Assembly (NCBI GenBank): GCA_018238205.1
Contig: JABCTV010000002.1
Coordinates: 21,620 to 85,619 of the forward strand
Direction: 5' to 3'
Length of the DNA stretch: 64,000 nucleotides
Origin: Candidatus Thorarchaeota archaeon
GTDB taxonomy: Archaea > Asgardarchaeota > Thorarchaeia > Thorarchaeales > Thorarchaeaceae
The translations under genes and the position numbers were made by a program. The notes beneath the pieces were generated by a model. That model had not been told where the DNA came from. It saw only the letters and a program-made list of their open reading frames with translations, and did no database searches. Positions 1 through 64,000 of this stretch are shown here, one piece after another (position 1 is the first letter of the stretch; every line of letters begins with the position of its first letter).

Positions 1-99
1 CCAAAATTATAGTACAACTCCGATTCTAACAGTAACCTTTTTAGCGCATCACAAAATCGCTCCGCCTAGTTCGGAAAGAACGCGGAGAGCGCACTCCAT

Positions 100-2826
100 A
101 TGTCAGTAGGTAAGTTCAGAAGGTCGAGTGTACGATTCCTAAAACAGGTATTCCACCGACCTAAATCAAAGATTTCACGTGGCTCGATTATGTTGATGGT
201 GACACTTCTCATCATCTTTATATCTGCTCTTTTGCTACGTCTAGAACCCCTACTAGACTCTCAGCCAATAGTACGTGCATTTGACCCTTGGTTTCAACTA
301 AGAGTTACTGATTATGTAACAGAAAATGGATATGCTGCATTCTTCAGTTGGTATGATGATTCGACATGGGTTCCATTTGGTCGTGATATGACCACAACAA
401 GCTATGTTGGAGTACCTTTCACAAGTGCTTTCTTCTATTTCATACTAAATGGTTTTGGTATCAGTGTAGATGTGATTACTGTATCCCTTATCCTTCCCGC
501 TTTAATGGGTGCTCTTACTGCAGTGGTAGCCTTCTTCCTTGGTAGAGAACTCTATAACAATACTGTTGGACTATTCACTGGAATATTCACAGCATTCATT
601 CCCGCCTTTCTACAGAGAACAATAGCAGGATTCTATGATAATGAGTGCATTGGTGTATTTGCTATTGTCCTTACAACATTTCTATTCATGAGAGGTCTAA
701 AACGTGGCTCTCTATCCGCTTCTGTTGGTGCAGGTCTTGCTCTAGGCTATCTTCAGATGTCTTGGGGTGCTTCAGAATTTATGCTAGGCCTTCTTGCATT
801 ATACGCATTTACAATGTTAGTAGTTGGGCGCTATAGCAAGAAACTACTCTCTTCATACTTAATTACAATCTCGTTAGGTATCTTTCTTGGGGCCCTCATT
901 CCGCGAAATGGTTTTGCCAGTCTAACAGATTTCACAATCCTTGCACCAATTGGAGTTGGTGGGCTTCTTGTTATGTATGAGATTTGGCTTAGAATTGGAG
1001 GCTATCGTGAAGCCACTGCCAATGTATTGGCACCTCACATGAAACCCATCCTTTTCGGATTAATTACTCCTATTATTGGTGTAGTTTCATATCTTATCTA
1101 TGTAGGAAGTAATACACTTACAATCACTCCCTATATTTCCAACCCGATTATTCAAATTGGTTCGAAATTCCTTTCAGTAATCAATCCATTCTTGCGGTTA
1201 GATCAACGGATTCTTGCATCAGTTGCAGAACACTTACCAAGTCCATGGGGTGCATTCTATAATACACTTCTAATTTTGATATTCTTCTTCCCGCTTGGTT
1301 TGTATTTCTTATTCAAGAGAGGTCGTGATGAGGATTGGCTAATCCTAATATATGGAGTGACATCAGTCTACTTCGCTGGAAGTATGATTCGTCTTACTCT
1401 GATTCTTGCACCCGGTGTAGCACTCATAGCTGCAGTTGCAGCATACAACATTCTAGCACCTTATGCAAAGGTTGTCACACAACAATCAGTCTTTGAGCGA
1501 CGAAGATTCAGGATGAGTTCCTCACTCACCTCGGAACACGCACTTACTGCATTTGCGTTTATTGGTCTGTTACTGTCAGTTAACGTGATTCTTGGTGTGA
1601 ATTATGTTTCATCACAAGTTGGCAATCCTGAGTTTGCACAAGCTCCACTCTCAGGCCAAGGTCAAGCCACCGATTGGCAGGTTGCTATGACCTATATTAG
1701 GAATGTCTTACCTTCTGGGTCAATAATTGCTAGTTGGTGGGACTATGGCTATTGGATTAACGGTGCTTCTGACGCGAAAACTATAGTGGATAATGCGACG
1801 TGGAATAGTACCCAAATAGCGCTCATGGGGTATGCATTGATGGCGCTTAACCTCACTGAGTCACTTAAGACCTTCAAACTCTGGGACACAACCCATGTTC
1901 TTGTATATTGGGGACACAGATACTCGGGATTTGGCGGTGATGATGGCAAGTGGCCATGGATGGTACGAATTGCAGAGGATAGATTTGGTACATCACTGAT
2001 TGATGATGCTACATACCTTGATGCTAATGACCGAACACTTGAGCCATTCTACAGCTCAACTCTCTACAAGCTCCTATCCTATAATGAACCCAGAAATCAA
2101 GAAGAAGCAGGAATTCTTGGTTTACCCGATCCCCGAGTACAGGTGGACAGCTTCTTCTGGGAAGATACTGAATGGACCAGTCATATGCCTGTAAGTCTTC
2201 ATGGTGCTTTCAAGGAGCCATATATCAGCTCTGCATACGGGACAGTCAAAATCTATGAAATTGATTACACAATGTATGACCAGTATATGAATCGTACAAA
2301 TGCAGATTGGATTCCAACTTTGACCACTGGAGACTTAGGTGTATCTCTTGACGGAGAACTAACAAGTACTGAGAGTTCTCTTCAAAGCTATGATGTAGCA
2401 TTTGGTGGGGGATACAATGCTCGAGTCCACACTCAAGCAAACTCAACTCACATGTACTATGGAATCCAAATGGACAACTATACCCTTGGTGAAGATGCCT
2501 TTGGTATTCAATTGTCCCCAGAGAACGCAGTTCTTGATTCTGACCTCAGAATTGTGAACTATAATGGTCAACCATTTGATGGTAACATTCACTATGATGG
2601 AACTTGGACCGAAGACTCTACTGGTACAAACTCTACCGAATTTGCTAGTGGTGATAATGTAATCGAATTCATAATTCCATTACAATCTGGAGATCCTCAG
2701 GATGTTGGAATGTTTCCAGGAATGAATTACCAGCTAAAATTCCTCTGGTGGAACAACGTAGACCATGGTGAACCAACCTTTGCCAGTGATTGGAATACTT
2801 TCTGGGTTCCAATTCAGATCTACTAG
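100..2826 (+). CDS. aglB: Oligosaccharyl transferase STT3/AglB subunit
   Basis: Multi-TM N-terminus plus the STT3 signature SWWDYGYWI (…IIASWWDYGYWINGASDAKTIVDN…). Confidence 0.95.
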   Translation: MSVGKFRRSSVRFLKQVFHRPKSKISRGSIMLMVTLLIIFISALLLRLEPLLDSQPIVRAFDPWFQLRVTDYVTENGYAAFFSWYDDSTWVPFGRDMTTTSYVGVPFTSAFFYFILNGFGISVDVITVSLILPALMGALTAVVAFFLGRELYNNTVGLFTGIFTAFIPAFLQRTIAGFYDNECIGVFAIVLTTFLFMRGLKRGSLSASVGAGLALGYLQMSWGASEFMLGLLALYAFTMLVVGRYSKKLLSSYLITISLGIFLGALIPRNGFASLTDFTILAPIGVGGLLVMYEIWLRIGGYREATANVLAPHMKPILFGLITPIIGVVSYLIYVGSNTLTITPYISNPIIQIGSKFLSVINPFLRLDQRILASVAEHLPSPWGAFYNTLLILIFFFPLGLYFLFKRGRDEDWLILIYGVTSVYFAGSMIRLTLILAPGVALIAAVAAYNILAPYAKVVTQQSVFERRRFRMSSSLTSEHALTAFAFIGLLLSVNVILGVNYVSSQVGNPEFAQAPLSGQGQATDWQVAMTYIRNVLPSGSIIASWWDYGYWINGASDAKTIVDNATWNSTQIALMGYALMALNLTESLKTFKLWDTTHVLVYWGHRYSGFGGDDGKWPWMVRIAEDRFGTSLIDDATYLDANDRTLEPFYSSTLYKLLSYNEPRNQEEAGILGLPDPRVQVDSFFWEDTEWTSHMPVSLHGAFKEPYISSAYGTVKIYEIDYTMYDQYMNRTNADWIPTLTTGDLGVSLDGELTSTESSLQSYDVAFGGGYNARVHTQANSTHMYYGIQMDNYTLGEDAFGIQLSPENAVLDSDLRIVNYNGQPFDGNIHYDGTWTEDSTGTNSTEFASGDNVIEFIIPLQSGDPQDVGMFPGMNYQLKFLWWNNVDHGEPTFASDWNTFWVPIQIY

Positions 2827-2888
2827 TAATATAATCAATGGCAACTGGTCACTAGTATCAGTTGCCAAGATTCTTCTTTTTCCAAAAA

Positions 2889-3065
2889 TTAACTGGTTTC
2901 TTGTTGCTGTATCTTACGTTTAGCTTTTCTTCTATAGTCACCATATTTGTCTTGGGGACTATACTTTGGAGGTTTAGGATCTGAAACAATACCTCCACAC
3001 TTTGGACAAGTATTTTGATTCAGAGTGTATTTATTGCACTTGGGGCATTTATAGAGATGAGGCAT
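2889..3065 (-). CDS. nop10: H/ACA RNP protein Nop10 (58 aa, below the ORF-track cutoff)
   Basis: Reverse-strand translation MPHLYKCPKCNKYTLNQNTCPKCGGIVSDPKPPKYSPQDKYGDYRRKAKRKIQQQETS*; two CPxC knuckles and the PP-[KR]YSPxDKYGxYRR motif of Nop10; directly downstream of aIF2alpha. Confidence 0.93.
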   Translation of the reverse strand: MPHLYKCPKCNKYTLNQNTCPKCGGIVSDPKPPKYSPQDKYGDYRRKAKRKIQQQETS

Positions 3066-3081
3066 ATATGATACCCACCCC

Positions 3082-3876
3082 TTACTTTCTCATAAAATTA
3101 ATTGTTCCAGAGCCTTTCTCTATCTGTTTTGAAATTAAACCATAAACGTCTGAGAGAATTTCTTCAGCCTCTTTGTAATCTGGGCTGACGATTCTAAGTT
3201 TGTATCTGGGTGAACCTAGAGTGTATATTTCAGTCGTTGACTTTTCATGACTCTTCCCTTTTGCAAGTCCTTCAATCAGAGCTTTCTTGATTACTTCAAT
3301 TCCCTCTGTACCAGGAACAAGTATAGTCATTTCACCGTCAATCTCAACAAAAGGTATCTCGATTCGTTGTTTTGCTAAATCTGCAACCTGTTTCTTCAGT
3401 TTCTTAGTTGCTTGGACCTCTTCAAAGACTTCTACATCACCATCTGCAGCTTTCTCTAGTCCTGTATATATCTCTCCAAAGACATCCTCAATTGACCAAC
3501 CAATCTTCTCATAGACTTGTTCGAGAGTTATACCATTCTCTTTGGCTACCAATTCTAAGAGCTTCTCTGCTTTCTGAGCACGTTTCCACTCATTATTCTT
3601 GACTCTTTTGGACTCACTGGAAACACGTCTAAGAGAACAATCAATGTGCATCTTCTCTTCGTCTACTTTTAGAACTTTTACAACAACACGCTGATTCTCA
3701 TGGATATGATTACGAATATTTCTGACCCACGTACTACTAATCTCTGAAATATGAATGAATCCCTCTTTGTTCCCATATTCGGGTAAATGAACGTAGGCCC
3801 CATAAGGAGCCACCTTGCTTGCAACAGCTATAGCATAATTATCTGGGTTTGGCCAATCAGCACGTTTCTGGACCAT
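3082..3876 (-). CDS. eif2a: Translation initiation factor aIF2 alpha
   Basis: S1 domain (YGAYVHLPEYGNKEGFIHISEISSTWVRNIRNH) and the C-terminal eIF2alpha domain. Confidence 0.95.
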   Translation of the reverse strand: MVQKRADWPNPDNYAIAVASKVAPYGAYVHLPEYGNKEGFIHISEISSTWVRNIRNHIHENQRVVVKVLKVDEEKMHIDCSLRRVSSESKRVKNNEWKRAQKAEKLLELVAKENGITLEQVYEKIGWSIEDVFGEIYTGLEKAADGDVEVFEEVQATKKLKKQVADLAKQRIEIPFVEIDGEMTILVPGTEGIEVIKKALIEGLAKGKSHEKSTTEIYTLGSPRYKLRIVSPDYKEAEEILSDVYGLISKQIEKGSGTINFMRK

Positions 3877-3888
3877 TTTCTTTTCTCC

Positions 3889-4098
3889 TTACGGAAGGAC
3901 CTCAACTTCTCTCGCGATTGGTTCTAGTTTGGCCTTTCCTCCGCTTGGCTTAGCAAGTATCTTATCGCACTTAAGGCATTTTACCTCTGTAGTTGCGTTT
4001 CCAAAAATAATCTGCTCATTTTCACAATCAAGGCATTTTACCTTTAAGAACCGTGAGTTTGGTTGTCGAACAATATCGCCTTTTGGCATAATAATCAC
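3889..4098 (-). CDS. rps27e: Ribosomal protein S27e
   Basis: Zinc ribbon FLKVKCLDCENEQIIFGNATTEVKCLKCDKILAKPSGGKA. Confidence 0.95.
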   Translation of the reverse strand: MIIMPKGDIVRQPNSRFLKVKCLDCENEQIIFGNATTEVKCLKCDKILAKPSGGKAKLEPIAREVEVLP

Positions 4099-4099
4099 C

Positions 4100-4381
4100 C
4101 TATACTTTCTGAACCTCGACCTTCTTCAAACGCATACTCTTGGACTGAATGATGTGGTCGCATTCCTTACACTTGAGTTTGAGCACGGTCTTTTTAGTAG
4201 TCTTAGCAAAACGTTTCTGGATTGGTTTTGGAAATGATCCATAGCCCTTTGTCAATCTTCTCATTCGGCGCTCTCCCTCTGCTTGACTTCGCCTCTTTCC
4301 AGGTTTTGCTACAGACACAGTGTGTACTGTATGCTTATGGCATCGAGGACAGTATTTGTTAAGTGCACCTTTAATCTTCAT
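4100..4381 (-). CDS. rpl44e: Ribosomal protein L44e
   Basis: NKYCPRCHKHTVHTV…GYGSFPKPIQKRFAKTTKKTVLKLKCKEC. Confidence 0.95.
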   Translation of the reverse strand: MKIKGALNKYCPRCHKHTVHTVSVAKPGKRRSQAEGERRMRRLTKGYGSFPKPIQKRFAKTTKKTVLKLKCKECDHIIQSKSMRLKKVEVQKV

Positions 4382-4479
4382 TCAATATTCACCAATCCGT
4401 GCGCTGTGCGACTCGGCTTAGAGTCTCTTATAATACTTAGGGCATGTTCCATCTGAATCAAAGATTCTGACAGTTCCAA

Positions 4480-4677
4480 CTAATTCCCTACGAGGTAGAG
4501 TACGTGCGAAATAACCGTTGCAATAACTAGAATACTGGCAAGTATCACTACCGTTGTTGGGCCAACCTTGATACCAGGAGTCTCATCTTCGAAGAATCTG
4601 ATTAGACCTGCGCCTCCAGAAGGCATTGGGCCCGACCCTTTCTTACTTTTCCGCTTCTTGGCAGTTTTTGGCATCAA
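4480..4677 (-). CDS. secG: Preprotein translocase subunit Sec61beta/SecG
   Basis: 65 aa; GSGPMPSGGAGLIRFFEDETPGIKVGPTTVVILASILVIATVISHVL, typical archaeal Sec61beta with one C-terminal TM. Confidence 0.9.
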   Translation of the reverse strand: MMPKTAKKRKSKKGSGPMPSGGAGLIRFFEDETPGIKVGPTTVVILASILVIATVISHVLYLVGN

Positions 4678-4743
4678 TTATCACCTAGACTCAAGAACTC
4701 AACTTGGAGTTCAACTTTTAATCCTTTTGACCTGTATTCATAT

Positions 4744-5037
4744 TCACTCTTCTGGGCAAATGCATGGACTCTGTTTGCACTTTGAGCAAGCGTCTGTATA
4801 TTTTTTGTAGAATGCTTCTGACACGTCTATATCTAATAGATTAGCAAGAGAACACAACCAAGCAAAGACATCAGCAATCTCATCTTCTATCGCTTTAGTA
4901 CCCTCTTTCTCTAGAATCGCAGTGCTCAGTTCAGTGAGTTCTTCTCGTGTTCGTTGAAGGGTTCCATTTACTCCTCTTGCTCTATCCCGATCCCAGTAAA
5001 CTTTTCGCATCATCTCTTGTGCTTCTTCAATCTTCAT
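4744..5037 (-). CDS. MazG-like nucleotide pyrophosphohydrolase
   Basis: REELTELSTAILEK…EDEIADVFAWLCSLANLLDIDV (EExxE/ExxD MazG fold); ATG at 5037 (MKIEEAQEMM) is preferred over the longer track ORF. Confidence 0.8.
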   Translation of the reverse strand: MKIEEAQEMMRKVYWDRDRARGVNGTLQRTREELTELSTAILEKEGTKAIEDEIADVFAWLCSLANLLDIDVSEAFYKKYTDACSKCKQSPCICPEE

Positions 5038-5053
5038 ATGAGGCCCTCCAAGG

Positions 5054-5075
5054 GGGTCTGAAATCAATCAGACCC
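5054..5075 (-). terminator. 8-bp perfect hairpin abutting the glyA stop codon
   Basis: GGGTCTGA-AATCAA-TCAGACCC lies immediately 3' of the glyA stop on the minus strand. Confidence 0.5.
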
Positions 5076-6398
5076 TTACTTGAATCTTAGATGAGCATAT
5101 GCTGGTGTTTCATTCTCGAAAGCATAATGCACTTTTTGGTATTCCTTGCGGAACTCTCCAATCTCAGCTGCAACTTTGCTCAAATCGTCACCCTTCATGA
5201 CGACTCTAGTCATGAACTCTGCAATTGCATCCATTTCTGACTCTTTCATACCAAGTCTCGTCATTTCACTGGTTCCTAATCTGATTCCACCAGGAGTCTT
5301 GTAATCTCGACCTCTCTTCTTGTCCCAAGGCAAGAGATTACGATTGATGATTATGTTGGCATCCTCAAGGTTCACTTCGACAGCTGCTCCATCTTTCATT
5401 GGTGTTTCAGTGACATCTACCAAAACAACATGTGACTGAGTAAAGCCCTTGTGTTCGGCAATAACTTGCCATCCTCGCTCATGAAGTGACTGTGCTAGAG
5501 CCTTTGCATTCTTCATAATCTGTTTACTATAATCAACACCATACTCCATCATCTCAGCCAAAACAACAGCGAGACCAGCTACATTGTGGAGATGGTGGTT
5601 GCTAAGCAATCCTGGGAATGATGCTCTCTTAATTTTATCAGCCCATTCCTCTTTTGCAAGAACCATCGCATGTTGTGGTCCTGGAAGTGTCTTGTGAGTA
5701 GATGTAGTCATAATGTCTGCACCTTCCCTCAAAGGATCTTGGAAGAATCCTGAAGCAATCAGTCCTGAAACATGAGCTGAATCATAACCTATTGTCATAC
5801 CATACTCGTCTGCAATCTCACGGAACTCCTTAACTGGATGTGGGAATGGAAATACACTTCCTCCGAAGAGTAGGAATTTAATCTCATCACCTTTCTCATG
5901 GAGCTTCTTGATCACTTTCATGCTCTCATCTACGTCAATGTTGAACTCCTTGTCATCGAACGTCCAATTGCGAACCTTATGACCTCGAATAGCGCCAGCA
6001 GTTCCACCCAAGTTCTTTCTAGCATGGGAGATGTGCCCACCGTGGGCAATGGATAGTGCCATCATTCTATCTAGAGGATCCATAACTGCTGTATACATAG
6101 CAAGATTGGCAACTACTCCTGAAACAGGTCGTACGTCTGCAAACTCTGCCTTGTAGAGTTTCTTCGCCAAATCGATAGTGATGTGTTCTACTTCATCGAT
6201 GTACTTGCAACCTGCATAGACACGTTCACCTGGCCAGCCTTCTGCATAGCGGTCTCGAAAGTCACTGACTATTGCAGATCTCACTGCGGGAGATGACACG
6301 TTCTCACTGGCAATGAGATTTATTGTGTTCTGCATCCATAAATCATGTTTTTCCAATAACGAAAATATAGAATCGTATTTTTCCCTATGGTCACTCAT
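5076..6398 (-). CDS. glyA: Serine hydroxymethyltransferase
   Basis: PLP motif TTSTHKTLPGPQHAMVL, NLIASENV, archaeal length of 440 aa. Confidence 0.95.
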   Translation of the reverse strand: MSDHREKYDSIFSLLEKHDLWMQNTINLIASENVSSPAVRSAIVSDFRDRYAEGWPGERVYAGCKYIDEVEHITIDLAKKLYKAEFADVRPVSGVVANLAMYTAVMDPLDRMMALSIAHGGHISHARKNLGGTAGAIRGHKVRNWTFDDKEFNIDVDESMKVIKKLHEKGDEIKFLLFGGSVFPFPHPVKEFREIADEYGMTIGYDSAHVSGLIASGFFQDPLREGADIMTTSTHKTLPGPQHAMVLAKEEWADKIKRASFPGLLSNHHLHNVAGLAVVLAEMMEYGVDYSKQIMKNAKALAQSLHERGWQVIAEHKGFTQSHVVLVDVTETPMKDGAAVEVNLEDANIIINRNLLPWDKKRGRDYKTPGGIRLGTSEMTRLGMKESEMDAIAEFMTRVVMKGDDLSKVAAEIGEFRKEYQKVHYAFENETPAYAHLRFK

Positions 6399-6533
6399 AA
6401 TCTTCTCTCCGTATCATGAATTTCGCATCAATGAATTATGATGCTTCTCTAAGGAACTTTTTGATACTCTTCCATTCAAAAGTCTTTACTCTCATCAATG
6501 TACTGATTAGATGCATTATAGTTTCAAATATAG

Positions 6534-7025
6534 GTGAAGAAATTGGAGTTCATAGTGAAACCAATTGGAGTAATTAGGACACCTTTCACATCAAGTGAAT
6601 ATACTCCTATTCAGTCGAGTAAGTCAAATACAAATGGACACGTGGAGGTTTATTCAGAATATCTGGATGCCCTCAAGTCACTAGATGATTTTTCACACAT
6701 CATTCTTCTTTATTGGTTCCACATGGCAAAACAACCTAAGATGCGAGAAAAACCGTTCCTTGATACTGAAGAACATGGTCTTTTCTCAATAAGAGCTCCT
6801 TCACGACCGAATCCTATTGGAATATCAATTGTCAAGCTTCTCAGTATTGAAGGAACTCGTTTGAATATTGAAGGCGTCGATATGCTTGACAAAACTCCAT
6901 TGATTGATATCAAACCCTTTGTACCAGAGTTTGACAATAGACCTCTAGCAACATCCGGATGGTTAGCTAAATCAACACTAGTAGAAAATCACCCACACAT
7001 TGCTGATGACCGTTTTGAAAAATGA
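6534..7025 (+). CDS. trmO: TsaA/TrmO-like tRNA (t6A37) methyltransferase
   Basis: KPIGVIRTPF…RAPSRPNPIGISIVKLLSIEG…DIKPFVPEFD. Confidence 0.88.
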   Translation: MKKLEFIVKPIGVIRTPFTSSEYTPIQSSKSNTNGHVEVYSEYLDALKSLDDFSHIILLYWFHMAKQPKMREKPFLDTEEHGLFSIRAPSRPNPIGISIVKLLSIEGTRLNIEGVDMLDKTPLIDIKPFVPEFDNRPLATSGWLAKSTLVENHPHIADDRFEK

Positions 7026-7329
7026 CATAAAAATTGAAATATCTTAGAGATGCTTCGCGCTAGGCTTAGCTTCGTTATATGACTTACGAATCGGATTCTC
7101 TGATTGAAGTTAATCCCCTAGATGGGTACAAGAGAATCTATTACTATTTTGAGCATATGAACACTTACAGAGTATTTAACTAAACCGGACCCATTGTAAT
7201 ATATTACCTATGCAATAACTAGGAAGTCTAGAATCTACAGGTCTACGGTGAGCAGGACCCGTAACCAACAAGTCCTACAATAACTAATTCTTTGAAAATC
7301 TAGGTATAAAATGAAATGAGAAGAGGGAG

Positions 7330-7851
7330 ATGAAATTAAGGAAAATCAAGCAACACACAATACTGATTGGGCTGACTATGTTGATTTGTTCGTTCATTCT
7401 TGTAGTTGGTGTCACAGCAACAACCCCAATTGAAACCTTAGGGCACAAGACACCTATCACGTTTGGGTTCACCAACGTTCATGATGGAAATTTTGAGAGA
7501 ATGTGGTTTTCAGATGGAATACTTCACTTGCGTGGCGCCCCCCATGACGGTATAGTTTCGGGTGATTTGTTAGGTACCCTAACATATACAGGTGATATCA
7601 ATCTCAACATGGAAACCTATGACGGTACAGGTCAGGGCATCCTTTGCCTTAGTGTGACTTATGGCGATTTGTCTGGGACTTTTAGAGGACGAATGGTCAT
7701 CAAGGTCAATGGTGGAATCATAACTGCTATGTTCATTTGCCATGGTGATGGTGACTTTGAAGGGATGAAACTCAAAGGCACAGGTGGAGGGATTATGAAC
7801 CCTGAAACGATCTACTTAGCAGATGCTATCATTCTGAATCCCCATGGTTGA
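7330..7851 (+). CDS. Secreted/lipid-anchored protein of unknown function
   Basis: N-terminal signal peptide (MKLRKIKQHTILIGLTMLICSFILVVGVTA), then beta-rich sequence. Confidence 0.6.
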   Translation: MKLRKIKQHTILIGLTMLICSFILVVGVTATTPIETLGHKTPITFGFTNVHDGNFERMWFSDGILHLRGAPHDGIVSGDLLGTLTYTGDINLNMETYDGTGQGILCLSVTYGDLSGTFRGRMVIKVNGGIITAMFICHGDGDFEGMKLKGTGGGIMNPETIYLADAIILNPHG

Positions 7852-7971
7852 TAACTACTTTCTATGAGTGCAATTCAGATTCTGGATTCGCACTCTTTTT
7901 TCTTTTCAACACCTTAGTGTCAGTAAGTACCACAATCTCTATAAACTGAAATCGAGCAAATGCGAAATTAC

Positions 7972-8136
7972 GGGCCAGTGGCTAAGCCAGGCATAGCGAC
8001 AGGTCATCAGAGATTCTCTGGTGAGTTGAAGCTCTTAACTTGTAGATCTTGGGAATTCCCCGAGTTCAAGGACTGGTCGTGGGTTCACGATAGTTAATTT
8101 CCAACTATCGGCCTAAAAATCCCACCTGGCCCGCCA
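7972..8136 (+). tRNA. tRNA-Lys (CUU), apparently interrupted by three introns
   Basis: Acceptor GGGCCAG/CTGGCCC, discriminator G plus encoded CCA, D-arm GCTA-AGCCAGGCA-TAGC, anticodon stem ACAGG/CTTGT with loop CTCTTAA, T-stem GTGGG/CCCAC. Removing about 28, 30 and 30 nt segments (anticodon arm, variable region, T-loop) from 165 nt leaves 77 nt. Confidence 0.75.
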
Positions 8137-8403
8137 TATTCTTTTTATTATTCAGAACAATCTTTGAACAAAGACTCTCTATTTTATTCAAATAACTATC
8201 AAAATTAGTTATAACTTGTTTTTTTTCGAAGCACCAAAGGTCTTTTGTGCATAGTCTGCATATTTATGATTCAATAGATAGTGCATCGTTTTGCAAGGTC
8301 ATTACAAAGGCTAGAATCGCATGACTACAGGTGATTCGTACCAAGACCGCTTTATTCTGGGGATACAAGATTAATCCTATTTTGTAATAGGAGAGCTAAG
8401 AAA

Positions 8404-9867
8404 ATGAAAGAAAAAGAATTGAAAAAGATGAAGATAGCTTCAGCAATTCTAGCTGTGCTGCTTTTCTTTAGTTTGTTTTTTGCATTAGCAACAGATCAAG
8501 CTACAGCAACAACCCCCGAAATCGACATTATCGTTGATGAAGGGAATATCACTGACCATCTTTGGTCATCTGATGGAACTAAAATAGCATATATCAAGTG
8601 TCCAGAGGGACAATTTTGGGGTGACCTCTGGATTGCGGAGTGGGACGGTAAGGAAATCAAGAATAAACAGCTGATATACACGGAAGCCGACTATAATCAT
8701 TTAGAAGACTGGCAGGGTGACTGGATTCTTTTCATGATACGTGGAGAAGATAGTACACCTGATGAATACTATGGTCGTAATGAATTGTGGAAAATCCGGG
8801 ATGATGGGAGTGATCTTACTCAGATTACATTCACTTATACTAATGGAATAAAATATACAGAAAACGGGTATTACTATTACAGAGGTTCTGTTGGGTGGGG
8901 TAGATTCATTCCCGGAACAGAACTTGTGTATTTTTCAGCTCATAATGGCAATGGATGGTATAGACCATATACTTGTAATAATGACGGTACTGACCAGTGG
9001 AATTATGTCAGTGCTTCAGATCATCCGTATTCATTTACCATCGGTATGTCACCAACTGGTAACAAACTTGTATGGGGTAACGCTTGGTATTGGAATGCAC
9101 CCACTGAAGCTCTAATGGTATGTAATCCAGATGGTACAGAGAGAGAAATGATTAAGTCATTCGACAAACGTACTTTCCCGCTAGTACTAGCAGACGGGAA
9201 TACAGTCGTTTATAGCTGGTATGACGGTGACATACATGCAATTGACATGGATGGAAGCAATGACAGGATGATCCTTAACGATGAATATTTCAACCATTGG
9301 GAGAACTATCATCCTGTTGATGGACAGTCACTGTTAATGACAAGCGACCGGGTAGATGGAAATAAGCACATTTTCAAGATAAACATAGACGGTACTGAAA
9401 TCATTCAACTTACAGACGGCTTATGTAATGATGATCGTGCAAGTTATTCCCAAAATGCTCATGAGATTCTGTACAGACGAATGCCTCTTGAATCCGAACC
9501 ATATCAACTTGTCATTAAAAGAATCGTTAAACTCATTGAAATTGACATCAAACCTTGTAGCTTGCCCAACCCTATCAACCTCAAATCCAAAGGAAAAATC
9601 ACAGTGGCGATACTGACTACTGATGATTTTGATGCTTCAACTGTTGACCCTGTTACGATAGAATTTGCAGGAGCTAGTCCACTAAAATGGCATCTCTCAG
9701 ATGTGGACCTTGATGGTGACATAGATCTTGTCCTACACTTCAAGACACAAGAACTCGAGCTGACAAATGACAGTATTGAAGCAACCTTGACTGGAGAAAC
9801 ATTTGATTCTAAACAAATCATAGGAACCGACTCAGTTAGAATAGTTCCCCTGAAAATTTGCAAATAA
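8404..9867 (+). CDS. Secreted TolB-like beta-propeller protein with C-terminal IDIKPxSxPNxINLKSKG domain
   Basis: Signal peptide; repeated propeller motifs (WSSDGTKIAYIK, MDGSNDRMIL, INIDGTEIIQLTDG); C-terminus IDIKPCSLPNPINLKSKGKITVAILTTDDFDASTVDPVTIEFAGA…DVDLDGDIDLVLHFKTQEL. Confidence 0.75.
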   Translation: MKEKELKKMKIASAILAVLLFFSLFFALATDQATATTPEIDIIVDEGNITDHLWSSDGTKIAYIKCPEGQFWGDLWIAEWDGKEIKNKQLIYTEADYNHLEDWQGDWILFMIRGEDSTPDEYYGRNELWKIRDDGSDLTQITFTYTNGIKYTENGYYYYRGSVGWGRFIPGTELVYFSAHNGNGWYRPYTCNNDGTDQWNYVSASDHPYSFTIGMSPTGNKLVWGNAWYWNAPTEALMVCNPDGTEREMIKSFDKRTFPLVLADGNTVVYSWYDGDIHAIDMDGSNDRMILNDEYFNHWENYHPVDGQSLLMTSDRVDGNKHIFKINIDGTEIIQLTDGLCNDDRASYSQNAHEILYRRMPLESEPYQLVIKRIVKLIEIDIKPCSLPNPINLKSKGKITVAILTTDDFDASTVDPVTIEFAGASPLKWHLSDVDLDGDIDLVLHFKTQELELTNDSIEATLTGETFDSKQIIGTDSVRIVPLKICK

Positions 9868-9899
9868 TGACAGAGGAATCTAAATCAATTGATACTATT

Positions 9900-9929
9900 A
9901 TTGAGGGGTCTTACGCCCCTCATATTTTT
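9900..9929 (+). terminator. Hairpin plus T-rich tract
   Basis: TGAGGGG-TCTTACG-CCCCTCA followed by tatttttc, shortly after the 9867 stop. Confidence 0.65.
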
Positions 9930-9946
9930 CTTACAGATTAGAATAG

Positions 9947-9970
9947 TTCAAATCCCTCCTGGCCCGCCAT
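9947..9970 (+). repeat. Degenerate tRNA-Lys 3'-end copy (att-like), copy 2
   Basis: TTCAAATCCCTCCTGGCCCGCCAT; one mismatch in 23 nt to the predicted spliced tRNA-Lys 3' end TTCAAATCCCACCTGGCCCGCCA. Confidence 0.85.
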
Positions 9971-10039
9971 CATACAAAAACTTGCTTCAATCCAATTTTC
10001 TATTAATATTCAAATCTGTAGTTTATATGGTAATTCAAA

Positions 10040-10897
10040 ATGAGTAGAGCACTCAAGACTGATACGGGAGAGATTCGCTTCATCTGGAAACTTGGAATTA
10101 CTCTCATTCTGATTCTTATGCTAATTGTCATTAGTAGACTCAGTCTGATATTTACAGTTCAGCAAATCCTCATTTTGCAAGGGACCCCATCATCTGTTGC
10201 TTTTCAAAATGCACAAATCTTTGTTGCTGAATCAGCTGAGGGGCAAGCCATTGCGAGTTCTCTCGACTTTCTCTTGATGTTCTTACTTGTTATCTTACTA
10301 GTCACCCGCTTCGAGAAACGTGAGTTTTACTTAGCGAATATTGGTTTGGATATACAGCGTAATACCTTGACATTCTTGCTACTGGGATTAGTCATTGGAT
10401 GTGGTCTCTTTCTTGGATCTGTGATGTTTGGAGTTCTTTTTAGCACTGTAGAGTTCCCGATTTTCTCTGATCTTACCCAATGGGCAGTCTCTAGCACATT
10501 AGTGGCTTCAATGATCTTCTTTACTTTGAACAGTTTTTGGCAGGAAGTTATATTTCGGGGATATTTGCAGACCCGTGCAGTTGAAAGATACGGTCAAATG
10601 CTCGGTATTGTGGGAATTACAGCAATCTTTGTTCTTTTTCATGGACTAGTTCAATCTCTTACACTTGTAGGAATTATCTCAGGCATGCTGTTGTTCATTT
10701 TCATTGGACTGCTTTATGAAAAAACTAGATCACTCTTCTTTGTGGGTGTGATTCATGCTGTTCTTAATTTCCTAAAGGTTCAACTTGATATCACGTTTCA
10801 TGGATTAGAAGCTGTCGTCACATATGGTATTGCACTTCTACTATTGATTCTAGTGATATACAAAACTGAGAAGGTACCATCAACTAACTTTCAATAG
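10040..10897 (+). CDS. CPBP (Rce1/CAAX-like) family intramembrane protease
   Basis: Multi-TM; motif FWQEVIFRGYLQTR, followed by VLFHGLVQS and VIHAVLNF. Confidence 0.8.
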   Translation: MSRALKTDTGEIRFIWKLGITLILILMLIVISRLSLIFTVQQILILQGTPSSVAFQNAQIFVAESAEGQAIASSLDFLLMFLLVILLVTRFEKREFYLANIGLDIQRNTLTFLLLGLVIGCGLFLGSVMFGVLFSTVEFPIFSDLTQWAVSSTLVASMIFFTLNSFWQEVIFRGYLQTRAVERYGQMLGIVGITAIFVLFHGLVQSLTLVGIISGMLLFIFIGLLYEKTRSLFFVGVIHAVLNFLKVQLDITFHGLEAVVTYGIALLLLILVIYKTEKVPSTNFQ

Positions 10898-10916
10898 ATT
10901 CTACTGTAAGAATATT

Positions 10917-10940
10917 TTCAAATCCATCCTGGCCCGCCAT
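10917..10940 (+). repeat. Degenerate tRNA-Lys 3'-end copy (att-like), copy 3
   Basis: TTCAAATCCATCCTGGCCCGCCAT; 2 mismatches to the predicted spliced tRNA-Lys 3' end. Confidence 0.85.
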
Positions 10941-10960
10941 CTACTTCTTAATACACGAAA

Positions 10961-11929
10961 TTATTTGGATAATTTATCGAGTCTTGAAATTCTTTCTTCA
11001 GCCTCAGCCATCATTCTATCCAATAATTCCTGAACAGAGGGAATATCTTTGATTAAGCCTACACCTTGACCGCAACTTACAACCCCCACGTCAATATCTC
11101 CTTCCCTGTACATCTTTTCTGCTTTATCTCCAGAGGCAGCTTGAATGAGAATGAATAGTGGTGATTTTTGATTCTCTAGTTCAAGTACGTGCTGTGCTGC
11201 TTTATTGTTCCATAGTCTGTGGGTATTACCAACAGAACGCAAAGCCAGAGTTGTATCGGTTTCTGCTGCGTTAACAAATGCCTGTTTGAGATTGTCATGT
11301 ATGGGACATTCCTTTGTAGCCATCATTCTTGTACCCATAATTACTCCTTCAGCACCCAGGGCCAAGATTGCAGCAATACCTCTGCCATCTGTTATTCCAC
11401 CTCCAGCAATTACGGGAACATCTAGAGCATCAACTACGGATGGAGTCATTACCATCGTTCCTATATCTAGAGTACCAGTAGCTCCACCATTTTCATATCC
11501 AACTACAGTTACCATATCCGCCCCCAGGGATGCTCCTTTTATCGCATATCTTACTCCCGCACATTTGTGAATCCAGATGACATCTTTGAATTTTGGCACC
11601 AAATCCTCTGGGGCTTTGTGACCACTTGTTTCAATGATTTTTACACCCTCGGCTAATGTAGCATCCACATAATCTTCTAGCTTGTCTTGAGGCATCAAAG
11701 CGGGGAACAAATTGATATTAACTGCAAATGGTTGATTTGTAAGAGATTGCGTTTTCTTGATTGCATCGCGCAGTTCATCAGGTGATTTGTAATTTGCACT
11801 GGCTAACACAGCACAGGCACCAGCATTACTAACTGCCGCGACAAATTCAGGATTAGAAATTCTTGCCATGGCCCCTGCTATAATCGGATATTTACATTCC
11901 AACATCTCAGTTACTTTTGTCTTTATCAT
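10961..11929 (-). CDS. Nitronate monooxygenase / FabK-like FMN-dependent enzyme
   Basis: PIIAGAMARISNPEFVAAVSNAGACAVLAS…DVPVIAGGGITDGRGIAAILALGAEGVIMGTRMMATKE. Confidence 0.88.
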   Translation of the reverse strand: MIKTKVTEMLECKYPIIAGAMARISNPEFVAAVSNAGACAVLASANYKSPDELRDAIKKTQSLTNQPFAVNINLFPALMPQDKLEDYVDATLAEGVKIIETSGHKAPEDLVPKFKDVIWIHKCAGVRYAIKGASLGADMVTVVGYENGGATGTLDIGTMVMTPSVVDALDVPVIAGGGITDGRGIAAILALGAEGVIMGTRMMATKECPIHDNLKQAFVNAAETDTTLALRSVGNTHRLWNNKAAQHVLELENQKSPLFILIQAASGDKAEKMYREGDIDVGVVSCGQGVGLIKDIPSVQELLDRMMAEAEERISRLDKLSK

Positions 11930-12034
11930 TTAGTTCACACACTTCTCTTAGTCATTGACCAGATTCTCACAGATAAATCTCATTATTCATCGGATGGACC
12001 AATCGCTATGATGCCTTACTGCTACGGAGAGTGA

Positions 12035-12058
12035 TTCAAATCTCTCCTGACCCGCCAT
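12035..12058 (+). repeat. Degenerate tRNA-Lys 3'-end copy (att-like), copy 4
   Basis: TTCAAATCTCTCCTGACCCGCCAT; 3 mismatches to the predicted spliced tRNA-Lys 3' end. Confidence 0.75.
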
Positions 12059-12134
12059 TCTGATTCTATTATATTTCGATATGGGATTATAACCATGAAT
12101 TATGATAATCGATTAGAATAATGATCTCTCCTAT

Positions 12135-12422
12135 TTGGTGATGCAATTGGAAAAGTATGTAACTCCGTTAAATCCAGAAGATTCTCTTCTTCCAGTGACT
12201 TTCCTTGATGGGATTACCTCTAGAGAAACTCCTGTTCCAACTCTATACGCAATACGATTCTTCTGTAGAGAGTTAGAAACAACACTTGATACCTTGTTAC
12301 AAAGTCAAGAATTACAGGAGCTTCTTAGCAATAGGACTGAGGAAAAGGAAGAGATCCATGAATCCCTTCAAAGAGTCTTGCATCGATTTCAAGAGTTTCT
12401 CATGGTGGATGCTCGTCGATAG
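12135..12422 (+). CDS. Small hypothetical protein
   Basis: 95 aa ORF with plausible composition and predicted helical C-terminus; no family recognised. Confidence 0.4.
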   Translation: MVMQLEKYVTPLNPEDSLLPVTFLDGITSRETPVPTLYAIRFFCRELETTLDTLLQSQELQELLSNRTEEKEEIHESLQRVLHRFQEFLMVDARR

Positions 12423-12565
12423 TATCTCCAATCACAACTCCGTTATTTCTTCTCTGTACTTGGCAGTTAATATTCTAGTATTATGTAAACTATTTATGGT
12501 ACGAGTGCAACCCCTTCCAAACTCTATAATCCCCTACTGCTTTAGAATTCACGATGTGAGCCTCG

Positions 12566-14203
12566 ATGTCCAAAATACTCAAACATAACAAGTTTCTTCT
12601 CAGTGCTATTGTGATTACCATTGTTCTTTCAGGAATGACCTTTGGAAACATACCTGCACCCACTGTACCCCAAGGCACTCAGATAGTAAATGGTGACACC
12701 TACAACTTTGCAGATTATAATTCATTGACACATGAACAGATAGCACTATACAACTACTTGTCCTCTATCGTTCTTGATGAGCCCGTGAATTCATTTGACA
12801 ATTGGTCCGCGGACCAATATTGGGGATACCTTCACTATATGTTGGCCTTCACCCAGTATGTGTTTTCAACAGTCTTTGAAACCACTCCTGGTTACAGGAC
12901 AGCTCACTATGAAGACCCAGCACATCAACTGATTAAGAAAATGAACACCACATCGGGAGAGTTTGGGAATGAATCAATAGAGTACATCGAATGGATTTAT
13001 CGCGGTTTTGAAGTATACCACTGGCCAAATGCAACGGATCCTACTGATTTGTACATGGGTGATTATCGAGGACCTACGAATATTATGTGGACTGGTCATT
13101 ACGCACTGATGGAGGCATTGTATGAACGCAGCTTCAACACTGGGGAATTCATTGACGAAATTACATGGTTCATAGAGGACTGGAACAACTCTCTTACAAC
13201 AGATGGTTACGGTAACCCACAAGAGGGAGGAATTTGGGAAACAGGCCTTATTCCATGTGAACCTTACATAGTCTTCTCTCAATGTAACAGTATCTCAATA
13301 TTCTGTACTGAACTCTATGACAACATATATGGAACTCAGTGGATGGAATCTGGTCTATGGGATTATGGTCTCAATTTTATCAATACTGAAATGCATGATT
13401 ACTATGGTCTCTTTATTGATGGATACTTTGTTCAACAACCAATTGGTGCTACTATCTCAACAGTAGCTCCTGAAGTAGTTCCAAACCCTGCAGTTGATAT
13501 CCATTCCACAGATGGTAGACCTAAGGATAATGCATATGGTACTGCATGGGCTTTGACCTTCTTAGAGTATACACAACCCGAGCTCTCAATTGCTGATTAT
13601 GACCCCTTCATGGAGGGCTATGGTGTAGATGTTTCCGCAGATATGATGTACACGGTAGGGTCTCTCAACAATATTGGTAATTTTGGTGATGTTGATGGCA
13701 TGCTTGGGACTTTCTTCGCAAGCGTTCTAGCTAATCAGAGAGGAGACTACGTAACACGTGATCGTCTTCAAAATTTCCTGACTGGGGCATACAACCAAGT
13801 TTGGTCTGCTGATGGTAGAGAAATGTACTATGACACCTCCGCTCTACTCAATTTCCTTAAACCTGTCACTGCTGGATTCAAAATCTGGTCAACTGTCCCT
13901 GTTACCATGCGTGATTTAGGTGATGCTAGACCAGCTGGGTTCTGGGATTGGCCATACATATCAGCAGCTGATGATGATAGTATCTGGGTGTATCAGGCTG
14001 AATGGGATCCAGTAAATGAAGGATTTATTCTCAACATCAAAGTGGATGAAACAGCGACACTCACTTTCAGTAACTTTGACTCGACTCCTACAGCATATTC
14101 TGGAGGTTTAGCAATTGGAGATTTTGTAGCATCTGGCGCTGATTACATATTGACCCTTACACCAGGTTCGTATAACATTGTAATCACTCAAGGAGGTAGT
14201 TAA
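12566..14203 (+). CDS. Large secreted protein of unknown function
   Basis: Signal peptide MSKILKHNKFLLSAIVITIVLSGMTFG; aromatic-rich ectodomain; stop directly abuts the next ATG. Confidence 0.7.
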   Translation: MSKILKHNKFLLSAIVITIVLSGMTFGNIPAPTVPQGTQIVNGDTYNFADYNSLTHEQIALYNYLSSIVLDEPVNSFDNWSADQYWGYLHYMLAFTQYVFSTVFETTPGYRTAHYEDPAHQLIKKMNTTSGEFGNESIEYIEWIYRGFEVYHWPNATDPTDLYMGDYRGPTNIMWTGHYALMEALYERSFNTGEFIDEITWFIEDWNNSLTTDGYGNPQEGGIWETGLIPCEPYIVFSQCNSISIFCTELYDNIYGTQWMESGLWDYGLNFINTEMHDYYGLFIDGYFVQQPIGATISTVAPEVVPNPAVDIHSTDGRPKDNAYGTAWALTFLEYTQPELSIADYDPFMEGYGVDVSADMMYTVGSLNNIGNFGDVDGMLGTFFASVLANQRGDYVTRDRLQNFLTGAYNQVWSADGREMYYDTSALLNFLKPVTAGFKIWSTVPVTMRDLGDARPAGFWDWPYISAADDDSIWVYQAEWDPVNEGFILNIKVDETATLTFSNFDSTPTAYSGGLAIGDFVASGADYILTLTPGSYNIVITQGGS

Positions 14204-14809
14204 ATGGCTTCTGAAGACATTACTATCTCCCCAGAATCAGAGAAATCCATACTTGACCGATTATATCTCCAGAACGTCCGAGAGATACTCCTAACAATCA
14301 TTTGCATTGCTTTGGGCATTAGTTTCTTTCTTGGTTTTTCCCTTATTCAAATGCCTTACATCATGATTTCGTTCTTTGCATTAGGACTTGCACCAGCATA
14401 TGCAATAATCGCAGTAACTGGTGCTATCAGAGGACCATTTGCAGGATTTATAGTTGGAGCGCTAGGGAAACTATTCACCGATCTGTTTCTTTATGGTATG
14501 ATTCCACTCATGGGTCTACCATACCTTGCTTATGGAGTGCTGGGTCTAATCGTAGGCTTAGCCACCTATGATTTCACAGAGGGAAGATCGCTAGCTAAGA
14601 TGTCAATACTCTCGATGGTAGGTCTTGCATTCACATTGATGTTAGTCGTAGTTATTGGACTACTGTTGGGTGATGTAGCAATACTAGTTGGGATTGCATT
14701 CATTTTGTTACCTCAACTGACCTTGGGACTTCCTTCAGTATTTCTCCTTACACCAATCTTTGCTAGAGTATGGTATATCCTAAAGGAGAATGTTCCTCTT
14801 CCTATTTAG
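14204..14809 (+). CDS. ECF-transporter S-component-like membrane protein
   Basis: About 6 hydrophobic segments; APAYAIIAVTGAIRGPFAGFIVGALGKLFTDLFLYG… pattern resembles ECF S-components; ATG immediately follows the TAA of the upstream gene. Confidence 0.55.
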   Translation: MASEDITISPESEKSILDRLYLQNVREILLTIICIALGISFFLGFSLIQMPYIMISFFALGLAPAYAIIAVTGAIRGPFAGFIVGALGKLFTDLFLYGMIPLMGLPYLAYGVLGLIVGLATYDFTEGRSLAKMSILSMVGLAFTLMLVVVIGLLLGDVAILVGIAFILLPQLTLGLPSVFLLTPIFARVWYILKENVPLPI

Positions 14810-14827
14810 TCGACGAAAAGTAATTGA

Positions 14828-15256
14828 CTAATCTTGAGATCTGCAGCTTGAACAGAGGCCGCTCACCTCAAAGTTATGGCCTTGTACCTCAAAGCCTGCT
14901 CTCTGATTCAGGTTGGGTGCTATCTCTTCAAATGAAATACAATCATAGTCTTCAATTCGGCCGCATTTATTGCAGATGAGATTGATATGGAATTTGACAT
15001 CAGGATCATAACGAGTCGATCCATCTCGGAATCCCATTTCATTTACAAGTCCAATCTCTGTGAAGAGTTGAAGGTTCTTGTATACGGTTGCTAGGCTAAT
15101 TGTAGGGTCTGTCTTACTTGCGAACTTGTGAATTTCAGAAACATTTGGATGTGATCCAGCCTTCCAGAGTGCTTCATAGACCGCGATTCTCTGGGATGTT
15201 GCCCTGTGACCACTCTTTCGAATAGTTTCTGCAATCTCTTTTCTAGAGGATAACAT
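14828..15256 (-). CDS. Fur/PerR-family metalloregulator
   Basis: HRATSQRIAVYEALWKAGSHPNVSEIHKFASKTDPTISLATVYKNLQLFTEIGLV…CNKCGRIED…CSSC. Confidence 0.92.
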   Translation of the reverse strand: MLSSRKEIAETIRKSGHRATSQRIAVYEALWKAGSHPNVSEIHKFASKTDPTISLATVYKNLQLFTEIGLVNEMGFRDGSTRYDPDVKFHINLICNKCGRIEDYDCISFEEIAPNLNQRAGFEVQGHNFEVSGLCSSCRSQD

Positions 15257-15305
15257 TGTAGGTTGTTCTACTCCGTTATCTAAATAAACCTATTCCTATA
15301 TGATA

Positions 15306-15324
15306 ATTATTACTTATTAATAAT
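15306..15324. promoter_or_regulatory. Candidate Fur/PerR operator 1 (7-5-7 inverted repeat)
   Basis: ATTATTA-CTTAT-TAATAAT in the divergent fur/prx intergenic region. Confidence 0.55.
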
Positions 15325-15335
15325 AAACCTTAAAT

Positions 15336-15355
15336 AGTAATGATTATCGATTACT
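15336..15355. promoter_or_regulatory. Candidate operator 2
   Basis: AGTAAT-GATTATCG-ATTACT inverted repeat in the same intergenic region. Confidence 0.4.
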
Positions 15356-15453
15356 ATGTAGAAATCTTGGAAAGAATCATCGATTAATCTGATGATGAAG
15401 ATTAATTACCAAGAAAGCTCAATACATACCAGTTATCATGGAGATGTAACGAA

Positions 15454-16104
15454 ATGACAGAAACTCAAGTTGAGAAAAGAATGCTCCTAATTGGAGAAGA
15501 AGTACCAGACTTTGAAGCTGAAACAACTGACGGGCGAATCAAATTCAAGGATTGGGCGAAGGGAAGTTGGGTGATTTTATTCTCCCATCCCGCAGATTTT
15601 ACACCAGTCTGCACTACTGAATTCATGGCCTTTGCTGACATTTACCCCGATCTAAAAGAGAGAGGTGTGAAACTACTAGGACTAAGCATAGACAGTATCT
15701 ATTCACACATATCTTGGATTAGAACAATTAAGGAGAAACTCGGTACAGATATTCCATTCCCAATCATTGAAGACCTTAGCATGAATGTTGCTAAGAAATA
15801 TGGAATGATTCATCCATCTCAGAGTGCAACAGCTGCAGTTCGTGCAGTATTCTTCATTGATCCAGAATTCAAGCTTCGAGCATTAATCTACTACCCATTA
15901 AGCAATGGTCGTAACATGAAGGAGATCACTCGCATCATTGACGCTTTCCAAACTTCAGACAAGCATGGTGTTGCCACACCTGCTAATTGGGAGCCTGGTG
16001 ATGATGTCATTGTTCCACCTCCAAAGACCACAGCAGAAGCTGAGAAACGTCTTGCTGAGGGTTACGATTGCGCTGACTGGTTCTTCTGTAAGAAGAAACT
16101 CTAA
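15454..16104 (+). CDS. Peroxiredoxin (Prx6/archaeal 2-Cys type)
   Basis: HPADFTPVCTTEF peroxidatic Cys motif; C-terminal DCADWFFCKKKL. Confidence 0.95.
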   Translation: MTETQVEKRMLLIGEEVPDFEAETTDGRIKFKDWAKGSWVILFSHPADFTPVCTTEFMAFADIYPDLKERGVKLLGLSIDSIYSHISWIRTIKEKLGTDIPFPIIEDLSMNVAKKYGMIHPSQSATAAVRAVFFIDPEFKLRALIYYPLSNGRNMKEITRIIDAFQTSDKHGVATPANWEPGDDVIVPPPKTTAEAEKRLAEGYDCADWFFCKKKL

Positions 16105-16121
16105 TACAATGAGGCATGATT

Positions 16122-16166
16122 CGAGAGAGTGAGAGGGGGAGCCCCCTTCTCTCTCGTTACGATTTT
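16122..16166 (+). terminator. Strong stem-loop plus T-run after the peroxiredoxin gene
   Basis: CGAGAGAG…GGGGG-AG-CCCCC…CTCTCTCG then gattttttaa. Confidence 0.8.
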
Positions 16167-16248
16167 TTAATCCATTTTTGCAATTATTGATAATAGTTAG
16201 AACACGTGTTCTAAAGATTCTGGGAGAAACTTGTGTAAGATATATGTT

Positions 16249-17478
16249 TTAGCTTAATTTTGCATCAACAACTAAATCCTGATAGATACTGGAAAGACCC
16301 TCCAAGTGCTGTTTGATATCAAACCGTTTCTCAACAGTTTCTCTACCTTTTCTACCAATCTGTGCACGATGTTGCTCACTATTCAATAAAGTGCTCACTG
16401 TTTCAACAAGTGCATTGACATCATCTGGATTTACGGTTAGCCCATCTTGACCTTCAGTGATGATTTCACTAGGTCCATAGACATTGGTTGTCACTACAGG
16501 TACTCCACATGCCATGGCCTCAAGAATTGAAAGACCAAAGGGCTCCTCTCTTGATGGATAAATGAAAATAAGGCTTTGATTGATTAATTTAGGAACCGCT
16601 TCGATTTCAACAACGCCTAGATAATCCACCATATGGGATACTCCTGCATTGTCGAAACCATCCAAAAGATTGCTCTTCAGAGAACCCTCTCCGGTCATTA
16701 ACATTTTGAGATTAGGATGATCTTGTTTGAGTAATGTGAGCATCTCAGGAAAGAGATCAACAGCTTTCATCTTCTCCAGCCGTCCTAGAAATGCAATATC
16801 CCATTTTTTCTTTGTTTCAGGCATTGGATAGAATACGGATAGGTCTATTCCTAGGTATAGTGGAAGGACTGGAACATCAATGCCTTTCTTTGATAGATGC
16901 TCATCTAGCACTTCCGCGACGTTATTACTCACAGCAAGCACTAAGTCAAACGGACAGGCTTCACTAAAACTCTCGAAATCAGTTGTTCTTTCTCCACTTG
17001 GTAGAATCAATGGTTTTGGTCGCCCATGAATTGTTGCAACCATGGGAATATCCCCCAATGAACCACGTTCCTGTAACTTTGAAAGAACACGGTTGAATAC
17101 AATGTAGGTGCTATGTGCATGAATAATGTCTGGTTCAAATTCTTGAATAAAATCTAGGAGTTGGTTCTCTAGAGTTTCGATGTTTAATTCCAAGTCATTC
17201 TCTTTGAACAATATGCTGGCTTCTTTCTCTCGTTTATCCTCAGGTAATGCAAAGAACTCCCATTTTCTTGCTTCTAGGAAATTGCCAGAAAGATAACGAA
17301 TTCTATAATACTCATGGTCAACAAAATCTGGAGAATCACGTTCCGGAGCCTGAGTGACTACGATTGATACATGCTCATTATTGACTAGATGTTCCGATAG
17401 ATAATGCAAGTATGACTCATAGCCTCCAAGACCAGCAGGATTAAGGCTGTCACACAGGTGGAGAATCTTCATCAGCAA
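16249..17478 (-). CDS. GT4-family glycosyltransferase
   Basis: N-terminal GGYESYLHYLSEHL; C-terminal PSREEPFGLSILEAMACGVPVVTTNVYGPSEII. Confidence 0.9.
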   Translation of the reverse strand: MLMKILHLCDSLNPAGLGGYESYLHYLSEHLVNNEHVSIVVTQAPERDSPDFVDHEYYRIRYLSGNFLEARKWEFFALPEDKREKEASILFKENDLELNIETLENQLLDFIQEFEPDIIHAHSTYIVFNRVLSKLQERGSLGDIPMVATIHGRPKPLILPSGERTTDFESFSEACPFDLVLAVSNNVAEVLDEHLSKKGIDVPVLPLYLGIDLSVFYPMPETKKKWDIAFLGRLEKMKAVDLFPEMLTLLKQDHPNLKMLMTGEGSLKSNLLDGFDNAGVSHMVDYLGVVEIEAVPKLINQSLIFIYPSREEPFGLSILEAMACGVPVVTTNVYGPSEIITEGQDGLTVNPDDVNALVETVSTLLNSEQHRAQIGRKGRETVEKRFDIKQHLEGLSSIYQDLVVDAKLS

Positions 17479-17520
17479 GGCTAAACTGTAGTCTCTCTAA
17501 TCTATGTAACTGTTAGTCAA

Positions 17521-18597
17521 TTGAGCTTGTCGAGGATGCGAAAAATGTCAAACCCTGCCATTATTGATCTACCAGAAAGGGTCCGAGACCGTGATATCTT
17601 TCGAGACCATGAAGGTAGACTATTTGTTACACTCGGCTACATCCAACCTACTGATAGAGTTCTATCTTATCTCAAATATGTGCCAGATACAGATGGAAAC
17701 TGGATAGCAGGGGGCGTTCGATACAAACGCACATTTTGGGGTACGGTTGACTCAACAGTAGAAGGTATGGGTTTACTTCCTCAAAATTACACTATATTGG
17801 ATAACCATTTTCAGACCGATTTAGTTGAACCATCTCGTGATTCAATCAAGGATTATTTCAGTCCAGAACTACGACTTCAGGAGATTATAACAGAACCAAA
17901 GGATGCGCTTGAGGAGTTAGCAAAAAGAACAGCTGATCTCCTTCAAGATGAACTTGATGTACCATTAAACAACCTTGGAATCTCAGGTAGCATTCTTTGG
18001 AAAGGTCATAATCCTACTTACTCAGATATCAACATGAACATCTATGGATTCAAGGATTCATGGAATCTCCATAAAAATTATGTAAATTTGGAAGACCCAG
18101 AAACTCAAACCAGAATAAGAAACCTCCCGGAATGGAACCGAGCGATTGAACGTGTGAATAAACGGATTCCAATTTTAGATATGGAAGATCTGCAGACACT
18201 CTTCTGTCGTCGTAAGGCGCTCTGCATCAAAGATAGATGCATTGGAATTACATCTATTCTCAAACCAGAGGAAGCTCCTATCGAACATGGATCCGAATCA
18301 TACCTAACTCTGACACAAAATCCAGTGAAATTGTCGATGACGGTTGAAAATGCAGACTATGGAATCTTCCATCCCGCGGTATATACTACAGAACCTGTAA
18401 TGACCAATGGAACATCAGTCACTCGTATCATGATATATGATGGTGCATTTGGTGGTCTATTCAATAAGGGTGACCGAATAGAGGTAGCTGGAATACTGCA
18501 GAGAGTCACTCAGACGAAAAATGGTGCAGAATCTCATCAGCTGATGGTGGGTACAAAGGCTGGGTCTGGAAAGGAATACGTCAAGCTGCTGTCCTAA
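17521..18597 (+). CDS. Nucleotidyltransferase-like archaeal conserved protein
   Basis: LGISGSILWKGHNPTYSDINMNIYG resembles a GS…D nucleotidyltransferase core; start codon uncertain (TTG at 17521 or ATG at about 17548). Confidence 0.55.
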   Translation: MSLSRMRKMSNPAIIDLPERVRDRDIFRDHEGRLFVTLGYIQPTDRVLSYLKYVPDTDGNWIAGGVRYKRTFWGTVDSTVEGMGLLPQNYTILDNHFQTDLVEPSRDSIKDYFSPELRLQEIITEPKDALEELAKRTADLLQDELDVPLNNLGISGSILWKGHNPTYSDINMNIYGFKDSWNLHKNYVNLEDPETQTRIRNLPEWNRAIERVNKRIPILDMEDLQTLFCRRKALCIKDRCIGITSILKPEEAPIEHGSESYLTLTQNPVKLSMTVENADYGIFHPAVYTTEPVMTNGTSVTRIMIYDGAFGGLFNKGDRIEVAGILQRVTQTKNGAESHQLMVGTKAGSGKEYVKLLS

Positions 18598-18639
18598 ACC
18601 CCATCACAACTATCTTAGGCATCTTATTGTGACCAGTAA

Positions 18640-19704
18640 TTGATGTCATCAGAGAAACAATACATCAGTGTTCCAGCAAAAGATGGAGAAACTATCAGAA
18701 AGATGCTCCTCACTCTAGAATTACTTGACAATAATTGTAAGATAATCTCTGACGACGGAATCCTCTATTTTCCTGTTAAATCTGAAATCACTAAAAATCA
18801 GCTTACAACTCTAAGTTCTACCGTGCCTATTGACACAGGTACACGGACATTTGATGTAATTCCACAAGGTCCACGAACTCTAGTTGATGCTTTGGAAGGG
18901 AGGTTATCTCCTGAGAAACTTGCCCTTCTTCCACGCGCCTATGATTTGATTGGAGATATTGCAATTTTGGAAATTCCTGACGAAATTGTATCACATTCTG
19001 AATTAATTGGTGAAGTTTTCCACAGTATTCATACAAATTTCAAGACAGTTCTAGCCAAGAAAGGTGCTGTTTCAGGAACAACTCGAGTAAGAGATTACAT
19101 ACTTCTTGCGGGTGAGGATCGTACAAAATCAATCCATACAGAATATGGCTGTAGACTTGCAGTGGATGTTGCTAAAGCATACTTTAGCCCTCGTCTACTA
19201 GAGGAACACAATCGAATTGCGCAACTTGTTGAATCGGGTGAGGTTGTGGTGGATATGTTCTGTGGAGTTGGCCCTTTTGCCATTCACATCACAAAACAGA
19301 AAGAAGCCAAAGTGATTGCTATTGATATCAACCCCTCTGCAATAGACCTACTCTGTGAAAGTATCGGACTGAACAAACTTGTTGGAACAATCCTGCCAGT
19401 TGTAGCTGACGCTCATGACTATGTGAATACCAATGAACTTAGTGTAGATCGAGTAATAATGAACCATCCTTCCGGTGCAGCTGATTTTGTTGGAGATGCT
19501 TGCAGTATACTGAAACCAGGTGGTACAATGCATTACTATGATTTCATTGGTGGAGAAACACCTGAAGATACGCTGAAAGAGAAAGTAGTTGGTTTGGTAG
19601 AGAAAGAAGGTCGGTCCGTGAAAAAAATCGGATTAGTGCGACGTGTCCGAGATAGTGCCCCTTACGAGTTTCAAATGGTTGCTGATATCGTCATTCAGGA
19701 ATAA
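18640..19704 (+). CDS. trm5: tRNA (guanine37-N1)-methyltransferase Trm5
   Basis: VVDMFCGVGPFAIHITKQKEAKVIAIDINPSAIDLL…RVIMNHPSGAADFVGDA. Confidence 0.92.
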   Translation: MMSSEKQYISVPAKDGETIRKMLLTLELLDNNCKIISDDGILYFPVKSEITKNQLTTLSSTVPIDTGTRTFDVIPQGPRTLVDALEGRLSPEKLALLPRAYDLIGDIAILEIPDEIVSHSELIGEVFHSIHTNFKTVLAKKGAVSGTTRVRDYILLAGEDRTKSIHTEYGCRLAVDVAKAYFSPRLLEEHNRIAQLVESGEVVVDMFCGVGPFAIHITKQKEAKVIAIDINPSAIDLLCESIGLNKLVGTILPVVADAHDYVNTNELSVDRVIMNHPSGAADFVGDACSILKPGGTMHYYDFIGGETPEDTLKEKVVGLVEKEGRSVKKIGLVRRVRDSAPYEFQMVADIVIQE

Positions 19705-20134
19705 AATGCAGTTCGCAATTCATTTCAACCCCATTTTTCTTTAGTAGTCTGACGAATTCCCTACTAAGATTCGAGGCAGCTTTGTCTGCATTAATCATCA
19801 GAGTTCTTTCACATTGGTACGAACTAGTTCTAGCAACCATACTTACAGAATCAGAGTATGTGAGATTCTGTCCTCCAGTCCCAGTTACTTGTTCAATTGT
19901 ACCCTCAACTTCCATTACAAGAACGATTTTCGTAGTTTCTAGAGTGACCAACTCTCGTATCTTGGGGGCTAAATCGGATAATTTCTGATTTGCTTGCGTT
20001 CCCACAATACAAGTTCCCTGTTTTGTGAGATAATCCTCCGTGGTTATCTCTACAGTAGTCTTATGCTCCCCTATTACATTCTCATGTCCATATGCCTTGA
20101 ATCGTACAAGATGCATGAAAAGAAAGGTGTGCAA
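19691..20134 (-). CDS. DUF371-family protein
   Basis: VRFKAYGHENVIGEHKTTVEITTEDYLTKQGTCIVGTQANQKLSDL; tail overlaps trm5 convergently. Confidence 0.8.
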   Translation of the reverse strand: MHTFLFMHLVRFKAYGHENVIGEHKTTVEITTEDYLTKQGTCIVGTQANQKLSDLAPKIRELVTLETTKIVLVMEVEGTIEQVTGTGGQNLTYSDSVSMVARTSSYQCERTLMINADKAASNLSREFVRLLKKNGVEMNCELHFIPE

Positions 20135-20173
20135 GCCTTTTATGAATCCATGTCTTCATAGTTAGTGATTTGA

Positions 20174-20851
20174 ATGTCTAGGGACAATAACAAAAAAGCA
20201 GTAGACAATTTAGTCCGCCGTCTACAGAACAGTGGATATCTCAAGAGTGATGCGATGGAAAGAGCTGTCAGAACTGTGTCCAGAGAAGAGTTTGTACGAC
20301 CATCCAACAAAGAACATGCCTATCGAGATTCTCCCCTTTCTATTGGACTGGGCCAGACAATATCTGCACCACATATGTGTGTAATAATGTGTGAAAGTTT
20401 GAAACTCAAACCTGGACATAAAATCTTAGAAGTTGGAGCAGGATCAGGGTATCATGCTGCACTGTGCGCAGAGATGGTTGCTCCAAAAGGTATGGAAAAT
20501 CCCGGACATATCTATACTGTTGAGATAGTGGAAGGTCTCATTGATTTTGCTAAGAAGAATCTAGAGAAAACAGGGTACGATGATAGAGTCACATTGATAC
20601 ATGGTGATGGAGGGAAAGGACTTGTTGAATATTCACCCTTTGATAGAATTCTTGTTGCAGCAGCAGCACCAGAAGTTCCGACACCTCTTATCGAACAGCT
20701 TGCACCAGGAGGTATCATGTTAATCCCGGTTGGGAGCAGAGGATTCTTTCAAGACCTTTTGATGCTTGAGAAAGATGCTGATGGAAATATCACCCGTCGT
20801 AATTGGGGTGGAGTTGCTTTCGTACCACTCACTGGAGAATTTGGTCATTGA
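20174..20851 (+). CDS. pcm: Protein-L-isoaspartate O-methyltransferase
   Basis: GLGQTISAPHMCVIMCESLKLKPGHKILEVGAGSGYHAALCAEMV. Confidence 0.93.
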   Translation: MSRDNNKKAVDNLVRRLQNSGYLKSDAMERAVRTVSREEFVRPSNKEHAYRDSPLSIGLGQTISAPHMCVIMCESLKLKPGHKILEVGAGSGYHAALCAEMVAPKGMENPGHIYTVEIVEGLIDFAKKNLEKTGYDDRVTLIHGDGGKGLVEYSPFDRILVAAAAPEVPTPLIEQLAPGGIMLIPVGSRGFFQDLLMLEKDADGNITRRNWGGVAFVPLTGEFGH

Positions 20852-20853
20852 TA

Positions 20854-21534
20854 CTAGGTCCCTAAATGAAGTGGAACTAGAACAAGTCTTACAGTATCAT
20901 CATCACCCAGTTTTAGAGCATTCCTGATATCTACAGCTGCCACAATTTCTAAGATATCTTCACTATGATGAGTCCTTTGTGCTATCACTACAGCTCCTTC
21001 AATTTCATCATTCACTTTTACCCTATAACAGATTACATCTCCAAAAGTGCGGCCCTTGTGACGGAATCCAGTAAGAACAAGTGGTGGTGAGTTCTTCATT
21101 CTTCCTACAGCCTTGCGGGACTCGTCATTATTCACTTTCACATTGAGGGTTCCTAAATGCGGTTTGAACCCTAGAGCATTTTTTAGTTTGGTGGAATACA
21201 CATCAATATAGTATGCACCTTCACCGATTCCTGTAACTATTTGCCCCTCTATCACTATCTCATCCTGTGGGGGCGTAAATGAAATCTCTAGACTAGTCAT
21301 GATGTGAATAAGCTCTTGACGTCCCTTGTCAGTAATTTGAAGTAACATACCTTCTGCAGTGTGAACTCTTGTCACATAGCCCTCATCCACACAGATTGCT
21401 ACACGTCTGGAAGCAGTCTGTTGACTAATGCCCATCATCTCGCCTAACCCTTTGGTTGTAAGGATAGTCTTGGTGTGTATTGCACCCTTTTTGGAAAGTG
21501 AATACAGAGTGAACCATATGTCAGGTGTAATCAT
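20854..21534 (-). CDS. ribK: CTP-dependent riboflavin kinase with N-terminal wHTH
   Basis: HTH N-terminus; GQIVTGIGEGAYYIDVYSTKLKNALGFKPHLGTLNVKV; LVPLHLGT end. Confidence 0.9.
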   Translation of the reverse strand: MITPDIWFTLYSLSKKGAIHTKTILTTKGLGEMMGISQQTASRRVAICVDEGYVTRVHTAEGMLLQITDKGRQELIHIMTSLEISFTPPQDEIVIEGQIVTGIGEGAYYIDVYSTKLKNALGFKPHLGTLNVKVNNDESRKAVGRMKNSPPLVLTGFRHKGRTFGDVICYRVKVNDEIEGAVVIAQRTHHSEDILEIVAAVDIRNALKLGDDDTVRLVLVPLHLGT

Positions 21535-21561
21535 CGTTATTCCACACTCAACCAGTTTCTC

Positions 21562-22197
21562 TCACTCGTTGTTACTTATTCGCTTCTCGAAGTCTGCAAG
21601 TTCTTTCACAAGTCTACCTTGTCCTACAGCTCTTGTCAGGTCACCTCGAGTTCTCTCAACTAAAGCTCTTCCAACATCACACTTTCTTCTTAGATCCGGA
21701 ACTAAAGCATTTGGATAGTCAAATGATTGCAATCCCTCGAGAATATCTTCCATTATGATTAGAAATTGTTCAGCCTTACTGACTTCATCACGTCGTAAAT
21801 AGTCCAGAGCCGCTCGTCTTAGCTCTCCTATCACATCTGCAAGTCCATTCAGATATGGCCTTGAAGGGATTTGATATTCCTCCGGTGGTGTAAACTTACC
21901 ATGTTCGATGAGAGACAAAACATTGGCTGCTTCTGCTAATTCCTGATATGCAATATCCATAGTTTTTGATTTCGATACAAAGGTACTTGCAGGCATCTCA
22001 TCAATGGCTGTGGTAATGATTTGGTGTGCTTCTTCAGCTAATGCCTTGGCTTTATCGAACTCTCCTTTGTGAGTCATCTTGATAGATTCACTACATTTTC
22101 GAACTGCCTTTCTACTGAGTGGAAGTACTTTCTCTCTGACCTGATCATCAGCATCGACTTCATCTCTAAAACCATTAAGAATATCTGAAAGTTCCAT
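21562..22197 (-). CDS. Translin-family RNA-binding protein
   Basis: RKAVRKCSESIKMTHKGEFDKAKALAEEA…GLADVIGELRRAALDYLRRDEVSKAEQFLIIMEDIL…LRRKCDVGRALVERTRGDLT. Confidence 0.85.
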   Translation of the reverse strand: MELSDILNGFRDEVDADDQVREKVLPLSRKAVRKCSESIKMTHKGEFDKAKALAEEAHQIITTAIDEMPASTFVSKSKTMDIAYQELAEAANVLSLIEHGKFTPPEEYQIPSRPYLNGLADVIGELRRAALDYLRRDEVSKAEQFLIIMEDILEGLQSFDYPNALVPDLRRKCDVGRALVERTRGDLTRAVGQGRLVKELADFEKRISNNE

Positions 22198-22218
22198 ATC
22201 TATTCACTCTCTACGCTA

Positions 22219-23181
22219 TCATAGCTTCTTTATGTGTTTACTCTGTGACAGCAATACAACTCTGCTCTCAATCTGTTCATCTGCAAGAATGTAACCAGTA
22301 AGATCTGCAAGTTTCTGAGAAAATGCTCGTATATCTCGATGAGAGGGTGCATTTTCACTTGTTAAGCGCCCTCTTGACGAGCCAAGAAACATGTAACCCT
22401 TGACCTCAACAAAATCAGGTTGACCCTTTAGAATCAGGTCCGAATAAGACCTGGGACTCTTCATGTTGTGTCCGGATACCATTGTAAGTCTATTGACGGT
22501 CCGCGTGTTGAGAGATTGTAGTACTTCCTGACTCTCTACAATTTTCTGCCACCCCTCTTTTATTCCAGGTCTACAAAGCTTCTTGTACGTTGTTTCATCA
22601 GGTGCTGCAAGTGTAACATAGAGCTGAGTTGGTGGGGTCATTTTTTCTAGAACATCCGGACGAGTTCCATTAGTCACAAGGAATGAAGTCATTTTTCGGC
22701 TATGAATTTCATCGATTAGCTCACTAATTTGTGGATGTAGTGTAGGTTCACCAGCTAATGATACAGCAACATGTTTGGGATCTCTAGCTTCATCATACTT
22801 CTCTCTAAGGACCTTTGCTCCTGCATCTGGATTATACCCGCCCAGAGATCGAAGGTTTGCCATAAGAACAGCATCCATCAACTCACCTACTGGAACTACA
22901 TCCTCTTTGGAAACTGTTACTTGATCCCAAGAAACGCTTACGTCACTAGGTGTAACGCGCCAACAGAATTCACAGCTCTGTGTACATTTATCCACTACAG
23001 GGGCCATTTGCAGACAACGGTGTGACTCAATACCGTAGAATCTCTGTTTGTAGCATACATCTCCGTGAAGGAGCGCTTTTTTCTGCCATTGACATGCCTT
23101 GTATGCTCCTCTCTTTCCGAGTAGATGATATCCCTGCTTCTCGAGCTTTTCTCTTAGCTCTTTAGGCATGTCAGAATTCAA
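22219..23181 (-). CDS. taw1: 4-demethylwyosine synthase Tyw1 (radical SAM)
   Basis: CTQSCEFCWR; VSLAGEPTLHPQISELI; FLVTNGTRPDVLEKM. Confidence 0.93.
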   Translation of the reverse strand: MNSDMPKELREKLEKQGYHLLGKRGAYKACQWQKKALLHGDVCYKQRFYGIESHRCLQMAPVVDKCTQSCEFCWRVTPSDVSVSWDQVTVSKEDVVPVGELMDAVLMANLRSLGGYNPDAGAKVLREKYDEARDPKHVAVSLAGEPTLHPQISELIDEIHSRKMTSFLVTNGTRPDVLEKMTPPTQLYVTLAAPDETTYKKLCRPGIKEGWQKIVESQEVLQSLNTRTVNRLTMVSGHNMKSPRSYSDLILKGQPDFVEVKGYMFLGSSRGRLTSENAPSHRDIRAFSQKLADLTGYILADEQIESRVVLLSQSKHIKKL

Positions 23182-23231
23182 GGTATTTCAAAGGCTTGTT
23201 CAGTATTGGTCTTATCAGCGTTTGGCAATGT

Positions 23232-24527
23232 TCATGTTTCATCATTTGACGATGTTCGAGCATCTTTGTTCTGAAACCAGAGGTATTCCGCAATTCCTTC
23301 TTGAGTGCTCCATGAACCCGTCATATCCTTTCGTCTTGACAACTCTCCTAACAATCTGCGGCTTTCTGAGTCAAGCCGACCTGGTGACATGTTTTCGTAA
23401 GCACTACCTGGTAGAGGCATGAAAACGTGACCATGAGTTTTAGCTCCCATCTCAACGAGATTATAGCATAGCTCGATACTTTCGTGCAGTTCTTCTTTAG
23501 TTTCACCAGGAAGTCCAAAAATCATATCGACATGAGGAATGAAACCAGTTTCAAGTGCAATCTGTATTGCATCCATTCCTTGCTCTACTGTATGATGTCG
23601 ATTTGCTAGATTCAATACATTATTGCTACTTGATTGTAGACCAATTTGGATAGTGTCATTTGCGACATAACTTCTAAGCATTTCAAGAATTGATTTGGTT
23701 ACGAATTCCGGTCTTACTTCCGAGGGAAATGAACCAAAGAATACCTCTTCAAGACCATCTATTTTCGTAACCGCTTTCAACAAACTCTCCAATTTTTCAG
23801 GTTCTGCCTTTCTTCCATGACCACCATAGCACAATGCATTTGGTGATAGGAACCATGTACGTTCAAAGCCGCTCTTTTCAACAGCAAGTTTCAACCAGTT
23901 AGTTATAGATTCAACTGACCTATGCCTCACTCTCCCACCTGTAAGAAACGGTGTGCTACAAAACTTGCATTGAAAAGGACATCCTCTTGTAACTTCAATT
24001 GGTCCAAGAATATTCATTCCTAAAGCAAAGGGCGGACATTTGTCAAGATCTACTATTGGGAGTTTCCCTGGGAATGGGACTTCATTTGTTGTCTTATCTA
24101 CAACACTTGGTATATCCAAAGGATCATCATTGTTCATCAATTGCCAAATCAGATCTGGGAAAACATATTCTCCTTCTCCTATAACAACATAATCAAAGCC
24201 ATTCACAAGTAGTTCTTTTGGGCGAATACTTGCATGTGCTCCGCCCCCGATAATGGTTACATTTTTTCCAAATCGGTCACGTATCTTCTTTACTTCTTCA
24301 TACACTCTTTTAGTTTGAGTACTCATTACTGAATGAGCAATTATGGTAGGACCTCGCTCAATAGCCTTCTGAATTGAATTCAATGATAAATCAAGAGGGG
24401 CTTGGATATCAAGATCTAAGAGGCGCTGGTCAATTTCAAGTGCTCCCACAAGAGCTGCTACGCTATATCTTGATGAGGAATGGGTTCTGAAGATTAGTGA
24501 GTGTGGACTCAATAGATGCACACGCAT
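23232..24527 (-). CDS. B12-binding/radical SAM protein (MJ1487-like family)
   Basis: GGGAHASIRPKELL; EVTRGCPFQCKFCSTPFLTGGRVRHRS. Confidence 0.85.
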   Translation of the reverse strand: MRVHLLSPHSLIFRTHSSSRYSVAALVGALEIDQRLLDLDIQAPLDLSLNSIQKAIERGPTIIAHSVMSTQTKRVYEEVKKIRDRFGKNVTIIGGGAHASIRPKELLVNGFDYVVIGEGEYVFPDLIWQLMNNDDPLDIPSVVDKTTNEVPFPGKLPIVDLDKCPPFALGMNILGPIEVTRGCPFQCKFCSTPFLTGGRVRHRSVESITNWLKLAVEKSGFERTWFLSPNALCYGGHGRKAEPEKLESLLKAVTKIDGLEEVFFGSFPSEVRPEFVTKSILEMLRSYVANDTIQIGLQSSSNNVLNLANRHHTVEQGMDAIQIALETGFIPHVDMIFGLPGETKEELHESIELCYNLVEMGAKTHGHVFMPLPGSAYENMSPGRLDSESRRLLGELSRRKDMTGSWSTQEGIAEYLWFQNKDARTSSNDET

Positions 24528-25117
24528 TAGTTGACAGTACGTTCTGTGATTCCGCCGTCTGTAACACTCATGATTCGGATTTCGCCGCCTGATTGAATGT
24601 CTCTAGCGATACCTGCTTTGACAGCCTTGATGGCTATTTCTTCAGCTTCTTTCACAGTCAATTCTGGCTTAATCAAATTCTCAAGAACTCCATATGCTGT
24701 CCTTGTTCCTGTACCAGCTGCTGTGAATTCATCAGGTATGAGTGATCCACCCATATCAAGAGTATAGAGCTGAGGACCGTTTGCATCAACACCTACAACC
24801 ACAGTCTGCACATAGAGAGGTGACATTCTTGTGGAATACAGAGTGTTAGCAATCATCTTCGATAATGCCTTCACAGTGATTGATTTCTTCTGATTTAGCT
24901 CGTAAAGTTTGATTTGAGCCGATAGTCTGTTTACTAGCATCTGATAATCAGATGTCAGACCAGCGGAGGCTAAAACAATTGTATCGGTCAATTTGAAGGC
25001 TTTAACGCCCTTTTCACTTAGAACGAGTGTACCCCAGGTGATCATGGTGTCAGTTGCGACAACAACACCATCAGTGCATTTTATGCCAACAACAGTGGCA
25101 CCAGTAGGAAATGACAT
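24527..25117 (-). CDS. psmB: Proteasome beta-type subunit, predicted catalytically inactive (Thr1 replaced by Ala)
   Basis: MSFPTGATVVGIKCTDGVVVATDTMITWG… aligns without gaps to archaeal PsmB GTTTVGxxxxDxVxxATDxRxxxG; GAGTGTRTAYGVLE. Confidence 0.9.
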   Translation of the reverse strand: MSFPTGATVVGIKCTDGVVVATDTMITWGTLVLSEKGVKAFKLTDTIVLASAGLTSDYQMLVNRLSAQIKLYELNQKKSITVKALSKMIANTLYSTRMSPLYVQTVVVGVDANGPQLYTLDMGGSLIPDEFTAAGTGTRTAYGVLENLIKPELTVKEAEEIAIKAVKAGIARDIQSGGEIRIMSVTDGGITERTVN

Positions 25118-25209
25118 AGTAAATGAGCCTCCGAAGAGAGTTTGTATAATTTGGTCACGCCTGCTAGTTTTAAAACGTTTGTGAACTGTTCATTTTGTAG
25201 ATTCTGGAG

Positions 25210-26274
25210 ATGTTCAAATTGCGTCAACTAAATCCCTTTGCAAATATTCCAACAATTATGACTGCAGAGGAGATTATCGAGTTTGCTCATAATAGATCTA
25301 CACGTTTAAGTATGAAAAGTTCCCTTCGAATGAAACGAGTGGAACGAACTAGGATTAGAGAGATTTCAAGGCTTAAGGAATTCACAAATCAAGTGAAGAC
25401 AAAAATGAATGATGCAGTAGAGAAATTCCCTTCAATAGATCGACTCCATCCATTCTATCTAGAACTTTCAGAGATTCTTATAGGCAATGACAAGCTTAAG
25501 CAATCTCTGGGCGCGGTTAACAACTGTAAACCAACAATTGACGATATCACTGACAAACATATTCAAGCCCTGAAGTTATCTCAAGATCATCGTCAGATGA
25601 AGAAGACACGTAGGGCGGCAAAGGGAAGAATCTCATCGATTCTACGAGCAACAGCAAAGAATCTTGACTTCATTATCGAGGCTAAAAAAGCACTCTCTAG
25701 GTTACCAGGTATTGCACCAAACATTCCATCAATTGTGTGTGCTGGATTTCCTAATGTCGGTAAATCTACACTAGTTAGGAAGGTTTCTACTGCTGAACCT
25801 GAAATTGCATATTATCCATTCACAACACGTCGTGTCATTATTGGCCATCTAAGAGTTGGGAATCAGAGTGTGCAAATCGTAGATACTCCGGGAATCCTTG
25901 ATAGGCCTATGGCTGAGAGAAATGAGATTGAATTGCAGGCTATTACAGCACTGAAGTATCTAGCAAATGTGATTATTTTCATGATAGACCCATCAGAAGC
26001 ATGTGGGTGGACATTTGATCAACAAGTTACTTTGTTGAATGAAGTTCAAAAGATGTTCCCACTCAATCCTATCTTGATTGCACTCAATAAAATTGACATT
26101 ACTCCACCAGAGCAACTTGAAAAAGCACGCTCGAAGTTTCCGAATGCTTATGAAATCATAGCGGTTGAAGGTACTGGACTCGATGAACTATTGAAAGATG
26201 CTGTGGATGAAGTGGACTTGAAACCTATGCAGGAATCTGTTAAGGATTATCTAGCGTCTCTATCACGTGAGTAA
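25210..26274 (+). CDS. nog1: NOG1-family GTP-binding protein
   Basis: VCAGFPNVGKSTLVRKVSTAEPEIAYYPFTT…VDTPGILDRPMAERNEIELQAI…NKID. Confidence 0.93.
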   Translation: MFKLRQLNPFANIPTIMTAEEIIEFAHNRSTRLSMKSSLRMKRVERTRIREISRLKEFTNQVKTKMNDAVEKFPSIDRLHPFYLELSEILIGNDKLKQSLGAVNNCKPTIDDITDKHIQALKLSQDHRQMKKTRRAAKGRISSILRATAKNLDFIIEAKKALSRLPGIAPNIPSIVCAGFPNVGKSTLVRKVSTAEPEIAYYPFTTRRVIIGHLRVGNQSVQIVDTPGILDRPMAERNEIELQAITALKYLANVIIFMIDPSEACGWTFDQQVTLLNEVQKMFPLNPILIALNKIDITPPEQLEKARSKFPNAYEIIAVEGTGLDELLKDAVDEVDLKPMQESVKDYLASLSRE

Positions 26275-27333
26275 TTATTGACCTAGGACTTTCAGAATCC
26301 CTGGTTTTCCTATTTCCCCTTCAAGTTGTATTGTGGTGCCGAGTATTTGCTTAATAGTCCACATATTCGTTGTGAGGTGGGATGTGACATCAGATATTCC
26401 AATTTTACTCTCACCAGTAGCTACCGCAAGATATGGAATCATCATATCACCAAGATGTGAATCAATAGCGTTTCCCCTTGAAACCTCATTTACAAGTTGT
26501 TCTGCAGCTTTCATACCAACACTTTCTGCACGTACCCCTCTGTCCCCAAGGCTATCTGCCCCCAATCTTGTTCCATTACCGTCATCCACCCATAGTACAA
26601 TTCCACTACCAGGTCCCAGATGATGATCATCTTTCTTAGAATAGGATTCTGTTTCAATACTAACTTCAACATCAAAATTCTCTCGAATCACTTGCTCTGC
26701 AGATGATGCCTGTCGTTCAGCAACATGTGCTGGGAGTTTAACACAATGAGATATGCCCTCTACAAAACTTGGTTCTCCAAAATCGACTAGATTAAGCGAC
26801 TTTAATTCTTTGACTGGAGTAACTTTACAGATTATCTCCCCACCTCCCCTTGGATAATGACCTCGTTTCTTCTGTTCTATCTCTACTGTTGGTCCAAGGC
26901 GACCGAGTACCTGTGCAAACACATTACGCATATAGTCAACTGGGGGACTCCATTTCACATCAGTTCCTCCTCTAACCTGAAAGACTACTGGTTCTGGTGC
27001 AAGAACTGCTGGAAGTAGAACTGCTTGGAGAATGAGAGAGATTGAGCCTGCGGTACCTACATCAATACTGAAGGAGCCACTTTTACGTTTTTGAGGGATG
27101 AAGATAATTTCAGTGCTACCTACTTCAAGACCTTCGATAGATGCATCCACTAATTCTCCTGTAAGCTGTATCCCTGTCAGATGCTGTCTTCTGAGACCTG
27201 GTTTAGGTCTACCTGCACGAATCTTAGATATTCGAACTGGTTTCATGGTTAGAGCTGCTAAAGATATTGATGTACGAAGTATCTGCCCTCCACCTTCACC
27301 ATAGGAGCCATCAATCTCAAACATTTTTGTCAC
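26275..27333 (-). CDS. rtcA: RNA 3'-terminal phosphate cyclase
   Basis: IDGSYGEGGGQILRTSISLAAL…RAGRPKPGLRRQHL…DQLLVYLA-like C-terminal region (DMMIPYLAVA). Confidence 0.93.
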   Translation of the reverse strand: MTKMFEIDGSYGEGGGQILRTSISLAALTMKPVRISKIRAGRPKPGLRRQHLTGIQLTGELVDASIEGLEVGSTEIIFIPQKRKSGSFSIDVGTAGSISLILQAVLLPAVLAPEPVVFQVRGGTDVKWSPPVDYMRNVFAQVLGRLGPTVEIEQKKRGHYPRGGGEIICKVTPVKELKSLNLVDFGEPSFVEGISHCVKLPAHVAERQASSAEQVIRENFDVEVSIETESYSKKDDHHLGPGSGIVLWVDDGNGTRLGADSLGDRGVRAESVGMKAAEQLVNEVSRGNAIDSHLGDMMIPYLAVATGESKIGISDVTSHLTTNMWTIKQILGTTIQLEGEIGKPGILKVLGQ

Positions 27334-27433
27334 CCGAATTCACTGATTGTCTGCATTGTTATGAACTTGGTCGTTATCAAGTTCAATCCTAACGCTTATT
27401 TGATATGAAAAACCAACATGTGAATCGGTCACA

Positions 27434-27958
27434 ATGAAGTCATTATTCATCGGGCGCTTTCAGCCAGTACACAACGGCCATATCCACACAATCAAGCAGA
27501 TTTTGGGTAAGGATGAAGATATTATCATAATTGTAGGCAGCGCTCAATATTCTCATACTCCCGATAATCCCTTTTCTGGAGGAGAGCGAGTCATGTTCAT
27601 CAAACAAGCACTGATTGACGAAAAGCTCCCTCTAGACCGAATTGACATCATTCCTGTATCTGACATCAATATCCATCCTCTGTGGGTAGCTCATATGCGC
27701 TCGTTTGTTCCATATTTTGATAAAGCGTACAGCCACAATCCGTTGGTCAAGAGACTTCTTGAAGATGGAGGAGTAAAGACAGATTCAACTAAATTACTGG
27801 AAAGATCAACATATAGTGGTAGACATGTTCGAGATCTCATTCGTTGGAATAATAAGGAATGGGAAAAACTTGTACCTGCGGGTGTTGTCAAACTCATTAA
27901 GAAGTACAAAATGGATACTAGGGTCCAAGAGATTGGTGAAACTAAGACAAAGCGTTAG
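27434..27958 (+). CDS. nadM: Archaeal NMN adenylyltransferase
   Basis: FIGRFQPVHNGHIHTIKQIL…GSAQYSHTPDNPFSGGERVMFI…YSGRHVRDLI. Confidence 0.95.
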   Translation: MKSLFIGRFQPVHNGHIHTIKQILGKDEDIIIIVGSAQYSHTPDNPFSGGERVMFIKQALIDEKLPLDRIDIIPVSDINIHPLWVAHMRSFVPYFDKAYSHNPLVKRLLEDGGVKTDSTKLLERSTYSGRHVRDLIRWNNKEWEKLVPAGVVKLIKKYKMDTRVQEIGETKTKR

Positions 27959-28007
27959 ACAATCTCTCACTCAGTAGTGTTTAAATAATAACGAGAAGGA
28001 CAAAAGA

Positions 28008-28035
28008 CTAGGTGAACGTAAATGCTAGGTGAACG
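28008..28035 (+). repeat. Short direct repeat in the proS leader
   Basis: CTAGGTGAACG at 28008-28018 and 28025-28035 (17-nt period). Confidence 0.5.
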
Positions 28036-28113
28036 CGTTCCGCACTATCAATAGACAACTAATTCTAATCCTAGCCAATTCCATAAATTTCAATCAGAAC
28101 AGAGGACAATATC

Positions 28114-29592
28114 ATGAGCAGTGAGAAAAAAGGACCAAGAAGTACCATATTTGACATTGACAAGGAAAAGAATTTTCCTGATTGGTACGGTGAGATTTGT
28201 AAGGTGGCTGAACTTGCCGACATTAGGTACGGCGTAAAGGGATTCACACCATTTCCTCCATGGAGTCTCATGAGCATGAACAACATGTTCAACATTCTAG
28301 AGGAAGTTCTCCAACGTAAGGATCACTTGCCCATGCTATTCCCAACTGTAATCCCTGAGAGCAACTTGACAAAGGAAGCTAAACACGTTGAGGGTTTCGT
28401 GCCCCAGGTGTTTTGGATTCAGGATATTGGCGATGGTGAAAAGCTTGAGGAGAGACTAGCTCTCCGACCTACAAGCGAAACTGCAATCTACCCAATGTAT
28501 TCTCTATGGATCAGGAGCTGGCGAGACCTTCCTCTGAAACGGTACCAGCGTTGTTCTGTATTCAGGTCTGAAGTTAAGAGCACTCGACCTTTCTTACGAG
28601 GAAGAGAGTTCCTGTGGATTGAAAGCCACAATGTCTATGCAACCCATGATGAGGTCAAAGCACAGGTAATGGAAGACCTTGAAACAACAAAGGAAGTCAT
28701 AACTGAAGATTTTGGAATTCCAGTAATGGTCTTTCGCAGAACCCAGTGGGACAAGTTTCCAGGGGGTTTGAATACATATGCAGCAGACACACTCATGCCT
28801 GACGGCAAAGTAATCCAACTTCCTTCAACTCATGATCTTGGAGATAACTTCGCCCGAGCATTTGATGTAAAGTACCTGAATGAGAACAATGAAACTGTGT
28901 ATGCATGGCAGACATGTTACGGACCAGCAGTTTCGCGAATCTTTGGTGCAATGATAGCAGTTCATGGCGATAACAAGGGGCTTAGACTTCCATTCAAAAT
29001 AGCACCTTATCAGATTGTAGTAATTCCCATATTCAGAGGTGATACTGCTGATGCAGTCCTCGAATACTGTGAAAACATCCAGAAGACTCTCAGAAAGGCT
29101 GGATTCAGGGTGCATATTGACATGAGAGATGGCACTCCTGGTTGGAAGTATAACTACTGGGAAATGAAGGGAGTTCCAGTCCGAGTTGAGGTAGGTCCCC
29201 GTGATCTCAAAGGTAACAAAGCTGTTCTCTTTCGTAGAGATACTATGGAACGAGAAACTATTGACATCAAAGACCTGAAGAAAGAGGTATCAGCTCTTGG
29301 AAAAGATATTGACAAGAATCTCAGAGCTGCAGCTGAAGCTAGATTCGAAGGTCTCATTGTTGATGCAGATAGCTATGGTACCATTGAGGATACCTTAGAC
29401 AAAGGTAAGATCGCCCGGACTCCATTCTGCACCACCGAGATGGAAGGTCTCTCATGTGCTGATGAGATTAAAGACCGGACAGGCGGTGAAGTTCGTGGTA
29501 CACGAATCGATGTCGAAGAGAAACCTGATGGAGTATGTGTATCCTGTGGAAAGGTTGCCACTGAAATCGTCTATATCGCACGTTCATACTAA
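28114..29592 (+). CDS. proS: Prolyl-tRNA synthetase (archaeal/eukaryotic type)
   Basis: NFPDWYGEICKVAELADIRYGVKGFTPFPPW…RPTSETAIYPMYSLWIRSWRDLP. Confidence 0.96.
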   Translation: MSSEKKGPRSTIFDIDKEKNFPDWYGEICKVAELADIRYGVKGFTPFPPWSLMSMNNMFNILEEVLQRKDHLPMLFPTVIPESNLTKEAKHVEGFVPQVFWIQDIGDGEKLEERLALRPTSETAIYPMYSLWIRSWRDLPLKRYQRCSVFRSEVKSTRPFLRGREFLWIESHNVYATHDEVKAQVMEDLETTKEVITEDFGIPVMVFRRTQWDKFPGGLNTYAADTLMPDGKVIQLPSTHDLGDNFARAFDVKYLNENNETVYAWQTCYGPAVSRIFGAMIAVHGDNKGLRLPFKIAPYQIVVIPIFRGDTADAVLEYCENIQKTLRKAGFRVHIDMRDGTPGWKYNYWEMKGVPVRVEVGPRDLKGNKAVLFRRDTMERETIDIKDLKKEVSALGKDIDKNLRAAAEARFEGLIVDADSYGTIEDTLDKGKIARTPFCTTEMEGLSCADEIKDRTGGEVRGTRIDVEEKPDGVCVSCGKVATEIVYIARSY

Positions 29593-29730
29593 TTCACTAT
29601 ACCCAAGGGCTGTAAACAGCTACGCAAATCTTGGAAGAATCTGGACATCAATGAAGCCAATAGTCGCATAAAGACCACTCATTCTTGTATGAGCTTAAAA
29701 GCTCCCCACAAGACCATCTACCGAACCTGA

Positions 29731-30960
29731 ATGTTGACCAATAAGGCCTACAGGTATGAACTGGACCCGAACAACATCCAGAGGTCATCCCTTGCTCAAC
29801 ATGCAGGAGTAGCTCGTTTTGCCTACAACTGGGGTCTCGAACAACGGATTGCACGGTACAAGAATAATCAGGGTAACGACCGGTTCACTAATGCTATGAA
29901 ACAACACAAGCTCCTCAACTCTCTGAAGAAGGACCAGTTTCCCTGGATGTACGAAACCTCGAAGTGTGCACCCCAAGAAGCCCTGAGAGACCTCCATAGA
30001 GCTTTCAAAAACTTCTATCGCGGACTCAAGTCTGGGAAGAAGGTCGGATTCCCTCGTTTCAAGAGGAGGGGCGTCAGGGATAGCTTCAGACTGACTGGGA
30101 TCATCAGGTTTCATGAGCGGGCAATCCAGCTCCCACGGATTGGAAAGGTCCGGATCAAGGAGAAGAAGAAGAGCTACTACAATGGAAGGATCCTCTCAGT
30201 CACTGTGCGACGTCGAGCCAACAAGTGGTTTGTTTCAGTCACTGTGGAGGAGAATATCCTTTACCCTCAACCTGTAAGAGGGGCGCCAGTTGGAGTGGAC
30301 CTAGGAGTGAAGACTCTGGCCACACTATCTGATGGGACCACCTTTGCAAACCCCCGGGCCCTAGGAAGACGATTGAGGAAATTGCGACAGCTCTCAAAGA
30401 ATCTTTCACGAAAGAAGAAGGGGAGCAAGAACCGCGAAAAGGCGAAACTGCGACTTGCAAAGATGTACCTACAGATATTCAATGTTCGACAGGATACACT
30501 GCATAAGCTGACGACCTATCTTGCCAAGAGCCACAGTAAGGTAGTGATCGAAGACTTGAATGTGTCATGGATGCTGAAGAACCGAAGGCTTGCAAGAGCC
30601 ATAGCTGATGTGGCGTTTCATGAGTTCAGACGACAGCTGGAGTACAAGTGCCAGTGGTACGGTTCTGAGCTTGTCGTCGTTTCAAGGACGTTTCCGTCCT
30701 CAAAGATGTGTTCACGTTGTGGGCACAGAAAGAAGGAGCTCTCTCTGTCGGAGAGGGAGTATCATTGTGAACAGTGTGGGCTTGAAATCGATAGGGATCT
30801 CAATGCTGCACTGAATCTGGTCGCCGTCAGTTTGCCGGAGACTCTAAACGCTTGCGGAGAGGAAGTAAGACTCTTAACAGATTTAGAGAATCTGCAGAGA
30901 GCAGCCTCGATGAAACAGGAACCGAACATCATCCCGGACTCGATGTCCAGGAATGTCTAG
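29731..30960 (+). CDS. tnpB: TnpB (IS605/IS1341-type RNA-guided nuclease), solitary
   Basis: RuvC motifs GVDLGVK, VIEDLNVS, DRDLNAALN; zinc finger CSRCGHRK…CEQCG; N-terminal HTH (…HAGVARFAYNWGLE). Full length, no tnpA in the window. Confidence 0.95.
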   Translation: MLTNKAYRYELDPNNIQRSSLAQHAGVARFAYNWGLEQRIARYKNNQGNDRFTNAMKQHKLLNSLKKDQFPWMYETSKCAPQEALRDLHRAFKNFYRGLKSGKKVGFPRFKRRGVRDSFRLTGIIRFHERAIQLPRIGKVRIKEKKKSYYNGRILSVTVRRRANKWFVSVTVEENILYPQPVRGAPVGVDLGVKTLATLSDGTTFANPRALGRRLRKLRQLSKNLSRKKKGSKNREKAKLRLAKMYLQIFNVRQDTLHKLTTYLAKSHSKVVIEDLNVSWMLKNRRLARAIADVAFHEFRRQLEYKCQWYGSELVVVSRTFPSSKMCSRCGHRKKELSLSEREYHCEQCGLEIDRDLNAALNLVAVSLPETLNACGEEVRLLTDLENLQRAASMKQEPNIIPDSMSRNV

Positions 30961-30995
30961 GTTTCGGGAAACGGCTCAATAGGGTTCTTGGCACG
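30780..30995 (+). ncRNA. Candidate omega-RNA / right-end region overlapping the tnpB 3' end
   Basis: Position only (omega-RNAs overlap tnpB 3' ends) plus terminal hairpin GTTTC-GG-GAAAC at 30961-30972; boundaries not determined. Confidence 0.35.
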
Positions 30996-31028
30996 CACGG
31001 AGGCATGGCCCTTTTCTGGTGATGTTGA

Positions 31029-32012
31029 ATGAAGGTATTGGTTGCTTCAAATCACGAATATGCTAAAATCATCCAAGATATCCTTGGGAATGCTGCAGAA
31101 GTTACTCTATCCGATACTACAATGGAATCTATTCTGGAAAAAGGTCGAGATGTGGATATTATCGCCTCAAATAGAGTTCCACGAGAACTCTTAGAAAATG
31201 AATCTGGATTAAAGATGATACAGACCTTCGCAGCAGGAGTAGAGAATATCGATTTTACAGCAATACAGGACCAGGACGATATCATCGTCTGCAATTCTCA
31301 TATCAATGCAGCAGAGGTCGCTGAATATGCAATCACCCTCCTTTTTGCAGTTGCAAAGAATATCATTCCAAACGATAGAGAACTTCGAAAGGGCGACTGG
31401 AAATACGCGTTTGGTGGATTGAACCCGAATATAGAGATACGAAACAAGACATGTCTAATACTTGGACTTGGGAGTATCGGGTCAGAGATTGCAAAACGGT
31501 TGAGAGCCTTTGATGTTAAGCTCTTTGCTGCAACACGAAGTGGGAGCTCTAAACATACAGATTTGGTAGAAAAACTCGTCAAGATTGATGAAGTAAAACC
31601 ACTGGTTGAAGAATCTGACTTCATCATCTTATCATTACCATTGACCTCCGATTCAAAAGGACTTGTTAATGAGAATTTCATCTCATGGATGAAATCGGAC
31701 TCTATTCTTGTGAATATATCACGGGGTCCTATTGTAAATGAAAAAGCACTCTTTGATGCTTTAAGGGATAATCGAATTCGTGGAGCTGGACTGGATGTGT
31801 GGTGGAGATATCCAAAGAAATGGCGTGGGAAAGGGGATCCTCCCTCGGATGTGCCTTTTCAGGAGCTTGATAACCTAGTAGCTTCACCACACAGAGCCGG
31901 TTATTCAGAGAACACAGAGCGGGAATATTTCCAGTTTGCAGGTGAGAACATACTTCGATTTGTCAATGGTGAAACACCATTTAATATCGTAGATTCCCAC
32001 CGTGGTTACTAA
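31029..32012 (+). CDS. D-isomer 2-hydroxyacid dehydrogenase
   Basis: LILGLGSIGSEIAKRLRAFDVKLFAATRS…SILVNISRGPIVNEKALFDAL. Confidence 0.92.
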   Translation: MKVLVASNHEYAKIIQDILGNAAEVTLSDTTMESILEKGRDVDIIASNRVPRELLENESGLKMIQTFAAGVENIDFTAIQDQDDIIVCNSHINAAEVAEYAITLLFAVAKNIIPNDRELRKGDWKYAFGGLNPNIEIRNKTCLILGLGSIGSEIAKRLRAFDVKLFAATRSGSSKHTDLVEKLVKIDEVKPLVEESDFIILSLPLTSDSKGLVNENFISWMKSDSILVNISRGPIVNEKALFDALRDNRIRGAGLDVWWRYPKKWRGKGDPPSDVPFQELDNLVASPHRAGYSENTEREYFQFAGENILRFVNGETPFNIVDSHRGY

Positions 32013-32115
32013 TACATTGATATTGGATAATAAATAATCTCAGGTTCAGAGGATATCATACCGTTCGTGGACAAGTTCTAAAAGTATCTCAGAAATGTAG
32101 GAATGATGTAATAGA

Positions 32116-32991
32116 ATGAAGAAGAGCACTGCTGCACTTATTGCCATAATTGGCAGCTTGATTGTCTTTAGCATCAAGTTCATTGCATTTTTCATCTCAA
32201 ACTCAGTGGCCTTGTTATCAGATGCTCTTGAATCGATTGTTAATATTTTAGCATCAGGAATGATGTTCCTTTCAATCTATATTTCAGAAAAACCTGCAGA
32301 TGATACACACAATTATGGTCATCAAAAAGTTGAGGATATATCAAGTGCTTTTGAAGGAATTTTCATTATAGCTGCTGCAATCCTCATTGTTAATGCCGCA
32401 GCCGGGAGGCTTTTTGTTCCAGTAGAGCTTCTTGAGGTAAATCTCGCTATTGCGATATCTGCGTTAGCTACGGGAATCAATGCAGGGATATCCATATTGT
32501 TGACACGAACAGCAAAGGCAAGTGGATCTGCAGCATTGGAAGGTGATGCGAAACACCTGCTATCAGACGTAATATCGACAGTAGGTATATGGATTGGACT
32601 TGTTATTGTACAAGTAACTGGATGGCAGATTATGGATGCCTTACTTGCATTTGTTGTAGCCATTTTGATAGCACGGATGGGCATTGGATTGATACTACAT
32701 TCACTACAACGTTTAATGGATCAATCTTGCGTAGAAGATGAAGCAGCAATACTTTCTGTTCTTGAGGAACATAAATCAAGCTATATTGAATTTCATGATC
32801 TGAAGACTCGCAGACAAGGTAATGTTGTGCTTGCTGAAATCCATCTAACAGTTCAAGACACAATGAGTGTTAGAATGGCTCATGATATTATTGACCAAAT
32901 TGAAGAAGCCCTGAAAAGAGAAGCTGATCATATCAGGTTAACAGTCCATATAGATCCCGAAACTGAACTCCAACCTTCAACTAATGAATGA
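32116..32991 (+). CDS. Cation diffusion facilitator (CDF) efflux protein
   Basis: SNSVALLSDALESIVN; HNYGHQKVEDISSAFEG; EGDAKHLLSDVIST. Confidence 0.92.
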   Translation: MKKSTAALIAIIGSLIVFSIKFIAFFISNSVALLSDALESIVNILASGMMFLSIYISEKPADDTHNYGHQKVEDISSAFEGIFIIAAAILIVNAAAGRLFVPVELLEVNLAIAISALATGINAGISILLTRTAKASGSAALEGDAKHLLSDVISTVGIWIGLVIVQVTGWQIMDALLAFVVAILIARMGIGLILHSLQRLMDQSCVEDEAAILSVLEEHKSSYIEFHDLKTRRQGNVVLAEIHLTVQDTMSVRMAHDIIDQIEEALKREADHIRLTVHIDPETELQPSTNE

Positions 32992-33088
32992 AAGTCCATC
33001 GAAAACTACCACTTTATTAATAATTCAAAAATTATAGGAGTACTTCAATGATGTTACATAATCAGATGATATACAGGAGTAGTATATC

Positions 33089-35374
33089 ATGGCGCGGTCA
33101 TCATACCTCAGTGAGTCCGAGAGTCAAGACTTTAAGGAGAGTATCAATCTTCGCAAGAGATGCAGTCAAGATTCGGGGGACAATGATTTGACGATAGAGA
33201 GTCTCTCAGAGATACCTGGTATTGGAGAAAAAGTCAGGAAAGCATTGGTAGATCACTTCGGTTCTGAAGTTGTAGCCCTCAAAGTGATACAAGACTCACG
33301 AGTAGACCTTGTAGCTGCAGTTCCTGGAATTGGTTCTAGACAAGCTGTCAATCTTGTAAAGGGCGCCTTCGAGCAACAATTCGGTGTCAGTTCTAACATG
33401 ATGCTACGTAGTAGCGATATTCGTAAAATCTACGAAACTGTGTTAGGAATAATGCAGGGTTATGCTAACACAACCTACGCAAAAGACAAATTATTCCTCT
33501 ATTTTCCTCTACCTCCCGAGAAGATGGACATAATCATTGAACGTCAGAAGTATTTTGCTGATGCAGCTGTGATGGCTCACGGGCTAAGTTCCGACCAACG
33601 TGAAATATTGAAGAGATTACTAACTCAAGTTCGGGGGCTCTATAGAAGGGCTAAACCACGACGAATCGAGGGTCGTGTTATAATCACCAACGATGACAAG
33701 GTCTTTGACAAATTAATTACTGAAGGTATTGACAAGTGGTGCCCGGTCTATGTGCTCTCTGACGGTGAGAGTGGAGTTGACTATGCTCAAGGCTATGATC
33801 TCGTGCTCTTCATTTCGCCATTTGGTGCTTTTGATGAGTCCATGGATATGCTAGCTAATGTTGAGATGCTTGGTAAGGACTGGTCCTTTGAAGATCTTTT
33901 ACCAGAACGTACTGTAAGTTTCTATGCTCGCAACTACCGTGTTATTGATGCATCATGTAAGTTAGCTGAGCTATTTAGTAGTCTACCAACCAATGATTCC
34001 ATGACCGAATTCACATCAGGTCTTGATATAGAAGGTCTCAGCAAAGTAGGTTCGATTTTGAAGAATTTGGATGAGAACGGAAACCTAGCCCAAGGAATTG
34101 ATTCTGATATTGATAGATACAGGAACGCAGTGAAAGTATTCCCAACAGCTATCGCCGAAACAGAATCATGGTTAAATGAAGAAATAACCACAAGAATTTC
34201 TAAGAGCCATATCACCCTTGGTGGTCAGCAAATAATCACAATACTTCAGTCTGCAGATATGGATGGTGCTGAAAGTAGTGCACTAAGAAATATGCTGCCT
34301 GCAGAAATTGTTGAAACATTTACTTCTACTATTCAGGAAGCCGAAGACAAACTTGCTCAGATGCTTGGCCTCACTGCCCGAGAAGCAGACTGGGTGACAG
34401 GGATTATCAATGAGGAGATTTCACTTCCTGCCAAGCTTGTTACTACTCAAATTAATGACTTGGAGGATAAGCTAAGACGCCTCTTTGCAGACAAACAATT
34501 CAGCCTAATCAAAAAGATCGCCAATGATCTGGATCGTTTACGAAATGAAGTAATGAAAGCTGTTCAGACCCTTCTCGAATTCGACTTATTCCTCGCTGTT
34601 GGCCTATTTGCTCTTGATTACGAGCTTACAACACCTAAGATATCGATGGAATACACCGGCTTAGGTGTGCAGGGTGCCACCAATATGTTTCTCGCTGAGA
34701 GTTTCCTAAAAGGAAAGCATGGAAAAGTTCAACCAATTGATTACTGCATTGGAAAAACACCGTTCCAACCTGAAGGAACAAATGGAGAGAACTGTGCTTT
34801 AATCTCTGGGGCTAATAGTGGTGGTAAGACAACCATAATTCAGACATTAGCTCAGGTTGTTACAATGGCACAATCTGGCTTCCCTGTACCTGCAAAGCAA
34901 GCTTACGTTCCAGTATTTGAGGAACTATACTTCTTCTATAAGAGTCGAGGGATGGTCAGTGCAGGAGCATTTGAAACAACGCTCAAACAGTTTGCAGAGA
35001 TTGTTGTATCTGAAAAATCAAAGCTTGCGCTCTTTGATGAAATTGAAGCTATAACAGAACCCGGAAGCGCAGCTAATGTAATCGCTGGTCTAATTGAAAT
35101 ACTTCAGAGCGACCCTCGAACATCAACTGTAATCTGTAGCCATCTAGCCAGGGAGATTCAAGAAGTGACAACAGTTCCTATACGGATTGATGGAATTGAG
35201 GCTCGTGGATTAGATGAGAATCTTGATCTGATTGTGGATAGAACACCCTGTTTTGGCAAGCTTGCCAGAAGCACTCCCGAACTTATAGTTGAGAGGCTCT
35301 CAAAGCTAACCAAAGGTCCCAAGAAGGCTGTCTATGAAAAGATACTTGAGAACCTCAATAGAATAAGAGAGTGA
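33089..35374 (+). CDS. HhH-MutS family ATPase (archaeal MutS-related protein)
   Basis: N-terminal double HhH (EIPGIGEKVRKALVDHFG, AAVPGIGSRQAVNLV); ISGANSGGKTTIIQTLAQ Walker A; LALFDEIEAITEPGSAA Walker B. Confidence 0.85.
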   Translation: MARSSYLSESESQDFKESINLRKRCSQDSGDNDLTIESLSEIPGIGEKVRKALVDHFGSEVVALKVIQDSRVDLVAAVPGIGSRQAVNLVKGAFEQQFGVSSNMMLRSSDIRKIYETVLGIMQGYANTTYAKDKLFLYFPLPPEKMDIIIERQKYFADAAVMAHGLSSDQREILKRLLTQVRGLYRRAKPRRIEGRVIITNDDKVFDKLITEGIDKWCPVYVLSDGESGVDYAQGYDLVLFISPFGAFDESMDMLANVEMLGKDWSFEDLLPERTVSFYARNYRVIDASCKLAELFSSLPTNDSMTEFTSGLDIEGLSKVGSILKNLDENGNLAQGIDSDIDRYRNAVKVFPTAIAETESWLNEEITTRISKSHITLGGQQIITILQSADMDGAESSALRNMLPAEIVETFTSTIQEAEDKLAQMLGLTAREADWVTGIINEEISLPAKLVTTQINDLEDKLRRLFADKQFSLIKKIANDLDRLRNEVMKAVQTLLEFDLFLAVGLFALDYELTTPKISMEYTGLGVQGATNMFLAESFLKGKHGKVQPIDYCIGKTPFQPEGTNGENCALISGANSGGKTTIIQTLAQVVTMAQSGFPVPAKQAYVPVFEELYFFYKSRGMVSAGAFETTLKQFAEIVVSEKSKLALFDEIEAITEPGSAANVIAGLIEILQSDPRTSTVICSHLAREIQEVTTVPIRIDGIEARGLDENLDLIVDRTPCFGKLARSTPELIVERLSKLTKGPKKAVYEKILENLNRIRE

Positions 35375-35952
35375 TGACTCACAGAGTATTGGTATTTGGT
35401 GATACACACATTCCATCCCGTAGGGATTCAATTCCAGAAGAGTTCTATAAACACATCAAAGAAAATGTGTATGATTTAGCTCTCATCACAGGCGACCTCA
35501 TACGAGAATCTGACATGAGAGCTGCTTTGCCGCCTCTACCAAGAAGCTTCATTGTGGTTGGAAATATGGACTATGGCAGTTCATACAATTTTCATGAACA
35601 AGTACAACTTGATGATTTCAAACTCCTTCTTATACATGGAACTCAATTACGCCCTCGGGGAAGCATCGAGCAATTGGGGGAGATTCTACACCAAATCGGT
35701 GGAGATGTTGCAGTTCATGGTCATACCCACAAAGCTGCTATTGATTTGTACAAAGACAGGTTATTTCTCAATCCTGGAACGATATCAGGAGCAACTGGAG
35801 GGTGGGGTGGTCGAGCCGATGCAAGTTTTATAGAACTTGAGGTTCAAAGTAGTGAGATGAAAGTCACACTCCACCAGACTGACTGGCGAGTAGTCAAGAT
35901 ATCTGAGATACAGTTCTTGAAACAGGATGACGTAATTATTAGAAAGTCCTGA
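35371..35952 (+). CDS. YfcE/MJ0936-type metallophosphoesterase
   Basis: FGDTHIPSRRDSIPEEF…LITGDL…VVGNMDY…VHGHTHKA…LNPGTISG. Confidence 0.92.
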   Translation: MMTHRVLVFGDTHIPSRRDSIPEEFYKHIKENVYDLALITGDLIRESDMRAALPPLPRSFIVVGNMDYGSSYNFHEQVQLDDFKLLLIHGTQLRPRGSIEQLGEILHQIGGDVAVHGHTHKAAIDLYKDRLFLNPGTISGATGGWGGRADASFIELEVQSSEMKVTLHQTDWRVVKISEIQFLKQDDVIIRKS

Positions 35953-35964
35953 AAATTCGATTGT

Positions 35965-36570
35965 TCAATATGTTCCCCAAGGATCCGGACTGACCAGCCG
36001 TAGATAGATTTTCTTCAAAACATTAGAGCTCTCCAGTAATGCTGCTTGTAATGTGGTTTCTTTATCCACGTTAACTTTCTTTGATTTCAAACCAATAAGC
36101 CTCCCCAAAATCCCTTTGGATGAATCACCCTTCAGAGAAACTTTTACTGGAATTACGCCCATAACATCCTCCTCTGGGAAGATGTCTCGAGTGAATTTTA
36201 AATCCTTGAAGAATAGAGCAAGTGTTTCCTTAACTGCAGTTTTCTCTTTCGTATTTGTTCGGAGTTCACTCACAATCTTAAGAGCACGTTTTCTCAGATG
36301 ATCCGCAACAACAGATTGTACTTGCTCTGCTAGTGCTCGATCCATAGCACATGCAATTCCGATGTTTATCATGAGGATACGTATTCTGTCCAGCATTACT
36401 CCAACATCTGCACCCACGATAGATTTTCCTCTCATAGAAGCTAACCAATCCTCATAGGCTGCACTCACACTACGCAAGTCATCCTCTTCAGAGAACTGAT
36501 CCAACTCCTCTGGAGGAAGCAGTGTACACCAAACAGCCATTGAAACGTTGTCTATATCATTGGGTGCCAT
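35965..36570 (-). CDS. Conserved hypothetical protein
   Basis: 201 aa ORF filling an intergenic slot; no family recognised. Confidence 0.6.
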   Translation of the reverse strand: MAPNDIDNVSMAVWCTLLPPEELDQFSEEDDLRSVSAAYEDWLASMRGKSIVGADVGVMLDRIRILMINIGIACAMDRALAEQVQSVVADHLRKRALKIVSELRTNTKEKTAVKETLALFFKDLKFTRDIFPEEDVMGVIPVKVSLKGDSSKGILGRLIGLKSKKVNVDKETTLQAALLESSNVLKKIYLRLVSPDPWGTY

Positions 36571-36680
36571 GTTTACTTCTCGTTCTCATCTGTTTTCAGT
36601 ATTGCTCGTCTGAGTATTGCTTGAGACACTCCTTTCTAATACTCATATGACTGATATTTACCTACAAATTGGTGAAAAAA

Positions 36681-36956
36681 ATGCCAAAATACAAAGTAAA
36701 GATTGAGGTCATAGATATCCTAAATGACGGTGAATGTTCAATGGGACAGAAGATTGGAGATGTCTTTGAGTATCCAGAAGATCGTGGGAAGATGTGTCCA
36801 AGTTCGTTTTATGTTCTCTATCCTTGGATAATGGTTATACTCTCTGGAGGAAGCTTTGCTGAGGAAGGCGATGGAAGTGATTTTATGACGACTGGTTGTC
36901 CTGATTACAAACATCAGGTTGTGTACAAGATATCGCGAACCGTTATTGAAGAATAA
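36681..36956 (+). CDS. TIGR04076-family protein
   Basis: MPKYKVKIEVIDILNDGECSMGQKIGDVFEY…CPDYKHQVVYKISR; start chosen at the second Met. Confidence 0.7.
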   Translation: MPKYKVKIEVIDILNDGECSMGQKIGDVFEYPEDRGKMCPSSFYVLYPWIMVILSGGSFAEEGDGSDFMTTGCPDYKHQVVYKISRTVIEE

Positions 36957-37029
36957 TTCAGTCATGTAACAGCAAGTAGCTTTTTACTCATAATGCATTG
37001 CTAGACAAGGACCAGAGGCAATACTAACA

Positions 37030-37509
37030 ATGATGAAAAATCCCCATAAACCGCGAAAAATATTGAGAATCGTTTGTATTCTGTTTGTAGCTGTTGGTCT
37101 TATTTCCGCTCTTCCTATGAATGTCATGGGACAGGATACTTTGTCATTCTCATTGGATCGTAACGTGGGGATGGGTTTTGGTAGTTACATAAGTGGCACA
37201 TTCAGCCTGCATGGAACAGGACCTGATACAATTCAGAATATTTCTGTTTATTTCAATGAGGTTGAGGTTCATTTCGTCACTGTAAATACCTTTAGCTGGC
37301 AGTTCAATACTGGAAATTATGAGAGCGGCGCTACGAATATTACACTCATGGGAATTGATGAATTTGGTACCCCACATTTTGCTAGTCGGACGGTTGTATT
37401 CATTGGTGACGCACTGAACAATATAATCTACATTGGAATTTTTGCTCTTGTAGGCGTTCTCTGTCTTGCCAAGTATGGACCCCAACTTATGCGTCTAAGA
37501 AAGAAGTAA
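37030..37509 (+). CDS. Secreted membrane-anchored protein with Ig-like region
   Basis: Signal peptide, beta-rich core, C-terminal TM (IIYIGIFALVGVLCLAKYG) with basic tail. Confidence 0.6.
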   Translation: MMKNPHKPRKILRIVCILFVAVGLISALPMNVMGQDTLSFSLDRNVGMGFGSYISGTFSLHGTGPDTIQNISVYFNEVEVHFVTVNTFSWQFNTGNYESGATNITLMGIDEFGTPHFASRTVVFIGDALNNIIYIGIFALVGVLCLAKYGPQLMRLRKK

Positions 37510-37582
37510 CAAAACGGTATTGTCCTTATGCACACATCAAAGTTAATGTGCAGATGGTGCACTTGTATATGTGGGATAAATC

Positions 37583-38683
37583 GTGGCGAGAGGTAAGAAT
37601 AAATCTGGAACCACATCTCATGCATTGTTACTACTTTGCGGTGTACTCGTAATCTCCTTCTATTTTCTCATGCCCAGTTTTCACTTCAGTGGAAACCCTA
37701 TGATGGTAACTAATGACCACTCATTCACACTCTCTGAGGATTCGCCAACATATACATACAGAATCTCAGCTCCCATGATTGGCATATCATCTCTCCAAAC
37801 CAATGACTCCCCAGTAAATATAGTTGTACGAGATCAGAATCAAGTAATTTTCAATGCGACAAATATCAAAGTCATCTCTGACTATTACATCGAAATCCCA
37901 AGATCTGGACTAGAGTATAACTGGTGGATAGAAATCGTTCGACAAGATACTGATGTTTCCGTTGATATTACTACACATTTTTGGGCCAGCGTGGTACCCA
38001 TTGTGATGCCCTTGGCACCACCAATTTGGGCTATTCCACTTGGAATCGGATTAGTAATCTATGCAATCTATTTGATGTTCAATACGTACCTTGGTATTAC
38101 TTCTGACAAAATGAAAGGTGCAAAATTTCTAGTAGTAGTCCTACTACTGCTTCTTGGCTCTTTATTCTGCTATCCCCTAACAAAAGGTGCAATTGATGGA
38201 GATTTCATACCTGTAAGTACGCTCACATCTCTTCCAGATGAAACCTATCAGTTTACACTGAATGGAACTCATCCCAATTCATCGATTGATCTCTCTCTCT
38301 TGTATCCTGAAGAGGTTTCATCAGTATCCTTCAATATACACTCGATGATTTCCAGTGAGTACCCCCTTCAACTATCGATTATTGTTGACAATACCTACAA
38401 TCTTACTCTGGAAGAAGAGTCCAATACCGGTGATTGGTTGATTATAATACCAACTAACTCCAATTCAACTTCTATAGTTAGTTTTGAAAGAATTGATACA
38501 GATCTAGATATCGAGATTAGCGTTGAAACTGAATATAGAATTCTAGTTCTCAGACAAAACATCGCAATACCTGCAATATTAGGAATTCTGGGTGTTAATG
38601 CTATCGTTATTGGAATCTATTTTGCGACCAGAATCGACAGGTATTTAGCTGATGAACTCGCCAATTTGGGCAATCTGGTGTAG
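37583..38683 (+). CDS. Membrane protein with extracellular domains, unknown function
   Basis: Several TM segments; start TTG/GTG uncertain. Confidence 0.6.
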   Translation: MARGKNKSGTTSHALLLLCGVLVISFYFLMPSFHFSGNPMMVTNDHSFTLSEDSPTYTYRISAPMIGISSLQTNDSPVNIVVRDQNQVIFNATNIKVISDYYIEIPRSGLEYNWWIEIVRQDTDVSVDITTHFWASVVPIVMPLAPPIWAIPLGIGLVIYAIYLMFNTYLGITSDKMKGAKFLVVVLLLLLGSLFCYPLTKGAIDGDFIPVSTLTSLPDETYQFTLNGTHPNSSIDLSLLYPEEVSSVSFNIHSMISSEYPLQLSIIVDNTYNLTLEEESNTGDWLIIIPTNSNSTSIVSFERIDTDLDIEISVETEYRILVLRQNIAIPAILGILGVNAIVIGIYFATRIDRYLADELANLGNLV

Positions 38684-38822
38684 GTTAGCAATCTCTCCCA
38701 ATCACCAATAATAACCATCCAATCTTCATTCAATGCAATCTCAACTACCCATTTTCTACTATTACAATCCAGAACATCGGAGGTATAATCTGGATGTTAG
38801 AGTGGTAATTGTGGTTTCATGA

Positions 38823-39824
38823 TTACCAACCAGACATCTCAATCCGGACAATGTTGTCGAGAAAGAAACCTCCAGCAGTGACAAGTTTGAGAGGCCATTC
38901 TGGAGAAACTAACAGCATCTCGTCTGTCCACCCTGCAAGAATTATGTTGTTATTAAAGGCCATTTCATAAGATGTGAAATTGAGATGAGATCCTGTACCA
39001 GACCAAACGGTGACAGTATAGTTTGTCGATACGAGACTATTATTGAAACTGTAATGGATGTCTTCTCCGCCGTCCATTGATGAGATAATTGTCCAGAGAG
39101 CCACACCAGCATAGAGGACATCATTCAGTGTGATGTTTTTCCTGTGATGAGGACATGAACCTAGGGAATAGTAGACATCATGTGTCATATTCAATGAGAT
39201 GACTCCCTTCAGCTCCAAATCCCATGGTGCAGTTTCATCAATCACCGAAATCTCTTGGACAAATTTAGGCCAGCTATGTCCAGCAGATAGGTAATCACCA
39301 TCTGGAAATAATACCAATCGCAGAGGACCACCGGTTTCATTAGTTAGTTGTTCTCCATTCTGCATATAACCTAAGACCATTGTGAAGTTTCGAGGACCAA
39401 TCGGTTCACCAGTGGATATGTTGTATGCCTCAAAGGAACCCTGCATCTCTCCCATCGTGAAGTATGTAATATAACCATCACTGCTTAAAATCTGTAGACT
39501 GTAATTTACAGGTAGATTGTCAGTTAAGGATAGTAGATGCACAAGTGGAATACCAGTCCAGTTTGAAGGCTCCACAATGACGGAAGGATTAGTTCCTGTC
39601 TTTACAAATCCTGTATAACCAGTGATGCTCAGTAGGTTAGTCAAATCATCTATTGTGTAATTGGTGGAGGAATCGCGCACATTGACTGTGAGAACGGTAA
39701 CGAGTTCACTTTGGTTTTGTGGCTGTAAAATGAAGACAACTGTGAGAGAAGCAATGATTACTATCACAATAGCAGTAACTGCAAGAACTGTTCTTCGATT
39801 AAGATTGTTAGCCATATTCATCAC
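38823..39824 (-). CDS. Secreted molybdopterin-oxidoreductase-fold-like protein
   Basis: Signal anchor; WTGIPLVHLLSLTDNLPVNYSLQILSSDGYITYFTMGEM…ETGGPLRLVLFPDGDYLSAGHSWPKFVQEI resembles the sulfite-oxidase-fold domain. Confidence 0.6.
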   Translation of the reverse strand: MMNMANNLNRRTVLAVTAIVIVIIASLTVVFILQPQNQSELVTVLTVNVRDSSTNYTIDDLTNLLSITGYTGFVKTGTNPSVIVEPSNWTGIPLVHLLSLTDNLPVNYSLQILSSDGYITYFTMGEMQGSFEAYNISTGEPIGPRNFTMVLGYMQNGEQLTNETGGPLRLVLFPDGDYLSAGHSWPKFVQEISVIDETAPWDLELKGVISLNMTHDVYYSLGSCPHHRKNITLNDVLYAGVALWTIISSMDGGEDIHYSFNNSLVSTNYTVTVWSGTGSHLNFTSYEMAFNNNIILAGWTDEMLLVSPEWPLKLVTAGGFFLDNIVRIEMSGW

Positions 39825-39912
39825 CGATATGTTTCATTGTACATTTCGGTCGGATTAAAATATCTTCGGGTGTTAATCAATTATAGGAAAAAGAAAAATT
39901 AACTATAGTGAA

Positions 39913-40080
39913 TGGCGCCACCGGTAGGGCTTGAACCTACGACCAACAACTATCTGGCTCTCAGCTACCTACTGAGAGGTAACAGGCTTAAGCGGCATGA
40001 CGCAATGCGCGTCTAAAAGCTGTCGCTTTAGGTGCGAAGTCCCCAAAGGAACATCACGCTACCAACTGAGCCACGGTGGC
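39913..40080 (-). tRNA. Three-intron tRNA, best reconstructed as tRNA-Asn (GUU)
   Basis: Reverse strand: acceptor GCCACCG/CGGTGGC, G73 plus encoded CCA, T-arm GTAGG-TTCAAGC-CCTAC. Excising 31 (D-arm), 33 (anticodon 31/32) and 28 (37/38) nt from 168 leaves 76 nt: GCCACCG TG GCTC AGTTGGTA GAGC G ACAGC CTGTTAA GTTGT TGGTC GTAGG TTCAAGC CCTAC CGGTGGC G CCA. Confidence 0.75.
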
Positions 40081-40163
40081 TTATTATCGGTTTCGCCCGA
40101 GATTACAATATTAACGTTGCTGTTTGTAGTAATAATCATGGGATTTGGGAGCGTACATCTGAT

Positions 40164-40478
40164 ATGAAAGAAGTAGATCTTAATGCAATCATTCTTGATT
40201 TCCTTCATTCTGAAACTGGGTGGGGAAATCCATTACGTCCTAATTGTGAGTTTGAGGATTTGACACTAGGTGAGATAGAAAGACTTCACGATGATAAAAT
40301 CAGAGTTATGTTCAGATATCTTTTCGATGAAGATGGTTTCTCTCAATATGACAAAACACATGTTCTTGATGGTGAGGTAACTATCGAAGTTTCAGGCGAA
40401 ATAAACGTGTTTGTTCTCAAGGAAATTCACACAGGTATAGCTGTAAATATTTCACCATATAGACCACAAAGTCCTTGA
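40164..40478 (+). CDS. Small hypothetical protein
   Basis: Track ORF start (40032) lies inside the antisense tRNA; ATG at 40164 (MKEVDLNAIILDFLHSETGWGNP) is the more plausible start. Confidence 0.5.
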   Translation: MKEVDLNAIILDFLHSETGWGNPLRPNCEFEDLTLGEIERLHDDKIRVMFRYLFDEDGFSQYDKTHVLDGEVTIEVSGEINVFVLKEIHTGIAVNISPYRPQSP

Positions 40479-40515
40479 GAACTCTAACTCTTGATTATTG
40501 GGACGTGAATTTACC

Positions 40516-40713
40516 ATGAGTTCATTCTGGGATGATCTTCCAAGAGGTGCATCAATCTGCTTGATTGTGTTTGTTGGTGCGGTCATTATCCTAACTGGCT
40601 TAATTTTACAGAGATTCCTTCCTGGAGCTGCAAGTATTGCATTCTTTTTCATGGTAGTCTTGTTTGCTGTTTTCATCTGTATTTATGGTATCAAACGAGG
40701 AGCGCTTAGCTAA
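40516..40713 (+). CDS. Small two-TM membrane protein
   Basis: MSSFWDDLPRGASICLIVFVGAVIILTGLILQRF…. Confidence 0.45.
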   Translation: MSSFWDDLPRGASICLIVFVGAVIILTGLILQRFLPGAASIAFFFMVVLFAVFICIYGIKRGALS

Positions 40714-40714
40714 T

Positions 40715-41515
40715 CTATCCCGCTCCAAACAAGAATGAAAATACATTATCAAGGATCATCATGATGAAGAAACCAATCATCAACCCCCACGTCGCGAGTC
40801 GTTCATTGCCACCAGAATGACTCTCCGGAACCATCTCATCCCCAACAACGAATATCATTGCTCCTGCGGCGAAAGCTAGTCCATAGGGAAGAAGTCCTAC
40901 TGCAAAAGTTACTACAGAAACTCCAATCAATCCGCCAATTGGTTCTACAAGACCTGTCAGTGTTGCCAGTCCTACTGCATATTTTCTTGAGTAACCTTCT
41001 CTTACCAATGGTGCTGCAACTGCAAGTCCCTCTGGTATATTCTGTAATCCAATTGCTACAGCCACAGACATTCCAGTCATAATATCCCCCCCACCAAACG
41101 ACACACCCACTGCAAGCCCCTCTGGAAAGTTGTGTATCGTTATCGCAATGACAAGAAGCCATACTCTGCCTAAGTCTGATGAAGGACCTTCAGCCCCCTT
41201 CTGAAAGTGTTCATGTGGCAAGTATTTGTCAGTCATATGAACAAACAAAGCTCCTAGCAAGAACCCTGCTCCTACTATTGTAAATACTCCAGTCCAGCCC
41301 GCATCAACTACAGCCTGTTCTTGAAAAGCAGGGACAAGCAGACTAAATGCTGAGGCTGCCAACATTACTCCTGCAGCAAAACCAAGCATCAGATCTAATG
41401 ATCTTCTACTGAAATCTTTCTTCAAAAGGATTGGTAGAGCGCCTAAACCTGTTGCTAGGCCAGCCAAGAGACTTGCCAGAAGTCCCATTGAGATTGGATC
41501 TGAAAAGAGCTGCAT
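40715..41515 (-). CDS. ZIP-family metal transporter
   Basis: ITIHNFPEGLAVGVSFGGGD…IGLQNIPEGLAVAAPLV…LVEPIGGLIG. Confidence 0.93.
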   Translation of the reverse strand: MQLFSDPISMGLLASLLAGLATGLGALPILLKKDFSRRSLDLMLGFAAGVMLAASAFSLLVPAFQEQAVVDAGWTGVFTIVGAGFLLGALFVHMTDKYLPHEHFQKGAEGPSSDLGRVWLLVIAITIHNFPEGLAVGVSFGGGDIMTGMSVAVAIGLQNIPEGLAVAAPLVREGYSRKYAVGLATLTGLVEPIGGLIGVSVVTFAVGLLPYGLAFAAGAMIFVVGDEMVPESHSGGNERLATWGLMIGFFIMMILDNVFSFLFGAG

Positions 41516-41598
41516 GGTGGTTGCCTCGAATAGAATATGATATCCGTTGTAGTATAAGGCCGTTACTGTAGAGGGCTACTGCTCAAATAAGAAATAGT

Positions 41599-41617
41599 TG
41601 GCCTCATAGTGAGGCCA
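41599..41617 (-). terminator. Perfect 8-bp hairpin between tRNA(CAU) and the ZIP gene
   Basis: TGGCCTCA-TAG-TGAGGCCA. Confidence 0.4.
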
Positions 41618-41766
41618 GAAAAAAGAACAAATTGGGGGTGGATGCGGCATTTCTTAACGAATTCTCACTTAAGTTCCTCCAAATACTTCATCTTCAAGAT
41701 AATATAGATATGATACCTTATTAGCTCCTATCTCGGAAGTATCGAGCTAGAATCTTCAAGAATGAG

Positions 41767-41843
41767 TGGTGGGCCCGGGGAGATTTGGACTCCCGACCGA
41801 CAGGTTATGAGCCTGCTGCTCTACCAAGCTGAGCTACGGGCCC
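41767..41843 (-). tRNA. tRNA with CAU anticodon (elongator Met or Ile2)
   Basis: GGGCCCG TA GCTC AGCTTGGTA GAGC A GCAGG CTCATAA CCTGT CGGTC GGGAG TCCAAAT CTCCC CGGGCCC A CCA; full cloverleaf, no intron. Confidence 0.93.
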
Positions 41844-42059
41844 TTGAAGGTGCTTGGCAAGGCATGTCCGTTTACTTTGAGATATTAACGTTGCGAATGT
41901 AGGCTAGTATCTATGAGACCGTTAGTGCATTCGATAGATAGTATTTTGCTAGCTTAGAATTACAAAGAATTAGCAAAATCAATGATTTTCAAACTCAATA
42001 TTTCTCCGACTTTAAATGCCTGCAACAAAACAACGAGAAAACTTGAACGAGTTGTACGT

Positions 42060-42410
42060 ATGATTCTGTTATTCACCTCTGATCATTGTGTATGGTGCGA
42101 CGTACTCAAGACTATGTTAGATGAGGAATCAAAGGAGCTTGGACTACATCAATCAGTATTCGAAGTCAATGTGGACAAACATCATCACATTGCAGAAGCG
42201 TACAATATTCTCGTAGTTCCCACACTCGTATCAGGGATGCAGAAGATATCGGGAGTCCCCACGTCATCCGATTTGAGGTCGTTTATTCTCCAGCTAAATG
42301 CTGGATTACGGTCTCGTTTAAGGAAAGATGCACCAAGCTCAGTTCTTCGTGAGGCTAGAAAACTTCAGAGTTCCAAGGTTAGTGAAGACCCTGTAGTTCG
42401 AAGTGCATAA
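42060..42410 (+). CDS. Thioredoxin/glutaredoxin-like protein
   Basis: MILLFTSDHCVWCDVLKTML…ILVVPTLV (CxxC plus cis-Pro); start chosen at MILL. Confidence 0.75.
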   Translation: MILLFTSDHCVWCDVLKTMLDEESKELGLHQSVFEVNVDKHHHIAEAYNILVVPTLVSGMQKISGVPTSSDLRSFILQLNAGLRSRLRKDAPSSVLREARKLQSSKVSEDPVVRSA

Positions 42411-42466
42411 AATCAGGTCCTCTACACAATCTTAATAACCGTAAATTAAGGTTCGAGGCTAAACTG

Positions 42467-42544
42467 GCCCCGATAGTGTAGCACGGCCCAGCATCGCGGG
42501 TTTTCGACCCGTAGACCCGGGTTCAAATCCCGGTCGGGGCACCA
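42467..42544 (+). tRNA. tRNA-Glu (UUC)
   Basis: GCCCCGA…GCGGG TTTTCGA CCCGT…CCGGG TTCAAAT CCCGG TCGGGGC A CCA. Confidence 0.93.
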
Positions 42545-42562
42545 CTCTTTCTTCGTGATTTC

Positions 42563-43420
42563 TTAATTCAAAGAGAGTCGCATATTGAAATCCGCAGAAT
42601 CGTAAGAATGAGTCAATGAGCCTGATGATATCACATCAATTTCATTACGTGCATATTCTCTGACATTATCCTCATCTATGCCTCCTGAGGCTTCTAAGAT
42701 GACATTTCCACGAGATCCCTTACTCTTGAGAACCTCTATGAGACCACCAATATCCTTTGGTGAGAAATTATCAAGAAGGACAATATCTGCCCCCGCACTG
42801 ATTGCTTCTTCAGTTTCCTGAAGGGTACGTGCTTCACAGGAAATCTTCTTACTAAACGATACTGCATCCTTGGCTGCGCTGACGGCCTCATGAACCCCGC
42901 CAACTGCAGTTATGTGATTATTCTTGATGAGAACCATATCATCGAGAGCATATCGATGAGGGTCACCCCCACCAATAACAACAGCTCGTTTTTCAAAGAA
43001 TCTGAATCCTGGCGTTGTCTTACGTGTACATGCAATCTTCACCTTGGGATTTTCCTCTCTTGCTACACTCACCATTCTATAGGTCTTTGTTGCAATCCCA
43101 CTCATACGTTGAATGATATTGAGAATCAACCGTTCCACTGTGAGTAATGTTCTAGCCTTACCTCGTAGTCGCATAACTGGTTCTTCTGGACTCACCCAGT
43201 TCCCTTCAAACGCTAGAACTTCATAGGTGAGACCAGTCAAGTAGGCGATAGCCTCCGCCTCTTTGATACCTGCAAGTACTGCCTTCTCTCTTGCATAGAT
43301 TGTGGCAAGTGCAGTATTCTCTTCAGGGATGGTCACATTTGTTGTTAGGTCTCCTGATCTAACATCTTCTTCAAGGAACTTTTTCAGGGTTTCAACAATC
43401 TCGGGTGGTAGTGTATTCAC
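42563..43420 (-). CDS. nadC: Nicotinate-nucleotide pyrophosphorylase
   Basis: LEEDVRSGDLTTN…CTRKTTPGFRFFEKRAVVIGGGDPHRYALDDMVLIKNNHI. Confidence 0.96.
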   Translation of the reverse strand: MNTLPPEIVETLKKFLEEDVRSGDLTTNVTIPEENTALATIYAREKAVLAGIKEAEAIAYLTGLTYEVLAFEGNWVSPEEPVMRLRGKARTLLTVERLILNIIQRMSGIATKTYRMVSVAREENPKVKIACTRKTTPGFRFFEKRAVVIGGGDPHRYALDDMVLIKNNHITAVGGVHEAVSAAKDAVSFSKKISCEARTLQETEEAISAGADIVLLDNFSPKDIGGLIEVLKSKGSRGNVILEASGGIDEDNVREYARNEIDVISSGSLTHSYDSADFNMRLSLN

Positions 43421-43429
43421 ATAATCACC

Positions 43430-44059
43430 TCAACTTTTAGGATGACTGGGGTTTCTCACTATGTTACCCCTTGGTTTTTCCTCACCGAATATCTCAGCTT
43501 GAAAGGACATGAACTCTGTCTTTTGGTCTTTCCACGCATCTTCAGGAAGTCCTGCTTTATTGCATGTGTGCTTTAGGAATTCCAGAGTATTCCAGTTCCA
43601 ATCAACAGGTACCTGGGGTAGTAGAAGACCACGCTGCATCCCTCTCATTGCAATCAATCCATCGCGACCTACTTTCACAAGATTCAGTAAATCTTCTGTA
43701 TTTGAATACTCGATTTTCTTTGGTGGTGTTAAGACGCTCAAGTCAATTATGATAGTATCAAGTTCTTTCGTATTAACTGGTGGAAAACGTGGATCATTAA
43801 CTGCAGAATCCACTGAGGAATCAATAGTCGCTTCTACAAGAGGTTGAGTTGGATATGGTCGTCCTATGCATCCGCGTAATGAAACTTGATTTCCAGTTAT
43901 GGAGTTAAGAGTGACGAACACTCCAGATTTGAGCCTAAGCTGTTCTGATGTGTCCACAGGAGTTTCAGGTTTTCTCTTTTTAGTGACATAGTCATCTACA
44001 GTCTTTCTAGCAAGTCTAACAAGGAATTTTCCATGCTCATCTGAATACACATTAGACAC
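43430..44059 (-). CDS. AMMECR1-domain protein
   Basis: LRGCIGRPYPTQPLVEATIDSSVDSAVNDPRFPPV (GCIG motif). Confidence 0.92.
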   Translation of the reverse strand: MSNVYSDEHGKFLVRLARKTVDDYVTKKRKPETPVDTSEQLRLKSGVFVTLNSITGNQVSLRGCIGRPYPTQPLVEATIDSSVDSAVNDPRFPPVNTKELDTIIIDLSVLTPPKKIEYSNTEDLLNLVKVGRDGLIAMRGMQRGLLLPQVPVDWNWNTLEFLKHTCNKAGLPEDAWKDQKTEFMSFQAEIFGEEKPRGNIVRNPSHPKS

Positions 44060-44114
44060 GTAGTATCAACTCACTAATATCTGAGAAATCTCACCGTTAT
44101 TTGCTTTGCAGTCA

Positions 44115-45419
44115 TCAGACTTTGCGTATTGGCACTCTTCCTACAATTCCTGGTCCAACCATAAATCTACCTTCATGATAGACAACCTCACCACCAACAA
44201 TTGTTGTCACTGGTTTTGCCAGCACTCGGCGCCCCTCAAATGGTGTAAGTTTTGCCTTAGAGTAGAAGTCAGCTCCTGAAATATGCCATTCCTGTTTCCG
44301 AACGACGACAATATCAGCATCATATCCTTCTGCCAGTATTCCCTTACTTGGTATTCCAAGTATCATAGCTGGTCCCGAACAACAGCACCTAAGAAAATCA
44401 ATCCAGCTAATTCTTCCCTCGAATACTTCTGTAAGTACCAATGGTAAAGTAGTTTCAAGCCCGGGAATTCCTGAAGCTGCTTCAAGGAAAGATGTAGTCT
44501 TCTCAGAACTAATATGAGGTGCATGGTCAGAACCTACGCAGTCTATAGCACACTTCTTGCATAATGCTTGAGCAAGCATCTGGGTGTCATAAGGGGATCT
44601 GAGTGGCGGTAGCATTTTGGCTACTCCATCAGTATGTGGAAAATTCTCGCCAGACAATAACATATGATGTGGTGTTACCTCTGCAGTCAGGGTATGTTCA
44701 GCTCTATGTTCTAAAATCAGCCTTGCAGTGGCTGCACAGCTCACATGGCAGACATGCAGTCTTGCTTCATATTCGACCTTTGCATCTAAAAATGCTTGAA
44801 GCGAGTTGACTTCACTCTCACAGCTATGAATAAGGAAGAACTCCTCTCTTGTTTCAGGTTTTTCATCCATTGTTGCAGAATCTGGATGAAAAAGGAGTGG
44901 GAGATCATGCTTGTTAGCAAGTTGGACACATTTCTTTATCCGTTTGATATCATAATTCACTCCTTCCGTTAATGGTGAATGTGGATATACCTTCAAACCT
45001 AGAATATCTGGAACCATAGAAGTGTCAAATCTCTTGCCGATTCCTGCATAAAAACCAACGTTCACATAGCATTTAGCTGAAGCACTAGCAATTTTCTGGT
45101 CCAATACTTCACGCGTTAAAACAGGGGGACTAGAATTTGGCATATCAACAACTGTTGTAATTCCACCAGCTGCTGCAGCCATAGTTCCTGTTTCATAATC
45201 CTCCTTCTCTGATTGATTCAAGTCTCGAAGATGTACATGCATATCGATAAGTCCAGGAAGGATGTAAAGCCCTCTACAGTCAATAGTCCTTTTGCCTTCT
45301 GGTTCTTCACCGTGTTTATAGAAACCCTCTATCTTTCCACTATCTATAGCAACAGATTGAACTTTTTCACTATCATTTACAATGACTATGCCATCTTTGA
45401 GGACTAAATCTACAGCCAT
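44115..45419 (-). CDS. pyrC: Dihydroorotase
   Basis: LPGLIDMHVHLRDLNQSEKEDYETGTMAAAAGGITTVVDMPNS…CVGSDHAPH. Confidence 0.92.
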   Translation of the reverse strand: MAVDLVLKDGIVIVNDSEKVQSVAIDSGKIEGFYKHGEEPEGKRTIDCRGLYILPGLIDMHVHLRDLNQSEKEDYETGTMAAAAGGITTVVDMPNSSPPVLTREVLDQKIASASAKCYVNVGFYAGIGKRFDTSMVPDILGLKVYPHSPLTEGVNYDIKRIKKCVQLANKHDLPLLFHPDSATMDEKPETREEFFLIHSCESEVNSLQAFLDAKVEYEARLHVCHVSCAATARLILEHRAEHTLTAEVTPHHMLLSGENFPHTDGVAKMLPPLRSPYDTQMLAQALCKKCAIDCVGSDHAPHISSEKTTSFLEAASGIPGLETTLPLVLTEVFEGRISWIDFLRCCCSGPAMILGIPSKGILAEGYDADIVVVRKQEWHISGADFYSKAKLTPFEGRRVLAKPVTTIVGGEVVYHEGRFMVGPGIVGRVPIRKV

Positions 45420-45478
45420 TTGACAACCACGTCGGTGTGGTCAGTTGTAAACAGTGACCAATAATATACAGATACAAT

Positions 45479-46297
45479 CTACACCTTAAACTTGTTTGCA
45501 ACGAAACGAGTTAGGTCTGTAGCACTGATCATACCGACCAATCTGTTACCCTTTTCCACCACCGGTAGTGTATTCAGCTTTGCATCAATCATTTTAGTCG
45601 AGGCCTCAGCTATAGAATCATCAGGAGCAACCATAGGTGGCTGTTGTTTCATAGCATCCACAACACGAATTTGTCTCACTTGATTTGCTCTGTGTTTGTC
45701 TGGAACTTCTACAGTGAAGCGTGCCATTGCTTCGGCAACCATTCTCTCAGTAATCAGCCCAAGCACACGTCCACCATCAGTCACTGGAAGACCAGAATAT
45801 CCTGCGTCAAGCATATCTCCTCGAGCTTTTACTAAACGTGTTACGGGATTTACTTGAAGAATATCCTCTGTGGTCATAAGTTCGGAAACCTTGACATTGT
45901 CAAACCTATCTACTAGTTTGGAGATTTGCACTTTGGTAATGACGCCAACTAGTTTACCATCTTCTTCAACCACAGGGCATCCACTCATACCTCTTTCAAT
46001 CATAAGTTGGGCGACCTCGGTTACATCATCGTCTGGTCCAACAGTAATGACAGTATCAGTCATCGCACTTGAAACATGGAGTCTCTTTATCGAAAGGGCT
46101 ACAACCTTACTTACACCCAGTCGATCGGCTATATCTGCGTATGTTAAGATACCTGTAACTTCTCCATTTTGAACAACAACTAGTCGTTCTACACCCTTCT
46201 TGTCTAGCTGCTCTAGGGCATATGAGAGTCTTTGATCTTTACTTATTGTAACTGGCTCAATCATAATCTGACTTACTTGCATATTTACATCCTCCAA
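45479..46297 (-). CDS. Four-CBS-domain protein
   Basis: Repeated CBS motifs (GMSGCPVVEEDGKLVGVIT; GYSGLPVTDGGRVLGLIT; NTLPVVEKGNRLVGMIS). Confidence 0.88.
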   Translation of the reverse strand: MEDVNMQVSQIMIEPVTISKDQRLSYALEQLDKKGVERLVVVQNGEVTGILTYADIADRLGVSKVVALSIKRLHVSSAMTDTVITVGPDDDVTEVAQLMIERGMSGCPVVEEDGKLVGVITKVQISKLVDRFDNVKVSELMTTEDILQVNPVTRLVKARGDMLDAGYSGLPVTDGGRVLGLITERMVAEAMARFTVEVPDKHRANQVRQIRVVDAMKQQPPMVAPDDSIAEASTKMIDAKLNTLPVVEKGNRLVGMISATDLTRFVANKFKV

Positions 46298-46330
46298 TAT
46301 GTTATATCAATCATAGAATGACAGGAGTAA

Positions 46331-46915
46331 TCAATCAGTGTCTTCCCAACCTTCACGGCAGGACTCGCAGAGATATTCACCATCTTCAAGAACTAGGTCT
46401 GTTGAATATTCCCCACAGTTTGAACAGTCACCGCCATAAGCGATGCGGTCATCATCCACATCATTTGTTCTACTTGAGGCTACTTCATCCTTGAGTCGTA
46501 GTGACTCTACTAGAATATCTATTAGTTCGGGGGACCAACGAAGAAGATCCCTTGATGTAATGATTCCTGCAAGGGTATTGTTCTTCAATACTGCTACTCG
46601 TCGAATGTTACTTTTTGCCATCACCCTCATAGCATCTGTAAGCCCAGTTCCTGGTTCTACATGGATAATTGGCGAGGACATAATCTCTGATGCAGTAGTT
46701 GTCTTCGTATCCTTTTCCCCAACTATCACACGTCTAACGATATCTGATTCCGTGATGATTCCTAATGGTCTATCCTTGTCAGCTATAATTACGGAACCAA
46801 TGTCCATCTCAGCCATAGCCTTGGAAACCTCAAATACAGAGGCATCTGGGGGCATTGATATTACATTGACCGCCATGATGTCTCTCACAAACATTGAATG
46901 AGTGGGATTTGACAT
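46331..46915 (-). CDS. Two-CBS protein with C-terminal zinc ribbon
   Basis: CBS motifs plus CSNCGEYSTDLVLEDGEYLCESCREGWEDTD. Confidence 0.85.
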   Translation of the reverse strand: MSNPTHSMFVRDIMAVNVISMPPDASVFEVSKAMAEMDIGSVIIADKDRPLGIITESDIVRRVIVGEKDTKTTTASEIMSSPIIHVEPGTGLTDAMRVMAKSNIRRVAVLKNNTLAGIITSRDLLRWSPELIDILVESLRLKDEVASSRTNDVDDDRIAYGGDCSNCGEYSTDLVLEDGEYLCESCREGWEDTD

Positions 46916-47056
46916 GAATTATCCTCCAATCGTAAGAAGTTGGTTTGACACTCATTGACCAACTGGCAGAGTGTCTTCTCGGGCTGAATTGCCATCACTC
47001 AGATTTTAAATGTGTCTGTATCGTCTGTATCAAGCTCAAATCACATTCACAAAGAA

Positions 47057-49072
47057 TCATGACTTGTCAACTACTTTCCCACCACCAGCAGGAAGAGCTC
47101 GCATAAAATCTTCTTGTGGAATCTGACTGACTAAATGAGATTCTTCTTCTGGAACAAGTTTCTTCAGCTTAGCCTGTATTTCCTTGACTAACTGTCCTTT
47201 CTTTCCATCAGCCGGTATAACTCGAACAAAATAATCAGTATGAGCCTCTATAGCTGTTGGCGGTCCAGACACTGCAATTGCATAGTCCCCTTCTAATAAT
47301 ACTCCCACTGCCAATTCCACAGCTACTTTGCGTACGAAATTCTTCGTTCCATACAGCATAACTGAACCTGTAGGCAGGTGTTCTCCTGACGGTGGAGAGA
47401 AACTGACTTGTTCTGGATTTACCCAAAAAGCGTCGCCTCCTGATAGACCGTCCTGCCATGCTCTAGAGAAAGTCACTGCAAACTGTGCAGCTTCTTCTAT
47501 TGTTTGCTGACCTGGTGCTTCATCGGGAACCTTGATCACTGTGTATGGTGCCCCATGAATTACCGCATGCAGAAAGATATCGTTCGCACTCATTTGGCGC
47601 TTAGCAATATCCTCATTGCTCTTGATATCCCGCCCTCCAAGAATCAGATAGCCTTCTGATGATGTAAACCAGCGGAACTTTTCATACCATCGTTTCTTTC
47701 TTATCTTTACTCGAACCCTCTTGACTTCTGGTTCTGCTGCGATACTCACTTCAAGTTTCTCTAGTTTTGCCTTTGTCCTTTCAATCTGTATATTGGCCCC
47801 ATTGATTTTACCCTCAGATTTCTTTGCTAGATCGTATGCACGAGAGGCATTATCTTGAGCAGTGAGTCTAACATCAAGAGTTACTTTAGAATCATTCAGG
47901 TTAACTATGATTTGTCCCTGTGATGGGCTTATTTTCTCGATGACCATTGCTGATGGAATTCCCATTGTTTTTCCTTCTTCAATTCTCCGAATAATCTCAT
48001 CCCATGGAATATCGTCTGCTCTAGCCTTAGTCACGGTTTCGAGGACTTCTTGAGTAATAGAAAAATGAGAGTAAATGAGTTCGCCTATGATCCTTAGTTT
48101 GTCAGCCTTTGCCTTTAGGTTCTCTATTCCCTCACCCTGTTTGTCAATTATTTTTTGGAGACGCTTCTGCTCCTTGGTAAGTGCGCTCTGAAGTTCCTCA
48201 TCTTCAAGCTCACTATCCGATACACCAAAGAACTCGTCGATAGCTTTGCTAAAAGTATCGAAGTTTTCAGATGGTAGTTCATTATAGAGTTGGAATTGAA
48301 AAGGTACGAATGCTACATAGTCAGAAGTATCTTCATCCTCGGACGGTTCATCATTAAGGACCAAATTAGGATGAGATACACCTGCCTTAAGCTTGGTTGA
48401 AAATTCTGTAAATCCTCCCTTCAAATCTGAGAGTGTTTGACCATCAATTTCTGGAACCATAACTTTGGGTGAAACTGTTGATAACGCACATATTTCTTCA
48501 CAGCTCAGTGAATCAAGATTTAACCTGCTTGCAAGAGTTCTCACTATATTCGCATTTGAATCCACTAACAATTGCTCAAATGAATCATCATCAATACTGA
48601 ACAAATCTTCTCCCCTTTGTGGAGGGAATAGATACTGTGCCTTTGGAATGATATTTCGATCTCTCATCCGCTTATATCGCATAGCTACGAAAATCATATT
48701 CTTTGGGTCTAAGAGAAGCATGTTCCCTGTTCCAAACATTTCCGCTACAAGCTTGTAGGTTTCATCCTCGCTTCCGATTTCAATAATCAAAATTCTATCA
48801 AGGTCGTGTTGTTTAATTGAGAGAACTCGCTTCTCTCTCAAATACTTCCTCAATACTGTGCAAAAATGTGGAGGTTGACGTGGTGCCTTACGGGCATATT
48901 CTGTAAGGTGGACTCTTCTTCCTGGATGAATGAGTAGGTTTGCTGTGCCTCCTCCTGGTCGGTACAGTTTGAGAACAAAGATATCTCCATACTGGTAGAC
49001 ATTCTTAATGAAGGCTCCTTCTGCAGCCTCACGTAGCTCAGGTAGTATGAGGCGAATGTCAATATTACTCAT
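47057..49072 (-). CDS. rqcH: RqcH/NEMF (Rqc2) homologue
   Basis: NFACT-N domain MSNIDIRLILPELREAAEGAFIKNVYQYGD…, NFACT-R KRWYEKFRWFTSSEGYLILGGRDIKSNEDIAKRQM. Confidence 0.92.
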   Translation of the reverse strand: MSNIDIRLILPELREAAEGAFIKNVYQYGDIFVLKLYRPGGGTANLLIHPGRRVHLTEYARKAPRQPPHFCTVLRKYLREKRVLSIKQHDLDRILIIEIGSEDETYKLVAEMFGTGNMLLLDPKNMIFVAMRYKRMRDRNIIPKAQYLFPPQRGEDLFSIDDDSFEQLLVDSNANIVRTLASRLNLDSLSCEEICALSTVSPKVMVPEIDGQTLSDLKGGFTEFSTKLKAGVSHPNLVLNDEPSEDEDTSDYVAFVPFQFQLYNELPSENFDTFSKAIDEFFGVSDSELEDEELQSALTKEQKRLQKIIDKQGEGIENLKAKADKLRIIGELIYSHFSITQEVLETVTKARADDIPWDEIIRRIEEGKTMGIPSAMVIEKISPSQGQIIVNLNDSKVTLDVRLTAQDNASRAYDLAKKSEGKINGANIQIERTKAKLEKLEVSIAAEPEVKRVRVKIRKKRWYEKFRWFTSSEGYLILGGRDIKSNEDIAKRQMSANDIFLHAVIHGAPYTVIKVPDEAPGQQTIEEAAQFAVTFSRAWQDGLSGGDAFWVNPEQVSFSPPSGEHLPTGSVMLYGTKNFVRKVAVELAVGVLLEGDYAIAVSGPPTAIEAHTDYFVRVIPADGKKGQLVKEIQAKLKKLVPEEESHLVSQIPQEDFMRALPAGGGKVVDKS

Positions 49073-49152
49073 TGAGTCCTTCATTGAAGTTCACACCGTC
49101 AACAAACCGACATGATTATAACATAGTCGATTGAACCACCCTCAACTGGTCA

Positions 49153-49533
49153 GTGATTGATATGGATCTTACCCCTCTAAAGAACATCTTTAATCGAATG
49201 TTTGGGAAATGGGCAGACTCACCAAATGACCAGCAGTACTATGTTAAGATTTTATTTGCTTTCATTAGTGCCCTACTCTGTGGTATCGGTGGACAAGCCT
49301 TTGCTGGCACAAGAGGAGTCATGTTAGGATTTTTGATTTATGTTCTGAGCCTCTATGTCATCCGTTACCTGTTGGATGTTGAACCTGAGCAGCTTGGAGG
49401 TGTACAGAAGATGATAACAAACTCGCTGTTCTCATATCTCATGTTATGGACAGTGGTCTGGACTCTTCTCTATGCTTTTTCAATTCCTCCAGATATTCTT
49501 GATATTATTAATAACCCTCCACTTCCATCTTGA
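49153..49533 (+). CDS. Rab5IP/EMC6-family small membrane protein (RAB5IF/OPTI-like)
   Basis: LYVIRYLLDVEPEQLGGVQKMITNSLFSYLMLWTVVWTLLYAFSI resembles human RAB5IF LYLYFSNYLQIDEEEYGGTWELTKEGFMTSFALFMVIWIIFYTAIHY (recalled sequence) and the EMC6 C-terminus. Confidence 0.7.
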   Translation: MIDMDLTPLKNIFNRMFGKWADSPNDQQYYVKILFAFISALLCGIGGQAFAGTRGVMLGFLIYVLSLYVIRYLLDVEPEQLGGVQKMITNSLFSYLMLWTVVWTLLYAFSIPPDILDIINNPPLPS

Positions 49534-49704
49534 GAAAATTACAGATTTCACACAAATTGATTGTATTTTTGTCCTCATATCTAGTAAAATCCTCAATTTT
49601 TTCCAAATAGATTGCGAATCACACAAACAATCCTTAATAATATACTCGAGAAGATTACTGGGTGTGCAGAAACCCTCCTGATGGGGAAGGTGGTAGTCTA
49701 CATA

Positions 49705-50187
49705 ATGGACCAGCTAGATAGAAACTTAATTCGAATCCTCCAGCAAGATGCAAAGAGGCCATTTACTCAGATAGCTGAAGAGCTCGAACTACCAGATACT
49801 ACTATCCACTTCAGAGTACAACGATTGAAAAAGAATGAAACAGTGACTAGATTCTGTGCATTGGTGCGTCCTGAGGCTCTAGGATTCACAACAGCTGCCC
49901 TCCTTACCATTGAGATTGGTGGGCATATACTACCTGAAATTAGTAAGGACCGCACTCAGACTTTTGCCGCAGAGCTTGGCAAAGAAGATCAATACCTCTG
50001 GATTGCAGTGGATGCTGAACCGATGATCATTCATGCTGTAATAATGGGTGCGAGTGATCAAGATTTGAAACAACGAGTGGAAACAATCCGGAAATCTCCC
50101 GATGTTGTAAAAGTTACAATTAACCCAGTGAGTTCGGTTGTAAAAGGCTGGGAGATTAGTGGAACCCCTGAAGAAAGAGATGATTAG
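49705..50187 (+). CDS. Lrp/AsnC-family transcriptional regulator
   Basis: MDQLDRNLIRILQQDAKRPFTQIAEELELPDTTIHFRVQRLKK; start chosen at MDQLD. Confidence 0.88.
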   Translation: MDQLDRNLIRILQQDAKRPFTQIAEELELPDTTIHFRVQRLKKNETVTRFCALVRPEALGFTTAALLTIEIGGHILPEISKDRTQTFAAELGKEDQYLWIAVDAEPMIIHAVIMGASDQDLKQRVETIRKSPDVVKVTINPVSSVVKGWEISGTPEERDD

Positions 50188-50190
50188 TAC

Positions 50191-50928
50191 ATGACTCGCA
50201 CGAAAACCGGAATATCGGGCCTTGATGAATTGATAGGGGGAGGCTTGGTTGAAGGTAGCACTATTTTAGTATCCGGAGGAACAGGTTCAGGTAAAACAAT
50301 ATTTGGTCTTCAGTTTCTGTATAATGGTGTATCCAAGTATGATGAACCTGGTGTATTTGTGACCATTGAAACAAGACCAAGAGACCTCCGGCTCGAAGCT
50401 CAACAATTTGGATGGGATTTAAAGGAACTTGAGAAGAAGAATGCATTCATTATTGTAGATGCAGCATCAAGTAAGGCTGGACTTCCTACTTCCGAGAAAT
50501 ATGCTCTCCGTAGAGGTTTTGACGTTAGTACACTTGCTGAGGAAATCTATCGTGCTGTAGAGGACTCAAAAGCTAAGAGACTAGTCATCGATTGTATTTC
50601 GGCTCTTGGTATGAAATTTAACGATCCATCTGAAGTCCGTAGTGAATTATTCCGAATTAGCGCATTACTGAGAGAAATCAAAGTCACATCACTATTGATG
50701 AGTGAAACAATAGATCCTGAAGCACATAGTAGAGCGGGCGTGGAACAATTCGTTACTCAGGGATTGATTTCCCTCAACCTTTTCGAGGAAAATGGAACTC
50801 TGAAACGCGATTTACTCATCTGGAAAATGCGCCAGACATCACATAGTCTCAAGAAGCATATTTTTGCTATTGGAAAGAATGGGATTCAGATCAAGTCTAC
50901 GAAGAGTTCTACTGCAAAGAGCCGCTAG
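50191..50928 (+). CDS. KaiC-like RecA-superfamily ATPase
   Basis: TGISGLDELIGGGLVEGSTILVSGGTGSGKTIFGLQFLYNG. Confidence 0.9.
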   Translation: MTRTKTGISGLDELIGGGLVEGSTILVSGGTGSGKTIFGLQFLYNGVSKYDEPGVFVTIETRPRDLRLEAQQFGWDLKELEKKNAFIIVDAASSKAGLPTSEKYALRRGFDVSTLAEEIYRAVEDSKAKRLVIDCISALGMKFNDPSEVRSELFRISALLREIKVTSLLMSETIDPEAHSRAGVEQFVTQGLISLNLFEENGTLKRDLLIWKMRQTSHSLKKHIFAIGKNGIQIKSTKSSTAKSR

Positions 50929-51407
50929 AGTAGAGCTAAAAGTTGTAACACTAGATATGCACCAAACAAAATTGGGATTAGTGGGATTACTTTGGTTTCA
51001 TCTGTTTTTCTTTGTGAGATTAGATATCCACAAAGCAACATAATCACAAGTTGGAAACCTACTGCTACAATTCCCTCCAGTATTGGGTTTCCCCAACTAG
51101 CAAATTCTATACCCGGACTTATTATTGCAATTGAAAGGAGTGCCTTTACATCTGCACCACCTAACGAACCTATTCGAAACAAGATGTACCCAAGAATCAA
51201 AGCGAGAAGTACTGCAGTTAGGTGTAGCAATGCATAGTCTACAATATGACCAAATCTTAGAACAACGGCTAGACCCACTATCCCTCCAATCAAGAATATT
51301 TGATTTGGGACTTTTCTTGTACGGAAATCAAGAACCGCATACATGAATAACATAATGGCAGTAAACACAAAGGAAGCAATTGTCGAAATTGTGATTATCA
51401 ATACCAT
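50925..51407 (-). CDS. Type IV prepilin/prearchaellin peptidase (A24 family)
   Basis: YAVLDFRTRKVPNQIFLIGG…GSLGGADVKALLSIAI (D…GxxD motifs). Confidence 0.9.
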   Translation of the reverse strand: MVLIITISTIASFVFTAIMLFMYAVLDFRTRKVPNQIFLIGGIVGLAVVLRFGHIVDYALLHLTAVLLALILGYILFRIGSLGGADVKALLSIAIISPGIEFASWGNPILEGIVAVGFQLVIMLLCGYLISQRKTDETKVIPLIPILFGAYLVLQLLALL

Positions 51408-51560
51408 CTAGCGTCCATCTCCACTGAAATTAGTGTGCGTTCCTCCGTATATAGCCACAGTGGTTCAATAGTAATATAGATTAGATAGCACTTTCCCACA
51501 CAGAATTTGTCTGGGGACTAATTATAGTACCTCATAGACAACTGTCCAGAAGCTGATCAG

Positions 51561-52448
51561 ATGGAAGATCCTTACCAAGTAATTCATGATACAACGTTTC
51601 GTCTGCTCGAGAAGGCTGCGACAGAGCTCCCGAAGGAAATCAAGGAAGCTCTTGAAGCTGCAAATGAGCGTGAAACGAATGAAACGGCGAAGACACAGCT
51701 GTCTGCCATTCTTACTAACATGGAAATTGCTGAAACCGGTGTTCCGATGTGCCAAGACACAGGAATCATGATTTTCTATGTCAAAGTAGGCGATAAGTTT
51801 CCCTTCATTGGGGAGATTAAGAACGCACTTACTGAGGCGACAAGAAAAGCAACAGCTGAGGTTCCACTAAGACCGAATGCAGTGAACCCCATTGTGGGTG
51901 GTAATTCTGGTGATAACACCGGCGTGAAAATCCCATGGATAAATTGGGAGATTGTAGAGGGTGATTCCCTTGAGATTATTGCATTTCCAAAGGGTGGGGG
52001 CAGTGAGAATGTCTGCATTGTTGGTATGCTCAAACCTGGTGTTGGTCTAACTGGTGTTAAGAAACTAGTAGTAGATAATGCCATGAACTACATGGGCAAG
52101 GCGTGTGCACCAAACATCATTGGTGTTGGGATTGGTGGTGGTTCTGACATTGCCATCAAGATTGCCAAGCAACAGCTCATGAGATCGCTTAGTGATAAGC
52201 ATCCTGAGCCTGAAGTAGCTAAAATCGAGGAAGAAATTATGGAGGCTATCAATGCTACCGGTATTGGACCAATGGGTCTAGGAGGTAGTACAACAGTCCT
52301 TGGTGTAAAAGTCGATTATGCAATGCGACATCCTGCTAGTCTTCCTGTTGGTGTTGCAGTACAATGCTGGGCTGCACGGCAAAGCAAGGCTGTAATCTCT
52401 AAGGATTTGAAGGTCACATATGTGACGCATCCAATGGAGGGTAACTAA
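51561..52448 (+). CDS. fumA: Fumarate hydratase class I, alpha subunit
   Basis: GVPMCQDTGIMIFYVKVG…RPNAVNPIVGGNSGDNTGVKIPWINWE…PKGGGSENVC. Confidence 0.94.
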   Translation: MEDPYQVIHDTTFRLLEKAATELPKEIKEALEAANERETNETAKTQLSAILTNMEIAETGVPMCQDTGIMIFYVKVGDKFPFIGEIKNALTEATRKATAEVPLRPNAVNPIVGGNSGDNTGVKIPWINWEIVEGDSLEIIAFPKGGGSENVCIVGMLKPGVGLTGVKKLVVDNAMNYMGKACAPNIIGVGIGGGSDIAIKIAKQQLMRSLSDKHPEPEVAKIEEEIMEAINATGIGPMGLGGSTTVLGVKVDYAMRHPASLPVGVAVQCWAARQSKAVISKDLKVTYVTHPMEGN

Positions 52449-53057
52449 ATGGTAGAATATCACCTAACTACACCAATTTCTGAAGATGATGCTCGAAAAC
52501 TCAAGATTGGTGACATCGTCTATGTTACCGGTGAGCATGTATATACTGCACGTGATGAAGCACATGAACGTGCTTTGGAAATGTATGAGAAAGGCGAAAA
52601 AACTCCAGTGGATTTTGAGGGTAGTGTTGTCTACCATGTAGGGCCTCTTGCTTGGCAAAAGGATGGCAAGTGGAAAGTTGTTTCTGCTGGCCCAACAACT
52701 AGTGTCAGGATGGAGCTTTTTGAAGATGAGTTCCTCAGGAAGTACAAGGCAAGAATTCTTGTTGGAAAAGGTGGAATGGGTCAAAAGACCTTGAGCGCTC
52801 TGAAAGAAGTAGGAGCTGTATACACCAGCTATACTGGTGGTTGTGGAGCCCTAGCCGCAAAAGGCCTCAAAGAAGTAACCGCTTATCTTTGGGATGACCT
52901 AGGTATGCCTGAAGCTCTTTGGGTTATCACAGCTGAAGAGTTTGGACCTCTTCTTGTAACCATGGATTCTCATGGTAATAGCATGCACGATGATATGGAT
53001 AAAAAGGTCGCAGCCCGAAAGGCTGAGGTCTACTCCAAAATTGGAGTAAAAGAATGA
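52449..53057 (+). CDS. fumB: Fumarate hydratase class I, beta subunit
   Basis: LKIGDIVYVTGEHVYTARDEAHERAL…SAGPTTSVRME…KGGMGQKTLSAL. Confidence 0.94.
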   Translation: MVEYHLTTPISEDDARKLKIGDIVYVTGEHVYTARDEAHERALEMYEKGEKTPVDFEGSVVYHVGPLAWQKDGKWKVVSAGPTTSVRMELFEDEFLRKYKARILVGKGGMGQKTLSALKEVGAVYTSYTGGCGALAAKGLKEVTAYLWDDLGMPEALWVITAEEFGPLLVTMDSHGNSMHDDMDKKVAARKAEVYSKIGVKE

Positions 53058-53064
53058 ACGTAAC

Positions 53065-53080
53065 GGGGCCTTTGGGCCCC
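53065..53080 (+). terminator. GC-rich hairpin after fumB
   Basis: GGGGCC-TTTG-GGCCCC; no following T-run. Confidence 0.4.
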
Positions 53081-53133
53081 AACGCTCTATTCATTGCCTG
53101 ATTTTTCAATATAAATTATTCAAAGAGTAGGTT

Positions 53134-53520
53134 TTAGGGTATGAGAATAATCACCAGTGATAATACTGTCAGCATAGCGACAAATGATAGTAAACATCGA
53201 ATGCAACTACCTTCTCCTTGGTTCCAGATTTCTCCTGATTTGAAACCAAGGACTACACCTAAAAATGCTGCTATCCAAATGGCAATTTGTGGAGGTGGAG
53301 CGAATATACTACTTGGCCAATCGTAGAGAGCAATGTTGTACAATGGAACGGATACAATTACTATTCCAATAGGGATGGCTATTGTAGATACAACAAGAGC
53401 TTGTAGTGTTCCTATATTCGGACTCCGCACAGAATAGTGACCCACTAGAATTGTAGAGATAATTGCTATCATGCTTACAAATACTGTTACAGTCAATGTT
53501 GTAAACACCATTTCAACCAC
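53134..53520 (-). CDS. Hypothetical membrane protein
   Basis: 128 aa, 3-4 hydrophobic segments. Confidence 0.5.
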   Translation of the reverse strand: MVEMVFTTLTVTVFVSMIAIISTILVGHYSVRSPNIGTLQALVVSTIAIPIGIVIVSVPLYNIALYDWPSSIFAPPPQIAIWIAAFLGVVLGFKSGEIWNQGEGSCIRCLLSFVAMLTVLSLVIILIP

Positions 53521-53674
53521 ATACTCAACTATGGTTTAAAAAAACATAAACTTTCCTTAGTAAATTTGAATCTATAATCCGAAAGACTTAGCATTTGAAT
53601 TACAAGCCTTGATTTTCTAGGTTTTCTAATCACCCTCAACAGTAACTCTTAAACGGGGCGCACAAACTCGACGG

Positions 53675-53716
53675 TCCAACCAATGGAGAAATCTCCACTG
53701 GAGGCCCGTAGTTGGA
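53675..53716 (+). promoter_or_regulatory. Candidate structured translational leader of the fumarate reductase operon
   Basis: TCCAAC…GTTGGA outer stem; inner TGGAGA-AA-TCTCCA versus mutually exclusive CTCC-ACT-GGAG covering the SD-like GGAGG. Confidence 0.35.
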
Positions 53717-55400
53717 TTACAAGACAATAATGTGCGACATTCTCGTTGTTGGTGCTGGCGGAGCTGGATGCCGAGCTGCAATTGAGGGTGCTGCAAACAA
53801 CCTTGACGTTATTATGATCAGCAAAGAACTCCTTGGCAAAGCTCACACTTCCATGGCCGAGGGCGGATTAAATGTGTCCCTAGGAAATGTTGACCCAGAC
53901 GACAATCCTGAAACTCACTTCAAGGACACAATTACTGGTGGGAACTACATCAATAATCAGAAGCTAGCTGAAATTCTTGTAGAACAAGCCGCTCAGAGAG
54001 TCTTCGATCTTGAAGATATGGGAGCAGTTTTCGATAGAACTCCCGAAGGCAAAATTGCTCAGAGACCATTTGGGAAACAGACTTGGCGTAGAACCGCCTA
54101 TGCTTCTGACAGAACAGGCTCGGAGATAATGGTCACTCTAGTTGAGGCAATTAGGAAGACCTCTGTCAGAGTCTTTGACGAAGTCTTTGCAACTAAGCTC
54201 CTAGTAACAGATGGCAAAATCTCAGGTGTTTGTGCTGTAGATCTGAAGTATGGTGACTATCTTGTATTCCGTGCAAAATCAGTTGTTATGGCTACTGGTG
54301 GAGCAGGTAGAATCTTCAGCGTCACAAGCAACGCTCAGCTCGATGTGGGTGATGGTTATGGCATGGCCTATGAAGCTGGTTGCGAACTGATTGATATGGA
54401 AATGATACAGTTTCACCCCACAGGTATGGTCAAACCTGAGTCTGCAAAGGGTAGACTTGTGACTGAAGCTGTACGAGGGGAGGGTGGAATACTCCTCAAT
54501 AATAAAGGCGAACGCTTCATGAATCGTTACTATCCCGAAGTCATGGAACTAGCAGGTCGTGACCAAGTTGCAAGGTCAATAATGACCGAAGTTCTTGAGG
54601 GAAGAGGATCCCCAGATGGTGGTGCATATCTCAGTATTGCACACTTACCAAAGTCTATTGTAGAATTCCGTCTTGAAAGCATGATAGAACAATTCGAGGA
54701 TGCGGGTATTGATATCCGAGAAGAACCAATGCAGGTATCGCCAACCGCTCATCACTTTATGGGTGGAATCAAAACCGATGAGGATGCAGGCACTATAATT
54801 CCTGGTCTCTTCGCATCAGGTGAATGTACAGGTGGCCTTCATGGTGGAAATAGGCTCGGAGGAAACGCTCTTGCTGATACTCAAGTATATGGAGCAATCT
54901 CAGGTGAGAGTGCAGCAAAATATGCTAAATCTGTATCACATCTTGGTGTAGATAAAAAGACGATTACAAAGGAGTTCGAGCGTTTAGAAGCAATGCTCAA
55001 TCGGAAAGATGGAATCTCTCCTGCGGATGCGAGGGGTGAACTGACCGATCTTATGTGGGAAAAAGTGCAAATCTTCCGAAAGGAAGAAGATATGAAATTT
55101 GCAGTTAATGAATTGCGTCGAATAGAGAAAGATGTTGTACCAAACATCAAGGTCGATGTACCCGTTAAGAGGTTCAACCCCGGTTGGCATCAAGCCATGG
55201 AATTTGTTCACATGGTTACTACTGCAAGAATGGTTGCAGAAGCGGCATTTATGAGAAAGGGTAGCAGAGGCGCTCATTATCGTGTTGATGCTGATCCTAA
55301 CGATAAGGGCTACTATAACATTGTAATCAAGAAGGGCAAGGATGGCAAGATGGAGATGCATAGGGAAGACCTTGTGATTACCAAGATTACACCACCATGA
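53712..55400 (+). CDS. Fumarate reductase/succinate dehydrogenase flavoprotein subunit (TfrA/SdhA-like)
   Basis: CDILVVGAGGAGCRAAIEGAANN…HTSMAEGGLNVSLG…GEGGILLNNKGERFM…GGLHGGNRLGGNALADT; TTG start at 53712 preceded by GGAGG, or ATG at 53730. Confidence 0.93.
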   Translation: MDYKTIMCDILVVGAGGAGCRAAIEGAANNLDVIMISKELLGKAHTSMAEGGLNVSLGNVDPDDNPETHFKDTITGGNYINNQKLAEILVEQAAQRVFDLEDMGAVFDRTPEGKIAQRPFGKQTWRRTAYASDRTGSEIMVTLVEAIRKTSVRVFDEVFATKLLVTDGKISGVCAVDLKYGDYLVFRAKSVVMATGGAGRIFSVTSNAQLDVGDGYGMAYEAGCELIDMEMIQFHPTGMVKPESAKGRLVTEAVRGEGGILLNNKGERFMNRYYPEVMELAGRDQVARSIMTEVLEGRGSPDGGAYLSIAHLPKSIVEFRLESMIEQFEDAGIDIREEPMQVSPTAHHFMGGIKTDEDAGTIIPGLFASGECTGGLHGGNRLGGNALADTQVYGAISGESAAKYAKSVSHLGVDKKTITKEFERLEAMLNRKDGISPADARGELTDLMWEKVQIFRKEEDMKFAVNELRRIEKDVVPNIKVDVPVKRFNPGWHQAMEFVHMVTTARMVAEAAFMRKGSRGAHYRVDADPNDKGYYNIVIKKGKDGKMEMHREDLVITKITPP

Positions 55401-55412
55401 GGAGGTTATCAT

Positions 55413-56981
55413 ATGACAAAGACAATCAAAACAAGTGTCCTAAGATACAATCCTGACTCCGATGATCAACCATATCTCCAAGATTTTGATGTTGAATACG
55501 AGCCTGGAATGACAGTATTAGATGTACTTCTCTATATTCAAGACAAGTTTGACTCAAGTCTAGCATTTCGCTGGGAATGTAGAGGTGGTCAATGTGGTTC
55601 CTGCGCAGTTAGAGTGAATAAAACTGCTCGAATCGCATGCAGGACAAAGGTCGAACCTGATGAAAATCTCATTCTTGAACCACTGGAGAAGATGCCTGTG
55701 ATTAAAGATCTAGTCAATGATATGTCTCAAACAATTCATCGGATGCGACGGATTCGTCCTTATGTTGCACGAGATACGAAACCAGTACACCCTGAAATCA
55801 TTCATGCAGACCAGATTGAGAAGTTACGTGAGATTAGAAAGTGCATCGAGTGTAGCGCTTGTATCTCTAACTGTCCAATTGTACAGGAAACCTGGGATTA
55901 TCCTGGTCCAATGATTATTCGTCAGATTGCGCGATTAGAACTTGACCCACGGGATGTGGAAGATCGTATAGCAATGGCGATGAATGAGGCAGTCTATTTC
56001 TGCACTACCTGTAAGATGTGCGAGGACATCTGTCCCAAAAGCATCAAGATACCTGCTCTCGCTGTGGAGCTTCTTAGAGCTAAGGCTGTTGAAGCTGGAT
56101 ATCCACTTGATCCAGGCCAAAAAGCGTTCCTTGATGAAGTCAATAAAACTGGACGTGCAGTAACTGTGAAGGATACACCTCTCTTAGAGGACCTTGACAA
56201 AGAGGAGTTCTTGGTGGATAATCCACGAGGACGGGTTGGATTCTTTACTGGGTGTCTGATTGACTATCGAATGCAGAGTACTGGCAAAGCACTGATTGAG
56301 GTCCTTAATCGTAATCATATTGATGTGATTGTACCGAAGGAACAGTGGTGCTGTGCAAGTCCAGCATTCAGAACTGGAGACCTGAAAACTGCACATGATT
56401 CAGCACGTAGGGTTACTGAGATTTTCGAAAAAGCAGCAGAAAAATACAACTTTGATACAGTGGTTGTAGCCTGTGCGGGTTGTGGAAAGACACTCCGTGA
56501 GGATCATTATCCATTCATCGAAGAAGAACGTGGAACACCTCCAAATTACAAAGTCTATGATATGGCTGAGTATATGCTGGATAAAATTGGAAAGGAAAAT
56601 ATTGTGCCGCCAAAGGGTGAGATAAACCTGAAAATTACCTACCACGAACCCTGTCACCTTGGTCGAGGTCAAGGGGTATACGAAGAACCTATTGAATTGC
56701 TAAAGATGATTCCGGGTGTTGAGTATATAGAGGACCAATACAAGAATCGTTGCTGTGGTGCAGGTGGAGGCGTTCGTGCAGGTTATCGTGACCTCTCCCA
56801 ACAGATTGCTAATTCTAGGAAAGAGCAAATTGAGGAAACTGGTGCTGATATGGTGACCACAGAGTGTCCTTTCTGTACAATTCAGCTTAACGATATGATG
56901 AAAGGCACAGAGATGAAGGTACGCTATATTCCTGATTTACTTGCCGAGTCCTACAAAAAGGGCGATGAAAAATCGACTTAG
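55413..56981 (+). CDS. Fumarate reductase iron-sulfur subunit fused to HdrB-like CCG domains (TfrB-type)
   Basis: WECRGGQCGSCAVRVN (2Fe-2S); CIECSACISNCP and CTTCKMCEDICPK (4Fe-4S); two CCG modules (WCCAS…ACAGC; CCGAGGG…TECPFC). Confidence 0.92.
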   Translation: MTKTIKTSVLRYNPDSDDQPYLQDFDVEYEPGMTVLDVLLYIQDKFDSSLAFRWECRGGQCGSCAVRVNKTARIACRTKVEPDENLILEPLEKMPVIKDLVNDMSQTIHRMRRIRPYVARDTKPVHPEIIHADQIEKLREIRKCIECSACISNCPIVQETWDYPGPMIIRQIARLELDPRDVEDRIAMAMNEAVYFCTTCKMCEDICPKSIKIPALAVELLRAKAVEAGYPLDPGQKAFLDEVNKTGRAVTVKDTPLLEDLDKEEFLVDNPRGRVGFFTGCLIDYRMQSTGKALIEVLNRNHIDVIVPKEQWCCASPAFRTGDLKTAHDSARRVTEIFEKAAEKYNFDTVVVACAGCGKTLREDHYPFIEEERGTPPNYKVYDMAEYMLDKIGKENIVPPKGEINLKITYHEPCHLGRGQGVYEEPIELLKMIPGVEYIEDQYKNRCCGAGGGVRAGYRDLSQQIANSRKEQIEETGADMVTTECPFCTIQLNDMMKGTEMKVRYIPDLLAESYKKGDEKST

Positions 56982-57001
56982 AGAGGGGATGATTCCCTCT
57001 C
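56981..57001. terminator. Bidirectional terminator between tfrB-like and hxlR-like genes
   Basis: GAGAGGG-GATGATT-CCCTCTC then aattttctttttt. Confidence 0.75.
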
Positions 57002-57370
57002 TCAATTTTCTTTTTTACAATCTAATAATCTCCACTTGATTCCCCATTCTCGAATATAATCGAGTGCAGGTTTCAAATCCATTCCTTTCTCAGTGAGGGA
57101 GTATTCAACTCTTGGTGGTATTTCTGCAAACGCCTCTCTCTTGACAACACCATATCTTACCAATTCGTTCAATCTCTCTGTGATCGTCTTCGTACTCCCT
57201 TGTACATCTTCTACAATTTTATTGAATCTGACAACTCTATCATGAATCAATAAACGAAGAATACTAAACGTGTAGCGTTTTCCAAAAACTGACAATGCCT
57301 GTCTAAATGGACAATCTTCGGTACAGTATTCTTGAAATCCCTCAAGACAACGCTTCTGAACAGTCCCCAT
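57002..57370 (-). CDS. HxlR-family winged-helix regulator
   Basis: CPFRQALSVFGKRYTFSILRLLIHDRVVRFNKIVEDVQGSTKTITERLNELVRYGVVKREAFAEIPPRVEYSLTEKG; start chosen at MGTVQKR. Confidence 0.9.
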   Translation of the reverse strand: MGTVQKRCLEGFQEYCTEDCPFRQALSVFGKRYTFSILRLLIHDRVVRFNKIVEDVQGSTKTITERLNELVRYGVVKREAFAEIPPRVEYSLTEKGMDLKPALDYIREWGIKWRLLDCKKEN

Positions 57371-57383
57371 AATCAAAACCACC

Positions 57384-57420
57384 ATTACTTTCCAGAAGTA
57401 AAGTAACTTTATTACTTTCC
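57384..57420. promoter_or_regulatory. Candidate HxlR operator cluster
   Basis: TTACTT-TCCAG-AAGTAA inverted repeat, AAAGT-A-ACTTT palindrome, and ATTACTTTCC direct repeat (57384-57393, 57411-57420). Confidence 0.5.
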
Positions 57421-57469
57421 TCTTTCCAGTTTAAATACTTTACAAAATGATGTATTGTACGTGATATAA

Positions 57470-58006
57470 ATGACTACCGAACCGCGTGTTGTATCAAATC
57501 TGAACTATCGAGTTATGGCCGCCTTTCTTCGTTTCCGTGAACGTTTCAGAAAACCAGAAGAAACCATCAGAATGCTTGGGATTAACGCAGGGCATATGGT
57601 TCTGGACTATGGATGTGGAATTGGCAGTTATGCAATTCCTGTTGCCAAGCTTGTGGGGGAAGAAGGTCGTGTCTATGCTTTAGATATTCATCCAATAGCT
57701 ATAGACCGGGTGAGGAAAAGAGCTGAACGAGAGAATCTCAAGAACGTTGAAACTATTCACTCAGGTCTTGAAACTGGGTTTGAGAATGCGAGTCTTGATT
57801 ACATCCTTATGTTTGATGTCTACAGCTGGATTCCCAACAAGAGAGCTTTATTGAAAGAACTGCACAGAGTCTTGAAAAGCACTGGGAAAATGTCAACGAT
57901 AATAGATCATTCAGACCCACAGGAATTTGTAAATGACATTGAATGCTATGGATTATTCAATATTGAAACGAGAGATGACAATTTCTTCATTCTTTCTAGG
58001 AAGTGA
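57470..58006 (+). CDS. Class I SAM-dependent methyltransferase
   Basis: GHMVLDYGCGIGSYAIPVAKLVGEEGRVYALDIHPIAIDRVRKRAE. Confidence 0.92.
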   Translation: MTTEPRVVSNLNYRVMAAFLRFRERFRKPEETIRMLGINAGHMVLDYGCGIGSYAIPVAKLVGEEGRVYALDIHPIAIDRVRKRAERENLKNVETIHSGLETGFENASLDYILMFDVYSWIPNKRALLKELHRVLKSTGKMSTIIDHSDPQEFVNDIECYGLFNIETRDDNFFILSRK

Positions 58007-58013
58007 CATATAA

Positions 58014-59282
58014 CTACTGAATTAGCTGAGTTCGAAGCATCCTATGAATTTGTAATGCAGCTAATGATTCAGGAACCAGACCATTGTCAACTAATCCCCA
58101 GACTGCTTGAGTGAAAATCATTGGATGTGGCGCCTCCATATCACCGGTAATCGCAGTCATTGCGTATTGTAAAGCTCTTACTATTGACCAAGAATCATCA
58201 TTCATCTCAAGAATCATGTTATCAAACACTGATGATTCTTGATGAAACATTGCATCCCATATATCCCCATGTTCTGCACAGATCCATTCTCTGACTTTCT
58301 TTGAACTTGGTAAACTAATCTCAGTGGGTTGGACATCCCAGTCAGTGCCTTCTTTCTTACTAATGAGGTTGGTAAGAGACAAGTCTTCAACACCATCGAA
58401 TTTAGATCCTACATTCCGTTCAAGTTTTTTCAGAAGCCACTGGATTGTATTTGTATTAACAAGACCTAATCGTGCAGCCTCAGATATTCTATGTGCGAAA
58501 ATTGCATTATGCCCTAAGGTTCCAAAATTAATTACAGAATTCAAGAAAAGATTTTGATTATGTGATAGGTCTGTAAGTTTTGCAATTTTCCCTATTTTTT
58601 CATCCATACTGAACCCATCAACAGCCTTGGATGATACCTTTCTCGATAGATACTCTGTGAGATGCCATAATGTAGCAATATGTGGTCGAGTATATTCTGG
58701 TGCTGGAAGTTCCATAGCAAGAGAAGTAGGCATAATGAATCCATGTCCCAGTTTGTCTGGTTCTTCTGCGGCTATTGATGCTGTAGCTCTGATGAGCATG
58801 GTACGATCTTCTTTTGCCCCTAGAACTGCTGCGGCTTTCAGAGCACTCATTTGCACATTCTCTCTAATCGACTGAACATAGATTTGAACTGCATTTCCTT
58901 TTGAATCAAGTCGAGGTCTAATATCATATCGTGGACCATGTTCAGGTCGCCAGTGATCGGTATCGGCTAAATGATATGCTAACCGTTCAAGTAGTACCTC
59001 CTGCAAACTTGTCCTTTGTTCATCAGGAAGGTTAATTGTCTGTGGAGCGAGGGCATTTTCTGTTATCAGACTTGAATGTTCACCAAGGCTCTCAATCATC
59101 CGATGAACTGAATATACTGCAATTGTAGCATGAGATGTATCATATGATCGTTCTTCATGCCATGCTGCTGCGTGCATTATTATTGCCCAGATTGCCGATG
59201 GTCTAACAGAAGGTAACATAGCTCTGACTGCTTTCACAGCCTCTCTGCCCTTTGTCTTTAGACAAGATTCAACAAGGTCCAT
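58014..59282 (-). CDS. Large conserved hypothetical protein
   Basis: 422 aa ORF with soluble helical composition; no family recognised. Confidence 0.65.
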   Translation of the reverse strand: MDLVESCLKTKGREAVKAVRAMLPSVRPSAIWAIIMHAAAWHEERSYDTSHATIAVYSVHRMIESLGEHSSLITENALAPQTINLPDEQRTSLQEVLLERLAYHLADTDHWRPEHGPRYDIRPRLDSKGNAVQIYVQSIRENVQMSALKAAAVLGAKEDRTMLIRATASIAAEEPDKLGHGFIMPTSLAMELPAPEYTRPHIATLWHLTEYLSRKVSSKAVDGFSMDEKIGKIAKLTDLSHNQNLFLNSVINFGTLGHNAIFAHRISEAARLGLVNTNTIQWLLKKLERNVGSKFDGVEDLSLTNLISKKEGTDWDVQPTEISLPSSKKVREWICAEHGDIWDAMFHQESSVFDNMILEMNDDSWSIVRALQYAMTAITGDMEAPHPMIFTQAVWGLVDNGLVPESLAALQIHRMLRTQLIQ

Positions 59283-59310
59283 ACGAGCATATCACCTGGT
59301 TGAGAATTGA

Positions 59311-59832
59311 TTATGATACAATGAAGGACTCTCTACACACTGAACAGGTTACTGTTTCTCCCTTCACCGCAACTCTCTCTAACTCAGTTCTACAATAGGG
59401 ACAACCATGAATTGTCTTTGGTGCAGGACCAGTTCCTGTTCCAAGAATGAAATCACCTGCATCGTGATCAATTCTGCCAGAGAGTTCTCTTCCATCAAGA
59501 AGGTCTCCTAGAATCTTGGTAACATTGTGTGCTGAAACTCCAGACTCTTGAGATAATCTCTCTATTGATATCCTTCTCATTGATTGAATAGTTCTTTTTA
59601 CAGCTGTAACAGGATCAACAGTAGCTTTCTTTTCTATCTGAGGTGATTGCAATTTGGCGGTTTGTATCTCTGAAACATCTATTCTTGGAGTAGGCGTGGC
59701 TGTTATCAAGCTGGATTTCAGTTCATTCATCTTAGTCTGGTATTCTTCTTCTGATACCCATCCACGCATATAGTCAAGATCAAGGTCTTTGATTGCAGCT
59801 AAAGTTTTAGCATCTTCATCATGGTCTTCCAT
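59311..59832 (-). CDS. Winged-helix plus zinc-ribbon protein
   Basis: RRISIERLSQESGVSAHNVTKILGDLLDGRELSGRIDHDAGDFIL (wHTH) followed by HGCPYCRTELERVAVKGETVTCSVCRESF. Confidence 0.75.
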   Translation of the reverse strand: MEDHDEDAKTLAAIKDLDLDYMRGWVSEEEYQTKMNELKSSLITATPTPRIDVSEIQTAKLQSPQIEKKATVDPVTAVKRTIQSMRRISIERLSQESGVSAHNVTKILGDLLDGRELSGRIDHDAGDFILGTGTGPAPKTIHGCPYCRTELERVAVKGETVTCSVCRESFIVS

Positions 59833-59933
59833 ACTTACAGTCTCCGGGTTTCAGACTTCTACTATTCATCGATTACTCCATCAATATAAGAAGAGCTTGC
59901 TCATAGTCTCCTTGATATTAGAAGGGATTGCTC

Positions 59934-60539
59934 TTAGTGATTTAAGCGTCGACCTTCAGGTAATTCATCAAGAAGTAAGTCATCACTTTCAGCCTTTTTG
60001 ACAGCTTTCTTTGCCTTTGCACTACCTATATTTTCAAGAGCTCCTGCTACCGTTTGTCTCACAAAAATTGACTCGTCATGAAGGGCATCGATTAGAGCAC
60101 CGACAGCCTTTGAGTCCTTTCTTTCCCCAAGTTGAGCTGCTACATGAATTCTGACCATATGCCTTGGGTCTTTGAGTCCAGTGATCAAAACCTGTGTTGC
60201 CTTAGGGCTCTTCATAAGACCTAATCTTCCAATCGCCCCAAGACTGACCTGTTCATCTTGATTTTCCATCTCCTGTTCGAGCTCTTTCAATACCGCATTA
60301 TCAATTGCAGTTTTTGTTTGTCTTTTCTTCTTTTTACTCGAAGTTTTCTTTTTTGGAGCTGGTTTCTTCTTTACAATTTCTTTCTTTGGCTTTGCAACTT
60401 TCTTAACTGGTTTCTTCTTTGTTGTCTTCTTCTTCTTAGGAGCTGCTGCCTTCTTCGTCTTTGTTATTTTAGTGGTTTTTACGGCAGCCTTTTTTTTGAG
60501 TTTACTCCCTTTCTTGGTTGTCTTAGTAGACTTTGACAA
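59934..60539 (-). CDS. HEAT-repeat protein with Lys-rich N-terminal tail
   Basis: About 80-aa K/T/P/A-rich tail, then HEAT units (ATQVLITGLKDPRHMVRIHVAAQLGERKDSKAVGALIDALHDESIFVRQTVAGALENIG). Confidence 0.85.
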   Translation of the reverse strand: MSKSTKTTKKGSKLKKKAAVKTTKITKTKKAAAPKKKKTTKKKPVKKVAKPKKEIVKKKPAPKKKTSSKKKKRQTKTAIDNAVLKELEQEMENQDEQVSLGAIGRLGLMKSPKATQVLITGLKDPRHMVRIHVAAQLGERKDSKAVGALIDALHDESIFVRQTVAGALENIGSAKAKKAVKKAESDDLLLDELPEGRRLNH

Positions 60540-60661
60540 GATGACAACTCCTCGAACGCGACAGGAATAGACACTATTTCATATAAAAAGTGTCTTAGTT
60601 GCTTTCGCCACAACGGAAACGCCTTAACTGGCATAAAACATCATTAACATGGTGCCTCCAT

Positions 60662-61054
60662 TTGCACGAATTCTCTGCTGCATGTTCAATAGTTGATACA
60701 GCCTTAGAAGCTGCTAATAGCAACAATGCTACAAAAATCACAGTAGTTAATATTGAAGTGGGCGAATTTACCTTTCTAATTCCTGAACAGCTTTCATTCA
60801 ACTTTGAGATTGCAAGTAAGAATACAATAGTGGAGGGTGCTGAACTGCACATTAAAAAAATCAAAGGACAGCTTCTATGTGGTGATTGTGGTTTTGAAGG
60901 AGAATCGAAAGTCGATCCTGATATTCCACCTCAGATAGCAGTCTTTGCTCCTATGAAATGTCCCAAATGTGAATCCAGTTCGACTACAATCACTGGTGGA
61001 AAGGACTTCATCATCGCTAGTATAGAAGCGGAGATTTCAGAATCCACTACCTAG
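60662..61054 (+). CDS. hypA: Hydrogenase nickel insertion protein HypA (TTG start)
   Basis: (M)HEFSAACSIVDTALEAAN…VGEFTFLIPEQLSFNFE…CGDCGFEG…CPKCESSS; TTG at 60662 gives the required MHE N-terminus. Confidence 0.88.
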   Translation: MHEFSAACSIVDTALEAANSNNATKITVVNIEVGEFTFLIPEQLSFNFEIASKNTIVEGAELHIKKIKGQLLCGDCGFEGESKVDPDIPPQIAVFAPMKCPKCESSSTTITGGKDFIIASIEAEISESTT

Positions 61055-61087
61055 TGAAAAAATATTGCAGGAAATAATCTAACAAAA

Positions 61088-61465
61088 CTAGATTAGTATG
61101 GCGTTCAGAATACCATCTTGACCTGGGCGATTTGTGACCTTAGCACGACCCTTTGTAGTCTTGATGATTGTACCTCTAGTGATGACTTTTCTCCGTTGGT
61201 AGTCCATGTTTGCAGGATTTGTTTCAACATCCTGAATCTCTGCACGAAATGTAACTCCCTTTGCAGGGTCTGTTACGTTAACAAATTGAATTCTAAGGGC
61301 TGGGGTCTTCTTTGCCTTACCCCTGCTGTCGACTAGTATCCTCTTTGTGTCACCCATTAGGGTTTCAGTTGGAGTGCGGCCCATCTCATACTTTCTCTTG
61401 CTACGGAATCGCCTTAATCGAGATCCAGTGTTTGTACGATTAGATCTTCTATGCCAGATGGCCAT
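61088..61465 (-). CDS. rps8e: Ribosomal protein S8e
   Basis: MAIWHRRSNRTNTGSRLRRFRSKRKYEMGRTPTETLMG…RGTIIKTTKGRAKVTNRPGQDGILNA. Confidence 0.96.
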   Translation of the reverse strand: MAIWHRRSNRTNTGSRLRRFRSKRKYEMGRTPTETLMGDTKRILVDSRGKAKKTPALRIQFVNVTDPAKGVTFRAEIQDVETNPANMDYQRRKVITRGTIIKTTKGRAKVTNRPGQDGILNAILI

Positions 61466-61624
61466 ATTTGACTACCTCTTTGTTAGGTCAATGACGCACT
61501 CTGTGGAGTGGTTTTAAATCTTGCTTAGTGGCGAACTTCCACAGACACCAAGACGTCCAGATAGTCCTCTTCAAATAGAATCGAAGATTATCTTGACGTA
61601 TATACAATACTCGGAGAATGACAG

Positions 61625-62638
61625 ATGCCTAAGATAGAATCCGCTCACGGTGCCGGTGGCAAGATTATGCAACGATTGTTGGAAGAGGTAGTTATTCCCT
61701 CGTTTAGTCGAAGAAAGATTGGTTCTATCGGTCTTGATGAGATGGATGATGGGGCTACAGTTCAGGTATCTGGAACTAATCTGATCGTATGTACTGATGC
61801 ACATACTGTTCATCCAATTTTTTTCCCTGGCGGTAATTTGGGCACCCTAACAGCTTGTGGTACTGTGAACGATATTGCAGTTATGGGAGCTAAACCAATT
61901 GCAATGACAAATACAGTCATTATTGAAGAAGGAACTAAGATTGAAACACTTCAGAAAGTACTCACGTCATTGAACCGCATAATTGAACCACTGGGTATCG
62001 CAATGGTTGCCGGGGATACGAAGGTCATGCCAGTTGGAACCCTAGATGGTCTCATCATGTCCACTACAGGTATTGGTGAAATCTATCTTGACCGACCAGT
62101 GTCCGATGGTGGTGCAAAGGCAGGTGATGACCTCATAATTTCTGGTCCCATCGGAGACCATGGTACAGTCCTTTTAGCACATCGAGAAGGTTTGGAGTTT
62201 GAAACCAGTCTGACTAGTGATGTTGCTCCCCTTTGGAATCCAATCCGTGACTGTCTTGATGTGGGGGGTGTTCATGCTATGAAAGATCCAACAAGAGGTG
62301 GTACGGCGGTTGCACTAAATGAAATAGCATCAAAATCACAATTGGAACTTGAAATTCAAGAGAGCCTTATTCCAGTTCGCCCAGCAGTCCAGTCACTCTG
62401 TGAAGTACTGGGTCTAAATTCGCTGCACATGAGCAGCGAAGGTAAATTCGTAATGGCTGTTGATTCCGATTACACAGATGATATCCTTGGAGTTCTTAGC
62501 AAGCATGAATCTACCAAAGATGCCCAGCTCGTAGGGAAATTTCAGAAAGGTAAATCGAGGGTTCTTATGAAGACTGCAATCGGTGGAAGAAAAGTGATAC
62601 AGGTACCTTATGGTGAACCAGTACCTCGAGTGTGTTAA
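61625..62638 (+). CDS. hypE: Hydrogenase expression/formation protein HypE
   Basis: AHGAGGKIMQRLL…DAHTVHPIFFPGGNLGTLTACGTVNDIAVMGAKP…KDPTRGG; C-terminal RVC. Confidence 0.95.
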   Translation: MPKIESAHGAGGKIMQRLLEEVVIPSFSRRKIGSIGLDEMDDGATVQVSGTNLIVCTDAHTVHPIFFPGGNLGTLTACGTVNDIAVMGAKPIAMTNTVIIEEGTKIETLQKVLTSLNRIIEPLGIAMVAGDTKVMPVGTLDGLIMSTTGIGEIYLDRPVSDGGAKAGDDLIISGPIGDHGTVLLAHREGLEFETSLTSDVAPLWNPIRDCLDVGGVHAMKDPTRGGTAVALNEIASKSQLELEIQESLIPVRPAVQSLCEVLGLNSLHMSSEGKFVMAVDSDYTDDILGVLSKHESTKDAQLVGKFQKGKSRVLMKTAIGGRKVIQVPYGEPVPRVC

Positions 62639-62695
62639 AGTTCACTCCTCGGAATTTTAATAACTTGGGTGTCAGTGGCTATACTTGTGAAATAA

Positions 62696-63178
62696 ATGAA
62701 AATCGCCCATCCGCTTGTTATCTTCCTTACTCTGTTGACTACAATATCAATTGCTGTAGGCTACTTTTTTCCTACTGAAATAGCACCATTCGCATTCTCT
62801 CCCACAATATACCTACTTCTTTGTTTTGCAATGGCTGGTCATTTACTCGAAGAAAATTTTACTAAAGCATGGGAAGTTGAAGCAAAACTGAGGAAGAATG
62901 CTGATGGAACTCCGAAAGAGCCACTGGGTACACGAAATTTCTTGATTGCTTTCAGTCATGTCTTAGTTTTGCTGAGTTTCTTGTTCTATTTTCCAATTAC
63001 TACAGGCTCTCCTTGGGCAATAATCTACGGTATTGGTGTAGCATTCAATGGAATTCTCAATGGCGTCGCTCATACAGCAATATTAATCAAATTCAGAAAA
63101 AATACTGGTTTCATTTCAGGACTCTTCCTGCTAGCTCTTGGAATCTTACTTCTTGTATCAATAGGTACACCATATTGA
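62696..63178 (+). CDS. HXXEE-domain membrane protein
   Basis: Multi-TM with AGHLLEENF motif and later conserved His (SHVL, NGVAHT). Confidence 0.65.
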   Translation: MKIAHPLVIFLTLLTTISIAVGYFFPTEIAPFAFSPTIYLLLCFAMAGHLLEENFTKAWEVEAKLRKNADGTPKEPLGTRNFLIAFSHVLVLLSFLFYFPITTGSPWAIIYGIGVAFNGILNGVAHTAILIKFRKNTGFISGLFLLALGILLLVSIGTPY

Positions 63179-63194
63179 TGAAGTACAATCAAAA

Positions 63195-63746
63195 TTAGAT
63201 TTCGTCCTCAGTAACCTCTTCAGCTTCTCGCTGATCTTCAAGTATTTTTTTCATTTTGAATTTGAGTTGAGCCTTCAACTTGATTCTATCATTATCAAGT
63301 CCAAAATAGTCCGCAAAGAGTGGAGTTGTTGTCAGAGTTTTCGACCTTCCCTCTGGTACAGCCTCAACAAATTTCTTCTCGACGAGTTCCTTCACATGAT
63401 CGTAGCAGTGTGTTCCTCTTTCTGTTACAAGCACAGACTGAATAATTGGTTGTTTTAATGCGATAATCACCAAAGTTTGCAATGTGGCATACGATAGAAG
63501 ACCGCCAGGTATCAATCTTCCAACACTTGGTGTGAGTTCAGGTCGAAGTTGCATTGCATAACGGTCTCTAGGAAGAGCTACCACTTCCAAAGCTCCTTTT
63601 CGTTTACTGTATTCAAAACCGAGTTCGTCTAGAAGTTTCTGTACAGTTGATTGTGATTTTCCTATGATATTGGATAACTCTTCAAGTGTTAAAGCTCTGC
63701 CCGATACATAAAGGGCTGCTTCAAGTGTTACCATATCTTCCTCCAT
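63195..63746 (-). CDS. scpB: Segregation and condensation protein ScpB
   Basis: LEAALYVSGRALTLEELSNIIGKSQSTVQKLLDEL…GLLSYATLQTLVIIALKQPI. Confidence 0.88.
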   Translation of the reverse strand: MEEDMVTLEAALYVSGRALTLEELSNIIGKSQSTVQKLLDELGFEYSKRKGALEVVALPRDRYAMQLRPELTPSVGRLIPGGLLSYATLQTLVIIALKQPIIQSVLVTERGTHCYDHVKELVEKKFVEAVPEGRSKTLTTTPLFADYFGLDNDRIKLKAQLKFKMKKILEDQREAEEVTEDEI

Positions 63747-63755
63747 AAAATCACC

Positions 63756-64000
63756 TTAGCTCTTTATCGTTGGTGTAGTTTCCTCAGCTTCTTCTTCATC
63801 AATCTCTGGTGGCTCAATCATTTTCACCCAAATAACACTTTCATCCATCCTGATGTCTATAAACTTACGACCATAAAGGAATAGAATTGAGAAGAAAACA
63901 CGAACTATCTCTTTTCTAGTGTTGTTCATTAAGATATCATTGAATTTGGAAGACTCGCCTACTTTCAGTAGTCTTTGCAGATCAGCATAAACCTCTGCTA
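63756..64000 (-). CDS. scpA: Segregation and condensation protein ScpA (C-terminal part, runs off the window)
   Basis: Reverse translation …NDILMNNTRKEIVRVFFSILFLYGRKFIDIRMDESVIWVKMIEPPEIDEEEAEETTPTIKS*; adjacent to scpB. Confidence 0.75.
   Translation of the reverse strand, partial: AEVYADLQRLLKVGESSKFNDILMNNTRKEIVRVFFSILFLYGRKFIDIRMDESVIWVKMIEPPEIDEEEAEETTPTIKS

Follow-up and report, generated by a model that had tools for sequence, protein, structure and literature searches.

We consider it probable, at roughly 70%, that the tRNA-Lys(CTT) gene described here serves as a fixed entry site from which an array of gene cassettes grows, and that the intron in its T-loop came first and does not stop insertion. 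The gene lies in the window (the whole stretch of 64,000 nucleotides that was analysed), which is part of a 3.57-Mb draft genome (G000) whose relatives are Candidatus Thorarchaeota. The original prediction had noted an interrupted T-loop in the gene and uninterrupted copies downstream of it, and had dated the intron after the integrations and given it a protective role; the observation is confirmed, but the dating and the protection are refuted at the tRNA-Lys locus. The array, which is bounded exactly by tRNA 3' fragments, is a more interesting object than the dating of the intron.

The tRNA-Lys(CTT) gene and its introns

The tRNA-Lys(CTT) gene (7972–8136, + strand) contains three predicted introns and an encoded CCA end, as judged by sequence, in-silico splicing, and fold. 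Unspliced, it was missed by both ARAGORN and Rfam. Removal of the three introns in silico yielded a 77-nt sequence with the encoded CCA, which ARAGORN called as tRNA-Lys(ctt); the introns thus interrupt a tRNA gene, and their removal gives a normal tRNA, as in archaeal bulge-helix-bulge (BHB) tRNA introns. The fold of the unspliced RNA was far better than that of shuffled sequence (z = −4.8), and splicing of the introns, including excision by the splicing endonuclease, is predicted. Intron 1 (8003–8030, +; position 30/31) has a 4-bp central helix (CGAC/GTTG), and its assignment draws on the sequence, recognition of the spliced tRNA, and introns at the same position in relatives. Intron 2 (8044–8073, +; position 43/44) lies in the variable region, where relatives devoid of it read CTTGT/TGGTC. 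Intron 3 (8087–8116, +; position 56/57), with the letters ACGATAGTTAATTTCCAACTATCGGCCTAA, lies in the T-loop and separates T54-T55-C56 (8084–8086) from A57 onward by 30 nt, as the original prediction had stated. Exon 4 (8117–8136, +) comprises A57–A76 and, from the repeats downstream and the fragment alignment, is the resident copy of the recombination core. We note that T-stem pair 50-64 (window 8074–8136) takes all four Watson-Crick forms across residents; it is T-A in the window resident, and T is found at 64 in all three downstream fragments and in the sister genome G005. For this contrast at 64, a swap of the 3' end would need a match on the other side of the intron.

To compare the T-loop intron, we aligned 16 different alleles from the window's genus (g1) and genera g2, g4, g7, g25, and g27, and the intron was 30 nt long in 16/16. 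A structure model with pairs 49-50/64-65, a GGGT/GCCT central helix, and an 8-bp intron hairpin had 93.3% of cells paired and a covariation score of 0.617, compared with 0.224 for shuffled alignments and at most 0.125 with slid partners. The helix and the bulges at both splice sites are conserved by covariation, as is characteristic of a BHB intron.

The recombination core and the cassettes

The 20-nt exon 4 recurs at 9950, 10920, and 12038 with 1–3 mismatches, and dinucleotide shuffles gave 0.00 matches. As predicted, all three copies are uninterrupted; each is preceded directly by TTC, and they read TTCAAATC. They constitute fragment 1 (9947–9969, +), fragment 2 (10917–10939, +), the right flank of which aligns with the flank of the tRNA itself in G005, and fragment 3 (12035–12057, +), the most degenerate, with 3 mismatches in the core. 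The claim that all repeats are intron-less holds in the window (3/3) but fails as a rule for the genus, because Lys fragments with T-arm introns occur at G003 5088, G011 10382, the contig end of G012, and G046 2692 (genus g7). Among 43 well-preserved Lys fragments, T54 is present in 33/43, T55 in 26/43, and C56 in 31/43, identity is near-complete across A57–A76, the letter at position 53 is random, and homology ends at A76. The site appears to be T54–A76 with a near-invariant part, A57–A76, which the 56/57 intron abuts, leaving 20 nt uninterrupted. The intron had been placed inside the att core, which is correct insofar as the repeat starts at T54, but the intron is not deep inside it. Further, 53/54 introns fall outside the near-invariant core, and the G006 intron of the 58/59 type has ...CAA as its last letters, followed by ATCCC, which rebuilds AAATCCC; all three T-arm intron positions in genus g1 leave A57–A76 contiguous in DNA. 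Elsewhere in the window's genome, contig C254 (L009) carries a real Lys-type array piece, which also encodes a GIY-YIG-like protein just under the Pfam cut-off; the fragment copy on C194 is doubtful, and that on C69 lies inside a coding frame. A second tRNA-Lys, on the 2.7-kb contig C221 (L125), has the T-arm sequence, T-loop intron, and 3' flank of genus g4 and was not used, as it is probably misbinned.

Two genes flank the tRNA and the array. Upstream lies the conserved neighbour of the tRNA, encoding serine hydroxymethyltransferase (5076–6398, −; from locus comparison and the tree described below), and beyond the second tRNA copy lies the distal backbone anchor, encoding nitronate monooxygenase (10961–11929, −). 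Between them, cassette 1 (8137–9946, +) extends from the tRNA end to fragment 1, carries a gene for a secreted propeller-like (PD40) protein (8404–9867), and has homologues in the G009 and G013 loci. Cassette 2 (9970–10916, +) carries a gene for an Rce1-like (CPBP) membrane protease (10040–10897), and the unit 9950–10939 matches G002 7264–8253 with both ends exactly on the core. A 93-aa gene (12141–12422, +), conserved in G005 and G009, belongs to the backbone distal to the array. Two further genes (545 and 201 aa) at 12566–14809 are also found in several relatives and are absent at that place in G005.

Across the genus, a shared pool of Rce1-like protease, methyltransferase, DinB-like, VIT-like, GNAT, beta-helix, 124-aa, and other genes is found between the tRNA and the nitronate monooxygenase gene, and the series drawn from it differ between genomes. 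The units are mostly 0.3–2.6 kb and mostly single-gene in many genomes; most of these are draft metagenome-assembled genomes, and contig ends cut the arrays off. When units are aligned between genomes, both limits of the match fall exactly on the core (offsets 0 and 19–22; for example, 0/19/0/19 for G000–G002 and for G006c–G015b). A direct repeat of the tRNA 3' end lies at both borders. Orientation is nearly fixed, the Rce1-like, 124-aa, DinB, and VIT families being always + and the methyltransferase and GNAT families always −, the beta-helix family being the exception; one family, F3, is found in both orientations. The order, on the other hand, is shuffled: methyltransferase, 124-aa, protease in G004 and G013 versus 124-aa, methyltransferase in G015. 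To the left of the core, homologous cassettes share their sequence from one genome to another; this sequence includes TTC in the methyltransferase, DinB-like, and propeller cassettes but not in the 124-aa cassette. Because this left sequence belongs to, and travels with, the cassette on that side, a cassette-borne intron-less att is favoured over a record of intron-less former residents, in agreement with the alternative, also offered in the original prediction, that the elements carry intron-less att sites.

No integrase gene was found in the arrays. In a search of 16 genomes (80–99% complete), tyrosine recombinases (PF00589) were present in 7 and never on an array contig, with 9/16 devoid of any match, and serine recombinases (PF00239) were present in 6, again never on an array contig. 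None of 2.9 million viral contigs that were scanned matched the 23-nt core, and thus no carrier virus was found. We found no description of tRNA-anchored arrays of this kind in the open-licence literature. Some loci also carry pieces of the 5' part of tRNA-Lys: three lie upstream in L119 (G050), with ends at about 53, at 50, and inside intron 1, and one each in L120 (G051) and L098 (G003), and it seems that insertions occur on the 5' side as well. In L104 (G012) and L114 (G044), a 5' tRNA-Lys piece and a complete tRNA-Lys in inverted orientation face each other at a distance of ~2 kb. The corresponding 3' half in G012, which has a T-loop intron, lies at the contig end, so the native gene is interrupted by an element carrying a tRNA of its own.

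Age of the intron and mobility of the cassettes

We used serine hydroxymethyltransferase, the neighbour of the tRNA, for a species tree of 31 tips with genus g27 as the outgroup. The T-loop intron is found across this tree, including g27, the deepest-branching genus, and the state of the T-arm intron has changed at least 12 times on it. Relatives also carry T-arm introns at 53/54 (G001, G004, and G011) and at 58/59 (G006, G022, G048, and G049), the latter placed by splice-site reasoning. The sister order is ((G000, G009), G005), with supports of 99/96. The T-loop intron is shared by G005, whose tRNA-Lys directly adjoins the nitronate monooxygenase gene with no cassette in between; the 3' flank of this tRNA is that of fragment 2 in the window, and the 1559 bp from core base 0 of fragment 2 rightward are 92.6% identical in the two genomes. 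Since the same adjacency is seen in G016 (genus g2, with the intron) and G051 (genus g3, intron-less), the order tRNA then nitronate monooxygenase is ancestral. Comparison of G005 with G000 thus shows an empty site in a close relative; loss of cassettes in G005 is also possible, but such a loss is itself an exchange at an intron-bearing tRNA. Further, the tRNA-adjacent cassettes vary by genome while the tRNAs keep their T-loop introns (G000, G002, G003, G006, G013, G014, G015, and G046). We conclude that the T-loop intron is older than the cassettes at the tRNA-Lys locus.

The site is not limited to tRNA-Lys. We checked 34 other tRNA genes of G000 for displaced 3' fragments within 6 kb and detected them near Ala(CGC), Thr(GGT), a Thr with a 53/54 intron, a Leu, and a Ser (loci L278, L282, L295, L296, and L297), in each case 0.1–2.3 kb downstream of the tRNA. 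At tRNA-Thr(GGT), G005 has tRNA, cassette B, and fragment, whereas G009 has tRNA, cassette A, fragment, cassette B, and fragment. Cassette B is 98.3% identical between the two over 519 bp, compared with 92.4% in the longest nearby backbone alignment, and its flanks beyond the core are unrelated on both sides. The G005 locus is the empty site of the G009 insertion, which, on this comparison of sequences, would settle that the cassettes are mobile. In G009 the resident reads TTC/GAATC and the displaced copy CGC/AAATC, which suggests an exchange between C56 and A58 if the G arrived with the cassette. In G000 the tRNA-Thr(GGT) gene (L307/L282, contig C314) appears to have been replaced: relative to G009, its upstream side has ~2.9 kb more DNA and a different promoter region, and a 3' half with an intron follows 30 bp downstream. 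The helix-turn-helix proteins encoded in cassettes at tRNA-Thr and tRNA-Ser (L295 571–1872, −; L297 691–1671, +) are related to each other, and one of them weakly matches HNH. It is possible that these helix-turn-helix/HNH proteins and the GIY-YIG-like protein are mobility enzymes.

Interpretation and comparison with known systems

Under the reading that we prefer, each cassette would be a short DNA unit, usually one gene, with one copy of the tRNA 3' end. Recombination in the core from the T-loop to the 3' end (T54–A76, minimally A57–A76) would put an incoming cassette directly behind the tRNA; the cassette would provide the gene's 3' end, and the old 3' end would be displaced as a fragment. 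With repeated insertion, older cassettes would come to lie ever closer to the nitronate monooxygenase gene. Bordering the core on its left, the T-loop intron would leave those 20 nt contiguous and would not stop insertion, and the intron-less TTCAAAT of the fragments would mostly come from the cassettes' own att arms. We infer a recombinase acting in trans, via circular intermediates, with exchange near 56/57. Against this array model, our searches found no enzyme and no circular form, and the A at position 64 of the resident, with T in the fragments and G005 and position 50 co-changing, is unexplained by a pure 3'-end swap.

The three fragments of the window are intron-less while its resident has the intron, and this had led to the reading that integrations used an uninterrupted tRNA before an intron was gained that now protects the site, following a hypothesis of Randau and Soll that is cited in passages of PMC3293823 and PMC4390854. 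We regard this as very improbable. Five further genera, among them the deepest-branching one, which split before the cassettes arrived, share this 30-nt intron, as does the outgroup genome G016, which has no array. Intron-bearing sisters had been expected to lack newer insertions, but seven other intron-bearing genomes have lineage-specific cassettes of their own beside the tRNA, and the core is uninterrupted in DNA; intron-bearing tRNA genes are thus not free of later integrations, and protection finds no support. Every genome found to have same-strand downstream Lys fragments either lacks a recovered resident tRNA or has one with a T-arm intron, in a sample that is small and closely related, with too few independent pairs for statistics. 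It is rather less improbable, though still doubtful as a general account, that elements carry introns and that insertion replaces the resident T-loop and 3' end, the fragments being earlier alleles, as in the model of Sugahara et al. (2012). Several fragments differ from their residents in this way (53/54 versus 56/57 in G046, 56/57 versus 53/54 in G011, 58/59 type versus 56/57 in G003, and, at tRNA-Thr of G000, two introns versus none), and the many state changes on the tree also fit. However, left of A57 most fragments are conserved with the cassette and not with the tRNA, and every complete T-arm observed in the genus is now intron-bearing while most fragments read TTCAAAT, which makes them hard to explain as former residents. 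Because these few fragments carry introns that differ from the resident's, integration has also transferred introns, in line with the proposal of Sugahara et al. (PMC3293823).

A somewhat better, but still minority, case can be made that the arrays are what is left of ordinary tRNA-targeting integrative elements after deletion of their integrase genes; the cassettes could be the decayed remains of such larger elements, later shuffled by deletion and by homologous recombination between shared cassettes. The 3' ends of tRNA genes are standard att sites, and the split tRNA-Lys of G012 contains a larger element (primase-like at E 0.095, HNH). This reading is set against short, mostly single-gene units in many genomes, with core boundaries at both ends and nearly fixed orientation, and against the absence of integrases from every array contig of the 16 genomes, 9 of which lack PF00589 altogether. 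Returning to the array model, we tentatively suggest, at a similar level of doubt, that Thorarchaeia have an integron-like gene capture in which tRNA genes are the entry sites, their 3' ends are the cassette sites, and a recombinase outside the searched families acts at ~56/57. If this is true, exchange at the point where T-loop introns sit would link cassette insertion with tRNA intron turnover.

Whether tRNA introns are shields against mobile DNA, and how they are gained and lost, is a matter of long debate for which direct evidence has been scarce. The locus and its relatives pair intron alleles with a layered insertion record, and this record argues against shielding. The introns themselves resemble archaeal BHB introns, which occur at non-canonical positions and up to three per gene, in position, size, predicted BHB, and number per gene; nothing essential differs, except that here the position turns over very fast within one genus. 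A close precedent is the disrupted tRNA-Thr(GGU) of Caldiarchaeum, with a tRNA fragment, an intron-bearing tRNA, an inserted segment of ~1.9 kb, and intron differences between strains, for which the authors suggested that gaining an intron could keep out subsequent invaders (Sugahara et al. 2012, PMC3293823). Our loci likewise have fragments beside an intron-bearing tRNA, linked to inserted DNA. In contrast, they have many serial 3' fragments and single-gene cassettes at several tRNA genes in many genomes, and their T-arm intron is no barrier to further insertion; our data give no support to blocking. With tRNA-gene genomic islands and the accretion of integrase-less (cis-mobilizable) elements, the arrays share displaced 3' fragments that mark ends and serial insertion at one tRNA, but they consist mostly of 0.3–2.6-kb units of one gene, many per array, with no mobility genes. 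Integrons, including those of archaea, which have folded attC sites and IntI (PMC9668308), are similar in their tandem short genes between recombination sites, mostly fixed orientation per cassette (here with F3 in both), shared pool, shuffled order, and growth from one fixed entry site. They differ in that our site is a 23-nt tRNA 3' end and not a folded attC, the only conserved stretch between cassettes being T54–A76 with no conserved partner arm upstream (as judged by fragment alignment); in that no IntI-type tyrosine recombinase lies next to the arrays (PF00589 search); in that genes lie on both strands; and in that the entry site is a working tRNA gene. The arrays look like a route by which Asgard archaea capture and reshuffle single genes outside known integrons.
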